Shown: one piece after another, positions 1-64,000 of the stretch
How the letters are laid out: the number at the start of each line of letters is the position of its first letter
Numbering within the stretch: position 1 is the first letter of the stretch
DNA from: Ruminococcus bicirculans (ex Wegman et al. 2014)
Lineage (GTDB): Bacteria > Bacillota > Clostridia > Oscillospirales > Ruminococcaceae
DNA length: 64,000 nucleotides
NCBI RefSeq assembly: GCF_000723465.1
Contig: NZ_HF545617.1
Location: 248,001-312,000, forward strand
Direction of reading: 5' to 3'
Program-made: the position numbers and the translations under genes
The notes under the pieces: model-generated
What the model was told of the DNA's origin: nothing
What the model saw: the letters and a program-made list of their open reading frames with translations, nothing else
Databases searched by the model: none

Positions 1-32
1 AAATCCGACACTTTTTTTATACATGAAAACTA

Positions 33-61
33 TTGACATTTTATTCATAATGGTGTACCAT
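33..61 (+). promoter_or_regulatory. Promoter of the cas operon
   Basis: A TTGACA -35 box (33-38) is followed after exactly 17 bp by TACCAT (56-61). It lies about 60 bp upstream of the cas5c start. Its presence suggests the cas5c-to-cas2 genes start their own transcript rather than depending only on an upstream cas3. The spacer has an ATGGT just before the -10 box, as do two other promoters in this window. Confidence 0.65.
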
Positions 62-122
62 ATATGTAGAGCAAAAACAATGTACCTAATACTAATACAA
101 GTTTAAAAGGAGTGATGTAAAA

Positions 123-842
123 ATGAGCTATGGTTTTAAGATCATCGTGACAGGTGACTACGCTTGCTTTTCGCGACCTGAAATGAAAGTTGAGAGGGTA
201 AGCTACGACGTACCTACCCCAAGCGCACTGGAGGGACTTATCAAATCAGTATATTGGAAGCCTGCCGTGCGCTATCAGATAAACAAAATAGTGGTGTTCA
301 ACCCTATCGAGTTTACCAATATCCGACGAAACGAGGTCAAAGATAAGCTGCTGTTATCATCAGTGAAACAGCAAATGAAAGGCGGAGGCTCAGCGGAGAT
401 GTACACCTCGGAGATACGAAGTCAGCGTGCGGCAATGGTGTTGAAAAATGTGAAATACGGTATCGAGTTCACGTTTGAGCGCACCTATCTTAAATCAGAC
501 CACCCAGACGAATCTGATGAGAAGCATTATAACATAATGCTCAGACGTCTCAGAAACGGCCAGCATTTCAGACAGCCATGCCTTGGCTGTCGTGAATTTG
601 CAATAAAGAGTATTGAACTTGTTGACGACTTTGACCTTACGCAGATAGCACCGCAAAATATGGGTGATAAAGACCTTGGCTTTATGCTTTACGGCATGAA
701 GTTTGAGGACGGAGGCAAGCCTGTCAATAATGATTGGAATGACCCTAAGTTTTCTGACAAGGCCGACGCAGTTTTCTACCGTCCGCATATGATAGACGGT
801 GTTATCGATGTTGCAAAATACAGGGAGGAGATTAAATGCTGA
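123..842 (+). CDS. cas5c: Type I-C Cascade subunit and pre-crRNA endonuclease Cas5c (Cas5d)
   Basis: 239 residues, the usual length of type I-C Cas5. The N-terminus (GDYACFSRPEMKVERVSYDV, then PTPSALEGLI) is the typical RAMP beginning of the family. In type I-C the Cas6 role is taken by Cas5, which cuts each repeat at the base of its hairpin and stays on the 5' handle; no cas6 is seen here, in agreement. A tyrosine near residue 44 (SVYWKP) lies where the catalytic tyrosine of characterised Cas5d proteins is found, but the alignment was made by eye. The AAGGAG at 107-112 sits 10 nt before the ATG and fixes the start. The gene overlaps cas8c by 7 bp (ATGCTGA), so the two are translationally coupled. 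Confidence 0.95.
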   Translation: MSYGFKIIVTGDYACFSRPEMKVERVSYDVPTPSALEGLIKSVYWKPAVRYQINKIVVFNPIEFTNIRRNEVKDKLLLSSVKQQMKGGGSAEMYTSEIRSQRAAMVLKNVKYGIEFTFERTYLKSDHPDESDEKHYNIMLRRLRNGQHFRQPCLGCREFAIKSIELVDDFDLTQIAPQNMGDKDLGFMLYGMKFEDGGKPVNNDWNDPKFSDKADAVFYRPHMIDGVIDVAKYREEIKC

Positions 843-2686
843 TAAAAGCCTTGTGCGATTACAGTGCTTTGCAGGAGAATAAAACTCCTGCAGGCTATTG
901 TAAGCAAGCCATACACTTTGAAATTCTTCTTACCCCCGAGGGCAAGATAGCCGCAATAAACGATTTGAGAGTACCCCGAATTATCCCTCTGAAAAATAAA
1001 AAGACAAAAACAGTCTATGATCCAGTAATGGAACAGCTTCCCGTAAGAACGCAGAAACCGGGCATAGACAAAAACACGATCGAACACAGACCACTCTACA
1101 TATTCGGTCTGAACTATGATAAAGGAACTTTGACCCCTACAGACGCTACCAACAAAGCGGCAAAATCACACAAATGCTTTTGCGAATGGAATGAGAAGTT
1201 CTTTGAGAATATCGACTCACCTATCTGCAAAGCCTATCTTAATTTTATCCGTACATGGGAACCTGAGCAGGAAACCCAAAACCCACACCTTCTTGCCCTA
1301 GGCAAGGAGTATTCAAGCTCCTACTATGAGTTTGGACTTGACGGATCACCTGAAACTAAGCTTCACAATGACAGCAAATTCAAAGCCGCCTATGAGGATT
1401 ATCTCGCCCAGCTTAACGCCGACATCGACAGTGACGATACCGAACTATCCACCTGTTCCATTCTTGGTGAGAAGCTCCCGCAAGCCCGTATCCATGATAA
1501 AATAAAGGGTATCAAAGGTGGAATGTCCTCAGGCTGTGTCCTCGTTGGCATGAAAGAATCTGCCTTTGAGTCCTATGGCAAGAAGCAGTCCTACAACAGC
1601 AATGTTTCTGAGAAAGCTATGAAAATGTATACCTCTGCACTTAATTCTCTGCTTGCTGACAGAAGCCATTACAAGACTTTTGACGATATGACAATAGTCT
1701 ATTTCGCAATGAAGAAGAACGATGCAGAAGAATGCAATATGTTTGCCGGTATGTTCAGCGGATTTGAGGACGAATTAAATAAAACCGTTGTGACCGAAGC
1801 CGACCGAAACATAAACACTGTCATGACCCAGCTTAAACAGGGCAGGACAGCCGATATGCCTTATGACCCTAACGTAGAATTTTACGTTGCAGGCTTTACT
1901 CCAAACAGTTCAAGAATATCCCAGAAGTTCATCTTCCACGATAAGTTCGGCAAGATATTTGACAATGTACTCAAACATCAGCAGGATATTTCATTCACTG
2001 AGGGTCAGCGCCAAGTGAGTATTGAACGTATCAAGCGTGAGCTGATCTCACCGAAATCGTCCAAAGAAAAAGTTCCGTCACCTCTCACCGCCGCACTTTT
2101 TGAAGCAATACTCAAAGGCACAAGATACCCTGACGAACTGCTTTTCACAGTAATAACAAGGGTCAAGACCGACAGTGACGAGGAGAACAACCATTTTATA
2201 AAACTCAATGATACAAGGGCAGGCTTGATAAAAGGCTGCATTAATCGTAAACATAATAAGGAGGAGATCAAAATGTCATTAGACCTTGAAAACAAAAATC
2301 AGGCTTATCTTTGCGGAAGACTTTTCGCAGTGCTTGAAAAGATCCAGCAGGATTCTTCAAAGGCAACAATTAACACAACTATCAAAGATACTTATTTCTC
2401 ATCAGCTTGTTCAAGACCTGCAACTGTATTTCCTAAACTCTATTCGCTTTCACAAAATCATTTGAAAAAGTTTGAGAGTTCGAAACTTCGTAATTACTAC
2501 AATGATAAGTGCCTTGAGATAATTGATGATCTGAATGGTGAGTTTCCTCAGACTCTTTCAAATGACGATCAGGGCAGATTTATTGTAGGTTATGCACAGC
2601 AGTACAGAGATCTTTACACAAAAAAGTCAAAAGATAAGCCGGAAGAAAATTCTGAAGTTAAACCCGAAGCAAAATCAGAAGAATAA
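836..2686 (+). CDS. cas8c: Type I-C Cascade large subunit Cas8c (Csd1)
   Basis: 616 residues, the length expected of Cas8c/Csd1, and placed between cas5c and cas7c as in every I-C operon. Cas8c recognises the PAM and contacts the non-target strand in Cascade. The start overlaps the cas5c stop. The last 137 codons are also read as a separate protein (Cas11c) from an internal ribosome binding site, so this frame probably makes two products. The extreme C-terminus is a low-complexity Lys/Glu tail (KPEENSEVKPEAKSEE). I see no cysteine cluster or nuclease motif, as is normal for this family. The identification rests on operon position, length and general resemblance. Confidence 0.93.
   Translation: MLIKALCDYSALQENKTPAGYCKQAIHFEILLTPEGKIAAINDLRVPRIIPLKNKKTKTVYDPVMEQLPVRTQKPGIDKNTIEHRPLYIFGLNYDKGTLTPTDATNKAAKSHKCFCEWNEKFFENIDSPICKAYLNFIRTWEPEQETQNPHLLALGKEYSSSYYEFGLDGSPETKLHNDSKFKAAYEDYLAQLNADIDSDDTELSTCSILGEKLPQARIHDKIKGIKGGMSSGCVLVGMKESAFESYGKKQSYNSNVSEKAMKMYTSALNSLLADRSHYKTFDDMTIVYFAMKKNDAEECNMFAGMFSGFEDELNKTVVTEADRNINTVMTQLKQGRTADMPYDPNVEFYVAGFTPNSSRISQKFIFHDKFGKIFDNVLKHQQDISFTEGQRQVSIERIKRELISPKSSKEKVPSPLTAALFEAILKGTRYPDELLFTVITRVKTDSDEENNHFIKLNDTRAGLIKGCINRKHNKEEIKMSLDLENKNQAYLCGRLFAVLEKIQQDSSKATINTTIKDTYFSSACSRPATVFPKLYSLSQNHLKKFESSKLRNYYNDKCLEIIDDLNGEFPQTLSNDDQGRFIVGYAQQYRDLYTKKSKDKPEENSEVKPEAKSEE
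2258..2266 (+). promoter_or_regulatory. Internal ribosome binding site for cas11c
   Basis: AAGGAGGAG at 2258-2266 is an almost perfect anti-SD match inside cas8c. It is 6 nt before an in-frame ATG at 2273. It encodes the otherwise ordinary residues NKEEIK of Cas8c, and it is stronger than the site in front of cas5c. Confidence 0.85.
2273..2686 (+). CDS. cas11c: Type I-C Cascade small subunit Cas11c, translated from within cas8c
   Basis: 137 residues, in the same frame as cas8c (ATG at codon 480) and sharing its stop. Directly seen: a strong AAGGAGGAG with ideal spacing in front of this ATG. The product (MSLDLENKNQAYLCGRLFAV...) starts with a helical, Leu/Gln-rich region as expected of small subunits. 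Known: in type I-C systems Cas11c is made by internal translation of cas8c and is needed for a stable Cascade. Automatic gene callers omit it because it is nested. It would line the Cascade belly next to the Cas7c filament. Confidence 0.88.
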   Translation: MSLDLENKNQAYLCGRLFAVLEKIQQDSSKATINTTIKDTYFSSACSRPATVFPKLYSLSQNHLKKFESSKLRNYYNDKCLEIIDDLNGEFPQTLSNDDQGRFIVGYAQQYRDLYTKKSKDKPEENSEVKPEAKSEE

Positions 2687-2703
2687 AGAAAGGACGAAAT
2701 ATT

Positions 2704-3570
2704 ATGGAAAACGCAATCAAGAACAGATATGAATTTGTAATGCTTTTTGACGTTGAGAACGGCAACCCAAACGGCGACCCTGACGCAGGCAATATGCCTA
2801 GAACAGACCCTGAAACAAGCCTCGGTATCGTTACAGACGTGTGCCTTAAAAGGAAGATAAGAAACTTTGTGGAGCTTACCAAAGAGGGCGAAGCAGGCTA
2901 CAATATCCTTATCAAGGCAGACAAAGCCCTCAATACAAAGTTCACCGAAGCTTATAATACCCTTGGACTTGCCACAAAGCAGAAAGGCAAGAATCCTGAT
3001 GACGTTAAGCAGGCTCGTGACTATATCTGTCAGAACTACTTTGACGTAAGAACTTTCGGTGCAGTAATGAGTACAGGCGATGACCCGTGCGGCATTGTAA
3101 GAGGTCCTGTACAGCTCAACTTTGCAAGAAGTATCGACCCTGTTTTTGCTCAGAATATCACAATCACAAGACAGGCAAGAACAACAGAAGACAGACAGCA
3201 GAGCGGTGAGACCGAAATGGGCAAAAAGAGCATAATCCCATACGCTCTCTATCGTGGCGAGGGCTATGTTTCCGCAATGCTCGCTCAGAAGATAACAGGC
3301 TTTAGCGAGGACGACCTTGAGCTTCTTTGGACATCTATCATCAATATGTTCGAGCATGACAGAAGCGCCGCAAGAGGAAAGCTTTGTATGCGTAAGCTTA
3401 TCGTGTTCAAGCATGATTCCGCCCTGGGCAATGCCCCTGCACATATCCTCTTTGACAAGGTGTCAGTTAAGCTCAAAGACGGCGTGACAACTCCAAGACA
3501 TTACTCAGACTATGACATCACCATAGATAAGGATATGCCTGAGGGCGTTACCCTTATTGAAAAGCTCTGA
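2704..3570 (+). CDS. cas7c: Type I-C Cascade backbone subunit Cas7c (Csd2)
   Basis: 288 residues. The N-terminus (FVMLFDVENGNPNGDPDAGN followed by a PRTD motif) is the hallmark of the Csd2/Cas7 family, and TTEDRQQSGETEMGKKS lies in the thumb region. Several copies form the filament along the crRNA. The start has AAAGGACG 8-15 nt upstream. The stop codon shares its A with the ATG of cas4 (TGATG), so the next gene is translationally coupled. Together with cas5c, cas8c and cas11c this completes the interference complex; only the Cas3 nuclease-helicase is missing from the window. Confidence 0.95.
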   Translation: MENAIKNRYEFVMLFDVENGNPNGDPDAGNMPRTDPETSLGIVTDVCLKRKIRNFVELTKEGEAGYNILIKADKALNTKFTEAYNTLGLATKQKGKNPDDVKQARDYICQNYFDVRTFGAVMSTGDDPCGIVRGPVQLNFARSIDPVFAQNITITRQARTTEDRQQSGETEMGKKSIIPYALYRGEGYVSAMLAQKITGFSEDDLELLWTSIINMFEHDRSAARGKLCMRKLIVFKHDSALGNAPAHILFDKVSVKLKDGVTTPRHYSDYDITIDKDMPEGVTLIEKL

Positions 3571-4250
3571 TGAGCGAAGATGTAACTATCAATATCCGTG
3601 ACATACAGCATTATATGTATTGTCCACGCAGGTTTGCTCTTTTAGAAGTTAATGACGACTGGGCTGAAAACGCCTTTGTCGTCAAAGCAAACCTCCTCCA
3701 TGAGAACGTCCACAGCGGTGAGCGTAACTTTGAAAATAAGCGTAAGATCGTCCGAAGTGACGTGGCAGTGTATAACGATGACCCTAAGTACAATATTTTC
3801 GGAGTTGTAGATTGTATCGAGTTCGTCCGTGACAAATGCGGCGACTATATAGATACTCTGGGCGGCACATTCCGTGTGGAAATTGTGGAGTATAAACCCA
3901 CCAGACCCAAATCAGGGGAGTTCAATCAGACCGACGCTATACAAGTCTATGCGCAGAAGCTTTGCGTGGATAACGTGTTTCATTGCAATAGCCGATGTTT
4001 TCTGTACTATGCAGATGTGCGCAGACGATCAGAATTGCCCTTTGATACTCAGGGCGCAGAGTATGATAAAATGCTTTGCGACTATCTTGGAAAAATGCGT
4101 GAGATACTTGCAGCGGATATTATCCCAAAGCGTGTAAAAGGTCAGAAATGTTCAGGCTGTTCACTGTCGGATATGTGCTTTCCAAAAGTGAAGAAATATA
4201 GCGTGAAAAATACGATTTTCTCCATGAACGGAGGCGAAAACAATGCGTAA
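3570..4250 (+). CDS. cas4: Cas4 RecB-like exonuclease for spacer processing
   Basis: About 226 residues. Four cysteines of the Fe-S cluster are visible: one in YCPRR near residue 18, and three in the C-terminal CSGCSLSDMC. The RecB-type nuclease core shows the aspartate in FGVVDCIEF (about 80), VEIVEYKP with the catalytic E and K (about 105-108), and a glutamine in QVYAQKL. In I-C systems Cas4 joins Cas1-Cas2 to trim prespacers, pick those with a PAM and set their orientation. It overlaps cas7c by 1 bp and cas1 by 8 bp. Confidence 0.95.
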   Translation: MSEDVTINIRDIQHYMYCPRRFALLEVNDDWAENAFVVKANLLHENVHSGERNFENKRKIVRSDVAVYNDDPKYNIFGVVDCIEFVRDKCGDYIDTLGGTFRVEIVEYKPTRPKSGEFNQTDAIQVYAQKLCVDNVFHCNSRCFLYYADVRRRSELPFDTQGAEYDKMLCDYLGKMREILAADIIPKRVKGQKCSGCSLSDMCFPKVKKYSVKNTIFSMNGGENNA

Positions 4251-5265
4251 ACTGCTCAATTCACTTTATATTCTCGAAGAAACTGCCTACCTCACACTTG
4301 ACGGCGAAAACATAGTGTGCAGGGCAGAGGACAGCGAGAAGTTCCGTGTGCCTTTTACTAATATTGAGGATATCTATATTTTCAGCTATTCGGGCTGTTC
4401 ACCTGCGCTTATGGGCAAGTGTGCAGAATATGGCATAGCCGTTAATTTTATTTCTCCTCAAGGTAAATTTCTCGCAAGAGTTCAGGGCAAAACAAAGGGC
4501 AACGTCTATCTGCGAAAAGAGCAGTTTGAGCTTTTTTCTACCCCTCAGCTCGACCTTATCAGGAATACTGTCGCCGCAAAGCTTTCAAATACACGTTATC
4601 TTATCAGACGTTCGCTCCACGATAACCCGGATATAAACAGTGACGGAGCGCTTACAGATTGTATAAAATATCTTGAAAACGGCATAAAGACCGTCTATGA
4701 AACTTCCGATAAAGATATCATCATGGGTATAGAGGGAAGCTGTGCAAAGGCATATTTTGATATATTTGACCGACTGATACTCCACCAAAAAGAAGATTTT
4801 TACCTTGCCAACCGCACCAAACGCCCACCCCTCGACAGAGTAAACGCCATGCTCTCGTTTCTGTATACTATCGCAATTTCATCATATACATCAGCCCTTG
4901 AAAGCGTAGGACTTGATAGCTGCCTCGGCTTTTACCACGCCCTGCGTTCAGGCAGAAGCAGCCTGTCCTGCGACCTTGTAGAGGAATTTCGTAGCGTGGT
5001 GGAGCGACTTGTGCTTACCATGATAAACTTGAAAATGATAAAGCCCGAGGACTTTGAAACTCAGGTCAGTGGCGCAGTATACCTATCCAAAGAGGGCAAG
5101 AAAAAAGTCCTCACCGCATGGCAGGAGCGTAAGCGCACAAGCATAGTCCACCCATATCTAGGCGAAAAGATACAGCAAGGGCTACTCCCATATGTGCAAA
5201 GCTCGCTTCTCGCAAAATATATCCGTGGCGAGCTAGATGAGTACCCGAACTATTTGCTGAAATAG
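4243..5265 (+). CDS. cas1: CRISPR integrase Cas1
   Basis: 340 residues, with an N-terminal beta domain and a helical catalytic domain. The metal ligands are in place: E164 in GIEGSCAKAYF, H232 in GFYHALRSG, and D244 with E247/E248 in SLSCDLVEEFR. With Cas2 it inserts new spacers at the leader-proximal repeat. Translation starts inside the end of cas4 (8-bp overlap). An intact active site and near-identical repeats along the array suggest that adaptation works, or did until recently. Confidence 0.97.
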   Translation: MRKLLNSLYILEETAYLTLDGENIVCRAEDSEKFRVPFTNIEDIYIFSYSGCSPALMGKCAEYGIAVNFISPQGKFLARVQGKTKGNVYLRKEQFELFSTPQLDLIRNTVAAKLSNTRYLIRRSLHDNPDINSDGALTDCIKYLENGIKTVYETSDKDIIMGIEGSCAKAYFDIFDRLILHQKEDFYLANRTKRPPLDRVNAMLSFLYTIAISSYTSALESVGLDSCLGFYHALRSGRSSLSCDLVEEFRSVVERLVLTMINLKMIKPEDFETQVSGAVYLSKEGKKKVLTAWQERKRTSIVHPYLGEKIQQGLLPYVQSSLLAKYIRGELDEYPNYLLK

Positions 5266-5276
5266 AGGTGATATAA

Positions 5277-5567
5277 ATGATGACCTTAGTAAGCTATGAT
5301 GTATCAACAACAGATAATAAGGGTAAAACAAGGCTGAGAAAAGTGTCGAAAGAGTGTCAAAATTATGGACAGCGAGTGCAGAACAGCGTGTTTGAAATAG
5401 ACGTAGACTATGGCACTTTTCTGAAAGTGAAAGATAAACTTCTGAAAATAATAGACCCAAAGCATGATAGTCTGCGGATATATTACTTAGGCAACAATTG
5501 GAAGCATAGAGTAGAACACTACGGCACCAAAGAGACCTATGACCCCGAAGGTGTCCTAATATTTTGA
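5277..5567 (+). CDS. cas2: CRISPR adaptation protein Cas2
   Basis: 96 residues with the Cas2 ferredoxin-like start LVSYDVST, including the conserved YDV aspartate, and the C-terminal EGVLIF strand seen in type I-C Cas2. AGAGGTG lies just upstream. Two adjacent ATGs (5277 and 5280) are equally possible starts. It is the last gene of the operon and is separated from the first repeat only by the leader. Confidence 0.95.
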   Translation: MMTLVSYDVSTTDNKGKTRLRKVSKECQNYGQRVQNSVFEIDVDYGTFLKVKDKLLKIIDPKHDSLRIYYLGNNWKHRVEHYGTKETYDPEGVLIF

Positions 5568-5726
5568 CCTGCGTACCCCAAGTGATCCACAAATCCCTAG
5601 TAAGTTCGCATGAAAATGCCATGCTATTTATGAATGCACAGTGAACAAAATCAAACCGATACCCATTAAATAAAAAAATAAGTCCGCATCACGTTGAGCA
5701 AGCACCAGATATACACAACATCAAGT
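5568..5726 (+). promoter_or_regulatory. CRISPR leader
   Basis: 159 bp between cas2 and the first repeat, with no gene. By position it should hold the pre-crRNA promoter and the Cas1-Cas2 integration signals. I cannot point to a clear consensus promoter; a run of A-rich sequence lies at 5667-5683. The opposite end of the array has the degenerate repeats, which supports this side as the leader end. Confidence 0.7.
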
Positions 5727-8700
5727 GTCACGCTCCACGTGAGCGTGTGAGTTGAAATTGTAAAAGCTGTTGTTGAATTTCTGTGGAACGCTTGTCACGC
5801 TCCACGTGAGCGTGTGAGTTGAAATAACAGCGGTTTCAGTATGAAAGAGGTTTCGGAGTGTCACGCTCCACGTGAGCGTGTGAGTTGAAATGATGATGTT
5901 AGCGGTGGTGGTTCGTCTAGTAACGGTCACGCTCCACGTGAGCGTGTGAGTTGAAATTTTCAAATGGGATTGGTCTTACGCCGTTTTCATATTGTCACGC
6001 TCCACGTGAGCGTGTGAGTTGAAATATTAATGGAGAGCAGGGCAGTGCAGGAACGAGAGTCACGCTCCACGTGAGCGTGTGAGTTGAAATTTCTGTATCA
6101 GCTTGACCAATTCTTAAATCTTGGTCACGCTCCACGTGAGCGTGTGAGTTGAAATGAAATACCTTAAAGAAATTAAAACTAATAAGACGTCACGCTCCAC
6201 GTGAGCGTGTGAGTTGAAATTGCTGGTACTGCAAACACGCAGTGCCAAAGAGCGGTCACGCTCCACGTGAGCGTGTGAGTTGAAATAAATTTGTACATAT
6301 TTGTACCCAATTTGGGGTTGTCACGCTCCACGTGAGCGTGTGAGTTGAAATACACGCCCGATGAATTCGGTTACGATTGAGCGAGGTCACGCTCCACGTG
6401 AGCGTGTGAGTTGAAATGTCATGTAGAGGACCGAAGCCTATTGCGTGTTTGTCACGCTCCACGTGAGCGTGTGAGTTGAAATGTGTTGATTTTTTGTGCA
6501 AATTATCCATAAACACACGTCACGCTCCACGTGAGCGTGTGAGTTGAAATTTTAATTAAGTATATTAACATATCCATAAAACCGCGTCACGCTCCACGTG
6601 AGCGTGTGAGTTGAAATAGCCTGGATAAACGCATTCCGCAAAAGATAGTTAGTCACGCTCCACGTGAGCGTGTGAGTTGAAATTACCAATCACAAAACAA
6701 ATAAGTTTACTGCTAAGTCACGCTCCACGTGAGCGTGTGAGTTGAAATAATTTAATTGTTTAATTTGTTTACTATTTTTATGTCACGCTCCACGTGAGCG
6801 TGTGAGTTGAAATTGATTCAGTTCTGGAATTTGCGGATGCTCTTGAGTCACGCTCCACGTGAGCGTGTGAGTTGAAATATATAACCGCCCTATATACTCA
6901 AAATGACCACATGGTCACGCTCCACGTGAGCGTGTGAGTTGAAATATATAAATAATTGTATCATAATTCATACAATGTTGTCACGCTCCACGTGAGCGTG
7001 TGAGTTGAAATGAAACGTTTATAAATGTGGGCGGTCATTCATGGCGTCACGCTCCACGTGAGCGTGTGAGTTGAAATTATAATATTTGATTTTTATCAAT
7101 TATTGATTAAGTCACGCTCCACGTGAGCGTGTGAGTTGAAATCTATACGCTCAATAGAATCATCGGCATCAAGATTTGTCACGCTCCACGTGAGCGTGTG
7201 AGTTGAAATGACAAATATGTTATTTGCGGCTATAGAATCCCGCGTCACGCTCCACGTGAGCGTGTGAGTTGAAATACTAAAATACGCCTAAATTTTAATA
7301 CTCAATCCCGTCACGCTCCACGTGAGCGTGTGAGTTGAAATGTATCAGAGCTTGCGGTGATCTTGCGGAAATTTGTCACGCTCCACGTGAGCGTGTGAGT
7401 TGAAATGATAATTGCAATTTGCTTTGGCGTAAAAACCTTCGTCACGCTCCACGTGAGCGTGTGAGTTGAAATAAAACCGATTTCCGAACCGATAGCCACG
7501 CCCATGGTCACGCTCCACGTGAGCGTGTGAGTTGAAATTTCCGCTTTTTAGTATTAGCAGTAAACTTATTTGTCACGCTCCACGTGAGCGTGTGAGTTGA
7601 AATAGATCCATATTTAATTGTTTAATTTGTTTACTAGTCACGCTCCACGTGAGCGTGTGAGTTGAAATAATGCCGCTCTGATTGTTGCCCACGATCATGA
7701 CCGTCACGCTCCACGTGAGCGTGTGAGTTGAAATTTTTGACAAGCTGTATAAGGCTACACCTGACGAGGTCACGCTCCACGTGAGCGTGTGAGTTGAAAT
7801 AACAAATTCCGATTGATGAGGTTTTCTATACCCACGTCACGCTCCACGTGAGCGTGTGAGTTGAAATGACACAACAGGGCTAAAACGTGGTGATAATAAT
7901 GCAGGTCACGCTCCACGTGAGCGTGTGAGTTGAAATAGCGTATCTTTACAAGAATGGTAAATGTAGAGGGTCACGCTCCACGTGAGCGTGTGAGTTGAAA
8001 TGTATGGTCTGCAATGCCAATCCGAGAGTTACAAGGTCACGCTCCACGTGAGCGTGTGAGTTGAAATGATAATTGCAATTTGCTTTGGCGTAAAAACCTT
8101 CGTCACGCTCCACGTGAGCGTGTGAGTTGAAATTAGTATCATCTCTTGCTAGGTTTGGCTGTACACGGTCACGCTCCACGTGAGCGTGTGAGTTGAAATG
8201 ACAGGTTTTCACCTGATGATTTTGATATCATCATGTCACGCTCCACGTGAGCGTGTGAGTTGAAATGTAAAGGAAAAACGCTGAGGATATCTGCACCCGA
8301 GTCACGCTCCACGTGAGCGTGTGAGTTGAAATATCTTTGCGGTATCTGTAGAACAGTGCTACGAGAGTCACGCTCCACGTGAGCGTGTGAGTTGAAATGC
8401 TGCATAGGCATTTTCTGTCCCTGCCATATTGCGTCACGCTCCACGTGAGCGTGTGAGTTGAAATTATATTATTTGATTTTTATCAATTATTGATTAAGTC
8501 ACGCTCCACGTGAGCGTGTGAGTTGAAATCACATTAACCGATAATTTTTTGTAATTTTTGGCAGGTCACGCTCCACGTGAGCGTGTGAGTTGAAATTTGT
8601 TCTACTGTTCTACACTTGACTTTTTATTTCGTCACGCTCCACGTGAGCGTGTGAGTTGAAATTTTTCATTTTAGCTTTTCCGCTTTTTAGTATTAGCGTC

Positions 8701-11700
8701 ACGCTCCACGTGAGCGTGTGAGTTGAAATTTTGGTTTTTGGTTTATTCCCTTCCCTTACTGTGTCACGCTCCACGTGAGCGTGTGAGTTGAAATTTTATT
8801 TCTTTTATGTTATCCTAAAAATATGGTGTCACGCTCCACGTGAGCGTGTGAGTTGAAATTTTGCCAAAATCACATATATAAATAATTGTATCGTCACGCT
8901 CCACGTGAGCGTGTGAGTTGAAATAAAATATAAGCATACAATATATTGTATATAGCAAGGTCACGCTCCACGTGAGCGTGTGAGTTGAAATGACTTTTTA
9001 TTTCTTTTATGGTTGATTAAATTCACGTCACGCTCCACGTGAGCGTGTGAGTTGAAATTTATGTTATCCTAAAAATATGGTTGATTAAATTCAGTCACGC
9101 TCCACGTGAGCGTGTGAGTTGAAATTACCGATCACAAATAAGTTTACTGCTAATACTAAAAGTCACGCTCCACGTGAGCGTGTGAGTTGAAATAAAATGT
9201 TTTTAATCCAGTTTTCCGAATTTCTGGGTCACGCTCCACGTGAGCGTGTGAGTTGAAATAAAGCCATTCCGTCAGAAAGGGGTACAGGTCGCCGTCACGC
9301 TCCACGTGAGCGTGTGAGTTGAAATTTAGAAAAGGGTCATTGAATTTCTCAAAGAATAGTCACGCTCCACGTGAGCGTGTGAGTTGAAATCTCTTGATAA
9401 TGTTACGGTATTTAAACTATTGGGTCACGCTCCACGTGAGCGTGTGAGTTGAAATCCGAATTTTAAAACCCCCTGCGGGGGTTATTATGTCACGCTCCAC
9501 GTGAGCGTGTGAGTTGAAATGACCATAGGCGGCTGATTGGTTTCGGCGGCTGTGTCACGCTCCACGTGAGCGTGTGAGTTGAAATGCGGCATTAACGCCG
9601 CCGAATAGGTTAGCAATGAGTCACGCTCCACGTGAGCGTGTGAGTTGAAATGTTTCCATATGTTCCCATAAATGTAAAGTCACCGTCACGCTCCACGTGA
9701 GCGTGTGAGTTGAAATTATAATATTTGATTTTTATCAATTATTGATTAAGTCACGCTCCACGTGAGCGTGTGAGTTGAAATTACTGTATCTATAGTATAC
9801 CATATTTGTAGCTACGTCACGCTCCACGTGAGCGTGTGAGTTGAAATAATCATCATCTTTAAAATTTGAACATTTTATATGTCACGCTCCACGTGAGCGT
9901 GTGAGTTGAAATCGCAACTTCTGCACAAGCGTGTTCAGCTGAGCCAGGTCACGCTCCACGTGAGCGTGTGAGTTGAAATCGATACTCCGCGCTCACGCTT
10001 GGGCGCGCCGCAGTCACGCTCCACGTGAGCGTGTGAGTTGAAATCTATTGCGTGTCGCTCCTGTTGGTCGCTCCACGCCGGTCACGCTCCACGTGAGCGT
10101 GTGAGTTGAAATTCCGTTATGGTTTGCGGATTGACGACGTTCTTCAGTCACGCTCCACGTGAGCGTGTGAGTTGAAATGATAATCTTTTACCATAATTTT
10201 GTAAGGCTCGTGTCACGCTCCACGTGAGCGTGTGAGTTGAAATTTATGGATAAGGACTTTTTGAGATACGCAATAGGGTCACGCTCCACGTGAGCGTGTG
10301 AGTTGAAATGATAGAGATAAGAAGCCATGTGATATTGGCTACATGTCACGCTCCACGTGAGCGTGTGAGTTGAAATGTGAAGCTGAGTGGCTATTCAGAG
10401 GTTCCCTACGTCACGCTCCACGTGAGCGTGTGAGTTGAAATTTCTAAAATTTTGAAAATCCCCATACATACACGGTCACGCTCCACGTGAGCGTGTGAGT
10501 TGAAATATCCATAAGAGCATGAGCCGCTGTTAGAGTCTGTGTCACGCTCCACGTGAGCGTGTGAGTTGAAATTCAACATCCGCTGAAATTATATGATAGT
10601 ATCTATGTCACGCTCCACGTGAGCGTGTGAGTTGAAATGGCACGTTTCGGACGAGCTGATAAAGGCGTTTGAGTCACGCTCCACGTGAGCGTGTGAGTTG
10701 AAATTTATTGACGATGGCAATTTTGAGGAAGCTGAAAGTCACGCTCCACGTGAGCGTGTGAGTTGAAATCTATGGGCGTTCTGAAAGTCTATTTGTATTC
10801 GGAGTCACGCTCCACGTGAGCGTGTGAGTTGAAATTTATGGGGATTGATGAAGATCTGCGTATAATCGGTCACGCTCCACGTGAGCGTGTGAGTTGAAAT
10901 CATGATAGGTTTTGTCAGTATAGTCAAACAAATTCGTCACGCTCCACGTGAGCGTGTGAGTTGAAATGCCTGTGGATTGATTTCACCATAGTTTTCCAGT
11001 GTCACGCTCCACGTGAGCGTGTGAGTTGAAATGTCACGGGTGACTATTTTCACAGGCGGTAGCGTGTCACGCTCCACGTGAGCGTGTGAGTTGAAATTGA
11101 TAGATTTCAGCCGTTTGGATATCACGTCATTGGTCACGCTCCACGTGAGCGTGTGAGTTGAAATTGCCGTCTTGGTCTCTTAGCTGGATTTCACCGCGTC
11201 ACGCTCCACGTGAGCGTGTGAGTTGAAATCTCATTGAGAGCAAACCGATAATGAGACAAGACCAGTCACGCTCCACGTGAGCGTGTGAGTTGAAATGTGA
11301 CTGTGTTACAACAATTTTATTAGTTGGTTCAGTCACGCTCCACGTGAGCGTGTGAGTTGAAATATGCAGATCCAGTGTGAGCGACCCGAAGCCATACGCG
11401 TCACGCTCCACGTGAGCGTGTGAGTTGAAATATTTTGCCTATTGCACAAAAGTTTTATGGGTGGATGTCACGCTCCACGTGAGCGTGTGAGTTGAAATTG
11501 TAGCCTGACGGAATTTTCTTCTTCATATCCCGTCACGCTCCACGTGAGCGTGTGAGTTGAAATGTAAAAATCACGTTCGCCAAACTTGTCTGCAAAGTCA
11601 CGCTCCACGTGAGCGTGTGAGTTGAAATAGTTTTCAAAAAATGGTAAAGTCTAATGTGGAGGTCACGCTCCACGTGAGCGTGTGAGTTGAAATAGTTGTT

Positions 11701-14700
11701 ATTGCAGCCTCTCCGATTATTTCATGCGTCACGCTCCACGTGAGCGTGTGAGTTGAAATTTTTACAAAAATAGTTGCAACTATTCAAGCATTTGTCACGC
11801 TCCACGTGAGCGTGTGAGTTGAAATTTCCTCTGCCAAGTCTTTCCATTCTTCCGAAATTGTCACGCTCCACGTGAGCGTGTGAGTTGAAATAAATTATTT
11901 ACAGTTTTTACATCGGCTGAAATGGTCACGCTCCACGTGAGCGTGTGAGTTGAAATTTTTTACAGTTATGACCAAAATTACAATGGGCAGTCACGCTCCA
12001 CGTGAGCGTGTGAGTTGAAATGCTGATTGCGTGGTCACAATTTCCAGTGCATTGGTCACGCTCCACGTGAGCGTGTGAGTTGAAATAAAATGCGTATGCA
12101 CCTGTATCCCTGCCACAAATGTCACGCTCCACGTGAGCGTGTGAGTTGAAATTGTCATTGGAATATAACCCCATAGAAAACTACTCGTCACGCTCCACGT
12201 GAGCGTGTGAGTTGAAATGAGTATACATTCTTTACACAGGCATTCTCTACGAGTCACGCTCCACGTGAGCGTGTGAGTTGAAATCCTTTCCCCTCTTCCA
12301 GCCCAGGGTGCATACCCTGTCACGCTCCACGTGAGCGTGTGAGTTGAAATGACCAATTTATAACACAATCCCGAATAATGGACTGGTCACGCTCCACGTG
12401 AGCGTGTGAGTTGAAATTGTCTTTCCCTCGCAGAGCCTTGTGCCTCTGCCGTCACGCTCCACGTGAGCGTGTGAGTTGAAATGCACTGTCAGCAGATTTG
12501 CCAGCTTCTTTTGCATAGTCACGCTCCACGTGAGCGTGTGAGTTGAAATCGTTCAATCTCACCAATGTTCGCACAGGGCGAACCGTCACGCTCCACGTGA
12601 GCGTGTGAGTTGAAATACAGTATTTGAGCATTTCATCAGCTATCTGATAAGTCACGCTCCACGTGAGCGTGTGAGTTGAAATCTATTTTGGAACACAATA
12701 TTCAAAATCAAGTGAGTCACGCTCCACGTGAGCGTGTGAGTTGAAATTGCGATCTTAGCGGCATGGTCTGCCACTGTAGCCGTCACGCTCCACGTGAGCG
12801 TGTGAGTTGAAATTTCACGTACTGGCTATAGCCTGTATGCCATGTGGTCACGCTCCACGTGAGCGTGTGAGTTGAAATGCCAGTTATCGAAATGCGGCGG
12901 CGTTTTCCTGTTGTCACGCTCCACGTGAGCGTGTGAGTTGAAATGAGAAGCGAGTGGCAGAACACAACAATTTTGCAAGGTCACGCTCCACGTGAGCGTG
13001 TGAGTTGAAATGCTGTCAGAATATTCAAGTGCAAGTGTTAAATCAGTCACGCTCCACGTGAGCGTGTGAGTTGAAATTTAGCGTTGTTTTGTCATTGTAA
13101 AATTTTAACGCGTCACGCTCCACGTGAGCGTGTGAGTTGAAATAAACATTTGTGCGTGATATGGTAACAAAGGGTTTGTCACGCTCCACGTGAGCGTGTG
13201 AGTTGAAATGAAACGTTCATGACCGATTAGAAATTGGAACTCAGTCACGCTCCACGTGAGCGTGTGAGTTGAAATCCGATATTTTCATTTCTAGTAACTA
13301 AAAATTCGCGTCACGCTCCACGTGAGCGTGTGAGTTGAAATGCACTGTCATTTCCAGTCATTGGAATTGATATACGTCACGCTCCACGTGAGCGTGTGAG
13401 TTGAAATTGGTTGCGGGAGCTGGATTTGAACCAACGACCTTGTCACGCTCCACGTGAGCGTGTGAGTTGAAATTCATTTCAAGAGCCTTTGTACTGTTGA
13501 CAAATTGTCACGCTCCACGTGAGCGTGTGAGTTGAAATGCGAAAACGTCCTTAAAACGTTCATGACCAATTAGAGTCACGCTCCACGTGAGCGTGTGAGT
13601 TGAAATGGACGTTTTACGATGGCGTGTAGCATATGACCAAGTCACGCTCCACGTGAGCGTGTGAGTTGAAATATGGCAAAGAGGGAAAACCTTGAAAATA
13701 TCGATATGTCACGCTCCACGTGAGCGTGTGAGTTGAAATAATCCATTCGGCTAATCTCGGGAAATCTGCACGGTCACGCTCCACGTGAGCGTGTGAGTTG
13801 AAATTATTTTACAAAGCCTTGCACTTCGGACGAGTCGGTCACGCTCCACGTGAGCGTGTGAGTTGAAATCGGTTGCAACGTGGCAACCACAAAAATGCTA
13901 TTTGTCACGCTCCACGTGAGCGTGTGAGTTGAAATTGTTTATCTCGTCAATACAATTTTCGTTATATTGTCACGCTCCACGTGAGCGTGTGAGTTGAAAT
14001 ATTAATCTTTTTTAGTGAATAATATTCATTTCTGTCACGCTCCACGTGAGCGTGTGAGTTGAAATTAGTATAGTAAAGTGTTAAAGCGGTGAAGCGAGTA
14101 GTCACGCTCCACGTGAGCGTGTGAGTTGAAATTCATTTCAAGAGCCTTTGTACTGTTGACAAATTGTCACGCTCCACGTGAGCGTGTGAGTTGAAATAAC
14201 AGCCCCTGACATTTTGACAGATAGTTGGGAGTCACGCTCCACGTGAGCGTGTGAGTTGAAATGACAGAGATAAGAAGCCGTGTGATATTGGTTATGTCAC
14301 GCTCCACGTGAGCGTGTGAGTTGAAATTTAAATCCTTTACATGAGTTTTTGTAAATGGTTGGTCACGCTCCACGTGAGCGTGTGAGTTGAAATGCATGGT
14401 ATGTAATGCAAATCCGAGAGTTACAAGTCACGCTCCACGTGAGCGTGTGAGTTGAAATTAAATATATACTGTTTGACGAATTTATGACCCGGTCACGCTC
14501 CACGTGAGCGTGTGAGTTGAAATTGCGTGTCAGCTGTCAGATCGTGGGGCGTGCATCGTCACGCTCCACGTGAGCGTGTGAGTTGAAATTTAATTTATTC
14601 AAAGTAAAGTCAAAATCTTCCCGTCACGCTCCACGTGAGCGTGTGAGTTGAAATTTTGGGGATATACATTTCATTGTCAAAAAATTCAGTCACGCTCCAC

Positions 14701-14984
14701 GTGAGCGTGTGAGTTGAAATACTCTGTCAAACGATATACTTAAAACAAGAACCATGTCACGCTCCACGTGAGCGTGTGAGTTGAAATATATTCACGGCTC
14801 CTGCGGGCATACTAGCCCTTGGTCACGCTCCACGTGAGCGTGTGAGTTGAAATAACTTTCCTAAATTTATAGCACTTCTGCCGCGCGTCACGCTCCACGT
14901 GAGCGTGTGAGTTGAAATGTAGTACAGCATTACGCCTGACATTGCCTGCTTGGTCACGCTCCATGTGAGCGTGTGAGTTGAAAT
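5727..14984 (+). CRISPR. Type I-C CRISPR array, 141 repeats and 140 spacers
   Basis: A 32-bp repeat begins GTCACGCTC and ends in the 11-nt handle TGAGTTGAAAT. Counting by eye gives 141 copies from 5727 to the copy at 14953, with periods of 65-69 bp and spacers of 33-37 nt. The arms CACGCTC and GAGCGTG form a perfect 7-bp stem around the loop CACGT, the Cas5c substrate. All copies I read are identical except the last, which has one change in the loop (CATGT). Some spacers recur: 7078, 8465 (one mismatch) and 9717; 7407 and 8068; 13474 and 14133. Numbering is from the leader, so low numbers should be the newest. Short apparent ORFs here are translations of the repeat. Confidence 0.99.
13408..13441 (-). 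other. Spacer 117 equals the 3' end of an initiator-type tRNA-Met
   Basis: Read on the minus strand, this 34-nt spacer contains a complete T arm (GTTGG, loop TTCAAAT, CCAGC), the acceptor 3' strand CTCCCGCA and a terminal ACCA. The order and bases are those of the 3' part of bacterial tRNA-fMet. It is a spacer, not a tRNA gene. The target is probably a phage-borne tRNA or an element integrated at this tRNA's 3' end, a usual attachment site. Confidence 0.8.
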
Positions 14985-15017
14985 ACGATAATGTAAAAAA
15001 AAGAGAGGTATCATGCA

Positions 15018-15491
15018 ATGATTAAATTATTTTTGAAAGAATACTTAGATGAAATGTCAACTGTATGTAGGGATAATCAGAATAATGTAAGTATCGCTGT
15101 AAATCCCGATTCTGAAAGGCAAGGACATCCTTATTTCAAATTTTATAATAACGTTTATTATGGATATGCTGCTAAGGTGGTTAGAATTTTATTTAATTCA
15201 GCAGATTATGTTGATAATAAAAATGCAGAAGACCAAAAGCTTTGGAAACTTTCGCATAAAGAAAAAAAGTTGCTTAAAGAACTTTTGAGTAGTCCTTCTG
15301 CAGAATATTCAGATATGACTATTTGGGAAGCTTGTAAATTTGAGTGGAACTTTGAATATTTAGAGCAATCTATTAACTTAGATAAATATGTAAATGGTGA
15401 ATATGATAAGGATAAAACATTCACAGAAAATCCTGGCTATGTACCCTACAGTTTGGAAATGCCTGATTATTTAGAATTAAACTTTTGCTAA
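15018..15491 (+). CDS. Unknown 157-residue protein encoded in a spacer position of the array
   Basis: The gene lies between CRISPR repeat 141 (ends 14984) and a degenerate repeat (15507), in the same direction as the array. AGAGAGGT (15002-15009) precedes the ATG by 8 nt. Only 33 nt separate the repeat from the ATG and I see no good promoter there, so it is probably read from the array transcript. The product is soluble-looking, rich in aromatic and charged residues (YFKFYNNVYYGY, a Lys-rich KKLLKELL helix, WEACKFEWNFEYLEQS) and acidic at the C-terminus. There is no signal peptide or membrane segment. Base composition is clearly AT-richer than the cas genes, which suggests transfer. I do not recognise the family; an element-derived, toxin/antitoxin or CRISPR-related function is only a guess. 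Confidence 0.75.
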   Translation: MIKLFLKEYLDEMSTVCRDNQNNVSIAVNPDSERQGHPYFKFYNNVYYGYAAKVVRILFNSADYVDNKNAEDQKLWKLSHKEKKLLKELLSSPSAEYSDMTIWEACKFEWNFEYLEQSINLDKYVNGEYDKDKTFTENPGYVPYSLEMPDYLELNFC

Positions 15492-15506
15492 ATATGTAAC
15501 TTTAAC

Positions 15507-15602
15507 GTACGCTCCACGTGAGCATATGAGTTGAAATGTTGACAAATCGGGCAAAAGTGATATAATAGAAGTCACGCTCCACATGAGCGTGTGAGTTGAA
15601 AT
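15507..15602 (+). CRISPR. Degenerate two-repeat mini-array with one 33-nt spacer
   Basis: Two repeat copies, 15507-15537 and 15571-15602, are separated by 33 nt, the normal spacer length. The first lacks one base at the 5' end and has GCATATG in place of GCGTGTG, which puts a mismatch in its hairpin stem. The second differs only in the loop (CACAT). The unit lies between the two embedded genes. Confidence 0.9.
15539..15566 (+). promoter_or_regulatory. Near-consensus promoter occupying the mini-array spacer
   Basis: TTGACA (15539-15544), a 16-bp spacer, then TGA-TATAAT (-10 at 15561-15566, extended). All of it lies inside the 33-nt spacer between two repeats. Transcription would start at the beginning of the next repeat, around 15573, and run into the 50-codon gene. 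It is the best promoter match in this part of the window. Confidence 0.7.
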
Positions 15603-15665
15603 TTTCCCGAGAAATAGTTAAGCTAGCTAAAGAAAAATATATTAGTTTAAAAGGAACGTGATAAT

Positions 15666-15818
15666 ATGAGAGAAATGCCAATATGGTTGGACTATGCGGA
15701 ATTTGATGATGACGGATTATGCGGCATATCCCCAAATGCACCGGACGAAGTAAAGAAAGCTTACGAAGATTATTTAGCTGAAGAAGAAGAGGCTAAATCA
15801 AAAGGCATAAAAATTTAA
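15666..15818 (+). CDS. Unknown acidic 50-residue protein encoded between CRISPR repeats
   Basis: The frame encodes MREMPIWLDYAEFDDDG at the N-terminus, then a helix with EEVKK/AYEDYLAEEEEAKSK-like composition, ending KGIKI. AAGGAAC (15651-15657) is 8 nt before the ATG. The intergenic promoter-like spacer at 15539-15566 lies about 100 bp upstream. The gene is bounded by repeats at 15571-15602 and 15849-15880 and points along the array. The strong acidity and size are compatible with an antitoxin, immunity protein or DNA-mimic inhibitor, but no family is recognised. It is easily missed because of its length; a real SD and a plausible promoter support it. Confidence 0.6.
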   Translation: MREMPIWLDYAEFDDDGLCGISPNAPDEVKKAYEDYLAEEEEAKSKGIKI

Positions 15819-15848
15819 TAATTTTTACTGCTCCGCTACGGCGAGGCG

Positions 15849-15941
15849 GTCACGCTCCACGTGAGCGTGTGAGTTGAAATATTATGCTGACGTTATGTTT
15901 TTGTAGTTTATCCCAGCCACGCTCCACGTGAGCGTGTGGGT
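15849..15941 (+). CRISPR. Terminal repeat-spacer-repeat remnant
   Basis: A perfect repeat copy (15849-15880), a 35-nt spacer (15881-15915) and a final truncated repeat (15916-15941). The last copy keeps both hairpin arms but loses the TTGAAAT end. This is the usual look of a leader-distal array end and suggests that the array once ran without interruption to here. Confidence 0.9.
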
Positions 15942-15989
15942 CAATTTTCGTTTCAACGCAGGACTTATTGATATTGAATAATACAAGTA

Positions 15990-16019
15990 ACCGCTTGACT
16001 AAGGTCGGGCGGTATTTTT
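15990..16019 (+). terminator. Probable terminator of the CRISPR array
   Basis: The arms ACCGC (15990-15994) and GCGGT (16009-16013) enclose an inner GAC/GTC pair and are followed by ATTTTTA. It lies 49 bp after the final truncated repeat and could end the pre-crRNA transcript. Confidence 0.5.
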
Positions 16020-16366
16020 ATACCCAAATACTATACAATTTTCATGCGTTTTCCGTCAAATTCGCCAATTCACACCCCGAAATTTGTGCAAACAAATGAT
16101 TTATAATTTAATTTGGCAACATTTCTGCAATTGTTGCATTTTTTCTGCAACAAAATACCCACTTTTCGTGTATAAGTAGAAGAGGTTTCACCACAAATCG
16201 GAAACCTTGCGGAGCGACAGTGTATGAGGAAACATTTTGTCAACGTGAGTTAGGTGAACACGATGAGAGGTTCTGATCGCACAGAAAAGCACTTCCTGCA
16301 CTCCGTCTGAAGCTTGAAAATTGAATATTTATACCGACACACCTTAGCTATACCCCATGAGCATAC
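16020..16366 (+). other. Structured gene-free region of unknown role, with a possible 9-codon leader peptide
   Basis: No gene of ordinary size is found. Several structures are seen. A short hairpin TGCAA-TTG-TTGCA followed by six T (16126-16144) could be a terminator. AGGTTTC (16183-16189) pairs with GAAACCT (16201-16207). A nine-codon frame, MRKHFVNVS (16224-16253), has GGAG 9 nt upstream. The region then ends in AT-rich sequence next to the IS target duplication. It resembles a regulatory leader whose gene has been lost or displaced, but I cannot name a family. Confidence 0.4.
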
Positions 16367-16392
16367 TGCTAAATTTAATTGTTATAACCGCC
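16367..16392. repeat. Left 26-bp target-site duplication of the IS
   Basis: The sequence begins TGCTAAATTT and ends ATAACCGCC. It is repeated exactly at 17453-17478 on the other side of the IS. One further T is shared by chance at the border. Confidence 0.9.
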
Positions 16393-16402
16393 TGTAGGTT
16401 TG

Positions 16403-17335
16403 TCAATCATATTGGACACTATTATTAAGAAATTCGATAGGCGAAAACCATTTGAGGGGACGCATAGGACGGTTGTTTGTTCGACTTAAACGTGCAGCTA
16501 GCTGCACGTTTAAGTCGTCGCAGGAATAAAACCTATGGCACGAATAGAATTTGTTGTGATCTTCTCGGTGACTGCGCTCTACTTTGCCATTGTGCCTAGG
16601 CGTATATGGACGAATGAGTTTGTGTTCAATGCCAAGTTGTGAGAGCGTATTCTCAAACAGCGTTTTCTTGTCTCTTTTGCTTGGCGAAAAGCGGTTAGTA
16701 AATTCAAATCCATTGTCGGTCTGAATACATTTCACCGTTATTCCTCTGCGTTTGTACCATTTCACCAGCCTTTTTACAAAGTCTGCTGAAGAATAGGTGC
16801 TTTGCTCCTCATATCCGTATAAAAATCTTATCCTGGTATACTCATCGATCGCCGTGTATTGGTACAGCTTCATCTCTGGGTCAGCTATACACTTTCTCGG
16901 AACTACCTTTACGTCCACCTGAACACGTTCTCCGGGGTATGTCATCTGCTCGTATGGCTTTGGTTTATACGTCGCTTTCTTCGGCTTTTTCGGAAGCATT
17001 CCTAGTTTTTTCATAACCCTGTAAAGACTTTCAAGACAGCGTGTATACCCTTGCTTCCTGAGACGATGCCATAGTTCGGGAAGCTCAAGTGTCGGGTTCC
17101 GTTTGTGATACCTTTTGATAAGATCTATTTCTTCCTTGGTATGCTCATTGGGATGATGATGCGGTCGGCGTGATTTAACTGCAAGGGACTCCACACTTCC
17201 GTCCCAGCGTTTCAGCCAGAAATATATATATGAACGTGATTTATTGTATTTTCTGCTCGCTCGGCTCACTCCATATTTCTTTGCGTAATTCATTAAGGAT
17301 TGACGAAACTTCATATCTTGTGTTATACTATTCAT
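16403..17335 (-). CDS. DDE transposase, IS481/IS1202 type
   Basis: 310 residues. An N-terminal helix-turn-helix region (NYAKKYGVSRASRKYNKSRS) is followed by a second HTH, then an rve-type integrase core. The acidic triad can be read: D in VQVDVKVVPRK, D in IQTDNGFEFTN, and E in HNGKVERSHREDH. The frame is uninterrupted and ends 10 bp inside the left IS end. A perfect 36-bp palindrome (16482-16517) lies within the coding sequence and encodes LNVQLAARLSR after the catalytic glutamate. The transposase start is the ATG at 17335; a weak AGGAAG lies upstream. Confidence 0.93.
   Translation of the reverse strand: MNSITQDMKFRQSLMNYAKKYGVSRASRKYNKSRSYIYFWLKRWDGSVESLAVKSRRPHHHPNEHTKEEIDLIKRYHKRNPTLELPELWHRLRKQGYTRCLESLYRVMKKLGMLPKKPKKATYKPKPYEQMTYPGERVQVDVKVVPRKCIADPEMKLYQYTAIDEYTRIRFLYGYEEQSTYSSADFVKRLVKWYKRRGITVKCIQTDNGFEFTNRFSPSKRDKKTLFENTLSQLGIEHKLIRPYTPRHNGKVERSHREDHNKFYSCHRFYSCDDLNVQLAARLSRTNNRPMRPLKWFSPIEFLNNSVQYD
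16482..16517. repeat. Perfect 36-bp palindrome inside the transposase gene
   Basis: The left half CGACTTAAACGTGCAGCT is exactly the reverse complement of the right half, with no loop. The reading frame passes through it. It is seen directly in the sequence and extends no further on either side. Confidence 0.97.
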
Positions 17336-17452
17336 GAGAGATAGGCTTCCTTTCTGATTTGAATTTGGTGTGGTAACTTTATTTTATCAGATTTTTGTCT
17401 ATCTCTCTTTTCTTTTTTCTTAATTTTGTCCAATATCTATTGTAGCACTACA

Positions 17453-17478
17453 TGCTAAATTTAATTGTTATAACCGCC
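17453..17478. repeat. Right 26-bp target-site duplication of the IS
   Basis: An exact copy of 16367-16392, directly abutting the right terminal inverted repeat (…CACTACA). Confidence 0.9.
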
Positions 17479-17482
17479 TTTG

Positions 17483-17511
17483 TTGACATTATTCATATAA
17501 AATGGTATACT
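17483..17511 (+). promoter_or_regulatory. Promoter of the rlmD-like gene
   Basis: TTGACA (17483-17488), 17 bp, then TATACT (17506-17511) preceded by TGG (extended -10). It begins 4 bp after the IS target duplication, so the insertion has left it intact. Confidence 0.7.
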
Positions 17512-17531
17512 TAAAATAAAATTTATACATA

Positions 17532-18803
17532 ATGAAAAGAGTAAATGTGATGAATAAACATACCACTATCGATAAGTCAACAGGCGAGAAAAAATGTAGC
17601 TGCTTTAAACGTTGCGGCGGCTGTCAGTTGGATAAGGTCTACGCCCAGCAAATAGAATGGAAGCAGGCAAAAGCCGATAGAATGTTGAGCCGCTTTTGCA
17701 GACCTCAGCAGATAATAACTATGGACGACCCCTATAATTATCGCAATAAAGTCCAAACTGTCTATAAGGTCAATAGCTCAAAGCGTATCGTCTCAGGAGT
17801 ATATCAGTCCTCTACCCATAGCATGATAATAACTGACGATTGCTTTTTGGAGGATATAAGAGCACAGCAAATAGTCGCTACCCTTAAAGAGCTTATGGTT
17901 GACTTCCGTATCCTTCCATATAACGAGGAAAGTGGTCAGGGCCTTCTTAAGCATACCCTTATCCGTACCTCCCAAACAACAGGCGAGGTAATGCTCGTGC
18001 TAGTTACAGCTACCCCCATATTTCCTGCAAAGAAAAATTTCGTTAAAGCTATCACTGAAAAACATCCGTATATAACCACTATCGTCCAAAACGTTAATAA
18101 AGGCAGAGTTCCTCTTACTTTGGGCGACCGTGATATTATAATGTACGGCAAAGGCTATATCACCGACGAGATGTGCGGCTGTAAGTTCAGAATTTCACCT
18201 CATTCTTTCTATCAGGTAAACCCCGAGCAGACCGAAAAGCTCTATTCTAAAGCAGTTTCTTGTGCAGAGCTTAAAAAAGGCGATAAAGTTATCGACGCAT
18301 ATTGCGGAACAGGTACTATCGGTCTTATCGCTGCAAAAAGCGGTGCAGACGTGGCAGGCGTTGAGCTTAATGCCGAAGCCGTAAAGGACGCAGTTTCAAA
18401 TGCCAAGCTCAATAAGCTTGACAATATCAGATTTTATAATGAGGACGCAGGTGAGTTCATGACAAAGCTTGCGCAGGCAGGGGAGAGTTGTGATACAGTT
18501 TTCCTTGACCCTCCAAGAGCAGGCACAACAGAAGAATTTGTTGAAGCCTTGGGCAAACTCAGACCTGAAAAGATAGTCTACGTTTCCTGTAAAATAGAAA
18601 CTCTCGAGCGTGATTTGAAGCTTCTTGCAAAAATAGGCTATAAAGCACAGCTTATCCAGCCCGTTGATATGTTCCCGCATACCACAGGTATCGAAAATGT
18701 GGTTCTTTTAAAAAGAAAAATGATATCGCTCACACCAAACAGAACACCTGATAAAAAGGGGGATAAAAAAATTGAACCAAAAGGTAAAACTTCTCACAGA
18801 TAA
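17532..18803 (+). CDS. rlmD: 23S rRNA (uracil-C5)-methyltransferase, RlmD/RumA family
   Basis: 423 residues. Four N-terminal cysteines (C22, C24, C28, C31 in CSCFKRCGGC) are placed as the Fe-S cluster ligands of RumA. The SAM-binding motif AYCGTGTIGL, the FLDPPRAG motif and the catalytic cysteine in VYVSCKIETLERDL follow. It methylates uridine in 23S rRNA. No TRAM domain precedes the cysteines, unlike many Firmicute homologues. The start could be 17532 or the ATG seven codons later (17550); neither has a strong ribosome binding site. The end overlaps the moxR start by 32 bp. The precise target uridine (1939 or 747) cannot be told from sequence. Confidence 0.88.
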   Translation: MKRVNVMNKHTTIDKSTGEKKCSCFKRCGGCQLDKVYAQQIEWKQAKADRMLSRFCRPQQIITMDDPYNYRNKVQTVYKVNSSKRIVSGVYQSSTHSMIITDDCFLEDIRAQQIVATLKELMVDFRILPYNEESGQGLLKHTLIRTSQTTGEVMLVLVTATPIFPAKKNFVKAITEKHPYITTIVQNVNKGRVPLTLGDRDIIMYGKGYITDEMCGCKFRISPHSFYQVNPEQTEKLYSKAVSCAELKKGDKVIDAYCGTGTIGLIAAKSGADVAGVELNAEAVKDAVSNAKLNKLDNIRFYNEDAGEFMTKLAQAGESCDTVFLDPPRAGTTEEFVEALGKLRPEKIVYVSCKIETLERDLKLLAKIGYKAQLIQPVDMFPHTTGIENVVLLKRKMISLTPNRTPDKKGDKKIEPKGKTSHR

Positions 18804-19710
18804 TATCGAAAAAGTTATCGTCGGCAAGACAGACTCTGTGCTTAAAATAATCACAGCCATGCTTTGCGGCGGTCATGTTCTTATCGAGGACGTACCTGGA
18901 GTAGGCAAAACTCAGCTTGTATCAGCCCTTGCAAGGTCAGTGGACGGCAAATATAACCGTATCCAGCTTACCCCTGACGTTATGCCGTCCGATATCGTTG
19001 GCTTTTCTATGATAGACCAGAAAACTCATGAGCTTGAGTATAAAGAGGGTGTGGCAATGTGCAATTTCCTCTTGGCAGACGAAATAAACAGAGCCTCCCC
19101 AAAATCTCAGTCAAGCTTGCTTGAAGTCATGGAAGAACATCAGATATCAATTGACGGTAAAACTCATGAACTTCCATTGCCCTTTATGGTGCTTGCCACA
19201 CAAAACCCTGTGGAAACTTACGGCACTTATCATTTGCCTGAAGCCCAAATGGATAGATTTCTTATGAAGATATCAATGGGCTATCCCTCATATGATGATG
19301 AGCTTGATATCATGTCAAGAGCCGAAAGATCAGGCTTTGCAAAGAATATCCAGCCTGTCATGACCCTTGAAAACGTCCGTGAGCTTATGGGCTACGCTGA
19401 AAATGTAACCGTAGAGCTTTCCGTGAGAAAATATATCCTGAGCCTTGTTACCGCAACAAGAAATTCAGATTATGTAAAGCTTGGCGTTTCTCCCCGTGGA
19501 AGCATCGCACTTCTCAAAGCTTCAAAAGCCTATGCCTTTGTTCAGGGCAGAGGATTTGTCATGCCAGATGATGTCAAGGCTGTTATGCCTGACGTTCTTG
19601 CACATAGACTTATGCTTTCTCCTAAAGGCAAATCCGCCTTTGAAAATGAAAGGAAAGCTCTTGAAAATATCGCTCTTACAGTAAAATCACCTGACGCAAT
19701 AGAGAAATAG
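18772..19710 (+). CDS. MoxR-family AAA+ ATPase
   Basis: 312 residues. The start is TTG with AAGGGGG (18756-18762) 9 nt upstream; no ATG is available near the conserved N-terminus. Walker A is VPGVGKT (G43-K46-T47), Walker B is LLADEINRA (D103-E104), and TQNPVE and the arginine-finger region (LPEAQMDRFL) follow. MoxR ATPases act as chaperone-like remodellers, usually with partners encoded alongside. Here the next two genes are a DUF58 protein and a transglutaminase-like membrane protein, the classic MoxR-DUF58-TGase operon. That operon is linked to cell-envelope assembly in some bacteria; the substrate is unknown. Confidence 0.92.
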   Translation: MNQKVKLLTDNIEKVIVGKTDSVLKIITAMLCGGHVLIEDVPGVGKTQLVSALARSVDGKYNRIQLTPDVMPSDIVGFSMIDQKTHELEYKEGVAMCNFLLADEINRASPKSQSSLLEVMEEHQISIDGKTHELPLPFMVLATQNPVETYGTYHLPEAQMDRFLMKISMGYPSYDDELDIMSRAERSGFAKNIQPVMTLENVRELMGYAENVTVELSVRKYILSLVTATRNSDYVKLGVSPRGSIALLKASKAYAFVQGRGFVMPDDVKAVMPDVLAHRLMLSPKGKSAFENERKALENIALTVKSPDAIEK

Positions 19711-19723
19711 AGGATATGACCCC

Positions 19724-20884
19724 ATGAAAAATCTTTTAGGTTATCTTACCTGCGTGGCGGTGGCGATACTGCTTAGAGTTTATATAAACGGAAGCGGCGG
19801 TACGCTTGTGCTTTATCTTTTAGCCATAGCCTTTGTGATATCTCTTGCGGCACTTCTTCTTACCAAGCATAAACTTGTGGCAGCCATAAAGCTTTCCACA
19901 GAAATAAGTGCAAAGAACGAGGAGTTTGACGCTGACATAATGCTTTTAAATGCAATACGCATTATTCCCTCATGCGTTGTTGAGGTAACGGCAGAGTGTT
20001 CAGATAATATCGGTGCTGTAAGCCCACTTGAATTTAAAACTATCGTGGCAGGCGGCAGACAGCAAAGCGTCAGCATTAAGCTGAAAACACGCTATGCAGG
20101 TCTTGGCACAGTGAAAATAAAAAGCATACGTTTGCATGACTATCTTGGAATAATCACCCTGCACCTTGACAGTTCACGTTATGAAAAAGCCGTGGGAAAA
20201 ATAAAGATAATGCCGAATATCCCTGACACTGGCTCTCAAACAGAGCTTCTTAAAGCAACTTCCGAGAACGCTTCATTTGACGATAACGAAAGCGAATCAG
20301 ATGAAAATGCACTTGGTCTTACAGGCGTTCCGGGCTATGACCACAGACAGTATGAGATAGGCGACCCGCTGAAAAGAATAAACTGGAAGCTTTCTTCAAA
20401 GCGTGACGAGCTTATGGTGCGCCTTGATGAAAAGGTCACGGCTTCAAGTCAGGCGTTTTTCCTTGATATACCAAGCGAAAATCATGACCCTATGTTTGCT
20501 ATGAATATTGATAATATAGTCGAAGCGAGCCTTGCAATGCTTTCAATGCTTATTATGGAAGGCTTCGAGAGTGAGTATAATTATTATCTTGACGGCTGGA
20601 AAAGCATGAAAATAAAGCAGGCAGGTGATATAATAGAGCTTCAAAACGACCTTGCGGCAATAGCACCATATCCGCAGGAAAAGCGTTTTGCCTTTTCTCA
20701 TGAGATAGGCAAGACAGCTCCTATCTGCTTCACAGCCTGCATGGCGACTTCTCAGGGGGATTTTTCTTCTCTCATGGAAGAATTTAACGGCTCTTTTGTA
20801 GTAACACGTCTTAGCGGCCTTGATAAGCAGACAGAAAATATGTGGCTTGTAGACGAAACTTTCGAGTTTCGTAAAATGACATAG
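19724..20884 (+). CDS. DUF58 membrane protein of the MoxR operon
   Basis: 386 residues. Two hydrophobic segments near the N-terminus (about residues 2-20 and 25-45) anchor it. The DUF58 signature is the YDHRQYEIGDPLKRINWKLS stretch around residues 206-226, followed by DELMVR. DUF58 proteins are usually VWA-like domains working with a MoxR ATPase. It begins 13 bp after moxR with GAGGAT as ribosome binding site and ends next to the transglutaminase gene, so all three are co-translated. Confidence 0.9.
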   Translation: MKNLLGYLTCVAVAILLRVYINGSGGTLVLYLLAIAFVISLAALLLTKHKLVAAIKLSTEISAKNEEFDADIMLLNAIRIIPSCVVEVTAECSDNIGAVSPLEFKTIVAGGRQQSVSIKLKTRYAGLGTVKIKSIRLHDYLGIITLHLDSSRYEKAVGKIKIMPNIPDTGSQTELLKATSENASFDDNESESDENALGLTGVPGYDHRQYEIGDPLKRINWKLSSKRDELMVRLDEKVTASSQAFFLDIPSENHDPMFAMNIDNIVEASLAMLSMLIMEGFESEYNYYLDGWKSMKIKQAGDIIELQNDLAAIAPYPQEKRFAFSHEIGKTAPICFTACMATSQGDFSSLMEEFNGSFVVTRLSGLDKQTENMWLVDETFEFRKMT

Positions 20885-20896
20885 GGGGTGTGGCTT

Positions 20897-23107
20897 TTGA
20901 ATACTAAAACTGCTCAGATAAAAAACACCCTTGTGAATATTCTTTCAAAATATGCTTTGCCGCTGCTCCTTGGAGCAGTGGTCATGAACATAATCTTTAA
21001 GACCTATCTTGTAGACAATGTCAGACTTTATACTTTTGGATATGTGGTCTATGAATGTCTGCTGTTTGCTCTTTTTGAGTGGCTGAAGCCGAAAAAAGTC
21101 CTGCGAGGTCTTGTCTATACCGCCCTTATGGTGGCAGTGCTGTTTTTGGGCTTTCAGCTTCTTCGTGCTGGATTTGAACATTCTGGAAAATCATTTATCA
21201 ATTGGTTTTATGTAAACAGGCAGGAGATAGGTCAGATAGATGAATATTTCTACTTCCTGTTTGTGGGACTAGGCTTCTTTATCATTTCGGTGCTTTATTA
21301 TTTCACCATTGTGCGCTATAGAAGCTTTGGAACGATGCTCGTTGTGCTTTTTCCGTTTTTTATTTACGGAAAGCGAGCCGACTCAATGGATACTCTTGAC
21401 ATAACCATAATGCTCACTGTGTTCATTGCACTTATGGTGCACAGCAGACTTGTTTCAGATGAGAGCAAGCATGACCTTGTTATAAACGGCTCTTATGTGG
21501 CGGCATCGGCGGTTTTCGTTACCCTTGTGGGTGCGCTTGCAATGCTTATGCCGACTTCCTCAAAGACATCTTATCTTGAAAAAAACAGCAACTTCTTTGA
21601 TGTGAATATCAAAAGCAGTGGCACATATGACAATCTTAGTGATGAGTCTTCCCCAAGATTTGGCGCAGACGCAACGGGCGAGATACTTTTCAACTTCACC
21701 ACAACCTCTGACGAACAGGTCATTTACCTCCGCAGACAATCCTTTGACCTTTTCAGAAACGAGAAGTGGGTAACAGACGATAGCTTCTACGATTTTGATA
21801 TTGACAAAAATGTTCATCTTTACGGTGACAACGAGGTGAACTCACCGAGCTATGTTTACAGCATAGCAAAGTCACTTGCAGATAAGGATTACACCAAGGA
21901 TCTTGGCGTGGACAGGTCACAGTTTCCTGATGATCTGTTCAGTGAAAAGGCAGTCATGAATCAGTTCAGCGACAGCTTTGCCCCTAGCTATATCCCTGCC
22001 CCGCTGATGATAACCCCAGGTGAGAACAACGTTTATATCAAAACAACTCACAGTGAGGTCTACAGACCATATGACACCGCAGGAAATAAGCTTGGCATTA
22101 GCTTTGAGTATATCCCTGAAACGGAGAACGAAAGACAGGCTGCGGCAAATCTTGATATGACCGAAAATCAGTTCAAACTGCTGCTTTCTTATGGTTTGAC
22201 AAACGGAGATGTCACATCAAATCAAGCGCTGAATATTTATAAGATATATGCGTTGTACACAGACGTTTCTGCATATGACGATAAAGGTGGAAAAATGGAG
22301 GCTCTTGCAAAGAGCATAACGGAAAACTGCAAAAATGATTATGAGAAAGCTCAGGCGCTTGTGGATTATTTTGAGCAGAACGGCTATGTTTACGATAACG
22401 AGTATGAGCCTGACGATGAGTCTATCGCATATTTTCTTTTCACGAGCAAGCGTGGAAACTGCACGAACTATGCCACAAGCATGACGCTTATGGCGAGAAT
22501 ACTGGGACTTCCAGCAAGGTATGTTGAGGGCTTTGCAGCATATGAAAAGAATGAACGTGGAGAGTTTGTGGTAAGAGATAGCCATGCTCACGCTTTTGTA
22601 GAGGTCTTTATCACAGGCATTGGCTGGATGACTTTTGACCCGACAGTTCCGGGCTATCAGCGTGACTACAGTGCAAATGGTACGAACTTTGATGTTTCAA
22701 CTTTTGTAAGCTATTTCAGCAGGATCGTACTGTTTATCGGTGTGGCGTTTGTGCTTGTGGTTTTCGTATTCCTTAACAGAATTATCGAGGTATTTTTCAG
22801 ACTGTCACTTAAATTCAGAGATAACGGCGACAAAGTCATAAGGCTTTACAGGCGTGTGGTAAGGCTTTTGACCATAGCTTCTAATGAAAAGCTATCGGGA
22901 TACACGCCTGAAATGATAAGAGAATATCTTGTTAAGAGGCGTGGAGTTGAGCTTGGCGGTCTTATAGATTTTTTTGAAAAGACCTGCTTCGGTGGATATG
23001 TTCCTGATGAAGCCGAGTGGAAAATGGTCTATGCAGAGTACAAAGCACAATGGAAAAAGCTCACAAAGCGTGAGAAAACGACTTTGGAGCTTGATAAGAA
23101 TATGTAA
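20897..23107 (+). CDS. Transglutaminase-like membrane protein (TgpA/YebA-like)
   Basis: About 736 residues. The start is probably TTG at 20897, with AGGGGGTG 6 nt upstream; a GTG at 20888 in the same frame overlaps that site and is less likely. Several membrane segments fill the first 220 residues. An extracytoplasmic region follows with a transglutaminase-like fold: C522 (KRGNCTNYA), H565 (SHAHAFVEV) and D581 (TFDPT) form the catalytic triad. One more membrane helix (LFIGVAFVLVVFVFL) and a cytoplasmic tail end the protein. It is the third gene of the MoxR operon. The real chemistry may be protease- or crosslink-like. A terminator follows directly. Confidence 0.9.
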   Translation: MNTKTAQIKNTLVNILSKYALPLLLGAVVMNIIFKTYLVDNVRLYTFGYVVYECLLFALFEWLKPKKVLRGLVYTALMVAVLFLGFQLLRAGFEHSGKSFINWFYVNRQEIGQIDEYFYFLFVGLGFFIISVLYYFTIVRYRSFGTMLVVLFPFFIYGKRADSMDTLDITIMLTVFIALMVHSRLVSDESKHDLVINGSYVAASAVFVTLVGALAMLMPTSSKTSYLEKNSNFFDVNIKSSGTYDNLSDESSPRFGADATGEILFNFTTTSDEQVIYLRRQSFDLFRNEKWVTDDSFYDFDIDKNVHLYGDNEVNSPSYVYSIAKSLADKDYTKDLGVDRSQFPDDLFSEKAVMNQFSDSFAPSYIPAPLMITPGENNVYIKTTHSEVYRPYDTAGNKLGISFEYIPETENERQAAANLDMTENQFKLLLSYGLTNGDVTSNQALNIYKIYALYTDVSAYDDKGGKMEALAKSITENCKNDYEKAQALVDYFEQNGYVYDNEYEPDDESIAYFLFTSKRGNCTNYATSMTLMARILGLPARYVEGFAAYEKNERGEFVVRDSHAHAFVEVFITGIGWMTFDPTVPGYQRDYSANGTNFDVSTFVSYFSRIVLFIGVAFVLVVFVFLNRIIEVFFRLSLKFRDNGDKVIRLYRRVVRLLTIASNEKLSGYTPEMIREYLVKRRGVELGGLIDFFEKTCFGGYVPDEAEWKMVYAEYKAQWKKLTKREKTTLELDKNM

Positions 23108-23111
23108 TGAA

Positions 23112-23150
23112 ATGGCTGTGCGGGAAAAAATCACGCACGGCTATTTTTTT
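23112..23150 (+). terminator. Terminator of the MoxR-DUF58-transglutaminase operon
   Basis: The arms ATGGCTGTGCG and CGCACGGCTAT (one G-U pair) are followed by seven T. Confidence 0.85.
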
Positions 23151-23155
23151 GTATG

Positions 23156-23185
23156 AAAAAAAGGCTGCCGTATAAAACAGCAGCC
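23156..23185 (-). terminator. Terminator of the asd-dapA-dapB operon
   Basis: On the minus strand GGCTGC (23180-23185) pairs with GCAGCC (23163-23168), followed by a run of seven T. It lies about 65 bp after the dapB stop and faces the preceding terminator. Confidence 0.75.
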
Positions 23186-23251
23186 TGAGAGTGTAAAAAA
23201 AATCTCCGAAAGAGCAGGACGTCAAGGACGCCCACTGTATCTGATATTTAA

Positions 23252-24010
23252 TTAAAGTGAAGCAAGAAGATCGCTCATTGCGTAAAGTCCTGCCGGCTTT
23301 CCACAAAGGAAAACGCCTGCATTCACTGCACCAACAGCGAAAACCTGCTTTGAATGAGCTTCGTGCTTGAGGGAGATGACTTCATCTCTGCCTGCAAAGA
23401 TTATCTCATGCTCGCCAACAATAGTGCCGCCACGGACAGAGTGCATACCGATCTCTGTCTTTTCTCTCTTTGCTCTTACAGAATGACGATCGTAAACATA
23501 GTGATACTTGTTGTCAAGCTCCTCGTTTATTGCGTCTGCAAGCATGATAGCAGTGCCTGACGGAGCGTCTATCTTCTGGTTATGGTGCTTCTCGATTATC
23601 TCGATATCATACTGACCGCCAAGAACTTTTGCAGCAGTTTTTGCAAGATTTGCAAGAAGATTGATACCAAGGGTCATGTTGAATGTGAAGAAAACAGGTA
23701 TCTGCTCGGAAGCCTTGTGTATCTTCGCTGTATCCTCTTCTGTATAGCCTGTGGTAGCTATTACAAGGGCAGTGCCGTTTGAAAGGCAATAGCTGAGAAG
23801 TCCGTCCAGTGCGGAAGGGTGTGAGAAGTCGATTATTACATCAGGCTTTTCAGGCAGGTCGGCAGGCTCTTTTACTACAGGGAAGTCTGCATAAGCCTCG
23901 CCAAATTTGTCGATACCGGCGCTTACTGTGCAGTCGTCACGCTCTGATATAACGTCATATATGAACCTGCCCATTTTTCCGCAGGCGCCACATATTGCGA
24001 TCTTGGTCAT
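23252..24010 (-). CDS. dapB: 4-hydroxy-tetrahydrodipicolinate reductase
   Basis: 252 residues. The nucleotide-binding motif is CGACGKMG (residues 7-14), with DFSHP (61-65) and ATTGYT (85-90). The substrate-binding and catalytic segment is EKHHNQKIDAPSGTA (H142/H143, K146). It reduces the DapA product in diaminopimelate and lysine synthesis. It is the third gene of the lysine-riboswitch operon. It starts 136 bp after dapA; that gap holds a palindromic repeat and a weak hairpin, so expression may be lower than for dapA. Confidence 0.96.
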   Translation of the reverse strand: MTKIAICGACGKMGRFIYDVISERDDCTVSAGIDKFGEAYADFPVVKEPADLPEKPDVIIDFSHPSALDGLLSYCLSNGTALVIATTGYTEEDTAKIHKASEQIPVFFTFNMTLGINLLANLAKTAAKVLGGQYDIEIIEKHHNQKIDAPSGTAIMLADAINEELDNKYHYVYDRHSVRAKREKTEIGMHSVRGGTIVGEHEIIFAGRDEVISLKHEAHSKQVFAVGAVNAGVFLCGKPAGLYAMSDLLASL

Positions 24011-24060
24011 TTATATCATTCCTTTTCTTTTTATTTATTGACCAGTATGTGCAGGGAAAC

Positions 24061-24084
24061 GGGCGAACGCTGTTCGCCCCTACA
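24061..24084. repeat. GGGCGAAC palindromic intergenic repeat, copy 1
   Basis: GGGCGAAC and GTTCGCCC form an 8-bp stem around a GCT loop and are followed by CTACA. It lies between dapA and dapB. Two further close copies are at 30639 and 34036 and a variant is at 26659. Confidence 0.85.
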
Positions 24085-24112
24085 GCACACCTTAAAATTT
24101 TGTTATAAACAT

Positions 24113-24136
24113 AAAGGGCGAATTTCTCCGCCCTTT
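24113..24136 (-). terminator. Hairpin after dapA, possible partial terminator
   Basis: AAAGGGCG and CGCCCTTT pair perfectly 10 bp after the dapA stop. The T-run on the minus strand is poor, so it may protect the mRNA 3' end or attenuate rather than terminate. Confidence 0.4.
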
Positions 24137-24146
24137 GTATTTCTTT

Positions 24147-25037
24147 TTACTTGATAAGTCCGAGAGCGTTCATTGACGCTTTCAGTTTTTCTATCTTATC
24201 ATCGCTCATTCTTACAAGCGGCAGACGACACTCGCCGACCTCAAAGCCCATAAGGTTAAGAGCTTCCTTGACAGGGATAGGGTTTACGTCGCTGAAAAGT
24301 GCCTTTGCAAAATCAAGTGTTTTGAATGCCTTTTCTCTTGCTTCGTCATACTTTCCATCAAGGCAAAGCTGTGCGATCTCGTGAGTTTCAAATGGCATAC
24401 AGTTGGAAAGAACTGAAATAACACCCTTTCCGCCCAGAGCCATGATAGGAACGATCTGATCGTCGTTGCCTGAATAGATATCAAGGTCATCGCCGCAGAG
24501 AGCTGCTACCTGTGTTATCTGGCTGATGTTTCCGCTTGCTGCCTTGATAGCAACGATATTGTCTATCTTTGCAAGCTCACGGCAGGTCTCAGGAAGAATG
24601 TTCACACCTGTTCTTGACGGTACGTTGTAAAGAATGATAGGCAGTGTAACAGCCTTTGCGATAGCGGAGAAGTGTGCGATAAGTCCTGCCTGTGAAGTCT
24701 TATTATAATAAGGTGTAACACAAAGCAGAGCGTCAGCACCAAGCTCCTCAGCCTTCTTAGAAAGGTTTACGGCATACTCTGTATGGTTTGAGCCTGTGCC
24801 TGCGATAACAGGAATTCTGTGATTTGTCTTTTCAACAGCATAGCGGATACACTCGATATGCTCCTCATCTGTCATGGTAGCACTTTCGCCTGTTGTTCCG
24901 CAGATTATGATAGCGTCTGTGCCGTTGTCGATGTTGAAATCGATAAGCTCACCCAGCTTGTCAAAGTTGATAGAGCCGTCAGCGTTCATAGGTGTAACGA
25001 TAGCAACGCCTGCGCCTGTGAAAATAGTCTTTTTCAT
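24147..25037 (-). CDS. dapA: 4-hydroxy-tetrahydrodipicolinate synthase
   Basis: 296 residues from the ATG at 25037. AGGAGT lies 7 nt upstream; a GTG three codons earlier overlaps that site and is unlikely. It has the family motifs GTTGE (48-52), Tyr137 in ILYNVPSRTG and the Schiff-base lysine K165 in VAIKAASGN. It condenses pyruvate with aspartate semialdehyde, the committed step of lysine synthesis. The gene follows asd by 36 bp. Confidence 0.96.
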   Translation of the reverse strand: MKKTIFTGAGVAIVTPMNADGSINFDKLGELIDFNIDNGTDAIIICGTTGESATMTDEEHIECIRYAVEKTNHRIPVIAGTGSNHTEYAVNLSKKAEELGADALLCVTPYYNKTSQAGLIAHFSAIAKAVTLPIILYNVPSRTGVNILPETCRELAKIDNIVAIKAASGNISQITQVAALCGDDLDIYSGNDDQIVPIMALGGKGVISVLSNCMPFETHEIAQLCLDGKYDEAREKAFKTLDFAKALFSDVNPIPVKEALNLMGFEVGECRLPLVRMSDDKIEKLKASMNALGLIK

Positions 25038-25073
25038 AAACAGCACTCCTTTCGTGCGTATATATGTGTTATA

Positions 25074-26156
25074 TTAGTCAAAATAGCCCTTTGCTGCAAG
25101 AAGCTCGGCCAGCAGAACTGCTCCGCCTGCCGCACCTCTCAGTGTATTGTGTGAAAGGCAAACGAACTTATAGTCATACTGTGAATCTTCTCTCAGTCTG
25201 CCTATAGAAACTGCCATGCCGCCCTCAAGGTTTCTGTCGAGCTTAGCCTGTGGACGATCGTCCTCTGTGAAGTAGTTAAGGAACTGCTTTGGAGCACTTG
25301 GAAGCTGAAGCTCCTGTGGAACACCGCTGAAATCTTTCCAAGCCTGAAGGATCTCTTCCTTAGAAGGTTTATTCTCAAATGATACGAAAACTGCTGCTGT
25401 GTGACCGTCGGAAACAGGAACTCTCAGGCACTGTGTTGTGATAGCTGGAGCTGTTGCGTCAACGATAACGTCGCCCTCGATATGACCCCAGATCTTAAGA
25501 GGCTCTTTCTCAGACTTTTCTTCCTCGCCGCCGATATAAGGGATAACGTTGTCAAGGATCTCAGGGAAGCTTTCAAATGTCTTGCCTGCGCCTGAAATTG
25601 CCTGATATGTGCAGGCAAGAGCCTTTGTTACCTTATACTTATCCATAAGAGGAGCAAGAGCAGGAACGTAAGACTGGAGTGAGCAGTTAGACTTAACTGC
25701 GATAAATCCTCTCTTTGTGCCAAGTCTTTTTCTCTGTGAAGCGATTATCTCGATATGCTCAGGGTTTACCTCAGGAATGACCATTGGAACATCAGGAGTA
25801 TGTCTGTGTGCGGAGTTGTTTGATACAACAGGGCATTCAGCCTTTGCATACTTTTCTTCAAGGGCTCTTATCTCGTCTTTCTTCATATCAACTGCGCAGA
25901 ATACGAAATCTACCATTGAAGCGATCTTCTCAACGTCCTCCTCGGCGTTCAGAACTGTAAGCTCACCGATAGCTTCCGGCAGAGGCTCTGAAAGCTTCCA
26001 CTTACCTGCAACTGCGTCCTTGAGCTTTTTGCCTGCCGAACGTGGTGAAGCGGCAACGCATACTACATTGAACCATGGGTGTTTGTCAAGAAGCAGAGAA
26101 AATCTCTGACCTACCATTCCTGTTGCACCGATGATACCGACATTGTACTTTTTCAT
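25074..26156 (-). CDS. asd: Aspartate-semialdehyde dehydrogenase
   Basis: 360 residues from the ATG at 26156 with AGGAGT 7 nt upstream. The frame stays open 49 codons further, but that extension is low-complexity and covers the terminator and leader, so it is not coding. NADP-binding GATGMVGQ is at 10-17 and the catalytic cysteine C158 is in KSNCSLQS. The length and the NSAHR motif resemble the archaeal/fungal-type Asd class rather than the shorter E. coli form. It makes the branch-point substrate for lysine, threonine and methionine. It is the first gene after the lysine riboswitch. Confidence 0.94.
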   Translation of the reverse strand: MKKYNVGIIGATGMVGQRFSLLLDKHPWFNVVCVAASPRSAGKKLKDAVAGKWKLSEPLPEAIGELTVLNAEEDVEKIASMVDFVFCAVDMKKDEIRALEEKYAKAECPVVSNNSAHRHTPDVPMVIPEVNPEHIEIIASQRKRLGTKRGFIAVKSNCSLQSYVPALAPLMDKYKVTKALACTYQAISGAGKTFESFPEILDNVIPYIGGEEEKSEKEPLKIWGHIEGDVIVDATAPAITTQCLRVPVSDGHTAAVFVSFENKPSKEEILQAWKDFSGVPQELQLPSAPKQFLNYFTEDDRPQAKLDRNLEGGMAVSIGRLREDSQYDYKFVCLSHNTLRGAAGGAVLLAELLAAKGYFD

Positions 26157-26267
26157 TATTAAAACTCCTTTTCCTGTGCCATGGTAACAATTTTCTTTGG
26201 CGTTATACACTAAAATCACGCACTGTTCAAATGTTATTTTGCACAAAACATAAAAAATAAACAAATA

Positions 26268-26293
26268 ATAAAAAAACTGGTTGAAAACCAGTT
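26268..26293 (-). terminator. Riboswitch-controlled terminator in front of asd
   Basis: On the minus strand AACTGGTT (26286-26293) and AACCAGTT (26275-26282) pair around a 3-nt loop and are followed by a run of T. It stands between the lysine aptamer and the asd start, the expected place for an expression platform. Confidence 0.9.
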
Positions 26294-26336
26294 CATCATA
26301 CAATATAATAAGAATGTTGACATAAAAATTTATGCC

Positions 26337-26513
26337 GATAGCACTCCACCATTTGTAATGATGACAACTGATAGTCTATTAAACTAACAGTCAGCAGGAG
26401 TGTTCCCGATACTCCGCTTCGGCAGTTTTACCTTTCTCATTTACCATAGGCGTTGGGACGCTGTTGTGTGGGGTCACACGAAAAATGATACTCATTTCAA
26501 CTGCACCTCTATC
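26337..26513 (-). ncRNA. Lysine riboswitch (L box)
   Basis: Read on the minus strand, the element opens with GATAGAGGTGC, the near-invariant start of L-box aptamers. It continues with AGTAT, GAGAAAGG and ACTGCCGAAG, all typical conserved parts, and closes with CTATC pairing with the opening GATAG (P1). An intrinsic terminator follows, then asd-dapA-dapB. High lysine should stabilise the aptamer and allow termination. Boundaries are those of P1 and may be a few bases off. Confidence 0.93.
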
Positions 26514-26524
26514 TGTTCTGTTTA

Positions 26525-26553
26525 ATGATAACAAATATTTAGCGTTCTGTCAA
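26525..26553 (-). promoter_or_regulatory. Promoter of the lysine riboswitch and asd operon
   Basis: On the minus strand TTGACA (26548-26553), 17 bp, then TATCAT (26525-26530). Transcription would begin just ahead of the aptamer. Confidence 0.8.
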
Positions 26554-26658
26554 TACATATAGATAAAAATATTTTAATTTTCTGTAAATTAATAAGTTTA
26601 TATGAAATTAATTAGACTTACAGAGCGGTGACGGCTATTGGGTCGGGAATTTTACATC

Positions 26659-26685
26659 GGGACGTCGGGGGCGCCGTCCCCTACA
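26659..26685. repeat. Variant of the palindromic intergenic repeat
   Basis: GGGACG and CGTCCC form a stem, and the copy ends CCCCTACA as in the GGGCGAAC repeats. It lies in the leader of queA. Confidence 0.6.
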
Positions 26686-26734
26686 AAGTTATTCATGTAC
26701 ATTATTATATTATTATAAATAGGAGATATTTAAA

Positions 26735-27787
26735 ATGCTTGATATCAACAACATGAAAAGATCGGATTTTTATTATGACCTGCCACAGGAGCTTATTGCA
26801 CAGACCCCTGTCGAGCCTAGAAATGCTTCGAGAATGATGAAGATAAACAGGCAGACGGGAGAGGTGGTTCATGACCATTTCTATAATCTATGCAATTATC
26901 TCAAAAAAGGTGACTTGCTTGTGCTTAACGACTCAAAGGTGCTTCCTGCGAGGATATACGGCGAGCGTGAGGACACAGGCTCGTTCATTGAGTTTTTGCT
27001 TGTGGAGCAGAAAGAGAACATGGTCTGGGAGATCCTTTGCAGACCTGGCAAAAAAGCTAAGATAGGCACAAGATTTGTTTTTGGCGGCGGTAAGCTGAAA
27101 GCGGAGATAATTGATGTGTTGGAGGACGGAAACCGTATCGCACGATTTGAGTGCGAGGAGAATTTCTTTGCCACACTTGACGAGATAGGTCAGATGCCTT
27201 TGCCACCTTACATTACTGAAAAGCTGAAGGACAAGGACAGATACCAGACGGTTTATGCTCATGAGCTTGGCTCGTCTGCTGCGCCGACTGCCGGTCTGCA
27301 TTTCACTGAACAACAGCTTGAGGACTTAAAGGCAATGGGTGTGAACATTGCGTATGTTACTTTGCACGTTGGTCTTGGCACGTTCAGACCTGTTAAGGAG
27401 GACAAGGTCCTTGACCATAAGATGCACAGGGAACATTATGAGCTTAGCCGTGAAACTGCAGATATGATAAATGAAACGAAGAAAAATGGCGGACGTGTTA
27501 TTGCGGTGGGTACTACTTCATGCAGGACGCTGGAGAGCGTGGCGGCATTCAATGACGGAAAGATAGTTCCATGTGACGGTTACACGGAGATATTTATTTA
27601 TCCTGGTTTTGAGTTCAAGGTGCTTGACGGACTTGTTACTAATTTTCACCTGCCTGAAAGCACGCTTATAATGCTTGTTTCTGCATTTATGGGTTATGAG
27701 AACACTATGAATGCTTACAAGATAGCTGTGGAGGAGAAATACAGATTTTTCAGCTTTGGTGATTGTATGCTCATAATATCTGAGTGA
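26735..27787 (+). CDS. queA: S-adenosylmethionine:tRNA ribosyltransferase-isomerase
   Basis: 350 residues, full length. The start region ([19 protein letters not shown]), then [21 protein letters not shown] and [18 protein letters not shown] are family hallmarks. It builds epoxyqueuosine on tRNA from preQ1. It has GGAGAT 11 nt upstream. An ATG eight codons in (MKRSDF) is an alternative start closer to that of homologues. tgt, the preceding step in the pathway, lies about 1.6 kb downstream in the same direction. Confidence 0.96.
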
Positions 27788-27856
27788 GGAATTAAGGTAT
27801 CGCCTGCGGCGATGATATCTCATTTCAAACTTTGTTTTACGGAGGTTTTTTTCTAT

Positions 27857-28978
27857 ATGAATGACGTTAAGTCAGGGGAGAAAAAGCGGCTTTATTTATA
27901 TGACAATATGAAATTTCTGCTTATAGTGCTTGTGGTCTTGGGGCATTTGATAGACGACAGCACTGTCAAGCTTTTTGGTGACGGCGGTGGTGAAACAGGT
28001 GTACCGCAGGCAAAGGTTTTCAGCGGCGCATTTGTGTTTCTGTATGCTTTTCATATGCCGTTGTTTTTATTCATATCAGGACTGTTCAACAGGGGGCATG
28101 ATGACGGCAGGAAAGTGCTTGGAAAGACGCTTGGATTTGTTGTTATCGGAATGTTAATGAAATGCCTGAATTATTGGTCGCAGGTGAGATTTCAGACGGA
28201 TTTTGACAAGGAAAACAGTGATGGCGAGATATTCTTTGACCTTTTAGGCGGCGACGGTGTATATTGGTATATGTTTGCAATGGCGGCGTTTATGGGGCTT
28301 TGCTATCTGTTAAGAAACAGCAGACCTTGGGCGGTGCTTACGGCGTCTATGGTGACGGCACTTGCGGCAGGGTATGACCCTAGCGTGGGCGATGAATATG
28401 AGCTATCCAGGATAGTGGTGTTTTTCCCGTTTTACTACTGCGGATATGTGCTTGACCCTGAAAAGGTGGCTGAGTTTGTGAAGAAGTGGTATATGAGGGT
28501 GCTGTCCTTGGGAGTGATAGGCATTTGGGCTTATTTCTGCTTTGAAAAAACAAAGCTTGTTTATCCGCTGAGAATGCTTCTTACGGGAAGAAACTCTTAT
28601 TTTTCCATATCTGAAGCAACGGACATGGATTGCACTTTTTTGAGCAGGCTTCTTGTTATGGGTATCTCGGCACTGCTTTGTTTGGCGGTGCTTGGTATTG
28701 GGCTTGATGTGAAGATTCCACTGATAACAAAGTGCGGCTCCAGGACTTTGCAGGTGTACTTCTGGCACAGGACTATTGTTTATATGCTCACATACTATGG
28801 TTATCAGGCATATCTTGCAAAGGCTTTTCCTGAACGTTGGGAGCTTTATTTGGCACTTACAGCGATACCTATTGTATTGGTGCTTTGCATAAAAACATTT
28901 GGTGTACCTCTGGATATGGTGCTTAAAGGAATAAGGGGCAGGAATGATATCATAAAGGAGAACGGAAATGGAAAATAA
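27857..28978 (+). CDS. Membrane acyltransferase of the Acyltransferase-3 family
   Basis: About 373 residues from the ATG at 27857, with ACGGAGGT upstream; a longer frame begins at 27812 without a good site. The N-terminus (YDNMKFLLIVLVVLGHLID) has the conserved histidine of the family, and FLYAFHMPLFLFISGLF follows. About ten membrane segments are visible. Such enzymes usually O-acetylate cell-surface glycans. The substrate is not predictable. The stop lies inside the start of the PAS gene (11-bp overlap). Confidence 0.82.
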   Translation: MNDVKSGEKKRLYLYDNMKFLLIVLVVLGHLIDDSTVKLFGDGGGETGVPQAKVFSGAFVFLYAFHMPLFLFISGLFNRGHDDGRKVLGKTLGFVVIGMLMKCLNYWSQVRFQTDFDKENSDGEIFFDLLGGDGVYWYMFAMAAFMGLCYLLRNSRPWAVLTASMVTALAAGYDPSVGDEYELSRIVVFFPFYYCGYVLDPEKVAEFVKKWYMRVLSLGVIGIWAYFCFEKTKLVYPLRMLLTGRNSYFSISEATDMDCTFLSRLLVMGISALLCLAVLGIGLDVKIPLITKCGSRTLQVYFWHRTIVYMLTYYGYQAYLAKAFPERWELYLALTAIPIVLVLCIKTFGVPLDMVLKGIRGRNDIIKENGNGK

Positions 28979-29339
28979 CTTTTTTAAGAGCGTTATTGAC
29001 GCAGACGATGCACCTGTGGTTATTTGTGACCTTGAGCATACGATAGTATATATGAACCCGACAGCGGTCAAAAGATATGAAAAGCGTGGAGGAGCGGCTC
29101 TTGTGGGCAGATCCATAAAGGGCTGTCACAACGGGGATTCTAATGACAAGATAGAGCAGGTCATTGCATGGTTCAAAAAGGATAAGGGCAACAACAAGGT
29201 GTATACTTTCCGCAACGAAAAGGAAAATAAGGACGTTTACATGATAGCTCTCAGAAATGATGAGGGAGAGCTTATTGGATATTATGAAAAGCATGAGTAC
29301 AGAAATATTGAAACTATGAAGCTGTATGATATGGAATAG
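28968..29339 (+). CDS. Single PAS-domain protein
   Basis: 123 residues, almost entirely one PAS fold: FFKSVIDADDAPVVICDLEHTIVYMNPTA is the classical beginning, and GELIGYYEKHEYR the last strands. There is no kinase, cyclase or DNA-binding domain. AAAGGAGAA precedes the ATG. It is translationally linked to the acyltransferase by an 11-bp overlap and lies just before tgt. A role in sensing is an inference from the fold; the ligand is unknown. Confidence 0.8.
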   Translation: MENNFFKSVIDADDAPVVICDLEHTIVYMNPTAVKRYEKRGGAALVGRSIKGCHNGDSNDKIEQVIAWFKKDKGNNKVYTFRNEKENKDVYMIALRNDEGELIGYYEKHEYRNIETMKLYDME

Positions 29340-29368
29340 GCTGAAAAAATAATTTATAAGGAGAATTT

Positions 29369-30511
29369 ATGTTTACATTACTTAAACAAGAGGGTGCTGC
29401 ACGCAGGGGGCAGTTTGAAACTGTTCACGGAACTATTCAGACGCCTGTATTTATGAACGTGGGAACTTCGGCGGCAATAAAGGGCGGAGTTTCTTCCATT
29501 GATTTAAAAAACGAGCTTAAAACGCAGGTGGAGCTTTGCAATACCTATCATTTGCACGTCAGACCGGGCGATGACGTTATATACAAAATGGGTGGACTTC
29601 ACAAGTTCATGAACTGGGACAAGCCTATTCTTACAGACAGCGGTGGATTTCAGGTATTTTCTTTGGCCAAGCTGCGTAAAATCAAAGAGGAGGGCGTGTA
29701 CTTCAACTCTCATGTTGACGGTCGCAGGATTTTTATGGGCCCTGAGGAGAGTATGCAGATACAATCGCACCTTGCGTCTACTATCGCAATGGCGTTTGAC
29801 GAGTGTGTAGAGAACCCTGCTGAGCATAGCTATTCAAAGGCAAGCTGTGATAGAACGGTAAGGTGGCTTGAGAGATGTGTCGCTGAGCAGAAAAGGCTCA
29901 ACGGACTTGAGGAGACTATAAACAAGCATCAGATGCTGTTCGGTATCAATCAGGGCTGTACTTATGAGGATCTGCGTATCGAGCATATGAAGCGCATAAG
30001 AGAAATGGAATACTGTTCGGGCTTTGCTATTGGCGGTCTGGCGGTGGGTGAGCCTACTGAGGTAATGTATAACATTATCGAAAAGGTCGAGCCTTTTATG
30101 CCAAAGGATAAGCCGAGATATCTCATGGGCGTTGGCACACCGACAAACATAATAGAGGCTGTTTACAGGGGCGTGGACTTCTTTGATTGCGTAATGCCAA
30201 GCAGAAATGCACGTCACGGAACGCTGTTCACATGGAACGGCATTATGCACATCACTAATAAAAGGTATGAAACTGACCCTAGACCTATTGACGAGCATTG
30301 CGATTGTCCTGCTTGCCGTAATCACAGCAGGGCATATATTCGTCATCTATTCAAGTCTGAGGAGCAGTTGGGCGGCAGGCTGGCAGTTATGCACAATCTG
30401 TATTTCTACAACACGCTCACGGAGAAGATAAGAGAGGCTCTTGACGAGGGCAGATTTGAACAGTTCAGAAATCAATACAGCTCGCTTCTTGCTTCAAAGT
30501 GTGAGGATTAA
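29369..30511 (+). CDS. tgt: tRNA-guanine transglycosylase
   Basis: 380 residues. D90 in LTDSGGFQVFSL is the general acid/base, D273 in FFDCVMPSRNARHG is the nucleophile, and the zinc site is C311, C313, C316 (CDCPAC) with a histidine in VMHNLYFYN. It exchanges guanine 34 for preQ1 in Asp, Asn, His and Tyr tRNAs. Ribosome binding site AAGGAGAA. With queA it forms a split queuosine locus. Confidence 0.97.
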   Translation: MFTLLKQEGAARRGQFETVHGTIQTPVFMNVGTSAAIKGGVSSIDLKNELKTQVELCNTYHLHVRPGDDVIYKMGGLHKFMNWDKPILTDSGGFQVFSLAKLRKIKEEGVYFNSHVDGRRIFMGPEESMQIQSHLASTIAMAFDECVENPAEHSYSKASCDRTVRWLERCVAEQKRLNGLEETINKHQMLFGINQGCTYEDLRIEHMKRIREMEYCSGFAIGGLAVGEPTEVMYNIIEKVEPFMPKDKPRYLMGVGTPTNIIEAVYRGVDFFDCVMPSRNARHGTLFTWNGIMHITNKRYETDPRPIDEHCDCPACRNHSRAYIRHLFKSEEQLGGRLAVMHNLYFYNTLTEKIREALDEGRFEQFRNQYSSLLASKCED

Positions 30512-30638
30512 TAAAATATAACGGTATGACGCTGTTTTCGGAAAATGCAAAGATGTTATTTTGTATTTTACGGAGATGGCGTTTTTTTGTTGAGTGGGGC
30601 TATTTTATTTGATAAAAGCATGGGTTTGTTGCTTCGAT

Positions 30639-30662
30639 GGGCGAACGCTGTTCGCCCCTACA
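30639..30662. repeat. GGGCGAAC palindromic intergenic repeat, copy 2
   Basis: The same stem as copy 1 (GGGCGAAC-GCT-GTTCGCCC, then CTACA). It is preceded by TTTGTTGCTTCGA, also found before copy 3. The 257-bp gap between tgt and mntP (30512-30768) holds this repeat and nothing else I can support. Confidence 0.85.
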
Positions 30663-30768
30663 GAAAAGGCGTGGTAGCAGGCGTAAAAAGTGTGGGTGCA
30701 GATAAAAATATAAGGGAAGTCAAGATTAAATGTAAATCTGTTTTTTATAAATTATACAGGGGGATCAT

Positions 30769-31326
30769 ATGAGTATTTTTGAGCTTTTTCTTACTGCGTG
30801 TGGACTTTCTATGGACGCTTTTGCGGTATCGGTGACTAATGGGCTTTGTGTCAGAAAGGGGAGAGTCAGGGGAGCATTGATGTGCGGTATCATATTCGGG
30901 CTTTTTCAGGGGATAATGCCTGCGATCGGCTATGCGCTGGGCATGAATTTTGCGGAATACATAGAGAGGTTCGACCACTGGATAGCTTTGATACTGCTTG
31001 GGTTCATAGGATTGAACATGATATGCGGTTCGGGGGACGATGAGATCCAGACAGGGGGCAGGCTCACTTTCGGGGCGGTGCTTGTGCAGGGATTTGCCAC
31101 CTCTGTGGATGCACTGGCTGTGGGCATAAGCTTTGCGGCACTTGGTGTGGGCATAGTCAGGTCGGCAGCTTTTATATGTGTTGTTACGGCGGCCTTATCG
31201 TTCTGTGGGTTTATGCTTGGTAACAAATTCAGCGGAAAACTCAAAAGCAAGGCAAGGATAGTTGGGGGAGTTATTTTAATATGTATAGGGCTTAAAATAT
31301 TTGCTGAACAGACTATATTTGTTTAA
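30769..31326 (+). CDS. mntP: Manganese efflux pump MntP
   Basis: 185 residues with six membrane helices in two homologous halves. Each half has a conserved acidic motif: SMDAFAVSVTNG (residues 14-25) and TSVDALAVGISFA. Mn2+ export protects against metal excess. The ribosome binding site is AGGGGGATC. No yybP-ykoY manganese riboswitch can be recognised upstream. The start region is well conserved with the family. Confidence 0.93.
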   Translation: MSIFELFLTACGLSMDAFAVSVTNGLCVRKGRVRGALMCGIIFGLFQGIMPAIGYALGMNFAEYIERFDHWIALILLGFIGLNMICGSGDDEIQTGGRLTFGAVLVQGFATSVDALAVGISFAALGVGIVRSAAFICVVTAALSFCGFMLGNKFSGKLKSKARIVGGVILICIGLKIFAEQTIFV

Positions 31327-31461
31327 AACAATTTGCTTATTCACGTAAATATGTATCACATAGATATCTTTGTGAATTTTAATTTAACAATTACAGGTGT
31401 GTATGTTCATAAACAAGCCACAATATCAGTGTATAATAAATCTCGTGATTTTTAGACAAGT

Positions 31462-31537
31462 GTATAAATTTGCGATTGATGTACAAACTTATGATAAGTG
31501 TACAAAGTTATGATATGTGTATAAACTTGCGATAAGT
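31462..31537 (+). repeat. Four tandem 19-bp repeats
   Basis: Exact 19-bp periodicity: units begin at 31462, 31481, 31500 and 31519, and fit GTRYAAAYTTRYGATAAGT with few changes. A weak fifth unit starts at 31538. The array lies in the gap between mntP and the phosphatase gene; its unit length is close to two helical turns, suiting a repeated protein-binding site. No other feature is seen in 31327-31613. Confidence 0.85.
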
Positions 31538-31613
31538 GTAAGAATTAGTGCATGGTGACCGACAAGTTTATGGAAAGTCGGAGGGAGGAAAGGCTTTTTA
31601 TATAGCTGGTTTT

Positions 31614-32279
31614 ATGAAAAAGCTATTTATTTTTGATTTGGACGGAACGCTTGTAAATTCTATTTATGATCTTGGGGACGCCATGAATGCGGTTCTTGAG
31701 AGATATGGGTTTCCTGTGTTTGATTATGATACCTACAAGCATTTAGTGGGAAATGGTACTTTGAAGCTTGTTGAGCGGGCTTTGCCTGAGAAGCTGAGAA
31801 GCGAGGAGAACATCAAAAAGTATCATGCTGAGTTCTCTGAGGAATACAACAAGAGATGTGTGAACAAGACCAAGCCTTATGAGCATATCTGCGAGGTGCT
31901 TGACACGCTTCGCAATGAGGGCATTATGACGGCGGTGGCTTCAAACAAGCCTGACGGCTTTGTGAACTACATTGTAAAGAATATTTTCGGTGAGAAAGAT
32001 TTTGACCTGATCGAGGGCAAAAAGGACGGTGTTCCGACAAAGCCTGCGCCTGAGATAATATACAATATTCTTGGCACGCTTGGGGTCAAGGCTGAGGAAG
32101 CTGTGCTTATCGGAGATTCTGATGTGGACGTTATGACGGCAAAAAATGCGGGTCTTGACTGCATTGGCTGTGAATGGGGCTTCAGGGGCAGAGAAGAACT
32201 TGAAAATGCAGGTGCGAAGTATATTGCGGAAGTTCCGCAGGACATAGTGAGCATTTGTCATGAGATAAACAGGATATAA
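31614..32279 (+). CDS. gph: HAD phosphatase, phosphoglycolate phosphatase-like
   Basis: 221 residues from the ATG at 31614. The frame is open upstream to 31548, but that part is unlike the family and overlaps the tandem repeat. Motif I FDLDGTLVNS has nucleophile D8 and D10; motif II is AVASNKP; motif III KPAPE and IGDSDVDV complete the HAD site. The family includes phosphoglycolate and other small phosphatases; the exact substrate is unknown. GGGAGG is about 25 nt from the ATG, so the start is uncertain. It ends 21 bp before the acyl-CoA synthetase gene and is probably co-transcribed. Confidence 0.82.
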   Translation: MKKLFIFDLDGTLVNSIYDLGDAMNAVLERYGFPVFDYDTYKHLVGNGTLKLVERALPEKLRSEENIKKYHAEFSEEYNKRCVNKTKPYEHICEVLDTLRNEGIMTAVASNKPDGFVNYIVKNIFGEKDFDLIEGKKDGVPTKPAPEIIYNILGTLGVKAEEAVLIGDSDVDVMTAKNAGLDCIGCEWGFRGREELENAGAKYIAEVPQDIVSICHEINRI

Positions 32280-32300
32280 TTAAAACGGAGGATTTCATAT

Positions 32301-33968
32301 ATGAGTTTTGTAATGGCTGATTTTTACAAGAGGTTTGTTGACGAGGAGCTTGACAGCGAGGGCAGACTTAAAAGCTTTAAGCTTGACCTGCCTGAGAACT
32401 TCAACTTCTCATATGACGTTATAGACGAGCTGGCTAAGAACGTGCCTGATAAGGTGGCTATGCAGTGGGTCAACGAGGAGGGTGAGGAGCATATCTTCAC
32501 TTACAAGGATCTTTCTGAAAAGAGCAGTCAGGTGGCTAACATGATGCTGGCACACGGAGTTAAGAAGGGCGATTTTGTTATGGCTGTTCTTAAACGTCAT
32601 TATGAGTTCTGGTTCCTTGCTTACGGTCTTATGAAGATAGGCGCTATCCTTGTGCCTGCAACTTGTCAGCTCAAGAAAAAAGACTATGTTTACCGCTTTG
32701 ACGCTGCGTCTATATCTTATATCGTGGCAACTGCGGAGGACGATGTTCCTAATCAGGTGGATTCAGCTCTTGAGCAGTACAGCGGCATGAAAGAGAAGTT
32801 TATCACTCACGGTGCTAAAGAGGGTTGGATAGATTTTCTCAGCGAAATGGACAAGTATCCAAAGACTTTTGAGAGGATCGAAACACACGTTACTGAGTCA
32901 ATGCTTATGTATTTCAGCTCTGGTACGACTGGATATCCTAAAATGGTACTGCACAAGTATTCACTGGCTGCGGCACACATTATCACTGCTAAGCACTGGC
33001 ATCATCTTGACGAGAACTCACTGCACCTTACTGTTTCTGAAACAGGCTGGGCTAAGTGTGCATGGGGCAAGATGTTTGGTCAGTTTATCTGCGGTGCAAC
33101 AACTTTTGTATATGACTTCGACAGATTTATTCCTGCAAACGTGCTGAAAGTAATTCAGGATTACAAGCTTACTTCTTTCTGCGCACCTCCGACAATGTAC
33201 AGATTTTTCATCAAGGAGGGTCTTGAAAACTATGACCTTTCTTCACTGAAATATAGCTGTATCGCCGGTGAGGCTCTTAACCCTGAGGTATTCAACAAGT
33301 GGTATGAGTACACAGGTCTTAAGCTTATGGAGGGCTTCGGTCAGACAGAGGGCGCTGTGCTTGTGGGCAATCTTTACGGCATGGAGCCAAAGCCGGGCTC
33401 AATGGGCAAGCCTACACCGCTTTACAATATCGGTATAGTTGACAACGAGGGCAAGCCTGTTAAGGTAGGCGAGACAGGCGAGATCGTTGTTTACGCTAAG
33501 AGAGGCGAGAACCCTGCGCTGTTCAAGGAGTATTACAGAAACCCTGAGGCAACGGACAACGCTTGGAGATTTGGTATGTATCACACAGGCGACACTGCTT
33601 ACATGGACGATGACGGCTACTACTGGTATGTTGGAAGAACGGACGACCTTATCAAGGCTTCGGGTTATCGTATAGGACCTTTCGAGATAGAGAGTATCCT
33701 TATGGAACACCCTTCTGTACTTGAGTGCGCTATCACGGCGGCTGATGACGCTATCAGAGGCAAGGTAGTTAAGGCTACTATCGTGCTTGCAAAGGGCTAC
33801 ACTGCTTCTCCTGAGCTTGCTAAGGAGCTTCAGAACTATGTTAAGCAATCAACTGCGCCTTACAAGTATCCTAGAATAGTTGAGTTCGTGGACGAGCTGC
33901 CTAAGACTATCAGCGGTAAGATACGCCGTGTTGAGATAAGAGAGAATGACAGCAAGAAGAATAGCTGA
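32301..33968 (+). CDS. AMP-forming acyl-CoA synthetase
   Basis: 555 residues. The ATP-binding motif is YFSSGTTGYPKM, the acyl-adenylate motif is EGFGQTEG, and TGDTAYMDDDGYYWYVGRTDD with KASGYRIGPFEIES is the hinge region. The catalytic lysine is in PKTISGKIRR near the C-terminus. It activates a carboxylic acid to its CoA thioester; the overall form is closest to medium-chain acyl-CoA synthetases, not acetyl-CoA synthetase. ACGGAGGAT is the ribosome binding site. A terminator follows at 33985. Confidence 0.9.
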   Translation: MSFVMADFYKRFVDEELDSEGRLKSFKLDLPENFNFSYDVIDELAKNVPDKVAMQWVNEEGEEHIFTYKDLSEKSSQVANMMLAHGVKKGDFVMAVLKRHYEFWFLAYGLMKIGAILVPATCQLKKKDYVYRFDAASISYIVATAEDDVPNQVDSALEQYSGMKEKFITHGAKEGWIDFLSEMDKYPKTFERIETHVTESMLMYFSSGTTGYPKMVLHKYSLAAAHIITAKHWHHLDENSLHLTVSETGWAKCAWGKMFGQFICGATTFVYDFDRFIPANVLKVIQDYKLTSFCAPPTMYRFFIKEGLENYDLSSLKYSCIAGEALNPEVFNKWYEYTGLKLMEGFGQTEGAVLVGNLYGMEPKPGSMGKPTPLYNIGIVDNEGKPVKVGETGEIVVYAKRGENPALFKEYYRNPEATDNAWRFGMYHTGDTAYMDDDGYYWYVGRTDDLIKASGYRIGPFEIESILMEHPSVLECAITAADDAIRGKVVKATIVLAKGYTASPELAKELQNYVKQSTAPYKYPRIVEFVDELPKTISGKIRRVEIRENDSKKNS

Positions 33969-33984
33969 TTGATTTAGATATGAT

Positions 33985-34020
33985 AAAAGCACAATGCTCT
34001 TGGTGGGTGTTGTGCTTTTT
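33985..34020 (+). terminator. Terminator after the acyl-CoA synthetase gene
   Basis: AAAAGCACAA pairs with TTGTGCTTTT, followed by a T-rich stretch. Confidence 0.85.
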
Positions 34021-34035
34021 GTTTGTTGCTTCGAC

Positions 34036-34059
34036 GGGCGAACAGTGTTCGCCCCTACG
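34036..34059. repeat. GGGCGAAC palindromic intergenic repeat, copy 3
   Basis: GGGCGAAC-AGT-GTTCGCCC followed by CTACG, with the same TTTGTTGCTTCGA sequence on the left as copy 2. Confidence 0.85.
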
Positions 34060-34119
34060 GAATTTTGCAGGATATTTTATTTTGCAATTTTCAACATTTT
34101 ATATTTTTTTGTAAAAGTA

Positions 34120-34148
34120 TTGACAAATATTTGGCTTTATGGTATTAT
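34120..34148 (+). promoter_or_regulatory. Promoter of the fibronectin III protein gene
   Basis: TTGACA (34120-34125), 17 bp, TATTAT (34143-34148), with ATGG just before the -10 box. Confidence 0.7.
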
Positions 34149-34202
34149 ATAATATTACCATGACATATGGGGAATTATAGAGAATCGGGAGAGGTGCTTT
34201 TT

Positions 34203-35255
34203 ATGAAGAATGGTATGAAGAAAACGGCGGCTGTTGTTATGGCGGCAATGCTTATGGGTACGGGGGCTGTTGTACCTGCGGCGGAGGATATGGGGATATT
34301 CTCACAGACGGCTATCGTTGCGGAAGCGGCGAGTGTTGGCAAGGTAACGGGGCTTAAATCTAAGACGCTTTCAAACAGTGAGATACAGCTCAACTGGAGC
34401 AAGGTAAAGGGTGCGAGCGGTTACACTGTTTATATGCGAAAAAACGGCAAGTACAACAAGCTTGGGGATTGCAAGGGTACGAGCTACACAGTTAAGAAGC
34501 TGCCTAATGCAACGAGAGAAAATTTTAAAGTAAGGGCATACAAGACTGTAAAGGGCAAGAAAGTTTACGGAGAATATTCCGCAAACTGGAACACGGCGAC
34601 CAATCCGCAGGCTTGCAAGGGGCTGAAGGTAAGCAGTGTTGGCACTGACAGCGTTAAGCTTTCTTGGACGAAGATAGGCTGTACAAATTACCGCATTTAT
34701 CAGAACATAAAAGGCAAATGGAAAGAGATAGGCAAGACCACAGGGACAAGCTACACTGTGAAGAAGCTTGCGCCTGCGACAAAGTATCAGTTCAAGATAA
34801 GGGCTTGCAAGCAGGACGACAAAAAGACGAATAATAATCACTATGGCAAGTATTCGGGGGTCGTGACGGCGACAACTAAGAAAAGTGATAAGATAACGCA
34901 GGCAGATATTGATGCGATGAAAAAAGAGTTGCAGGAGTATTCAAATAGCAAGGCTGAATATGTAAATAATCACTATACGGAGTTTTGGACTTACGGAGAA
35001 GAGTACACTACACTTGAAGAATTTTATGAGTTGTGCATAAGTGAAAGCACACCACAAAATTCTAGTTATAATGATGTTTACACTATTTCATTTGACGAAA
35101 CTGATATAGTAACCACAACGTCCAATTTTAAAAACACTATTGATTTTTTATACGGAGAGTTTACAAAGTCTTATTTAGTTGTATATGTAGAGACCTGCCC
35201 AAACGGAAATGATGTGTATAATAAACCTTGTTGGTCAGTGTATTTCCTTAGGTAA
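34203..35255 (+). CDS. Secreted protein with two fibronectin type III domains
   Basis: 350 residues from the ATG at 34203 (GAGAGGTG upstream); the frame is open 12 codons further. A signal peptide is clear: MKNGMKKTAAVVMAAMLMG and an alanine-rich cleavage region (IVAEAAS). Two FnIII domains follow (about 47-135 and 140-225), each with a GTSYTVKKL strand. The last 125 residues (from about ITQADIDAMKKELQEY) have no recognised fold, carry acidic and aromatic residues, and are encoded by visibly AT-richer DNA than the rest. It is an exported surface or extracellular protein. FnIII pairs are common in secreted glycan-degrading and adhesion proteins of this group. Confidence 0.8.
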   Translation: MKNGMKKTAAVVMAAMLMGTGAVVPAAEDMGIFSQTAIVAEAASVGKVTGLKSKTLSNSEIQLNWSKVKGASGYTVYMRKNGKYNKLGDCKGTSYTVKKLPNATRENFKVRAYKTVKGKKVYGEYSANWNTATNPQACKGLKVSSVGTDSVKLSWTKIGCTNYRIYQNIKGKWKEIGKTTGTSYTVKKLAPATKYQFKIRACKQDDKKTNNNHYGKYSGVVTATTKKSDKITQADIDAMKKELQEYSNSKAEYVNNHYTEFWTYGEEYTTLEEFYELCISESTPQNSSYNDVYTISFDETDIVTTTSNFKNTIDFLYGEFTKSYLVVYVETCPNGNDVYNKPCWSVYFLR

Positions 35256-35328
35256 TGAATATATTGTAGCATATTATACGCTATTTGTAAATATGTAACA
35301 AAAACGCTATACAAAATCTGTACTTGCT

Positions 35329-36006
35329 ATGGAAAAGTCAAAGAGTTGTGAGGTGAATGTTTTGCAGGCGGTTTATGAATATCCTCCGAAGCTGTCAAGG
35401 GCGGAGAGGCAGGTCAAGGCGGCACATGATATCGAAGAATACAGGAAAATGCAGAGGAATATGTATAAGAATATCCTGCTTGGGGTCGTTATCATCATAA
35501 TTGGTGCGGTGTTTGCAAGTGCGGTCTTTGCAAAGGTCCTGCTTATACTGCTGGGGGCTTGCAATTGTTCTGTGGGCGGGCTTATGTACTGGTATTACTC
35601 GCTTTCACGGGACGCTGATGTTTACACGAGGATATATGAGGATCACATTGAACACTCTCAGCGCATGGGGCTTTCTAAAAGCTATCTGCACATATGTCTT
35701 TACTATGAGGAGATAGAGAAGTCTTATCAGACAAACAAGGGAAGACTCGTTTGCGTGCTGAAAAATGTGGAGAAGTCAAGCTTTGTGGTAAAGGACAAAG
35801 AGGGCAGGGAGAAAGCTTTTGTGCCTGAGGACGGTATGATAGCTCTGAGCTTTCAGGACACTAAGGGCAAGCTTGTGCTTATCAATGACTTTTATGAGAA
35901 GATAGGTTATCCACACAAGGAATACAACAAGATAGAGGACGAGGAGGACGATTATTACTCCGAGGAGGATATGAAGTGGGACAGACTTCATAAGCATGGG
36001 CTGTAG
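35329..36006 (+). CDS. Small membrane protein, two helices and an acidic tail
   Basis: 225 residues by the first ATG, which has no ribosome binding site; a TTG at 35362 has GTGAGGTG upstream and is a likelier start (214 residues). Two adjacent membrane helices (ILLGVVIIIIGAVFASAVF and VLLILLGACNCSVGGLMYW) are followed by a cytoplasmic region of beta-strand character and an acidic end (EDEEDDYYSEED). The architecture resembles YcxB-like proteins. A similar two-helix protein is encoded inside the pheS-pheT operon 1.4 kb downstream. Function unknown. Confidence 0.7.
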   Translation: MEKSKSCEVNVLQAVYEYPPKLSRAERQVKAAHDIEEYRKMQRNMYKNILLGVVIIIIGAVFASAVFAKVLLILLGACNCSVGGLMYWYYSLSRDADVYTRIYEDHIEHSQRMGLSKSYLHICLYYEEIEKSYQTNKGRLVCVLKNVEKSSFVVKDKEGREKAFVPEDGMIALSFQDTKGKLVLINDFYEKIGYPHKEYNKIEDEEDDYYSEEDMKWDRLHKHGL

Positions 36007-36028
36007 TTGTAAACTTTTTGTTAAGCCC

Positions 36029-36057
36029 TTGAAATGTGGGGCAGAATGTGATAACAT
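36029..36057 (+). promoter_or_regulatory. Promoter of the T-box and pheS operon
   Basis: TTGAAA (36029-36034), 17 bp, TAACAT (36052-36057), immediately upstream of the T-box leader. Confidence 0.55.
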
Positions 36058-36084
36058 ATTATTGTATCAATACACTTAAAACAC

Positions 36085-36345
36085 TATGACCGAGAGAGTA
36101 GTTTTGCTAAGGGTCTTCAGAGAGAAGCTGCGGCGTGTGTGCGTTTTCTGAAAGCGGCTTTATATCCTGACAAAATGAAGTTCACTTGCGAGTGGTCATG
36201 CCGAATGAGAGATAGTCTTTAGTAAGCGTGAACGTCTGTCTGCGTTAAGGACGGAAGAGTGTTGGCTCTTTACTGATAGGTGGTATAAACAAGAATTTCA
36301 AAGTCTTGTCCTGTTTAGTCGGGGCAGGGCTTATTTTTATAGGAG
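36085..36345 (+). ncRNA. T-box leader specific for tRNA-Phe
   Basis: The long structured leader has GAGAGTAG near the 5' end, CTGAAAGCGGCTT, then a specifier codon TTC (Phe, 36181-36183) in GAAGTTCAC. The T-box core is TAGGTGGTATAAAC (36277-36290). Its TGGT matches the A73-CCA end of tRNA-Phe. It is followed by a terminator hairpin (AAGTCTTGTCCTG with GGCAGGGCTT, then ATTTTTA). Uncharged tRNA-Phe should favour the antiterminator and raise pheS expression. Confidence 0.93.
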
Positions 36346-36353
36346 GATAAGTA

Positions 36354-37373
36354 ATGAAAGAACAGTTGAAAAGCATTGACGAGCGTGCGAAAGAAGAACT
36401 TTCACATATTGATGACGCCAAGCTGTTGGAAGATTTCAGAGTAAGATTTCTTGGCAAAAAGGGAGAGATAACTTCCATACTTAAGCAAATGGGCAAGCTT
36501 TCCGCAGAGGAAAGACCTGTTATCGGTCAGCTTGCAAACAAGGTAAGAGCTGATATCGAGAATGCTCTCAATAAGCGTAAGGAAGAGCTTAAGAGCAAAA
36601 TGGAGCAGGTAAGGCTTACAGAGGAAGCTATAGATGTTACGCTTCCGGGCAAGAAAACAAGAATAGGCAGACCTCACCCTCTGAACGCTACTCTTGAAGA
36701 GGTAGAGGAAGTGTTCCTTGGCATGGGCTTTGATATCGTTGACGGTCCAGAGGTTGAAACAGACCATTATTGCTTCGAGGCACTGAATATGCCTAAATCT
36801 CACCCTGCTAGAGATACGCAGGATACATTCTACATCAATGAGAACGTTGTTCTTAGAACACAGACTTCTTCTGTTCAGATAAGAACAATGGAAAAGAGAA
36901 AGCCGCCTATCAGAATTATTTCACCTGGCAGAGTTTACCGTTCTGACACAGTGGACGCTACACATTCACCGCTGTTCCACCAGATAGAGGGTCTTGTTAT
37001 TGACAAGGGCATCACTATGGCTGACCTTAAGGGTACGCTGGAGCTTCTTATGAAGCGTCTTTATGGCGAGGACACTCAGATAAGACTTCGTCCGCACCAC
37101 TTCCCATACACAGAGCCTTCTGCTGAAGTTGACCTTATGTGCTTCAACTGCCATGGCAAGGGTTGTTCAATGTGCAAGCAGGAGGGCTGGGTAGAGCTTC
37201 TCGGCGCAGGTATGGTACACCCTAAGGTACTTGAGGGCTGTGGCATTGACCCTGAGGTTTACAGCGGATTTGCATTTGGTATCGGTCTTGAAAGAATAAC
37301 AATGGGCAGATACAACATCAATGACATGCGTCTGCTTTATGAGAACGATATGAGATTTTTAGAGCAGTTCTGA
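36354..37373 (+). CDS. pheS: Phenylalanine-tRNA ligase alpha subunit
   Basis: 339 residues. The N-terminal coiled-coil arm is followed by the class II core: motif 2 in RVYRSDTVDATHSPLFHQIEG, and motif 3 in GFAFGIGLERITMGRY. The Phe-binding segment is HPARDTQDTF. AGGAGG lies 10 nt upstream. It is the first gene of the T-box operon. The stop shares a base with the next ATG (TGATG). Confidence 0.97.
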   Translation: MKEQLKSIDERAKEELSHIDDAKLLEDFRVRFLGKKGEITSILKQMGKLSAEERPVIGQLANKVRADIENALNKRKEELKSKMEQVRLTEEAIDVTLPGKKTRIGRPHPLNATLEEVEEVFLGMGFDIVDGPEVETDHYCFEALNMPKSHPARDTQDTFYINENVVLRTQTSSVQIRTMEKRKPPIRIISPGRVYRSDTVDATHSPLFHQIEGLVIDKGITMADLKGTLELLMKRLYGEDTQIRLRPHHFPYTEPSAEVDLMCFNCHGKGCSMCKQEGWVELLGAGMVHPKVLEGCGIDPEVYSGFAFGIGLERITMGRYNINDMRLLYENDMRFLEQF

Positions 37374-37963
37374 TGAATGAAGTTATGAGCCAGAGCAGGC
37401 TTTACAGAAAGCTTGTGCCGTCAAAGGCTAAGCTTGTAACGTCGGCGGCTATCAGCATACTTATGGCGCTGATAGTAGGCGTTGGCGGTGGGTTATCGGT
37501 CATGCTTGTAAAAGAACAGCAGAGTGCATGGGATATGCTAGTGTTATGTGGGTTTCTGGTGATTTTTCTTGGTATCCTGCTTTTTATCGGAATAAGAGGA
37601 TTTAAAAGGCAGGTAAAACAATACAGAGGGAACCTTGCAAGGCTGGAGCAATTTGACGCTCAGGATATGCTGGCTTTGGAAAGCGAGATAGAGGGAAGCG
37701 AGTTCAAATACAAGACCTTTTATCTACTTGACAGATATATGTATGTGCCTAAGGCTAAACTGCTTATAAAATATACGGATATTAGAGAGTTCAAGACCAT
37801 AGTTCACAGCACAAAGGGTGTCAATGACAGCATGAAAGCTGAGATAACTGATAATTTCGGGATAAAATATACTGTGAACATAAAGCGGTGGAAGGATTTC
37901 TATATTTATAGACCGCTGTTTTTAAAGGACTTGGACGAGAAGATACAAAACTGCGGTAAATGA
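37373..37963 (+). CDS. Two-helix membrane protein between pheS and pheT
   Basis: 196 residues, starting in the pheS stop codon, so translation is coupled. Two membrane helices (about 22-45 and 55-75: SAAISILMALIVGVGGGL and MLVLCGFLVIFLGILLFIG) are followed by a soluble C-terminal domain with many lysines and aromatic residues. The plan is like that of the protein encoded at 35329-36006. pheS and pheT are normally adjacent, so its presence in between is notable. ATG at 37385 is an alternative start. No family is recognised. Confidence 0.75.
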   Translation: MNEVMSQSRLYRKLVPSKAKLVTSAAISILMALIVGVGGGLSVMLVKEQQSAWDMLVLCGFLVIFLGILLFIGIRGFKRQVKQYRGNLARLEQFDAQDMLALESEIEGSEFKYKTFYLLDRYMYVPKAKLLIKYTDIREFKTIVHSTKGVNDSMKAEITDNFGIKYTVNIKRWKDFYIYRPLFLKDLDEKIQNCGK

Positions 37964-37985
37964 TAAGATTACGGAGGAATAATAA

Positions 37986-40400
37986 ATGGATTTGTCAATG
38001 AAATGGCTTGCAGACTATGTAGACTGCGATATGCCGATAAAGGATTTTGTTTCCGCTCTGACGCTTTCAGGCTCAAAGGTAGAGTGCTTTGAGCAGGAGG
38101 GCAAGGATATTTCTAACGTTGTTGTGGGCAAGGTAGTTTCTATGGAGCGTCACCCTGATTCTGACCATATGTTCATCACTCAGGTAGACGTGGGAGAGGA
38201 CGAGCCTGTTCAGATAGTTACCGGCGCTCAGAACGTTCATGAGGGCGATTTTGTGCCTGTTGCAAAGCACAAGTCATCTGTTCTACATGAGGGCAAGCAG
38301 GTGAAGATAACAAAGGGCAAGCTGAGAGGCGTTGCTTCTAATGGTATGCTTTGCTCACTGGGCGAGCTTGGACTTTCTGTTCACGATTTCCCATATGCTA
38401 TAGAGGACGGAATTTTCATTCTTGGCGATGACTGCGACAAGACAGTAGGCAAGGATATACATGAGGCTATAGGATATAATGATACGACAGTTGAGTTTGA
38501 GATAACTTCAAACAGACCTGACTGCCTTTCTGTTATCGGTCTTGCAAGAGAAACTGCGGCTACTTTCGGCACTGAGCTGAAGGTCAAGAAGCCTGAGTTC
38601 AAGGGCATTGACGGGGATATCAACGATATGCTCAAGGTAAAGATACACAACACTGACCTTTGCAAGAGATATATGGCCGGTATCGTTAAGAATGTAAAGA
38701 TAGGTCCGTCACCTCGTTGGATGAGAGAAAGACTCAGAGGCTGCGGCGTTAGACCTATCAACAACTTTGTTGATATCACAAACTATGTTATGCTTGAATA
38801 CGGCAGACCGATGCACGCTTTTGACCTGAGATATGTTAAGGACGCATCTATCAACATCAGAAACGCTAAAGCAGGAGAAACTATCACAACTCTTGACGGC
38901 GAGGTAAGAGAGCTTTCAGAAGAGATGCTCGTTATTGCTGACGCTGAAAAACCTGTTGCAGTTGCAGGCGTTATGGGTGGTGAATACAGCGGTATCATGG
39001 ACGATACAACTACTGTTGTATTTGAGTCTGCTTGCTTTGACGGCGCAAGCGTAAGAACTACAGCCAAGAAGCTTGGCATGAGAAGTGACGCTTCTGCAAG
39101 ATATGAAAAGGGTCTTGACCCACATGAGTGCTACGAGGCTCTTATGAGAGCTTTCCAGCTTGTTGAAGAGCTTGGTGCAGGTGAGGTCGTAAAGACTTAC
39201 ATTGATGAGAATTACGAGGACGAAACGCCTAAGACGGTTGATTTTGACCCTGAGTGGATAAATAAGTTTCTTGGTACTGAAATACCTGAGAGCGACATGG
39301 TTGAATATCTCACAAGACTTGGCTTTGAGATAAAGGACGGCAAGGTAGTTTCACCTTGGTACAGAGTGGACATTGCCTGCAAGGCTGACGTGGCAGAGGA
39401 AGTTGCTAGACTTTACGGCTACAACAAGATTCCAAACACTATCGTAAGAGGCGTTGCTCAGGCTAAGCTCACCGAGGTGCAGAAGTTTGACAGACATATA
39501 CAGAGATCTATGCTCGCTATGGGTCTTAACGAGATATCTACATTCTCATTTATTTCGCCTAAGTATTTTGACAAGATAAATCTTCCTGCTGACTCAAAAC
39601 TGAGAAAGACAGTTGTTATCACAAACCCTCTTGGCGAGGACACCAGCGTTATGAGAACGACTATCATTCCGTCTGTATGTGAAGTGCTTGCAAGAAACTA
39701 CAGCTACCGCAACCCTGAGTGCTATATCTTTGAGAGAGGAAACGAGTATATACCTGTTGAGGGAGAGGTGCTTCCTAACGAGCCTGAAAGACTTGGTTTT
39801 GGTTTCTATGACACTGAAACAAAGGCTGATTTCTATGACATAAAGGGTTTTGTCGAGGGTCTGCTCTCTAAGCTTGGCGCACAGAAAGTTGAATTTGAAA
39901 AGGCTACTGCTGAATGTAGCTTTGACGAGTTCTATGCTTTCCACCCAGGCAGAGTTGCTGTTGTTAAAGTAAATGGTGAGGAGATCGGCATTTTTGGCGA
40001 GCTTCACCCGAGAGTTCTGGAGAACTACGGCATTGACGCAAGAGCTTATGTGGGCAAGATAAATGTTCCTGAGCTTATGGCAAGCTGTGTTGCTCAGAAG
40101 ACATATAAGCCACTGCCTAAGTATCCTGCTACAACAAGAGATCTGTCTATCGTTTGTGATGACGATATTCCTGCGGCTCTTCTTGAAAAGACTATAAGCA
40201 AGGCTGTTGGCTCGATACTTGAAAAGGTAACGCTTTTTGACGTTTACAAGGGCGAGCAGATCGAAAAGGGCAAGAAGTCTGTTTCATACTCCATTTCAAT
40301 GCGTTCACATGACGGCACGCTTACTGACGAGCAGGCTGACAAGGCTATGAAGAAAGTTCTTGAAGCTCTCAAGGCTATCGGTGCTGAACTCAGAATGTAA
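37986..40400 (+). CDS. pheT: Phenylalanine-tRNA ligase beta subunit
   Basis: 804 residues, the full bacterial length. A tRNA-binding (EMAP-like) domain comes first (VVVGKVVSMERHPDSDHMFI), then B3/B4 with the editing site (about 205-400), B5 and the class II-like core. The C-terminal ferredoxin-fold anticodon-binding domain is at about 710-804 (PLPKYPATTRDLSIVCDDD). ACGGAGGAA is the ribosome binding site. It follows the inserted membrane protein gene by 22 bp. Confidence 0.97.
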   Translation: MDLSMKWLADYVDCDMPIKDFVSALTLSGSKVECFEQEGKDISNVVVGKVVSMERHPDSDHMFITQVDVGEDEPVQIVTGAQNVHEGDFVPVAKHKSSVLHEGKQVKITKGKLRGVASNGMLCSLGELGLSVHDFPYAIEDGIFILGDDCDKTVGKDIHEAIGYNDTTVEFEITSNRPDCLSVIGLARETAATFGTELKVKKPEFKGIDGDINDMLKVKIHNTDLCKRYMAGIVKNVKIGPSPRWMRERLRGCGVRPINNFVDITNYVMLEYGRPMHAFDLRYVKDASINIRNAKAGETITTLDGEVRELSEEMLVIADAEKPVAVAGVMGGEYSGIMDDTTTVVFESACFDGASVRTTAKKLGMRSDASARYEKGLDPHECYEALMRAFQLVEELGAGEVVKTYIDENYEDETPKTVDFDPEWINKFLGTEIPESDMVEYLTRLGFEIKDGKVVSPWYRVDIACKADVAEEVARLYGYNKIPNTIVRGVAQAKLTEVQKFDRHIQRSMLAMGLNEISTFSFISPKYFDKINLPADSKLRKTVVITNPLGEDTSVMRTTIIPSVCEVLARNYSYRNPECYIFERGNEYIPVEGEVLPNEPERLGFGFYDTETKADFYDIKGFVEGLLSKLGAQKVEFEKATAECSFDEFYAFHPGRVAVVKVNGEEIGIFGELHPRVLENYGIDARAYVGKINVPELMASCVAQKTYKPLPKYPATTRDLSIVCDDDIPAALLEKTISKAVGSILEKVTLFDVYKGEQIEKGKKSVSYSISMRSHDGTLTDEQADKAMKKVLEALKAIGAELRM

Positions 40401-40528
40401 AAAATATAGTGCTTGATTTGTATAAAGTGCATAAATTTTGCTTTTTGACTTGTTATTTTGAAACAAATGGAGTATAATAATATCAGGCGTATTGCTGATA
40501 TTAATACATTGCAGAGGGGCTGAGCATA

Positions 40529-40774
40529 ATGCACGAACAAACTATGGAATTTTCAGTACAGCACGACAAGGAGGCTGAGCTGAAAAAGACACTTACAATT
40601 ATATATGACGCTCTGAAAGAGAAGGGCTATAATCCTATTAATCAGATCGTAGGTTATATTCTTTCTGAGGACCCGACCTACATAACGACATACAATAATG
40701 CCAGAAGTCTTATTCGTCATATTGACAGAGATGAACTTTTGCAGGCATTGGTGAAGTCCTATCTTGAGTCATAA
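40529..40774 (+). CDS. ireB: IreB-family regulatory phosphoprotein (UPF0297)
   Basis: 81 residues, with the highly conserved centre [19 protein letters not shown] and the [20 protein letters not shown] end. In enterococci IreB is phosphorylated by the PASTA kinase IreK and controls cephalosporin resistance. Ribosome binding site GAGGGGC. In many Firmicutes it is followed by the ruvX/yrrK gene; here a terminator follows, so it stands alone. Confidence 0.93.
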
Positions 40775-40783
40775 CTGATATTT

Positions 40784-40811
40784 AAAGGCGGTAGTTTTTG
40801 CCGCCTTTTTT
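40784..40811 (+). terminator. Terminator after ireB
   Basis: AAAGGCGG and CCGCCTTT form a perfect stem followed by T residues. Confidence 0.88.
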
Positions 40812-40904
40812 GTTTTACGTCAGAATTTACCTGAAACGTATTTTTGTATAAAGACGTTTTCTGAACATAATAGTATAAGATGATAAGAAAACGGAGGGCT
40901 TCAT

Positions 40905-41744
40905 ATGAAGATAAGAAATTGCATGGCACTTATTTGTGCAGTTGTAGCGCTCAGTGCTTGTGGCAGGACAGTGATAGTGCGTGAGGGAAATTCATCAGAG
41001 GGAACAAGCTCGGCGGTCATCGAGCCTGTGGCTGTGGGAAAGAAAACAGCAAAGGAAAAGATAGATCTTTCGGGGCTTTCACATGACAAGGTCGGATATG
41101 GTCAAGGCGTTCTTGTGGACGAAAAGAACAGGACGACTGGTGCGCTTGATTTTAATGCACAATACGGCATGCTTAATGCAAAGGCTATAAATAATGATGA
41201 CAAGATATATCTGACCTTTGATCAGGGGTATGAGAACGGATACACTGAAAAGATCCTCGATGTGCTGAAAGAGAAAAAGGTCAAGGCGACGTTTTTTCTT
41301 TTGCAGGATTATGCAGAGAAAAATCCTGAGCTTGTGAAGCGTATGATAGACGAGGGGCATATTGTGGGAAATCATTCGGTACACCATTATTCTATGCCGA
41401 CGCTTGGGCAGGCGGAATGTGAGTCAGAGATAAAGGATTTCCATAAGTATATGGAGGATAACTATGATTATACCATGACAGTGTTCAGACCGCCTATGGG
41501 CGAGTTTTCGGAATTTTCTCTTGGAGTGACGGCAAACTGCGGTTATGAGACTGAGCTTTGGAGCTTTGCTTACGCTGATTGGGACGTGAACAATCAGCCT
41601 GATGAGGGGCAGGCACTTGAAAAGCTTGTGAATGCCGCTCACCCGGGGGCTATTTATTTGCTTCACTCGGTATCGAAAACCAATACTGATATTCTCGGGG
41701 ACTTTATTGACAGAGTAAGGGCTAGCGGATTTGAATTTGGCTGA
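40905..41744 (+). CDS. Polysaccharide deacetylase, PdaA-like lipoprotein
   Basis: 279 residues. The N-terminus is a lipoprotein signal with lipobox LSAC (C19), so the enzyme is membrane-anchored outside the cell. The NodB domain begins with LTFDQGYENGYT, which parallels the PdaA form (FDNGYENG) rather than the usual TFDDG; H-bearing GNHSVHH and RPPMGEFS are the remaining motifs. PdaA makes muramic delta-lactam in spore cortex, so a sporulation role is likely but unproven. The Q in place of the second Asp/Asn of motif 1 is unusual. Ribosome binding site CGGAGGG. Confidence 0.85.
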   Translation: MKIRNCMALICAVVALSACGRTVIVREGNSSEGTSSAVIEPVAVGKKTAKEKIDLSGLSHDKVGYGQGVLVDEKNRTTGALDFNAQYGMLNAKAINNDDKIYLTFDQGYENGYTEKILDVLKEKKVKATFFLLQDYAEKNPELVKRMIDEGHIVGNHSVHHYSMPTLGQAECESEIKDFHKYMEDNYDYTMTVFRPPMGEFSEFSLGVTANCGYETELWSFAYADWDVNNQPDEGQALEKLVNAAHPGAIYLLHSVSKTNTDILGDFIDRVRASGFEFG

Positions 41745-41758
41745 TAAGAGAATATGAT

Positions 41759-41785
41759 GAAGAGAGGCCTTGTGCCTCTCTTTTT
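41759..41785 (+). terminator. Terminator after the deacetylase gene
   Basis: AGAGAGGC and GCCTCTCT pair around CTTGT, followed by five T. Confidence 0.85.
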
Positions 41786-41830
41786 GTTATTTTAGGGACA
41801 TTTGTAGCTGATTTGTAATATGTTAGTCTA

Positions 41831-41859
41831 TTGACAAATTGTTAAAAGTATGTTATATT
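41831..41859 (+). promoter_or_regulatory. Promoter of the acidic-tail surface protein gene
   Basis: TTGACA (41831-41836), 17 bp, TATATT (41854-41859). Confidence 0.7.
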
Positions 41860-41903
41860 TTAAATACGAACAGAAACATGAGTTTCTTTAAGGAGGAAAT
41901 AAA

Positions 41904-43577
41904 ATGGTAAAAAATAAGGTGCTTACACCTGTATTGGCAGGCGTTTTGGGTCTTAGCATAGTTGGCTCAGGTCTTGGCTATTATTTTGTAAATAAAGACA
42001 GTAATGATGGTAAAACTGAGGGCGGCAAGGCTAAGCTTACTCAGGTGGCAGATAATATAAACAACACTCTTGGCACGGCTGAAAAGGCTATCAAGGGCGA
42101 ACTTGATTTTGCTTACAATGCAACGGCTACTGTTTCATTCGGCGAGGGCTTCACAGAGAAGGCAGGTGTCAGCTTACAGCCTATTTCTGTGACAACTGTT
42201 ACAAAGCAGAAGGGAAGCAACACTGCAGCAGATGTTTCGCTGACATATGGCGGAAATAATCTTGTGTCTGCTAATGCTGTATATTCCAGAGATAACAAGT
42301 CGGCTTATGTTCAGATACCTGAGCTTTCTGACGCTTATCTTATGGTTAACGTTGACAGCCTTAAAGACAAGGTAGGCAGTGAGCTTTCTTCACAGGGCAT
42401 TGACCTTGATTCTCTCTTTGATTCTGCTGAGGGCGCTGATGTTGATTTTGATACTGACGCACTTGAAAAGGATTTGGAGGAATACAAGAAGGTTATAGAG
42501 GACTCTTTCCCTAAGCCTGTTGACGGCGACAAAAAGACTGGTGACATTGACGGAAACGAGTACAGCTATACAACTAAGGAATACACTATCTCAGGCAATG
42601 ATGTAAAGGCTGCTTTTAAGGCTGTTCTTGACAAGGCTAAGGACGACGCTACGCTTAAAGATATGTTCAGCAAGTCAGGTGTTGCTGAAGAGCTTGGTAT
42701 GTCATATGATGATATAATCTCACAGTATGCTGATTCTATGGATTCACTTTTTGCAAGTGATAATCTTGACGAAACTGCAACATTTAACGCTTACTACAGT
42801 GGTGATGATCTTGCGGGCTTTAGCCTTGAAAAAGACGGCGAGGGTGCAACTCTTTACACCATTCTTAAGGATGACGTTGTGGCTGTTGATTTTAGCCTTA
42901 ACATGGGCAGTGAGGGCAGTGCATCATTCAAGGGTTCTGCAAATACTGTTGACGGTGTTACAAATGGCAAGTTCACAATGAAAATGGAAACTGCGGCTGA
43001 TTCAGATATAGACGCTGACAAGACTTCTGCTGACGGTGGACTTTCCCTTGAGCCTACCATGGCAGTTTCACCGAGCATAAACTTTGACACAATGGAAGCT
43101 GAGGTGACTCTCAAAGACCTTAAAGAAGAGGGTGACGCATTCTCAGGTACTATCAGATTTGATGTGAATGGTACATCTGATTCTCAGGCTGTATCAGGCT
43201 GGGTAGAGCTTGCTTCTGCTTCAACTGCTGACAAGCTTGATCTTTCTGTTGAGTTTGGCATGAACGGCAAGCAGTTTGTTACAATGGCAGTTACAGGAAA
43301 TAAGACAGAGGCTTCTGACATCACTGTTCCGTCAGGCGACAAGATCTATGACATGACAAATGACGATCAGATGAATACATACCTTGCAGGCTGTGACAGT
43401 GATGGATTTGTTGCTAATGTAAAGAAAGTTCTTGGTGACGAGGTCTACAATATGCTTGTAAATGCAGAGGGTGATCTTGAGTCAGATTATGATGACTATG
43501 GTGATTATGATGATTATGATGACTATGATTTCTCTGATATTGATATGTCAGATTATGATCTGAGTGCAAATGCATAA
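41904..43577 (+). CDS. Membrane-anchored extracellular protein with Asp/Tyr-rich tail
   Basis: 557 residues. One N-terminal hydrophobic segment (VLTPVLAGVLGLSIVGSGLGY) acts as anchor or signal; there is no lipobox. The main body is soluble, acidic and rich in beta-strand-like repeats (TFNAYYSGDDLAGFSLEKDG, GTIRFDVNGTSDS), similar to proteins annotated only as domains of unknown function. The C-terminus is a striking Asp/Tyr run (DDYGDYDDYDDYDF), and a short Asp/Tyr tail also ends the protein at 51546. AAGGAGGAA precedes the ATG. Function unknown. Confidence 0.8.
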   Translation: MVKNKVLTPVLAGVLGLSIVGSGLGYYFVNKDSNDGKTEGGKAKLTQVADNINNTLGTAEKAIKGELDFAYNATATVSFGEGFTEKAGVSLQPISVTTVTKQKGSNTAADVSLTYGGNNLVSANAVYSRDNKSAYVQIPELSDAYLMVNVDSLKDKVGSELSSQGIDLDSLFDSAEGADVDFDTDALEKDLEEYKKVIEDSFPKPVDGDKKTGDIDGNEYSYTTKEYTISGNDVKAAFKAVLDKAKDDATLKDMFSKSGVAEELGMSYDDIISQYADSMDSLFASDNLDETATFNAYYSGDDLAGFSLEKDGEGATLYTILKDDVVAVDFSLNMGSEGSASFKGSANTVDGVTNGKFTMKMETAADSDIDADKTSADGGLSLEPTMAVSPSINFDTMEAEVTLKDLKEEGDAFSGTIRFDVNGTSDSQAVSGWVELASASTADKLDLSVEFGMNGKQFVTMAVTGNKTEASDITVPSGDKIYDMTNDDQMNTYLAGCDSDGFVANVKKVLGDEVYNMLVNAEGDLESDYDDYGDYDDYDDYDFSDIDMSDYDLSANA

Positions 43578-43589
43578 TAGATAAAAAAT

Positions 43590-43622
43590 TAAGAGGATCG
43601 CATTGAGCGGTCCTCTTTTTTT
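43590..43622. terminator. Bidirectional terminator between the surface protein gene and rqcP
   Basis: AGAGGATCGC pairs with GCGGTCCTCT; a T-run follows on the plus strand and an AATTTTTT on the minus strand. Confidence 0.85.
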
Positions 43623-43863
43623 AGCTGATAACACGATAATTCTCGGCTGCTTCTTCTTTTTTTACATACTCGGTGACATTGAGAACTTCCACCTTGACAA
43701 GCTTCTGACCCATATTTATGGTGATAATGTCGCCAACTTTCACGTCATATGAAGCTCTTGCAATCTTATCGTTCACAAGCACCTTGCCTGCATCGCAAGC
43801 TTCGTTTGCAATAGTACGTCGTTTAATAAGTCTTGTGACTTTCAGGTATTTATCAAGCCGCAT
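43621..43863 (-). CDS. rqcP: S4-domain ribosome quality-control protein RqcP
   Basis: 80 residues, nearly all one S4 RNA-binding domain (MRLDKYLKVTRLIKRRTIA, then GKVLVND). It matches B. subtilis YabO/RqcP in length and motif order. RqcP works with RqcH to add alanine tails to peptides on stalled 50S subunits. AAGGAGG is the ribosome binding site. It lies downstream of hup, mazG and the spoVB-like gene in the known yabM-yabN-yabO neighbourhood, with hup added. Confidence 0.93.
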   Translation of the reverse strand: MRLDKYLKVTRLIKRRTIANEACDAGKVLVNDKIARASYDVKVGDIITINMGQKLVKVEVLNVTEYVKKEEAAENYRVIS

Positions 43864-43881
43864 ATTTTCCTCCTTTGTAGT

Positions 43882-43910
43882 AAAAAAGACCTAACCCGCA
43901 GGCTAGGTCT
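43882..43910 (-). terminator. Terminator between hup and rqcP
   Basis: On the minus strand AGACCTAGCC/GGGTTAGGTCT forms a stem followed by TTTTTT. rqcP expression would need read-through or its own promoter. Confidence 0.8.
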
Positions 43911-43929
43911 GAGTGGCATAAGCTTTAGA

Positions 43930-44205
43930 TTACTTGTTTACAGCGTCCTTAAGAGCCTTGCCTGCCTTGAATGCAGGAACTTTCTTAGCTGCAACAGTGA
44001 TCTGCTCCTTTGTACGAGGATTGATAGCTGTCTTTTCAGCTCTCTCTCTAACCTCGAATGTACCGAAACCTACCAGTGAGATCTTCTCGCCGTTAGCAAG
44101 TGTCTCTGATACAGAATCAATAACAGTTGTAAGTGCCTTCTCAGCGTCCTTCTTTGAATAATCGCCCTTTTCTGCGATAAGATTGATCAGTTCTGCCTTT
44201 GTCAT
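43930..44205 (-). CDS. hup: HU-family DNA-binding protein
   Basis: 91 residues from the ATG at 44205, preceded by TGGAGGT; a longer frame adds five codons that include that site. MTKAELINLIAEKG, GFGTFEVRERAEKTAINPRT and KKVPAFKAGKALKDAV are the standard HU sequences. It is a nucleoid-associated dimer that bends DNA. It lies between mazG and rqcP. Confidence 0.96.
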   Translation of the reverse strand: MTKAELINLIAEKGDYSKKDAEKALTTVIDSVSETLANGEKISLVGFGTFEVRERAEKTAINPRTKEQITVAAKKVPAFKAGKALKDAVNK

Positions 44206-44244
44206 TGTTTTTACCTCCAAATTATTTTTAACGAATAAAGTTAT

Positions 44245-45042
44245 TCATTCATTTTGCTCTCGCCAATAAGCGTCAAGCTCATTTATGCTCAGGGCGGTCA
44301 TATCCTGCCCGTTTTGCCTTACAGCATTTTCTGTTTTCTCAAACTTCTCGATATAATTATTATTTGTATCCGTCAGCACTTCTTCAGCGTCAAGGTCAAG
44401 CTTTCTTGCAAGTGAAGCACAAGTGAACATTATCTCACCAAGCTGTTTTGCAACTACGGCTTTATCACTGTCAGCACTGTTTTCAAGAGTCTTAACAGCA
44501 TTTTCAAGTGCGCTTATATCATGAGCATTGTCATACTCGATACCTGCTCTTGCTGCACGTTTGCTTAACTTCTGAGCTCTCATAAGTGCAGGAAAGTTCT
44601 TTGGAACGCTTTTAAGGGTATCGGAATAAGTTTCCTGTCCCTTGGTTTCTTTCTTGATAGTGTCCCAATTTTTAAGCACTGTTTCAACGTTGTCAGCTTC
44701 TACGCTTCCGAAAACGTGTGGGTGTCTGATGATAAGCTTTTTACAAATATCAGTTATCACATCGTCAAGTCTGAAATTGTTGTTTTCGGTCTCGATAACT
44801 GTATGGAAAACCACCTGCAAAAGAACGTCGCCAAGTTCTTCTCTCATCATTTCAGGAGAGTCACAGTCAATTGCTTCCATGACCTCATAGACTTCTTCAA
44901 GAAAATCTTTCTTGATAGACTTATGGGTCTGGACCTTATCCCACGGGCAGCCGTTCTCGCTTCTGAGAATCATCACGATATCCGCAAGATCATTGATATC
45001 AAAGCTGTCTTTAGCAAGCAATTCCTTAATTTTATCGCTCAT
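44245..45042 (-). CDS. mazG: Nucleoside triphosphate pyrophosphohydrolase MazG
   Basis: 265 residues with two MazG domains. The first has the metal-binding FLEEVYEVMEAID and EELGDVLLQVVFHT; the second is more diverged (KQLGEIMFTCASLARKL). It hydrolyses noncanonical or stress-related nucleoside triphosphates. The start region (ENGCPWDKVQTHKSI) is highly conserved. The order spoVB-mazG-hup-rqcP is typical of Clostridia and parallels yabM-yabN-yabO. Confidence 0.94.
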   Translation of the reverse strand: MSDKIKELLAKDSFDINDLADIVMILRSENGCPWDKVQTHKSIKKDFLEEVYEVMEAIDCDSPEMMREELGDVLLQVVFHTVIETENNNFRLDDVITDICKKLIIRHPHVFGSVEADNVETVLKNWDTIKKETKGQETYSDTLKSVPKNFPALMRAQKLSKRAARAGIEYDNAHDISALENAVKTLENSADSDKAVVAKQLGEIMFTCASLARKLDLDAEEVLTDTNNNYIEKFEKTENAVRQNGQDMTALSINELDAYWREQNE

Positions 45043-45100
45043 TACATCATTACCTTTCCAAAAGGGTGCTTATTAATAATAAACCATTTTGCTCAAAATT

Positions 45101-46813
45101 TCAAGGGTTTTGCGGATTTTTTTTTGAAAATATGTAATTTACAATATTTTTCGGCGTTTCGCACAATAAATATAAACAAAAAAAGTACATTGTGCTACCA
45201 ATTCCTATAGAAAAAAGAGTCACAAATCTATGATTTATTTGCAAATGGGCTATTTTCGTAAGTGTTTCGTGTGACAAAACGGCTGTCACACTGCACATGA
45301 TAGCGGCGTAGGTGGGCTTTACGAAAACTTCGCTCACTTTTGGTTTTAGATCCGCCATTTTGCAAACTGAGCGTACGGATAGGACGCATATGAAAACCTC
45401 TGATACAAGAGTAGAAATAGCTGCTCCTGATATATTTATTATGGGCTGTCTTATAAGTATAATGTTCAGAAATAGCTTGATAATTCCACCTGCCAACATA
45501 ATTATTATGGCTTTGTGAGGTTTTCCCAGGGTTTGCAGGATAGAAAAGCATGGTGTGGCTATGGCAAGGAATATTACTGCTATTCCAAGTATGGACATTG
45601 GCATTATACAGACCTGTATCTCAGTTTCTCGGCCTCCGAAAAGAAAACGCAGGATAGGTTCTGACAAAAATGCTATGCCCATGCCTGCGGGTATGGCTAT
45701 GATACTGGTGACGATGAGCATTTTTGTAAGGTCTGACTGCATGGCTTTTTTATCATTTTTGGCACAGCTTTCGGCAAGTGAGGGGAGTATGCTTTTGCCA
45801 AACATTGCGGTGATGGTCGGAACAAGACCGAAAACTGTCACTGCAAGACCAGTATAAGAGCCGTAGATGAAGTTCGGGAGCATATCGGTGGTGAGCTTAT
45901 CAGAAAGCAGGCTGTCAAATGTGTGTGGAGAAGCTTTCATGGCGGTTTTGATACACGGATTGACAGTGAGCATATCTATCATGTTGGCAAAGGTCATTAT
46001 CACTGAGATAAGTGCGATCGGAAGGCAGCAGACGACAAGCTTTTTTGCTGTTGCTCCTGTGGGGTCTGTTATGGTATCTCTTTGAAGCATTTGCTTTGTT
46101 ATGCTGTCGCCTTTGATCTTGCCTGATATGAGAATATACAGACAGGCGATCGCAGAGGCTATGGACGAACCTAGGATAGCTGCGGCAGCTATAAATGGAA
46201 GTGCGGCGGAGGCTGCCTGACGTGAGTTTTCATAGGCTGTGCCGAATATCATGCCTGTTTTATCATACATATCGGAGATATGATACATTAGTCCGTAGGC
46301 GAAACCAAGACCAAGGATAAGTTTGAAAAGGGTTTCTATCACTTCTGATACAGCGGTCGGTATCATATTCTGCAAGCCCTCACAGTAACCGCGTTCCACT
46401 GACATAATGGTACAGAAAATAATAGATGGGGCAACGCACATGAGAGCATATTTTGTACTTGGCTCGCCGACTACATTGCGTGACAGAAAATCTGAGGTGA
46501 GTATCATTACTGCAGCAGCGGCTGCGCTGATGATCGTGAAAAGAAAAAATGCAGTTCGCTTGGTATGACGCATATTTGAAAAGCGTTCAAGGGCATAGTT
46601 TTCAGCGGTAAGGCGAGCCATGGTGGAGGGGATACCTGAAACGACTATGGCGAAAACTGGTGTGAAAACTGAGAATGCTGAAGCGAAATATCCCATGCCT
46701 GTGCCGCCCAGAAGATTAGTAAGAGGTATCTTATAGAGAAGTCCCAGAATTTTTGTTATCAGAACCATTGCAAGCAATATTGCTGAGCCTTTTATAAAGC
46801 CTTGTCTTTTCAT
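45101..46813 (-). CDS. Polysaccharide/lipid flippase of the SpoVB-MurJ group
   Basis: 570 residues, about fourteen membrane segments. The start GSAILLAMVLITKILGLLYK and TNLLGGTGMGYFASA are typical of the SpoVB/YabM branch of the MOP superfamily. It should move a lipid-linked glycan across the membrane, in vegetative wall synthesis or spore cortex formation. It is the first gene of the spoVB-like, mazG, hup, rqcP run and is separated from mazG by 58 bp. Confidence 0.88.
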   Translation of the reverse strand: MKRQGFIKGSAILLAMVLITKILGLLYKIPLTNLLGGTGMGYFASAFSVFTPVFAIVVSGIPSTMARLTAENYALERFSNMRHTKRTAFFLFTIISAAAAAVMILTSDFLSRNVVGEPSTKYALMCVAPSIIFCTIMSVERGYCEGLQNMIPTAVSEVIETLFKLILGLGFAYGLMYHISDMYDKTGMIFGTAYENSRQAASAALPFIAAAAILGSSIASAIACLYILISGKIKGDSITKQMLQRDTITDPTGATAKKLVVCCLPIALISVIMTFANMIDMLTVNPCIKTAMKASPHTFDSLLSDKLTTDMLPNFIYGSYTGLAVTVFGLVPTITAMFGKSILPSLAESCAKNDKKAMQSDLTKMLIVTSIIAIPAGMGIAFLSEPILRFLFGGRETEIQVCIMPMSILGIAVIFLAIATPCFSILQTLGKPHKAIIIMLAGGIIKLFLNIILIRQPIINISGAAISTLVSEVFICVLSVRSVCKMADLKPKVSEVFVKPTYAAIMCSVTAVLSHETLTKIAHLQINHRFVTLFSIGIGSTMYFFCLYLLCETPKNIVNYIFSKKNPQNP

Positions 46814-46970
46814 CTGTCAACCTGCTTTCTGACTTGTTTTTATATGATCTTATGCTGTTATGGTGGGTTTTATTACGGTTTGTCCATATGTCAGGTGGAT
46901 ATGCAGTTGTTTAAATTGCACAAAAATAGAGCTTAGAGTGTTAATACTAAAAAAAAGTTTGCGTAAACAC

Positions 46971-46999
46971 TTTATTTTATAGGAAAAATGTGATATAAT
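46971..46999 (+). promoter_or_regulatory. Promoter of the aminotransferase gene
   Basis: TATAAT (46994-46999) with an extended -10 TG (46991-46992) and a weak TTTATT -35 box. A GTTT-GCGT-AAAC palindrome at 46958-46969 lies just upstream and might be an operator. Confidence 0.6.
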
Positions 47000-47036
47000 C
47001 ATATTATGTATTTTAAGAAAAAGAGGTAAAAAAGAT

Positions 47037-48230
47037 ATGACTTATAAGTTTTCAGAAAAGGTTTCTCATCTGCAGGCTTCTGCTATCAGAGAGATACTTA
47101 AATTTACTTCTGACCCAGAGGTAATTTCATTTGCGGCAGGTAATCCTTCTCCTGAGGCATTCCCTGTGGACGAGCTTAATAGGATATCAGAAGAGATATT
47201 CAAGAAAAATCCTATCGGCGCACTCCAGTACAGCCTTACAGAGGGATACACTCCGCTGAGAGATCTTCTTAAGAAAGAACTTGAAAAGAAGGGTGAATTT
47301 GACCCTGAGAGAGATGATCTTATCATCACAAGCGGTGCTCAGCAGGCTAACGAGCTTGCTTGTAAAGTTCTCTGCGACCCAGGCGACATTCTTTGCTGTG
47401 AAGCTCCAAGCTTTATAGGCTCACTTAATGCGTTTAAGTCTTACAATGTTGAGCTTAAGGGTATCACGCTTCATGAAGACGGAGTTGACCTGAAAGAGCT
47501 TGAAGAGGCTTTCGCTACAGGCAAGGTAAAGGTATTCTACATTATCTCTAACTTCCAGAATCCTACTGGTCTTACAACTTCTCTTGAAAAGAGAAAGGCT
47601 ATATATGAGCTTGCTAAGAAGTACAGTGTTATGATCCTTGAAGATAACCCATACGGCGACCTGAGAATAAAGGGTGAGGCTATCCCGTCTATCAAGAGCA
47701 TGGACAAGGACGGTCTTGTTATGTATTCAAGAACATTCTCGAAGATACTTGCTCCTGGTATCAGAGTTGGCTACATTTCCGCTCCAAAGGAGATAATCGG
47801 AAAGATAGTTGTCTGCAAGCAGGTGGCTGACGTACATACAAATATCTGGGCGCAGATGCTGGCTTACAACTTCATGAAGGACAATGATATCGAAGCACAT
47901 CTTGCTTCGCTGAGAGTGATCTACAAGCATAAGCTCGAACTTATGATAGAGCAGATCGAGAAGAATTTCTCTTCACAGATCAAGTTCACAAGACCTGAGG
48001 GCGGTCTGTTCATTTGGTGTACTCTTCCGGAAGGCAGTGACATGACTGGTTTCTGCAAAAAGGCTGTTGCAGAATATAAGGTAGCCGTTGTTCCGGGCAA
48101 TGCTTTCATGGTAAGCGAGTCTGACAAGACAGCTTCATTCAGATTGAACTTCTCAACTCCTACAGACAAACAGATAATCGACGGCTGTGAGAAGCTTGGC
48201 AAGCTTTCTAAGGAAATGTTCGGCGATTAA
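47037..48230 (+). CDS. PLP-dependent class I/II aminotransferase
   Basis: 397 residues. It has the fold-type I features: ISFAAGNPSPEAFP at the start, FQNPTGLTTS, LEDNPYGDLR and the PLP lysine in YSRTFSKILAPGIRVGY. The sequence type is the 2-aminoadipate or MocR-related transaminase group, without the MocR DNA-binding domain. The amino acid substrate cannot be given. AAAGAGG precedes the ATG. The small membrane protein gene follows at 6 bp. Confidence 0.88.
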   Translation: MTYKFSEKVSHLQASAIREILKFTSDPEVISFAAGNPSPEAFPVDELNRISEEIFKKNPIGALQYSLTEGYTPLRDLLKKELEKKGEFDPERDDLIITSGAQQANELACKVLCDPGDILCCEAPSFIGSLNAFKSYNVELKGITLHEDGVDLKELEEAFATGKVKVFYIISNFQNPTGLTTSLEKRKAIYELAKKYSVMILEDNPYGDLRIKGEAIPSIKSMDKDGLVMYSRTFSKILAPGIRVGYISAPKEIIGKIVVCKQVADVHTNIWAQMLAYNFMKDNDIEAHLASLRVIYKHKLELMIEQIEKNFSSQIKFTRPEGGLFIWCTLPEGSDMTGFCKKAVAEYKVAVVPGNAFMVSESDKTASFRLNFSTPTDKQIIDGCEKLGKLSKEMFGD

Positions 48231-48236
48231 GATAAA

Positions 48237-48701
48237 ATGAAAAAAGTTCCTTTTACGCCTTTTCAGCTAGTGCTTACGGTGGTAAATACGGCGGCTCTAA
48301 TGTTCTGCATGGGGTGTGATTGCTTTGTGCTGATAGTGGGCATGACGGCAGGCAGGACAAAGCCTTATGTGGTGGATCTTGTGCTAAGTCTTCTTACTAT
48401 GGCGGTGTTTATTCTGCTTGTGTTTTCAGCAGGCAGGATAAATATTTTCAGTGATAAAGCTGACCCCGATGGGGACACTGCACCTGCGGTATCGGCACTT
48501 AGGACGTATTTTTGTATCTTGTTTTTTGATATCTCAGGAGTGCTGGGTCTTATGCTTGCGGGAGCGTTGGGGGTTGAGTGGGCTAAAAAAGCTATTATAA
48601 TTTTTGCTCCTGTCGTTTTTGTCCTTGCGGCGATTGTTTATTTTATTCTATCGGGCAGGATAGGTCTTGATGATTTTTCGGATAGTGACGGGGAAGAATG
48701 A
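48237..48701 (+). CDS. Small integral membrane protein of unknown function
   Basis: 154 residues with four membrane helices (about 10-35, 45-65, 88-108, 115-138) and an acidic C-terminal end (DDFSDSDGEE). It starts 6 bp after the aminotransferase and ends 22 bp before the permease start. I recognise no family. Confidence 0.7.
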   Translation: MKKVPFTPFQLVLTVVNTAALMFCMGCDCFVLIVGMTAGRTKPYVVDLVLSLLTMAVFILLVFSAGRINIFSDKADPDGDTAPAVSALRTYFCILFFDISGVLGLMLAGALGVEWAKKAIIIFAPVVFVLAAIVYFILSGRIGLDDFSDSDGEE

Positions 48702-48723
48702 TATTACAAAGGGGAGGTCTGTC

Positions 48724-51531
48724 ATGAAAAGTGCATTGAAAAAGGATACTGTCAGAGAGATAAGTCACTCGTTGGGCAGATTTCTCTCTATTTTTCTGAT
48801 AGTTCTTCTTGGCTGTGGATTTTTCTCTGGTATCAAGGCGACTATGCCTGATATGATAGACACGGCGGAGAAATATTTCAGTGATAACAGACTTATGGAT
48901 ATTAAGTTAATGTCGTCTATAGGCGTTAAGTCTGAGGACGTTGAGGCTGTGAAAAAAGCAGAGAACGTTGAGGGCGTTATGGCGGGATATTCTAAGGACG
49001 TTTTCTATTATCATGAAAATCAAAACCTTGTGCTGAAATTCATGTCCTTCAACAATGTTGTTGATGAGAACAGCCCTAATAATCTTGATAAGCCTGTTTT
49101 ACTAGAGGGCAGGCTTCCTGAAAAAAAAGGCGAGTGCGCAGTAGAGGTAAAAATGAGTTCACCTAACACCTTTAAGTTGGGCGGAGAGATAAAGATCAAC
49201 GAGCCTGACTCGTCAAAAAATATAACTGATACTTTGGCAACTGACACATACAGGATAGTTGGTATTGTGGCTTCACCGCTTTATATCGGCTATGAGCGTG
49301 ATGCGACCACAGTGGGCAACGGAACTGTGGTAAGCAACGTTTTTGTGCCTGAGAGCGAGTTTGTGTGCGATTATTACACTGAGCTTTATGTGAAATTCAA
49401 AGGCACTGACGAGCTTGACCCGTTTTCCGACGAGTACAAGCAGGCTGTGAAAGATAAGAGCGTTCAGGCGGTGGAGTTTTTTGAGGACAGTGTGAACGCA
49501 AGGTTTGAAAAACTAAGCAGTGACGCTCAGGACAGTATTGATGTCGCTCAGGAGAAAGTTGACATCTTGAAACAGGCGCTTGCCTGCGACGAAAATCAGC
49601 TTACGGAGCTTTTGACAACGGCGCAGAAGTCGGTTGAGGAAGCTCAGGAGGCTTATGATAAGGCTGAACAGAGTGGTTCTAGTGCAAAGTATCTTGCAAG
49701 GTCACAGCTTTTAAAAGCACAACAGCTTGAAGAAGTGGCAGGGAAGCTCCTTCAAGACAAAAAGACAGGAAGTACGGCGGCTTTTGATGAATATAATGGT
49801 CAGCTTGCGGCGGCAGAAGATGAGATAGCCGGAGCGAAAAAAGAACTTGAAGCCGTTAAAACGCCTGCATTCTATCAGTATGACAGATTTGAGGCTAGCT
49901 CTGATTATAGTTCATTTTATGGGGATGCTCAGAAGGTCGACTCTATTGCAAAGGTGTTTCCTGTGTTCTTTATTCTTGTGGCGGCGCTTGTATGCCTGAC
50001 CACAATGACTAGAATGGTAGAGGAACAGAGAACGCAGATAGGTACATACAAGGCTTTAGGATACAGTGGGGCAAGAATAGCTGGAAAGTATCTTTTCTAT
50101 GCAGCAACAGCGGCATCAGCAGGAAGCTGCATAGGCGTTGTTGTTGGATTGCAGATCTTTCCGAAGATAATTTATAGTTGCTATAATATTTCATATAACA
50201 TTCCTGATATTGACACACCGTTCAAGCCTGTTTATATGGTGCTTTGTTTGGTGGTGTCGGTTATTTGCACTTGCTCGGCGGTGCTTTACGCTTGTATCAA
50301 AGAGCTTAAGTCACAGCCGTCACAGCTTATGCGTCCAAAGCCACCGCAGAATGGCAGGCGTGTTTTGCTGGAGCGTGTGGATCTTATATGGAATCGGCTT
50401 GACTTTCTTGCAAAGGTCACTGTGAGAAATTTGCTGAGATATAAAAAGCGTTTCTTTATGACAATCGTGGGAGTGGCAGGCTGTACGGCACTGATAGTCA
50501 CGGGTTTTGGTTTGAAATATTCTATAAAGACTATTGCCGAAAAGCAATTCAATGAGATATTTCTGTATGATGGGATCGCGGTACTTAATTCAGCCGATTT
50601 TGACGAGAAACAATTGGAGGACAAGATAAGCAGTATCGCACAGGTAGACAAATCTATGCTTATGCAGAGTACAGATGGCATTGCAGAAAATGAAAGTGAA
50701 AACCAGTCTGTTTCTATGATCGTGCCGAAAACTCCTGAAAATATGGGAGATTATATCGATCTTGTATCTGCTGAGAATGGATCAAATCTTGAAGTGAAAA
50801 GCGGTTCTGTTATCATAACACAAAAGCTTGCAAAGCTTCTTGACCTGAAAACGGGTGACACTATTACTATAAAGCTCAGTGGTCATGAGGAGAAAGAGTT
50901 CAAGATAGGCGGAGTAAGCAAGAACTATGCTTTGCATTATATTTACATCACTCCTGATGATTTTGAAAGTGTATACGGTGAGAAGCCTGTTTATAATCTT
51001 TCTTTTATTGACCTAAAGAAAGACACTGATGAAAACTCTTTCAAGGAACAGCTTATTTCAAATGACGAGTTTTATGGAATAAGCTTTAAAAATGATTCAA
51101 GCAGAGGTTTCCTTAATTCTGTGGACAGCCTTGACGCTATCGTTATTTTGCTCATCGTTTGTGCGGGAGGCTTGGCGTTTGTGGTGCTTTACAATTTGGC
51201 AAACATAAACATAACTGAGCGTGTTCGTGAGATAGCGACAATAAAAGTGCTTGGATTCTATGACGGTGAGACTTCAGCGTATATTTACAGAGAAAATCTG
51301 ATATCGACGATTGTGGGCATTATCGTGGGTCTTGCGGCAGGAAAGATACTGCACTATTTTGTAGTGATAACTTCTGAGGTCGACCTTGTGCTGTTCAACA
51401 GACAGCTTGTTTGGTGGGCATATGTGCTTGGTGCATTGCTCACATTGGCATTTGCATTTATAGTTAATTTGGTTCTTCATTTCAAGCTTAAAAAGATAGA
51501 TATGGTAGAATCTTTAAAATCAGTAGAATAG
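48724..51531 (+). CDS. Large FtsX-like ABC permease with an extracellular coiled coil
   Basis: About 935 residues from the ATG at 48724 with GGGGAGG 8 nt upstream; the frame is open to 48667. It has one N-terminal helix, a large extracellular domain, then an FtsX permease domain near residues 415-545 and a second at 810-935. A coiled coil (AQEKVDILKQALACDENQLT and the following 90 residues) lies in the first extracellular part. Known relatives are MacB/FtsX-type permeases, which work with an ATPase. None is encoded next to it, so a partner must be elsewhere or it works alone. Confidence 0.85.
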   Translation: MKSALKKDTVREISHSLGRFLSIFLIVLLGCGFFSGIKATMPDMIDTAEKYFSDNRLMDIKLMSSIGVKSEDVEAVKKAENVEGVMAGYSKDVFYYHENQNLVLKFMSFNNVVDENSPNNLDKPVLLEGRLPEKKGECAVEVKMSSPNTFKLGGEIKINEPDSSKNITDTLATDTYRIVGIVASPLYIGYERDATTVGNGTVVSNVFVPESEFVCDYYTELYVKFKGTDELDPFSDEYKQAVKDKSVQAVEFFEDSVNARFEKLSSDAQDSIDVAQEKVDILKQALACDENQLTELLTTAQKSVEEAQEAYDKAEQSGSSAKYLARSQLLKAQQLEEVAGKLLQDKKTGSTAAFDEYNGQLAAAEDEIAGAKKELEAVKTPAFYQYDRFEASSDYSSFYGDAQKVDSIAKVFPVFFILVAALVCLTTMTRMVEEQRTQIGTYKALGYSGARIAGKYLFYAATAASAGSCIGVVVGLQIFPKIIYSCYNISYNIPDIDTPFKPVYMVLCLVVSVICTCSAVLYACIKELKSQPSQLMRPKPPQNGRRVLLERVDLIWNRLDFLAKVTVRNLLRYKKRFFMTIVGVAGCTALIVTGFGLKYSIKTIAEKQFNEIFLYDGIAVLNSADFDEKQLEDKISSIAQVDKSMLMQSTDGIAENESENQSVSMIVPKTPENMGDYIDLVSAENGSNLEVKSGSVIITQKLAKLLDLKTGDTITIKLSGHEEKEFKIGGVSKNYALHYIYITPDDFESVYGEKPVYNLSFIDLKKDTDENSFKEQLISNDEFYGISFKNDSSRGFLNSVDSLDAIVILLIVCAGGLAFVVLYNLANINITERVREIATIKVLGFYDGETSAYIYRENLISTIVGIIVGLAAGKILHYFVVITSEVDLVLFNRQLVWWAYVLGALLTLAFAFIVNLVLHFKLKKIDMVESLKSVE

Positions 51532-51545
51532 ACGGAGGTATTATT

Positions 51546-51803
51546 ATGGATATTTTTGAAGAAAACTGCGATACTGAAAATAACTTCACAGTAAGCTATT
51601 TTTGGAAAGGTCTTGCACTTTTTCTCCTTGGCGTTATAATTGGTCTGTTTGTTTCGCCTATCAAGAAAGGCGTTACTATCGGTTGTAACAACAAGATAGA
51701 CAAGGGTGGCTGTAACGATCATTTTGACCCTGATGAGTATTATGATGATTATGACTTTGATGATGATGAAGATGATTTTGACAATGATGGCGTAAAATTT
51801 TAA
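51546..51803 (+). CDS. Small membrane protein with acidic tail
   Basis: 85 residues. A short N-terminal region is followed by one membrane helix (FWKGLALFLLGVIIGLFVS) and a cytoplasmic or extracellular tail that becomes strongly acidic (DEYYDDYDFDDDEDD). ACGGAGG lies 12 nt upstream. It begins 14 bp after the permease gene and ends 18 bp before ychF. The tail has the same Asp/Tyr character as the 557-residue protein. A two-cysteine CNNKIDKGGC loop is also seen. Confidence 0.75.
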   Translation: MDIFEENCDTENNFTVSYFWKGLALFLLGVIIGLFVSPIKKGVTIGCNNKIDKGGCNDHFDPDEYYDDYDFDDDEDDFDNDGVKF

Positions 51804-51821
51804 CGAAAGGCGTATATTGAT

Positions 51822-52916
51822 ATGAAACTTGGCATGGTAGGACTTCCTAACGTAGGAAAATCAACACTTTTTAATGCACTCACAAATGCGGGTGCAGAAT
51901 CTGCGAACTATCCGTTTTGCACGATCGAACCGAATGTGGGCATTGTTTCGGTGCCTGATGAAAGACTTGACAAGCTGGCTGAGATGTATCACCCTGTAAA
52001 GTTTACTCCTGCAACACTTGAATTTGTTGACATTGCAGGTCTTGTAAAGGGTGCTTCAAAGGGCGAGGGACTTGGAAACAAATTTCTTTCAAACATAAGA
52101 GAGGTGGACGCTATCGTTCACGTTGTAAGATGTTTTGACGACCCTAACATCATTCATGTTGACGGCTCTATCAATCCTCGCAGAGACATTGAAACTATAG
52201 ATTTGGAGCTTATTTTCTCTGACGTTGAGCTTATCGAGAGAAAGCTTGACAGAACTAAAAAGGCAATGAAAGGCGACAAATCTCTTGCTTCTGCTGTAGA
52301 ATTCCTTGAAAAGCTCAAAGAGCATCTTGAAAGCGGCAAGCCTGCACGTTCTTATGACATGACAGAGGACGAGCTGGAGATACTTAAAGAAACACCGCTT
52401 CTTTCACTTAAGCCTGTTATCTATGCGGCTAACCTTTGCGAAGATGATTTCAGAAATAATATCGAAAGCAACGAGCATTACAAGGAAGTTTGCGAGATTG
52501 CAAAAGCCGAAGGCTCGGCTGTGTTCCCGATATGCGCGCAGATAGAGGCTGAGATATCTGACATGGACGATGAGGACAAGGAAATGTTCCTTGCAGACCT
52601 CGGTCTTGAAACTTCAGGTCTTAACAGAATAATCAAGGAGGGCTATTCGCTTCTTGGTCTTATTTCATACCTGACAGCAGGCGAACCTGAGGTAAGAGCT
52701 TGGACTATCAAAAAGGGAACTAAAGCTCCACAGGCGGCAGGAAAGATACACACTGACTTTGAAAAGGGCTTTATCAGAGCCGAAGTCGTTTCATTTGACG
52801 ATCTTATGAGCTGTGGCTCTATGACGGCGGCTAAGGAAAAGGGTCTTGTTCGTCTCGAGGGTAAGGATTACGTTATGCAGGACGGCGATATCGTTCTGTT
52901 CAGATTTAACGTATAA
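51822..52916 (+). CDS. ychF: Ribosome-associated ATPase YchF (Obg family)
   Basis: 364 residues. The P-loop is GLPNVGKST; the switch II region is [17 protein letters not shown]. The specificity motif is altered (AANLCEDD instead of NKxD), as in YchF, which prefers ATP. The C-terminal TGS domain begins at about 280 ([17 protein letters not shown]) and ends [11 protein letters not shown]. It binds ribosomes and takes part in stress responses. Ribosome binding site GAAAGGCG. Confidence 0.97.
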
Positions 52917-52930
52917 AGCGTAAGCTACAC

Positions 52931-52963
52931 AAAGGCAGGTTGAAATATGCTTGCCTTTTTTTA
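52931..52963 (+). terminator. Terminator after ychF
   Basis: AAAGGCAGG pairs with CTTGCCTTT (one wobble), followed by a T-run. Confidence 0.8.
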
Positions 52964-53117
52964 TGTGCAATATGTATGTTTTTTGTTATTATATTTGTTT
53001 AAAATCACAAAAGTAAATTTAATTTGTGTTATAGATTTTTTCATATATTGATGATAGAATGTGATAGTAAAAATTAAAGATGATAAATGTAATAGTTAGA
53101 TTTTTGGAGGAAAAGTA

Positions 53118-54485
53118 ATGACAAAAAACATGACAACGGGCAGTCCGTTCAAGCTTATAATGAGCTTTGCGCTTCCTCTGCTTTTAGGAAATTTGTTGCA
53201 GCAGACATACAATCTTATTGACGCTGCCATCGTGGGAAGATTTCTTGGTTCTGACGCTCTTGCAAGTGTCGGAGCTTCAAGCAGTGTGCAGTTTTTGGTG
53301 CTTGGTTTCTGCATGGGAACAGCCTGCGGCTTTGGCGTGCCTATTGCAAGGCATTTCGGAGCAGGGGACATAAAAAAGCTGAAACAGTATTTTTACAATT
53401 CTATTGTTATAACCGCCGTTACTGCGTTTGTGTTGACCACAGTTTGTGCGGTGCTTTGTAGTGAGATATTGAAGCTTCTTTCAACTCCGTCGAATATTTT
53501 TGATGACGCATATAAATATCTTCTGGTGATATTTCTTGGCATACCGTTCACACTTTTGTATAACCTGCTTTCAAGCGTATTGCGTTCTGTTGGCGACAGT
53601 AAAACGCCATTTGTATTTCTTGCTATATCAACGGTTTTGAACATTGCACTTGACCTTGTGTGTGTTATCGTCTTCAGGTGGGGCTGCATGGGTGCGGCTA
53701 TCGCTACGGTCGTTGCTCAGGCGATAAGCGGAATACTATGTGCTGTATTTATTATGAAAAAGGTAAACGTGCTTAAGCTTTCAAAAGAGGACAGAGCGAT
53801 GTCAAAGCCTGCGGTGCTGAACCTTATAATAATGGGTTTTCCTATGGGACTTCAATATTCCATAACGGCTATCGGCTCAATGGTCATGCAGTCGGCTAAC
53901 AACAAGCTTGGAAGCATTTATGTGTCAGGATTCACTGCTGGGGCAAGGATAAAGCAGTTCACAATGTGTCCTTATGACGCTTTTGCAACAGGTGCATCTG
54001 TTTTTGCAAGCCAAAATCTCGGTGCAGGAAATCTCAAGCGTATCAAAAAGGGTATACGCATTGGAGTTGGCGTTGGCATGACATATGGAGTAATAGCCGG
54101 TATTGTACTTATATTCTTCGGCAGAGAGCTTTCGCTTATCTTTGTGAATAAGTCAGACGCAGCAGTGCTTACTGCTTCAGCCAAATATCTTTTCTACGCA
54201 GGCTTTTTCTATTGGACGCTCGGTATACTCAACACTTGCAGAATGTGTACGCAGGGCCTTGGATATTCTGGACTTGCTATATTCTCAGGAGTGACGGAAA
54301 TGATAGCTCGAATTTCTGTAAGTATGATATTTGTGCCGAAATTCGGTTATCTTGCAATCTGCTTCACAGATCAGGCGGCATGGATAGCGGCTTGCTTGTA
54401 CATAGTTCCTGTTTGCATATATTGTGTGAACAGGGCAGGCAGACACATTGCAGGAGATCACGGACTTCCTGTGGAAAATAAATAA
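53118..54485 (+). CDS. MATE-family multidrug/organic cation antiporter
   Basis: 455 residues, twelve membrane segments in two homologous bundles. LLLGNLLQQTYNLIDAAIVGRFLG is a classic MATE beginning. The branch is the DinF/NorM-like Na+ or H+ coupled group often called VmrA-like in Clostridia; the substrate is unknown. TGGAGGA lies 9 nt upstream. It is a single gene, bounded by terminators at both ends. Confidence 0.93.
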   Translation: MTKNMTTGSPFKLIMSFALPLLLGNLLQQTYNLIDAAIVGRFLGSDALASVGASSSVQFLVLGFCMGTACGFGVPIARHFGAGDIKKLKQYFYNSIVITAVTAFVLTTVCAVLCSEILKLLSTPSNIFDDAYKYLLVIFLGIPFTLLYNLLSSVLRSVGDSKTPFVFLAISTVLNIALDLVCVIVFRWGCMGAAIATVVAQAISGILCAVFIMKKVNVLKLSKEDRAMSKPAVLNLIIMGFPMGLQYSITAIGSMVMQSANNKLGSIYVSGFTAGARIKQFTMCPYDAFATGASVFASQNLGAGNLKRIKKGIRIGVGVGMTYGVIAGIVLIFFGRELSLIFVNKSDAAVLTASAKYLFYAGFFYWTLGILNTCRMCTQGLGYSGLAIFSGVTEMIARISVSMIFVPKFGYLAICFTDQAAWIAACLYIVPVCIYCVNRAGRHIAGDHGLPVENK

Positions 54486-54487
54486 GT

Positions 54488-54524
54488 AAAAGGCAGCTCT
54501 GAAAAAAATCAGAACTGCCTTTTG
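54488..54524. terminator. Bidirectional terminator between the MATE gene and the DUF4132 gene
   Basis: AAAAGGCAG and CTGCCTTTT with an inner TCTGA/TCAGA pair. It works in either direction for the two convergent genes. Confidence 0.88.
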
Positions 54525-54530
54525 TTATGC

Positions 54531-57500
54531 CTACTTGTTTATAGCTTTTTTAAGTTGTAAGACAACTTCGCTGTAGTATCTTGGATTGACATCGCCAAGT
54601 TTCATGTTGTCATTGTATGCAGCATCGGGAAGTCGGAAGTAAAGCTCTTCCACGGTCACGTCCTCTATCTCGTAATAGCCAATGTATGTTCCTGAGAATT
54701 TAAGCTCGGCGGTCATGCCTATGTTGATGAGCTTGCCGTCGGGATCTTTCTCCTTGCCTGAGATATCATTTCTTATGAACTCATAGAAAAAGCCTGCGTC
54801 CTGTGCCTGACCCTTATACCAGCCTGCTTTGGTCATGCGGTTGACTAGAGTGGTGTTCGTTATCTCGGTATTCTTGAAGATCTCGCAGGCGGTCTTATTC
54901 TTATCGATTTCCGCTACTTTGTATACCTTTCTTCTTAGCTGGTCAAATGGCTGTATTATCTTGTAATCATCAAGCTGTTCCAGCCAAGCTTCTTTTTCAT
55001 GTTCAGTAAGCTCCAGCGGGTGAACAAGCCCTATCTGCATAACCTCGGACAGCTCTATCTCATCATCATCTGAGTTTGTAAAGCTGCCGTCGTCAAGATA
55101 ACGGAACGAAGTTTTAAGACAGCCATTTTCGTAAATACCCCATATAAGACCTATCGCAAAGCAGTGCATGAGAGGATTTTTTACAAAGAGAGCTTTCCAA
55201 GCTGCTGCTGTCCACTTACGGTCAAGCATAAGCACATATTCAAGACGCTGTTTCTGTGCGTCAACAACAGTTTTCATTTGCTTTTTCATTTCCTTGAAAT
55301 CAGCAGTAGCCTTTTCTGCGAGGGCAGGGTCGTCATTAACGCCTATTTTAGGGAGATTTTTAAGCTTTTTCTCGCCCTCGAATATTTCTATATCAAGCTG
55401 TGGAGTGAGATAAACGGAGAATTTTCTGCTCCCAAAATCAAAGGTGCGGCACATTTTCTCGTCAAAGCCCATGTCAGGTACTATCTTGTCCGCAAGCTCC
55501 TGCGTTGTCAAGCCAAGCTGTTTAGCGGCATTGGCAAGTGCGTCAACTGCGGCAGCTCTGACCGCACGACTCTTATATTTTCTTGAAATATTGTCTACAG
55601 TCATAAGTGCATAGGAACTGCCATTCAGAGCTACGGCATTGACGGCTTTAACCGCAAGGGCAACACGCATATTTAATGACTGTTTCGACCATTCTTTTAT
55701 GTAATCCGTCAGGCAATTTATTGCTTCATCACCGCCGTAAATGGCCGCAAAATACATTGTCCACTTTGTTTTCGCTTCTGCACCTTTTTCAAGCCAGCGG
55801 CTCAGGACTTCAAGGGCGAATGTTTCAAGCTCGTCAGATTTGAGCTTCTGGGCAAGTGTCTTGCCCTCGGGTGGGAGGGTACCTTCGTCGGCGTTTGCAT
55901 ATGTAAGCAGGAGAGCCTGCAAATAGATATCCTCTGCGATTTTATCATCGGTGAAGTGAATAGGTGCAAAGGGCTGTTCAAAAAGCCAGAGAACTTTCTT
56001 GCTTTTTGTGCCTTTGGTGAGCGCAGTCACAAGGTCTTCATCTGATATTTCGGCAGGCTTTGCTTCGCTGCCCAAAAGTTCAGATATTTTCGATTTGAGT
56101 TTGTCGGATTTTTCTGTGGCATAGGCTTTTTCAAGCTCTGTGCGGTAGGCGTCAGTACCTTGATTTTCGATTATCATAAGTGCAGTTTCACGCTTGGCTG
56201 ATTTTTTCTGAGCAAGAAGTTTGCAAACATTATCGTGCCAATCCTTGTGGGCGGATATAACTTTCACAAGCTCTGCTTTTATTACCTTGCTGTTATCGTC
56301 ACAAAGGGCAAAAAATTCATCTTTGTACTTGTTGCTGTCTGCGATATCAAGAAGCCTTATATACAAAAGTCGGCTGGACACAGCCATTTTGCTTACGTCG
56401 ATAATGGTGGCTTTGTCTTTAAATTCTGGCATGATAGCGGTTATCTTATTGATGATGGCTTCTTTACAGTAAGAGCTTTCTATCTGCCAGCCAAGGGATC
56501 TTATAATTATATCTATCGGTAGACCTGATCTTACCATTGCACGGACGATGAACTCGGTGTTATAATAAAGATCGTTGCCTATAAGTTGGAGGGGGTCACT
56601 TGTATCTTTAGATGCTCCTATGGAAAGGGCGGCGATACAGCGGATTATAAAATCGTCCTCGCCATATTCGCCAACATAATTCATATTCTGATGTCCGCCA
56701 TTACAGGATTCTTCGTCTGCAAAAGGGAGTATGGTGTCTAATTCGGCTTTGCCTGTGATATATGCGTATATCTCGTCACGGTGTTTGAAATGCTCGGCTA
56801 TATTTTTTGAGATATGTTCCTGCTGGGCGGCTTTAAGACCTACTGCCTTTGCATCATAATTCGGGTCAGTGGCTTTGAGCATTTTCTCCATTATTATGCC
56901 TAGATCAAAGCGAGCGTTCTTCATTGTTTGTATGAAGATATTGGGGTGATCTTTTGCGAGCTTTACCATTTGCACAGGGTAGTTTCCGTTTTTGTCAGGT
57001 AATTTGACAAAGTGCAGAATGTATCTATCTGTAAGACACTGTGGTTGAGCTTCGATAAGGTCGAATATCCTGTTGGTGGAAAGCTTCATATATATCAGCC
57101 CTTGGGTAAGATCGTCGCAGTATTTCACAATGTTCTTATCAAAAAATGCACGATATTCTTTTGCAAAATATGACGCTTCTGCATATGCGGCAAGAAAAAG
57201 ACAGAAAACGGCTGTAGTTGTTTGGGGCTTTTTTTCGACCACTTCGCAAAGCTTTTTTATGGCAATTGCGGCTGTATCAGGAATTATTGTTTTGCCGAGC
57301 AGGCTCTTTTTAGGCAGCTCGGTTGCGTCCAATGCGTAAACGCACAGGAGAAGCTGTGCTATGATATCGTCAGGGCTAACGTATTTGAATGTCCTTATAG
57401 CAACATCTGCGGAATAGATAGGATTTACAGTGAAAACGTAGTGTATGGATTGATCTGATCTGTGTGATATCTCTGTTGATATCCAGACTGCTTCTGCGTT

Positions 57501-57884
57501 CTCACCATAAAAATCAGTGAGCGGCTTCATATACATGGCTTTGTTTTCGGAATATATATAGGCATTGCCAGACAGCGCTTCTGTCATATATCGGAAATAT
57601 GGACCCGTTGCCATTGAACTGAAAATAATATAACGGTCTTTAAGCTCATCACTATCTGAATTTGATATCTCACTTTTTACAGCTTTGATAAGCTTTTCAC
57701 GATAACTATACTGCATGAGTTTTGGATAGTATCTTGTTATAATTTTTCTCATCAGGTCATTGTTTCTTGGCTTTGTGATGTCAAGATATTCAAGGGCAAG
57801 GTCTATGGTCTGCTGGTCAAAACCAAGCTCCTTTAGGGCGGTTTCAAGCTTTATAAAGCTTTTGGTGCTTTCGTTGTAGATCAT
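54531..57884 (-). CDS. DUF4132 protein (YehI/MolR-like), last gene of the MoxR-VWA-SWIM operon
   Basis: 1117 residues. The middle (about 380-750) is built of helical HEAT-like repeats (ALMIIENQGTDAYRTELEKAY and similar). The DUF4132 domain is C-terminal, recognised by WTAAAWKALFVKNPLMHCFA, FRYLDDGSFTNSDDDEIEL and EIEDVTVEELYFRLP. E. coli YehI, once called MolR, has the same domain; no biochemical role is established. The gene overlaps the SWIM gene by 4 bp (ATGA-type), so it is the distal member of a tightly coupled operon. No catalytic motif can be seen. Confidence 0.85.
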   Translation of the reverse strand: MIYNESTKSFIKLETALKELGFDQQTIDLALEYLDITKPRNNDLMRKIITRYYPKLMQYSYREKLIKAVKSEISNSDSDELKDRYIIFSSMATGPYFRYMTEALSGNAYIYSENKAMYMKPLTDFYGENAEAVWISTEISHRSDQSIHYVFTVNPIYSADVAIRTFKYVSPDDIIAQLLLCVYALDATELPKKSLLGKTIIPDTAAIAIKKLCEVVEKKPQTTTAVFCLFLAAYAEASYFAKEYRAFFDKNIVKYCDDLTQGLIYMKLSTNRIFDLIEAQPQCLTDRYILHFVKLPDKNGNYPVQMVKLAKDHPNIFIQTMKNARFDLGIIMEKMLKATDPNYDAKAVGLKAAQQEHISKNIAEHFKHRDEIYAYITGKAELDTILPFADEESCNGGHQNMNYVGEYGEDDFIIRCIAALSIGASKDTSDPLQLIGNDLYYNTEFIVRAMVRSGLPIDIIIRSLGWQIESSYCKEAIINKITAIMPEFKDKATIIDVSKMAVSSRLLYIRLLDIADSNKYKDEFFALCDDNSKVIKAELVKVISAHKDWHDNVCKLLAQKKSAKRETALMIIENQGTDAYRTELEKAYATEKSDKLKSKISELLGSEAKPAEISDEDLVTALTKGTKSKKVLWLFEQPFAPIHFTDDKIAEDIYLQALLLTYANADEGTLPPEGKTLAQKLKSDELETFALEVLSRWLEKGAEAKTKWTMYFAAIYGGDEAINCLTDYIKEWSKQSLNMRVALAVKAVNAVALNGSSYALMTVDNISRKYKSRAVRAAAVDALANAAKQLGLTTQELADKIVPDMGFDEKMCRTFDFGSRKFSVYLTPQLDIEIFEGEKKLKNLPKIGVNDDPALAEKATADFKEMKKQMKTVVDAQKQRLEYVLMLDRKWTAAAWKALFVKNPLMHCFAIGLIWGIYENGCLKTSFRYLDDGSFTNSDDDEIELSEVMQIGLVHPLELTEHEKEAWLEQLDDYKIIQPFDQLRRKVYKVAEIDKNKTACEIFKNTEITNTTLVNRMTKAGWYKGQAQDAGFFYEFIRNDISGKEKDPDGKLINIGMTAELKFSGTYIGYYEIEDVTVEELYFRLPDAAYNDNMKLGDVNPRYYSEVVLQLKKAINK

Positions 57885-59611
57885 TTTTTCTCCTCCATAT
57901 TATTTATCGCACTGAACAGTGCTAATTTTTGTGTGCAAAGTCTGATATACCGCATCGTGTTGCCTGCGGCAGTGAAGATATCAAGGCTTTTGTCTGCGGT
58001 GGTGTGTCTTGCATTTTCGCACAGCTTTGTGAAGCATTCATAACGTTTTGCAAGTTCTTCAAGTCCGCATTGGCGTATGCTTTGAGCGTGTTCGTCTGTG
58101 ATAACAGAGTTCACTCCGCACTCCATTGCCGTGACTATCCTCTTGTCGGTTTCTTCGGTGGCGTCAAGAAGCTCGCTACACATTCCATAGTCTTGGTCTG
58201 TATCATTCTCGACAGGTACAGGAACATTGTCAGGCGGATCAATAAAATCATAGACCTCTATTGGAAAAAGCGTTAGCCTGCCGTGGTCGATATACCCCTG
58301 AGTCAGCATGACGTAGTTTTTGTGCTTCTCTTTTAGCATTTTGCCACCTATGGTTTCAAGCGTGGAAATAAATTCACGATTTTCTGCTGTGTATTTTGCG
58401 GTGACGGATATTTGTCTATCACAGCTGTCTTTTATAATAAAAATCTGCTGTTGAGTGTGCTTGTCAAAATATGAAGCGACGCACTCTTTGGGGTGAACGA
58501 AATAAAGCCGGTCGGTCTCCTCGTCGCTTTTGTTTGCGGAGATCTTTTCCGCAAGCTCTTTGAAATCGCTGACAATAAGCTCACGGAGGGCAAAACAGTT
58601 TAGCTGTGCAGGGCCTGCGCCTATGGCATTGGTCTTTGACGATGAGGACAAATGCCCCATGCTCATCTTGGCGTTTTCAAGCTTCAGCTCTGTGCACATA
58701 TAGCTGTTTAGAGAGCTGTCAAGATCCCATACAGTTGTGCTTTCGGCAAATCGTCTTGACTTTTTTTCATAGAACGTGGGGCGCAGATCGCTGTAGGTTA
58801 GAAAGCGTTGGTGAGATGTTCTGTCTTTATTTAGAAAATAGTAGATACAGCCAGTGTATTCGCCACTGACATTTCTTGTGCCTATAGGCAGGAGTTGGAG
58901 CGTCCCCTCATAGTCGGTGTATTCTCTGCGGAAGGTGCCGAGCATTTCTTCTGTGATGTCGGCTTTTATAAGCTTGTTCATGCTGTCAGCATATTCAAAC
59001 ATTTTGTGAGTGAATACCTGCGGACTGAATGAAGCTTGCCTTGAAACACAGTCTTTAAGTCGGCTGCCAAGTTCACGCATTTGTCTTTCTGCCTCAGCCA
59101 TTCTCAAAGCGTGGCAGGAAACTGCGGCAAGCTCAAAGTTATCGGGGTCGCTCTCTTCGGCTCTTACAAGACCTCGGATAAATATTCCAGACATTATTTT
59201 TATGCACTGTTCGGCACATCCTTTTATCTTTTTCTGGGTATCCTGAGAAAGCGGATTTATTTCAGGTTGGTCGGGAAGTTCAATTTCTGCTTGTTCAGGC
59301 TCGGAGGTTATGACCTCTGGAGTGATATCCTCGCCGTCGTACTGTGGAAGCTGTGCTTTCAAAAGCAGTATGGCTGTGATAATGTGCCTGCACATTCCTC
59401 TTGAAACACAAGTGCATTGACTTTCATCAAGTGGTGATTTTATGGTGCAGGTTTCACCGTCTAATTTTACTATGTAACATTCATGGTTTTTTTCAGCCGA
59501 AAGGGTCATGTTTTTGGATTCCTTCAACGCACGTTTGTAAATGCCCTTGTTTGAAAGCTCAATAAGCGTTTGTTCGTTTGCCATGCCAAGCTGTTTATCG
59601 ATCACGTCCAA
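57881..59611 (-). CDS. SWIM zinc-finger protein (YehQ-like)
   Basis: 576 residues. The SWIM motif is C66-x-C68 ... C74-x-H76 (QCTCVSRGMCRHIITA). Such fingers bind DNA, RNA or proteins. The remainder is helical, with no enzyme motif I can identify, and it matches the kind of C-terminal extension seen in YehQ-type proteins. It starts 11 bp after the VWA gene and overlaps the DUF4132 gene by 4 bp. Confidence 0.85.
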   Translation of the reverse strand: MDVIDKQLGMANEQTLIELSNKGIYKRALKESKNMTLSAEKNHECYIVKLDGETCTIKSPLDESQCTCVSRGMCRHIITAILLLKAQLPQYDGEDITPEVITSEPEQAEIELPDQPEINPLSQDTQKKIKGCAEQCIKIMSGIFIRGLVRAEESDPDNFELAAVSCHALRMAEAERQMRELGSRLKDCVSRQASFSPQVFTHKMFEYADSMNKLIKADITEEMLGTFRREYTDYEGTLQLLPIGTRNVSGEYTGCIYYFLNKDRTSHQRFLTYSDLRPTFYEKKSRRFAESTTVWDLDSSLNSYMCTELKLENAKMSMGHLSSSSKTNAIGAGPAQLNCFALRELIVSDFKELAEKISANKSDEETDRLYFVHPKECVASYFDKHTQQQIFIIKDSCDRQISVTAKYTAENREFISTLETIGGKMLKEKHKNYVMLTQGYIDHGRLTLFPIEVYDFIDPPDNVPVPVENDTDQDYGMCSELLDATEETDKRIVTAMECGVNSVITDEHAQSIRQCGLEELAKRYECFTKLCENARHTTADKSLDIFTAAGNTMRYIRLCTQKLALFSAINNMEEKK

Positions 59612-59622
59612 GATGTCATCTC

Positions 59623-60765
59623 CTATGCAAATATTTTTCCGATGTAATCCCCAAGCTTATCAGGGGTAAGACCGCCAACGAATGAGCCCATATCTGCAAG
59701 CCTCTGACCTGTCGCCTTGTCATAGGCAGGGTCGGCATTTTCATCAAGGGCGGTAAGGAATGAGAGATGTGCGCCGCTTGTGATTATATTTTTGCTGACG
59801 TTCATAAGCTGTGCTTCACTGCCACCCTCGTAGAGGTCTGTTACCACGATAACGCAAGTGTCATGGGGCGTAACGATAAGGCTTTCGCAGTAGGTAAGGG
59901 CTTTTGCAATATCCGTTCCTCCCCCAAGCTGAACGCTCATTATTGTCTGAGCAGGGTCGTCTGCATGGTCTGAGAGGTCAACGATGCTTGTATCAAATAT
60001 GATGAGCTTCACCTCTGCAAAGGGCAGTTCGGAAATTATCTGCGCCATTACTGCACTATAGATGACTGAACCGAGCATTGAACCGCTTTCGTCTATGGCT
60101 ATGATAATGCGCTTTTTGTTATGCTTTTTCACACGTCCACTGAAATAGATATCTTTCAGTATAAGCTGGTTGCTTGTTTTGTCATAGTTTTTCAGGTTTC
60201 GGCGGATAGTCTTTTTGAAATCGAGGTTTGCATAGCATTTCATAACTGACGATGTGTTTTTATCAAGCCTGCCTGTAAGGCTTCGCTTTATGGTCATATC
60301 AAGCTTTTGTTTGATATCGTCTGCCACCTGTTTTGCTATTTTTACAGCCGCCTGCAATGCCTCGCCGTTCATGAGATGTTTGAGCTGAATGATAGTTTTA
60401 AGCAGCGCTATATCAGGCTTCATTTCTTCAAGAACCTTTTTATCGGTAAGAAGCTCGGTCATGTTGAACCTTTCCAAAGCTTGACGTTCAAGCACATCGG
60501 CGGTCTGCTTTGGAAAAAGCGTTCTGACTTTTGTTATCCATTCTGCGGCGTTTAGCACACTGCCACCCTGGCCGCCTTGCCTGCTGTTCTCGTTCCTTAC
60601 ATCGTCACCTTGCGCACGGCTATAGAGATAATCGAGTAGCTTTTCCATATCCTGAAACGTTATTATCGCTGCTTTGTCACCGGTAAAGGAAAGGCTTTTG
60701 TCAGACATTCCGCCCAGCACGAGCCGCCAGCGGTTGACGGATATGGCTTTGCTTTCATCTGTCAT
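59623..60765 (-). CDS. VWA-domain protein (YehP/CoxE-like)
   Basis: 380 residues. A helical N-terminal half (about 1-200) precedes a von Willebrand factor A domain at 215-380. The MIDAS is complete: D225-E-S227-G-S229, T in GGGTDIAK, and D in VVTDLYEGG. VWA proteins of this type are metal-dependent partners of MoxR ATPases. It overlaps the preceding DUF5682 gene by 4 bp. Confidence 0.9.
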   Translation of the reverse strand: MTDESKAISVNRWRLVLGGMSDKSLSFTGDKAAIITFQDMEKLLDYLYSRAQGDDVRNENSRQGGQGGSVLNAAEWITKVRTLFPKQTADVLERQALERFNMTELLTDKKVLEEMKPDIALLKTIIQLKHLMNGEALQAAVKIAKQVADDIKQKLDMTIKRSLTGRLDKNTSSVMKCYANLDFKKTIRRNLKNYDKTSNQLILKDIYFSGRVKKHNKKRIIIAIDESGSMLGSVIYSAVMAQIISELPFAEVKLIIFDTSIVDLSDHADDPAQTIMSVQLGGGTDIAKALTYCESLIVTPHDTCVIVVTDLYEGGSEAQLMNVSKNIITSGAHLSFLTALDENADPAYDKATGQRLADMGSFVGGLTPDKLGDYIGKIFA

Positions 60766-63158
60766 GGCTTTTCCTCCTCAGACAAAAGTTTGACTATCTC
60801 TTTATCTATTTCCCCGCCGAAGCTGTATAGCCTTTCGTTTATAGGTTTTTCCACAAGAAGCTCAGCACTGTCAGCGTCATAAAGCTTTGCGACAGCGGTG
60901 GCTGTTTGCTGTATTTCATAGGGGGTGAAACAACTGAAAGCAAGCTTCATAGAGGGAAGTATCTCTATAAAATCGTCATAGTCAAGTCCGCAGATAAGCG
61001 TGTCTGTCATTCTGATGAAAGAATCGTCCGTCATGATGATATCACGGGCGGCATTGAAAAGTCCGTGAAGAAACTCCGCTCCTTGTATCTGAACATTCCT
61101 GTCGCCTTTGAGATAGCTTGACATTGCCTGTTCAGCAAGCTTGCGGCGGTGGGGGTCAAAGGCATAAAGTATGCCAAGTGCTGTGCCGTAAACAAATGGG
61201 TCTTTATCAGATTTGCCGCAGAGGGAAAGCAGGGCGTTTTCATAGTCCTGACGATATTCTCTAAAGCCGTCAGTGACAGCTTTCTGCATTGCGTACATTA
61301 TTGCTGCACATTCTGCAATGTGGTCGTCTTTCACCGACGCCATATCAGGCAGTGCTGTGATTATCCTTGTCATGCACCGCTTTGCACAATTTTCTGCGGC
61401 GGAAAACTCGGTATTATAAAGCTGTTGGAGTTCCATAAGAGTGATAAAATGCCTTAGACCTCTGCCTACAGAGAAAAAGTCACCGTCTGAGTTAAGAATG
61501 TTCTCGGCACAAGCCTTGTCATCATCAGAGAGTTCTAAGCCCATTTGGAAGCAGTCCACAAGGATATGCGCCGCAACATCACAGTGCTTTTCATGGCGAA
61601 GTGTTCTTGAAGCACAGGTGCGGCAGGCTTCTTCAATGGTGAAGCCGTCGGCAGTATGGTCTATGAGAGCAACGTCTGTGGCAGGAACTTTTTTGTATAC
61701 CCATTCTTCACGGACACGGCTTCTGTCTTTTCGCCTATGCAAATCAGGTCCTTTTGTTCGCTGGGCAAAGTCTGTGCCTAGAAACACCATTCTATGGAAA
61801 AATCTGCTTAGTTCCATGCCGTTTGCAGTGGTAAAAAGTGAAACTTCCGTCTTATTAGGGGTTACTGTTTTTATTTTAAGTCGAAACCTTTTACACTGTT
61901 CTTCAAAATCAGCGATAAGCGGAGAAACGTGGTTTATATCACCTATATGACCTGTCTTGTCGCCTGTGGCAAGTTTGTGCATAATGTCGATAGGCAGGGC
62001 GGAGGATATTGTTTTCTCTCCCTTGATAAATGACGAGGTTATGGCGTCCTCAAGCTCGTAAAGTCCACATTCATGACAGCCACGAAGTGCGGCAAGTCCA
62101 CTCATCATAGACTGCGCTGCGGAAGCGTCAGCCATTGACACTGGGATATCATGTTTATCACAGGCTCTCACTGTACCTATGAGCAGGTCAAGAACTGTGT
62201 CGCTGTAAACACCTGCCGGGTCATCGCAGTGGATTAGCTTGTTCATCACGCAATCATAAAAATAAGGACGCTGGATACCAGAGGCATATCCACTGAGAGC
62301 GTCTGCTGCTTCATAAGAATAAGCTACGGGGAAACAGCCCTCATCTTTTTGAGAGAGCTTGTGAAGCTTTTCTTTTTGGATATTATCACTTTTCAAAAGC
62401 TCATAAAGTCCCAAACTGTGGAATCCGCCTGTTACAGCAAGGACTTTTTTGTTATCTTTAAGTGCTTCTTTGATACGCAGAGCCATATGGTTTTCTCTTG
62501 CAAGAGTGCCGTCTGCCGCAAGATCATCTTCTGTTTCGTCATTTCGTGAGATAATGCAGTAGGTGTACATTTGCTGTACAAAATCTTGTACAGATAGTCT
62601 GAGCCCCTCTATCTCAAAATACTTCTCCCAGAACTCTTCAAAGGTCCTTAGATCTGTTTTCTCGCAAAGCTTTTTGCAGAATTTGCTGTATATAAGTCTG
62701 CTGTCATCAGTGTAGCTGTGCTTGTCCTTATTACTGCGAAGGCCTTTATTTTCTGCGGTGGTAATAAGTATCTCGCTGTAGGGAAGATCTATAAAGCGTG
62801 CTTCTATACCCATGGCTGCGGCTGTTTTCAGAGCGTTATACTCAGGTGAAGTATAGATAAAAGGGTAGTAGCATTTATAGTCTTCGGCTTCATCACTGAT
62901 AAACTTTTTTCTGTCCTTGTAGTAATAATAGAAAGCCGCAGGGAGTTTTGTTCTCTCGTCCGTCAACACACCTATCATATCATTGGCGTTTTCAGGACCC
63001 TCTATAAGTATGACATCGGGCTGATATTCTTTAATTGCTCTGATGAGCTGCCACGAGCAGACAGGGCTGTGGTGTCTTACAGGAAAAAGCAGAAATGGCT
63101 GAGAATAGTCGAAAGGTATTATTTCAGATACTTGGCTGTATCCAGATATTCTGTCCAT
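60762..63158 (-). CDS. DUF5682-family protein (YehM-like)
   Basis: 798 residues. The N-terminal motif PFLLFPVRHHSPVCSWQLI with PDVILIEGPENANDMI is the characteristic beginning of the DUF5682 family. AVTGGFHSLGLYELL lies near residue 245. The rest is helical. It carries no membrane segment. It overlaps the ATPase gene by 40 bp, an unusually long overlap, which implies coupled translation. Function unknown, but this family regularly travels with MoxR, VWA and SWIM genes. Confidence 0.85.
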   Translation of the reverse strand: MDRISGYSQVSEIIPFDYSQPFLLFPVRHHSPVCSWQLIRAIKEYQPDVILIEGPENANDMIGVLTDERTKLPAAFYYYYKDRKKFISDEAEDYKCYYPFIYTSPEYNALKTAAAMGIEARFIDLPYSEILITTAENKGLRSNKDKHSYTDDSRLIYSKFCKKLCEKTDLRTFEEFWEKYFEIEGLRLSVQDFVQQMYTYCIISRNDETEDDLAADGTLARENHMALRIKEALKDNKKVLAVTGGFHSLGLYELLKSDNIQKEKLHKLSQKDEGCFPVAYSYEAADALSGYASGIQRPYFYDCVMNKLIHCDDPAGVYSDTVLDLLIGTVRACDKHDIPVSMADASAAQSMMSGLAALRGCHECGLYELEDAITSSFIKGEKTISSALPIDIMHKLATGDKTGHIGDINHVSPLIADFEEQCKRFRLKIKTVTPNKTEVSLFTTANGMELSRFFHRMVFLGTDFAQRTKGPDLHRRKDRSRVREEWVYKKVPATDVALIDHTADGFTIEEACRTCASRTLRHEKHCDVAAHILVDCFQMGLELSDDDKACAENILNSDGDFFSVGRGLRHFITLMELQQLYNTEFSAAENCAKRCMTRIITALPDMASVKDDHIAECAAIMYAMQKAVTDGFREYRQDYENALLSLCGKSDKDPFVYGTALGILYAFDPHRRKLAEQAMSSYLKGDRNVQIQGAEFLHGLFNAARDIIMTDDSFIRMTDTLICGLDYDDFIEILPSMKLAFSCFTPYEIQQTATAVAKLYDADSAELLVEKPINERLYSFGGEIDKEIVKLLSEEEKP

Positions 63159-64000
63159 ATGCCTCCCTCACTTGCACTTTTTTCCTTAACAGCGATCCTG
63201 AAATAGCTTTTGAGCTTTTCAAGATCGTCTTTGTTTTCCTTACAAACTGCTCCTAAAAGATTCTGCGTAAGCTCTTTGAGATCAGTTTTTCCGTCACCAT
63301 AATAATATGCACTGCTCATAGTTTGATAGAAAACGGACACAGCTTCGGCTGTACTCATAACGGCGTTTGGTTTTTCAAGCTTTGTTCCCTCTGAGGTAAC
63401 GCCCTCACGAAGCTCATGATATGTGACAGCAAGAAGTTCAGCAGCGTCAGTGTCTATAGGCTGGTCGATATGACCTGTTTTTGCAAGGTCTTGTGCTTCA
63501 CGGATAATGATCTCTTTTTCGAGCCTTACGTCACGAACAGGCTCGACAGTCTCAAAATTGAAACGTCTTTTCAAAGCACCTGACATTTCATTTACGCCCT
63601 TATCACGGGTGTTTGCAGTACCGATTATATTAAATCCTTGCTTGGCGAAAACAAGTCCTTCGTTTTCAAGCTCAGGGATATTGAGTATCTGGTCGCTCAT
63701 TACAGAAATAAGGCTATCTTGGATTTCTGCAGGGGTACGAGTTATTTCCTCAAATCGTGCGAAAATGCCTTGTTCCATGCCTATGAGCAGGGGAGCAGAC
63801 ACAAGGGCTTCACGGCACGGACCTTTTGAAAGAAGCATGGCATAGTTCCAGCTATATTTTATCATATCCTCGGTAGTTCCAGCCGTACCCTGAACTGTGT
63901 TCGTGCTTATGCCGCAGCAGGCAGCAGAGAGAAGCTCAGAGAGCATAGTTTTAGCAGTGCCTGGCTCACCCACCAGCATAAGTCCACGGTTTCCGGCGAG
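63119..64000 (-). CDS. MoxR-type AAA+ ATPase (YehL-like), cut by the window edge
   Basis: The first codons lie beyond 64000; the frame stays open to the edge, and the part in the window begins LAGNRGLMLVGEPG. Walker A is GEPGTAKT, Walker B is the FARFEEITRT region, and sensor 1 is IGTANTRDKG. The arginine-finger segment is GALKRRFNFE. It is the first visible gene of the five-gene minus-strand operon; the promoter is outside the window. It should energise the complex with the VWA partner. It is distinct from the MoxR at 18772. Confidence 0.9.
   Translation of the reverse strand, partial: LAGNRGLMLVGEPGTAKTMLSELLSAACCGISTNTVQGTAGTTEDMIKYSWNYAMLLSKGPCREALVSAPLLIGMEQGIFARFEEITRTPAEIQDSLISVMSDQILNIPELENEGLVFAKQGFNIIGTANTRDKGVNEMSGALKRRFNFETVEPVRDVRLEKEIIIREAQDLAKTGHIDQPIDTDAAELLAVTYHELREGVTSEGTKLEKPNAVMSTAEAVSVFYQTMSSAYYYGDGKTDLKELTQNLLGAVCKENKDDLEKLKSYFRIAVKEKSASEGGIWTEYLDTAKYLK

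Follow-up and report, generated by a model that had tools for sequence, protein, structure and literature searches.

The closest described relative of the locus analyzed here is SiL-E1, a pseudo-spacer of 1.9 kb that lies exactly between repeats in Sulfolobus islandicus LAL14/1 and was reported in 2013 (PMC3718332). In the available part of that paper its authors knew of no other case in archaea or bacteria, and in the open-licence PMC literature we found a gene-sized pseudo-spacer other than an insertion sequence (IS) only there, and no bacterial one. Other kinds of irregular interval have been described. IS elements and prophages within CRISPR arrays are mentioned in one account (PMC10359306), and a 58-bp double spacer in Streptococcus agalactiae was explained by two known spacers having lost the repeat that separated them (PMC4466440). 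Where Cas4 activity was lost in a type V-A system, the acquired spacers shifted toward greater length while 29 nt was still the main length, and the available part of the work reports no acquisition of gene size (PMC9419969).

We have analyzed a 64 kb stretch of DNA from Ruminococcus bicirculans (the window), which contains a type I-C system, i.e., a cas operon followed by an array. The operon (123–5567, + strand) was assigned from open reading frames (ORFs) and from Pfam matches above the curated cut-offs. It comprises cas5c (123–842), cas8c (836–2686), cas7 (2704–3570), cas4 (3570–4250), cas1 (4243–5265) and cas2 (5277–5567), all on the + strand. The leader-side region from cas2 to the first repeat (5568–5726, +) is defined by position only. 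The array (5727–15947, +) has 145 repeats of 32 nt and 144 intervals, 142 of which measure 33–37 nt. The only two longer ones are interval 141, of 521 bp (14985–15505, +), between repeats 141 and 142, and interval 143, of 246 bp (15603–15848, +), between repeats 143 and 144. As with SiL-E1, gene-sized non-transposon DNA is contained in one interval. We think it rather probable that both are phage-type pseudo-spacers filling whole I-C spacer slots, most likely by way of an untrimmed prespacer, and that their genes are passengers.

The repeats that border insert 1 (interval 141) carry one and five mismatches and those that border insert 2 (interval 143) one and none, with more units beyond each insert on either side. 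Repeats 141 (14953–14984, +) and 143 (15571–15602, +) each have a single mismatch, in the loop, and an intact hairpin (−10.4 kcal/mol). Repeat 142 (15506–15537, +) is the degenerate one, with a weaker hairpin (−7.0 kcal/mol), and repeat 144 (15849–15880, +) is perfect. The array closes with a degenerate terminal repeat 145 (15916–15947, +; six mismatches), directly 3′ of which a consensus scan placed an intrinsic-terminator-like hairpin with a T tract (15990–16013, +). Just past the array end lies an rve-type transposase gene (16403–17335, minus strand). Three ordinary spacers are present twice in the array, in intervals 21/61, 26/36 and 118/128, and in genome G000 there is one reverse-strand match to the repeat (at most three mismatches) elsewhere in the genome, outside the window.

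An initial annotation of this DNA had described repeat 141, then 522 bp with a 157-codon gene, then a degenerate repeat. That layout is confirmed, with the length corrected to 521 bp. The gene is an ATG-initiated ORF of 157 aa in the array direction (15018–15491, +), preceded by the RBS-like stretch GAGAGGT, in agreement with the ribosome binding site that had been proposed. The insert is AT-rich, as had been stated, with a GC content of 0.29, whereas the preceding intervals average 0.38. The annotation had also reported that the gene lacks a clear promoter, and had named an independent promoter in the 33 nt upstream as a point against its own reading; that stretch contains nothing promoter-like at 9/12 matches or more.

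Would phage DNA commonly supply such genes? We drew 19,998 random fragments of 521 bp from six phage stretches. A forward ORF that was complete, began with ATG, encoded 157 aa or more and had a Shine-Dalgarno match was present in 16 of them, and in 587 when the ORF threshold was set at 100 aa or more. Of 19,998 random phage fragments of 246 bp, the size of insert 2, 201 contained a complete forward ORF of 50 aa or more, again with a Shine-Dalgarno match. The thresholds were picked after the inserts had been seen and the phage pool was small, so that these figures are rough guides. Interval 141 as observed, one of only two among 144 to exceed 33–37 nt and with an intact gene, goes beyond chance. 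Frequencies of ∼0.1%–3% for insert 1, depending on the threshold, and 1% for insert 2 count, together with the 12/12 promoter in the one slot between the inserts (see below), against the genes being passengers, in that there is more order than passengers need.

The 157-aa protein (protein 1) is without known family. Among 247 sampled genomes of the family, two besides its own contained relatives; a four-row profile matched its own genome alone among 394 genomes of the order, and a pattern scan of 84,980 species genomes gave five loci. Four viral-contig scans were made for protein 1 or its alignment neighbors, one of which gave one locus (L024), the best relative, 49% identical and located on a 198-kb viral contig. 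This brings the relatives to 10 gene copies on six contigs, where G126:C102 and JAMPFN010000004.1 (68,180 bp each) are counted as one contig; those other than on the viral contig are on bacterial genome contigs. The protein similarity extends to the end of the ORF, 14 nt short of the right edge of the insert. Searches of Pfam, PHROGs, PADLOC and NCBIfam returned nothing reliable on its function. A structure predicted with fair confidence by AlphaFold2 (mean pLDDT 81, with residues 1–12 below 50) matched nothing in PDB or BFVD at E 0.001; a DUF4160-like fold is our own supposition. Insert 1 looks phage-derived, its best relative being on the viral contig. The phage origin of protein 1 is less secure than that of the protein encoded in insert 2, because its other relatives sit on bacterial contigs.

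Some neighbors of the relatives of gene 1 are mobile-looking by eye, namely a resolvase in L003 and a tail-sheath-like ORF in L020. Rabbit-gut Akkermansia contigs contain several copies (L021, 5887–7692; L022, 1984–2532 and 6292–7382). Two relatives are adjacent in L022, and those in L021 adjoin part of an rmuC-like gene (named by eye) whose counterpart in L022 is longer.

Interval 143 and its gene were absent from the initial annotation. The gene (15666–15818, +) has 50 codons, is in the array direction and is preceded by an RBS-like stretch. Its product (protein 2) matches the phage family PHROG 20195 (E 4e-4) and also, in a viral-contig scan, a relative in L007 to which it is 36% identical and which itself matches PHROG 20195. 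There the relative sits between a head-morphogenesis-like gene upstream and a scaffold-like gene (both named by eye), and the next gene on matches annotated phage major head proteins. A short frame precedes gene 2 within the insert, and its best placement along the L007 upstream protein (306 residues) is at the exact C-terminus (permutation p 0.003). Insert 2 would therefore be contiguous phage DNA almost from its first base, the protein similarity extending nearly to its left edge. It looks like the probable 3′ end of one phage gene followed by the next whole gene. No ORF in either insert, and no transposase among them, exceeded a Pfam cut-off, and no PADLOC model of a known anti-phage defense matched protein 1 or protein 2.

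We sought a source phage with matching ends in phage records, plasmid records and viral contigs and found none. Searches by tblastn gave no source for protein 1 or protein 2 in phage records, nor for protein 1 in plasmid records; further viral-contig scans for a source gave no match, and neither did a 25-nt exact piece of spacer 142. A blastn comparison of positions 14953–15947 with phages gave 10 records, those listed having one match of 51 nt and 80% identity in insert 2 (E 7e-3), which was not taken as the source.

We have also surveyed other I-C arrays for oversized intervals. The survey covered 140 stretches, extending up to 20 kb downstream of cas8c, from the order and the phylum: 80 stretches (90 of 394 genomes matched, that of the window included) and 60 stretches (102 of 398). 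Fragmentary matches and many near a contig end were omitted, and arrays cut by contig ends were retained. An array was found in 121 of the 140 stretches. Adding the window brings the totals to 122 arrays and 5,747 intervals of normal size, with one array perhaps counted twice, since the L143 and L170 stretches overlap on a single contig. Besides the two in the window there were 21 intervals of at least 150 bp, comprising three clean non-IS inserts, two non-IS inserts with damaged edges, seven IS-like inserts and nine that were set aside.

The three clean non-IS inserts found in these 121 arrays are of 1,048 bp (L083) and of 1,634 and 996 bp (both in L060, genome G435); two of them are phage-type, and one is mostly a copy of host chromosome. 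That of L083 is the seventh of 29 intervals, is flanked by perfect repeats, and consists of a 5′-truncated phage Gp15 gene and then an ORF ending in a SHOCT domain; one phage record matched it, with 25% covered at 66.7% identity. The L060 insert of 1,634 bp contains a 5′-truncated tape-measure-like gene and a second ORF, of 180 aa, in the opposite direction, and two phage records matched it in tape-measure genes (4% covered, 80.9% identity). The 996-bp insert (11376–12371) begins with 33 unmatched nt of spacer length, followed by 963 bp of its own chromosome with 962 positions identical (99.9%), a near-identical copy of the host DUF1361-gene region. At the join, two nucleotides (GT) agree with the start of the repeat. 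L060 has the same order of units as the window, namely oversized, ordinary, oversized, ordinary, degenerate end repeat. Own-genome searches with the L083 and L041 inserts returned the arrays themselves only.

The two inserts with damaged edges are those of L041 and L165 (1,147 bp), non-IS DNA whose edge repeats are damaged, truncated or partly duplicated. The L165 insert (1477–2623) carries a 250-aa gene with an HExxH-like motif, antisense in the array, and has the 5′ half of the repeat at both edges. The seven IS-like inserts, with transposases recognized by eye, lie in four arrays (L118, L159, L174 and four in L171). The intervals set aside were one of 216 bp in L088, with no ORF of 35 aa or more; two in L144 and one of 221 bp in L176, which contain N; one in L139 and one of 954 bp in L165, with cas-like genes beside the array (by eye); one in L151, with an IstB-like fragment at the array end (by eye); one in L164, with chromosomal genes beyond the array (by eye); and one of 1,462 bp in L176, with RelB/RelE-like genes among degenerate repeats. 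The RelB/RelE-like pair (4800–5930, named by eye) is antisense among degenerate CRISPR repeats. Two stretches in L074, of 2,744 and 838 bp, arose from chance matches beyond the array. The 34 intervals of 56–149 bp were left unclassified; among the seven that were viewed, three contain N and the rest resemble lost or degenerate repeats, L042 being ambiguous.

Are the inserts placed at random? A trailer-end position (the last four intervals) was found for four of five clean inserts including those of the window, for five of seven with L041 and L165, and for none of the seven IS-like inserts (Fisher p 0.010 and 0.021), but with arrays instead of inserts as the unit p rises to 0.17. The longest ORF is in the array direction in five of five clean inserts and in six of seven of all non-IS inserts (p 0.06 and 0.13), the L165 gene being the antisense one. 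We regard both biases as hints only.

The slot-exact position, the phage-type relatives and the recurrence of clean inserts in other I-C arrays are direct observations. The initial annotation had offered simple insertion of foreign DNA into the array as its plain alternative, and this reading is now the better supported, given the phage-like appearance of both inserts and the presence of comparable ones in other I-C arrays. In the mechanism that we propose, the CRISPR integrase (Cas1-Cas2, normally with Cas4) would join a prespacer that had escaped trimming to the usual length, so that pieces of phage-type DNA come to fill spacer slots between repeats, with both genes carried along as passengers. 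New CRISPR units are usually added at the leader end. Provided that this held here, capture would have taken place early in the history of the array. Faulty prespacer trimming would fit, by analogy with the Cas4-deficient system mentioned above. The reading frames of the L083 insert (bases 3–491 and 539–1042 of 1,048) leave no room for an old spacer of 33–37 nt at either end, so this insert was not simply dropped into a spacer, which favors uptake as a spacer unit. We infer that the integrase was the route, in what order the units were acquired, and that the genes lack a function. In our view the locus more likely reflects a rare capture of oversized foreign DNA than a novel means of switching on a gene.

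The DNA might instead have entered by homologous or illegitimate recombination, without the integrase. Two spacers matching one phage could, for example, convert repeat-A-repeat-B-repeat into repeat-A...phage...B-repeat, or DNA could be joined at a broken repeat. This is one of the two routes named in the SiL-E1 report (PMC3718332). The 996-bp insert of L060, with its spacer-like start, its segment of own chromosome and the GT match at the join, is not one captured piece, and more probably arose by joining at the edge between a spacer and a repeat or by recombination; at least this one insert needs another route. The inserts of L041 and L165, which terminate at truncated or partly duplicated repeats, point the same way. 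However, if the insert ends were spacers next to their protospacer-adjacent motif (PAM), TTC, which we take to be the I-C PAM, should precede the last 33–37 nt. It does so in one of six inserts (L083), and is absent there from both inserts of the window, both of L060 and that of L041, which carries little weight as its right end is a truncated repeat. Moreover, at E 0.05 neither insert is matched by any of the 142 ordinary spacers in the array of the window. For the window we consider recombination unlikely, while less so than any of the other alternatives to integrase capture weighed here. Misassembly, in which array and phage reads were joined via shared sequence, has to be weighed as well, given that arrays are repetitive and that many survey genomes are fragmented. 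However, the genome of the window (2.97 Mb) is in two contigs, as is G435 with its two clean inserts, and no second copy of the window's two proteins was found in their own genome. We find an artefact barely credible.

A further element of the locus, again absent from the initial annotation, lies between the two inserts. Spacer 142 (15538–15570, +), of ordinary length at 33 nt, reads TTGACA-16-TATAAT with TG before the −10 element, a perfect extended −10 sigma-70-like promoter aimed at insert 2. It is the sole 12/12 match in the 64 kb. On the array strand, three of 5,296 unique ordinary spacers contain a 12/12 promoter, spacer 142 included. Gene 2 starts 96 bases downstream of the spacer, and from the usual start-site distance transcripts would begin within the first bases of repeat 143. 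Two complete genes in the array direction with a promoter slot between them are more than chance easily gives, an order that was noticed post hoc.

The initial annotation had suggested that gene 1 is expressed from the pre-crRNA, with Cas5c cutting at repeat 141 to give its mRNA a crRNA-like 5′ handle. We obtained no direct support for this coupling. Homologues lying always far from CRISPR arrays had been named in that annotation as grounds for refuting the idea, and within flanks of 139 bp to ∼6 kb this holds: by a simple repeat test, none of the 10 copies of gene 1 relatives on six contigs has CRISPR-like repeats beside it. Gene 2, downstream of spacer 142, is the better candidate for such coupling. 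Since the hairpins of repeats 141 and 143 are intact, cutting before both genes is plausible, and expression from the array or from the promoter spacer is possible. Could the two inserts then be a domesticated cassette, whose genes have both been retained since they are expressed from the array, gene 1 from Cas5c-cut pre-crRNA and gene 2 from the spacer 142 promoter? The transcript of gene 2 would start at about the next repeat and acquire a crRNA-like 5′ handle after cleavage. That both ORFs are intact, in the array direction and equipped with RBS-like stretches agrees with this, as do the promoter and the retention of the hairpin in the repeats before each gene, with a weaker one in the repeat between. 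Yet the flanks examined around the relatives of gene 1 hold no array, the comparable inserts of L083 and L060 carry truncated genes, the arrangement of features was recognized only after the fact, and spacers of two other arrays also contain 12/12 promoters. We consider a retained cassette quite improbable. A more extended version, in which the array is an integron-like platform for gene capture that stored a phage gene, a promoter and a phage gene in turn, with the promoter driving gene 2 and Cas5c providing crRNA-like 5′ ends, strikes us as a long shot. We return to integrase capture, with the genes as passengers, as the reading to be preferred.

Occasional uptake of DNA hundreds to thousands of bases long, if it occurs, would mean that the length ruler of CRISPR adaptation leaks more than has been assumed and that whole genes can be kept intact in arrays. 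Oversized inserts may be overlooked by array finders. From the available part of its description, CRISPRdb drops candidate clusters with spacers outside 0.6–2.5 times the repeat length and lists an IS-split array as two, although its authors state that an array is not ruled out when some of its spacers are larger (PMC1892036). Such inserts offer a direct test of Cas1-Cas2-Cas4 on long DNA, and of gene expression within arrays.

How does the locus compare with known systems? An IS or a prophage likewise interrupts an array with gene-sized DNA, whereas the window inserts contain no transposase with a Pfam match over the cut-off, and are far smaller than a prophage. The 58-bp interval of S. agalactiae is also a spacer slot longer than usual, and the window inserts are far longer (PMC4466440). 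The CreTA systems, as far as the available part of their description goes, likewise have degenerate repeats close to a gene associated with CRISPR; their CreT, however, is a small toxic RNA that a crRNA-like RNA represses, whereas the window has conserved phage-type protein genes inside the array. Partial matches of the CreTA type, between a crRNA-like antitoxin and the promoter of the toxin, may be shorter than a search at E 0.05 detects, and the lack of such matches among the ordinary spacers is to be read with that in mind. The strongest likeness is to SiL-E1, in which gene-sized DNA of a mobile element also lies exactly between repeats with ordinary units beyond, and whose authors too weigh faulty protospacer processing against recombination (PMC3718332). 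From the available part of that report, SiL-E1 is a single insert of plasmid-like DNA of ∼2 kb in an archaeal array with subtype I-A cas genes (PMC3718332), whereas the window has two single-gene phage-type inserts in a bacterial I-C array, one of them beside a degenerate repeat, with a promoter-like spacer between. The locus is a further case of a known, little-studied kind, the pseudo-spacer, to which it adds recurrence in type I-C arrays and the occurrence of two in one array around a promoter-like spacer.
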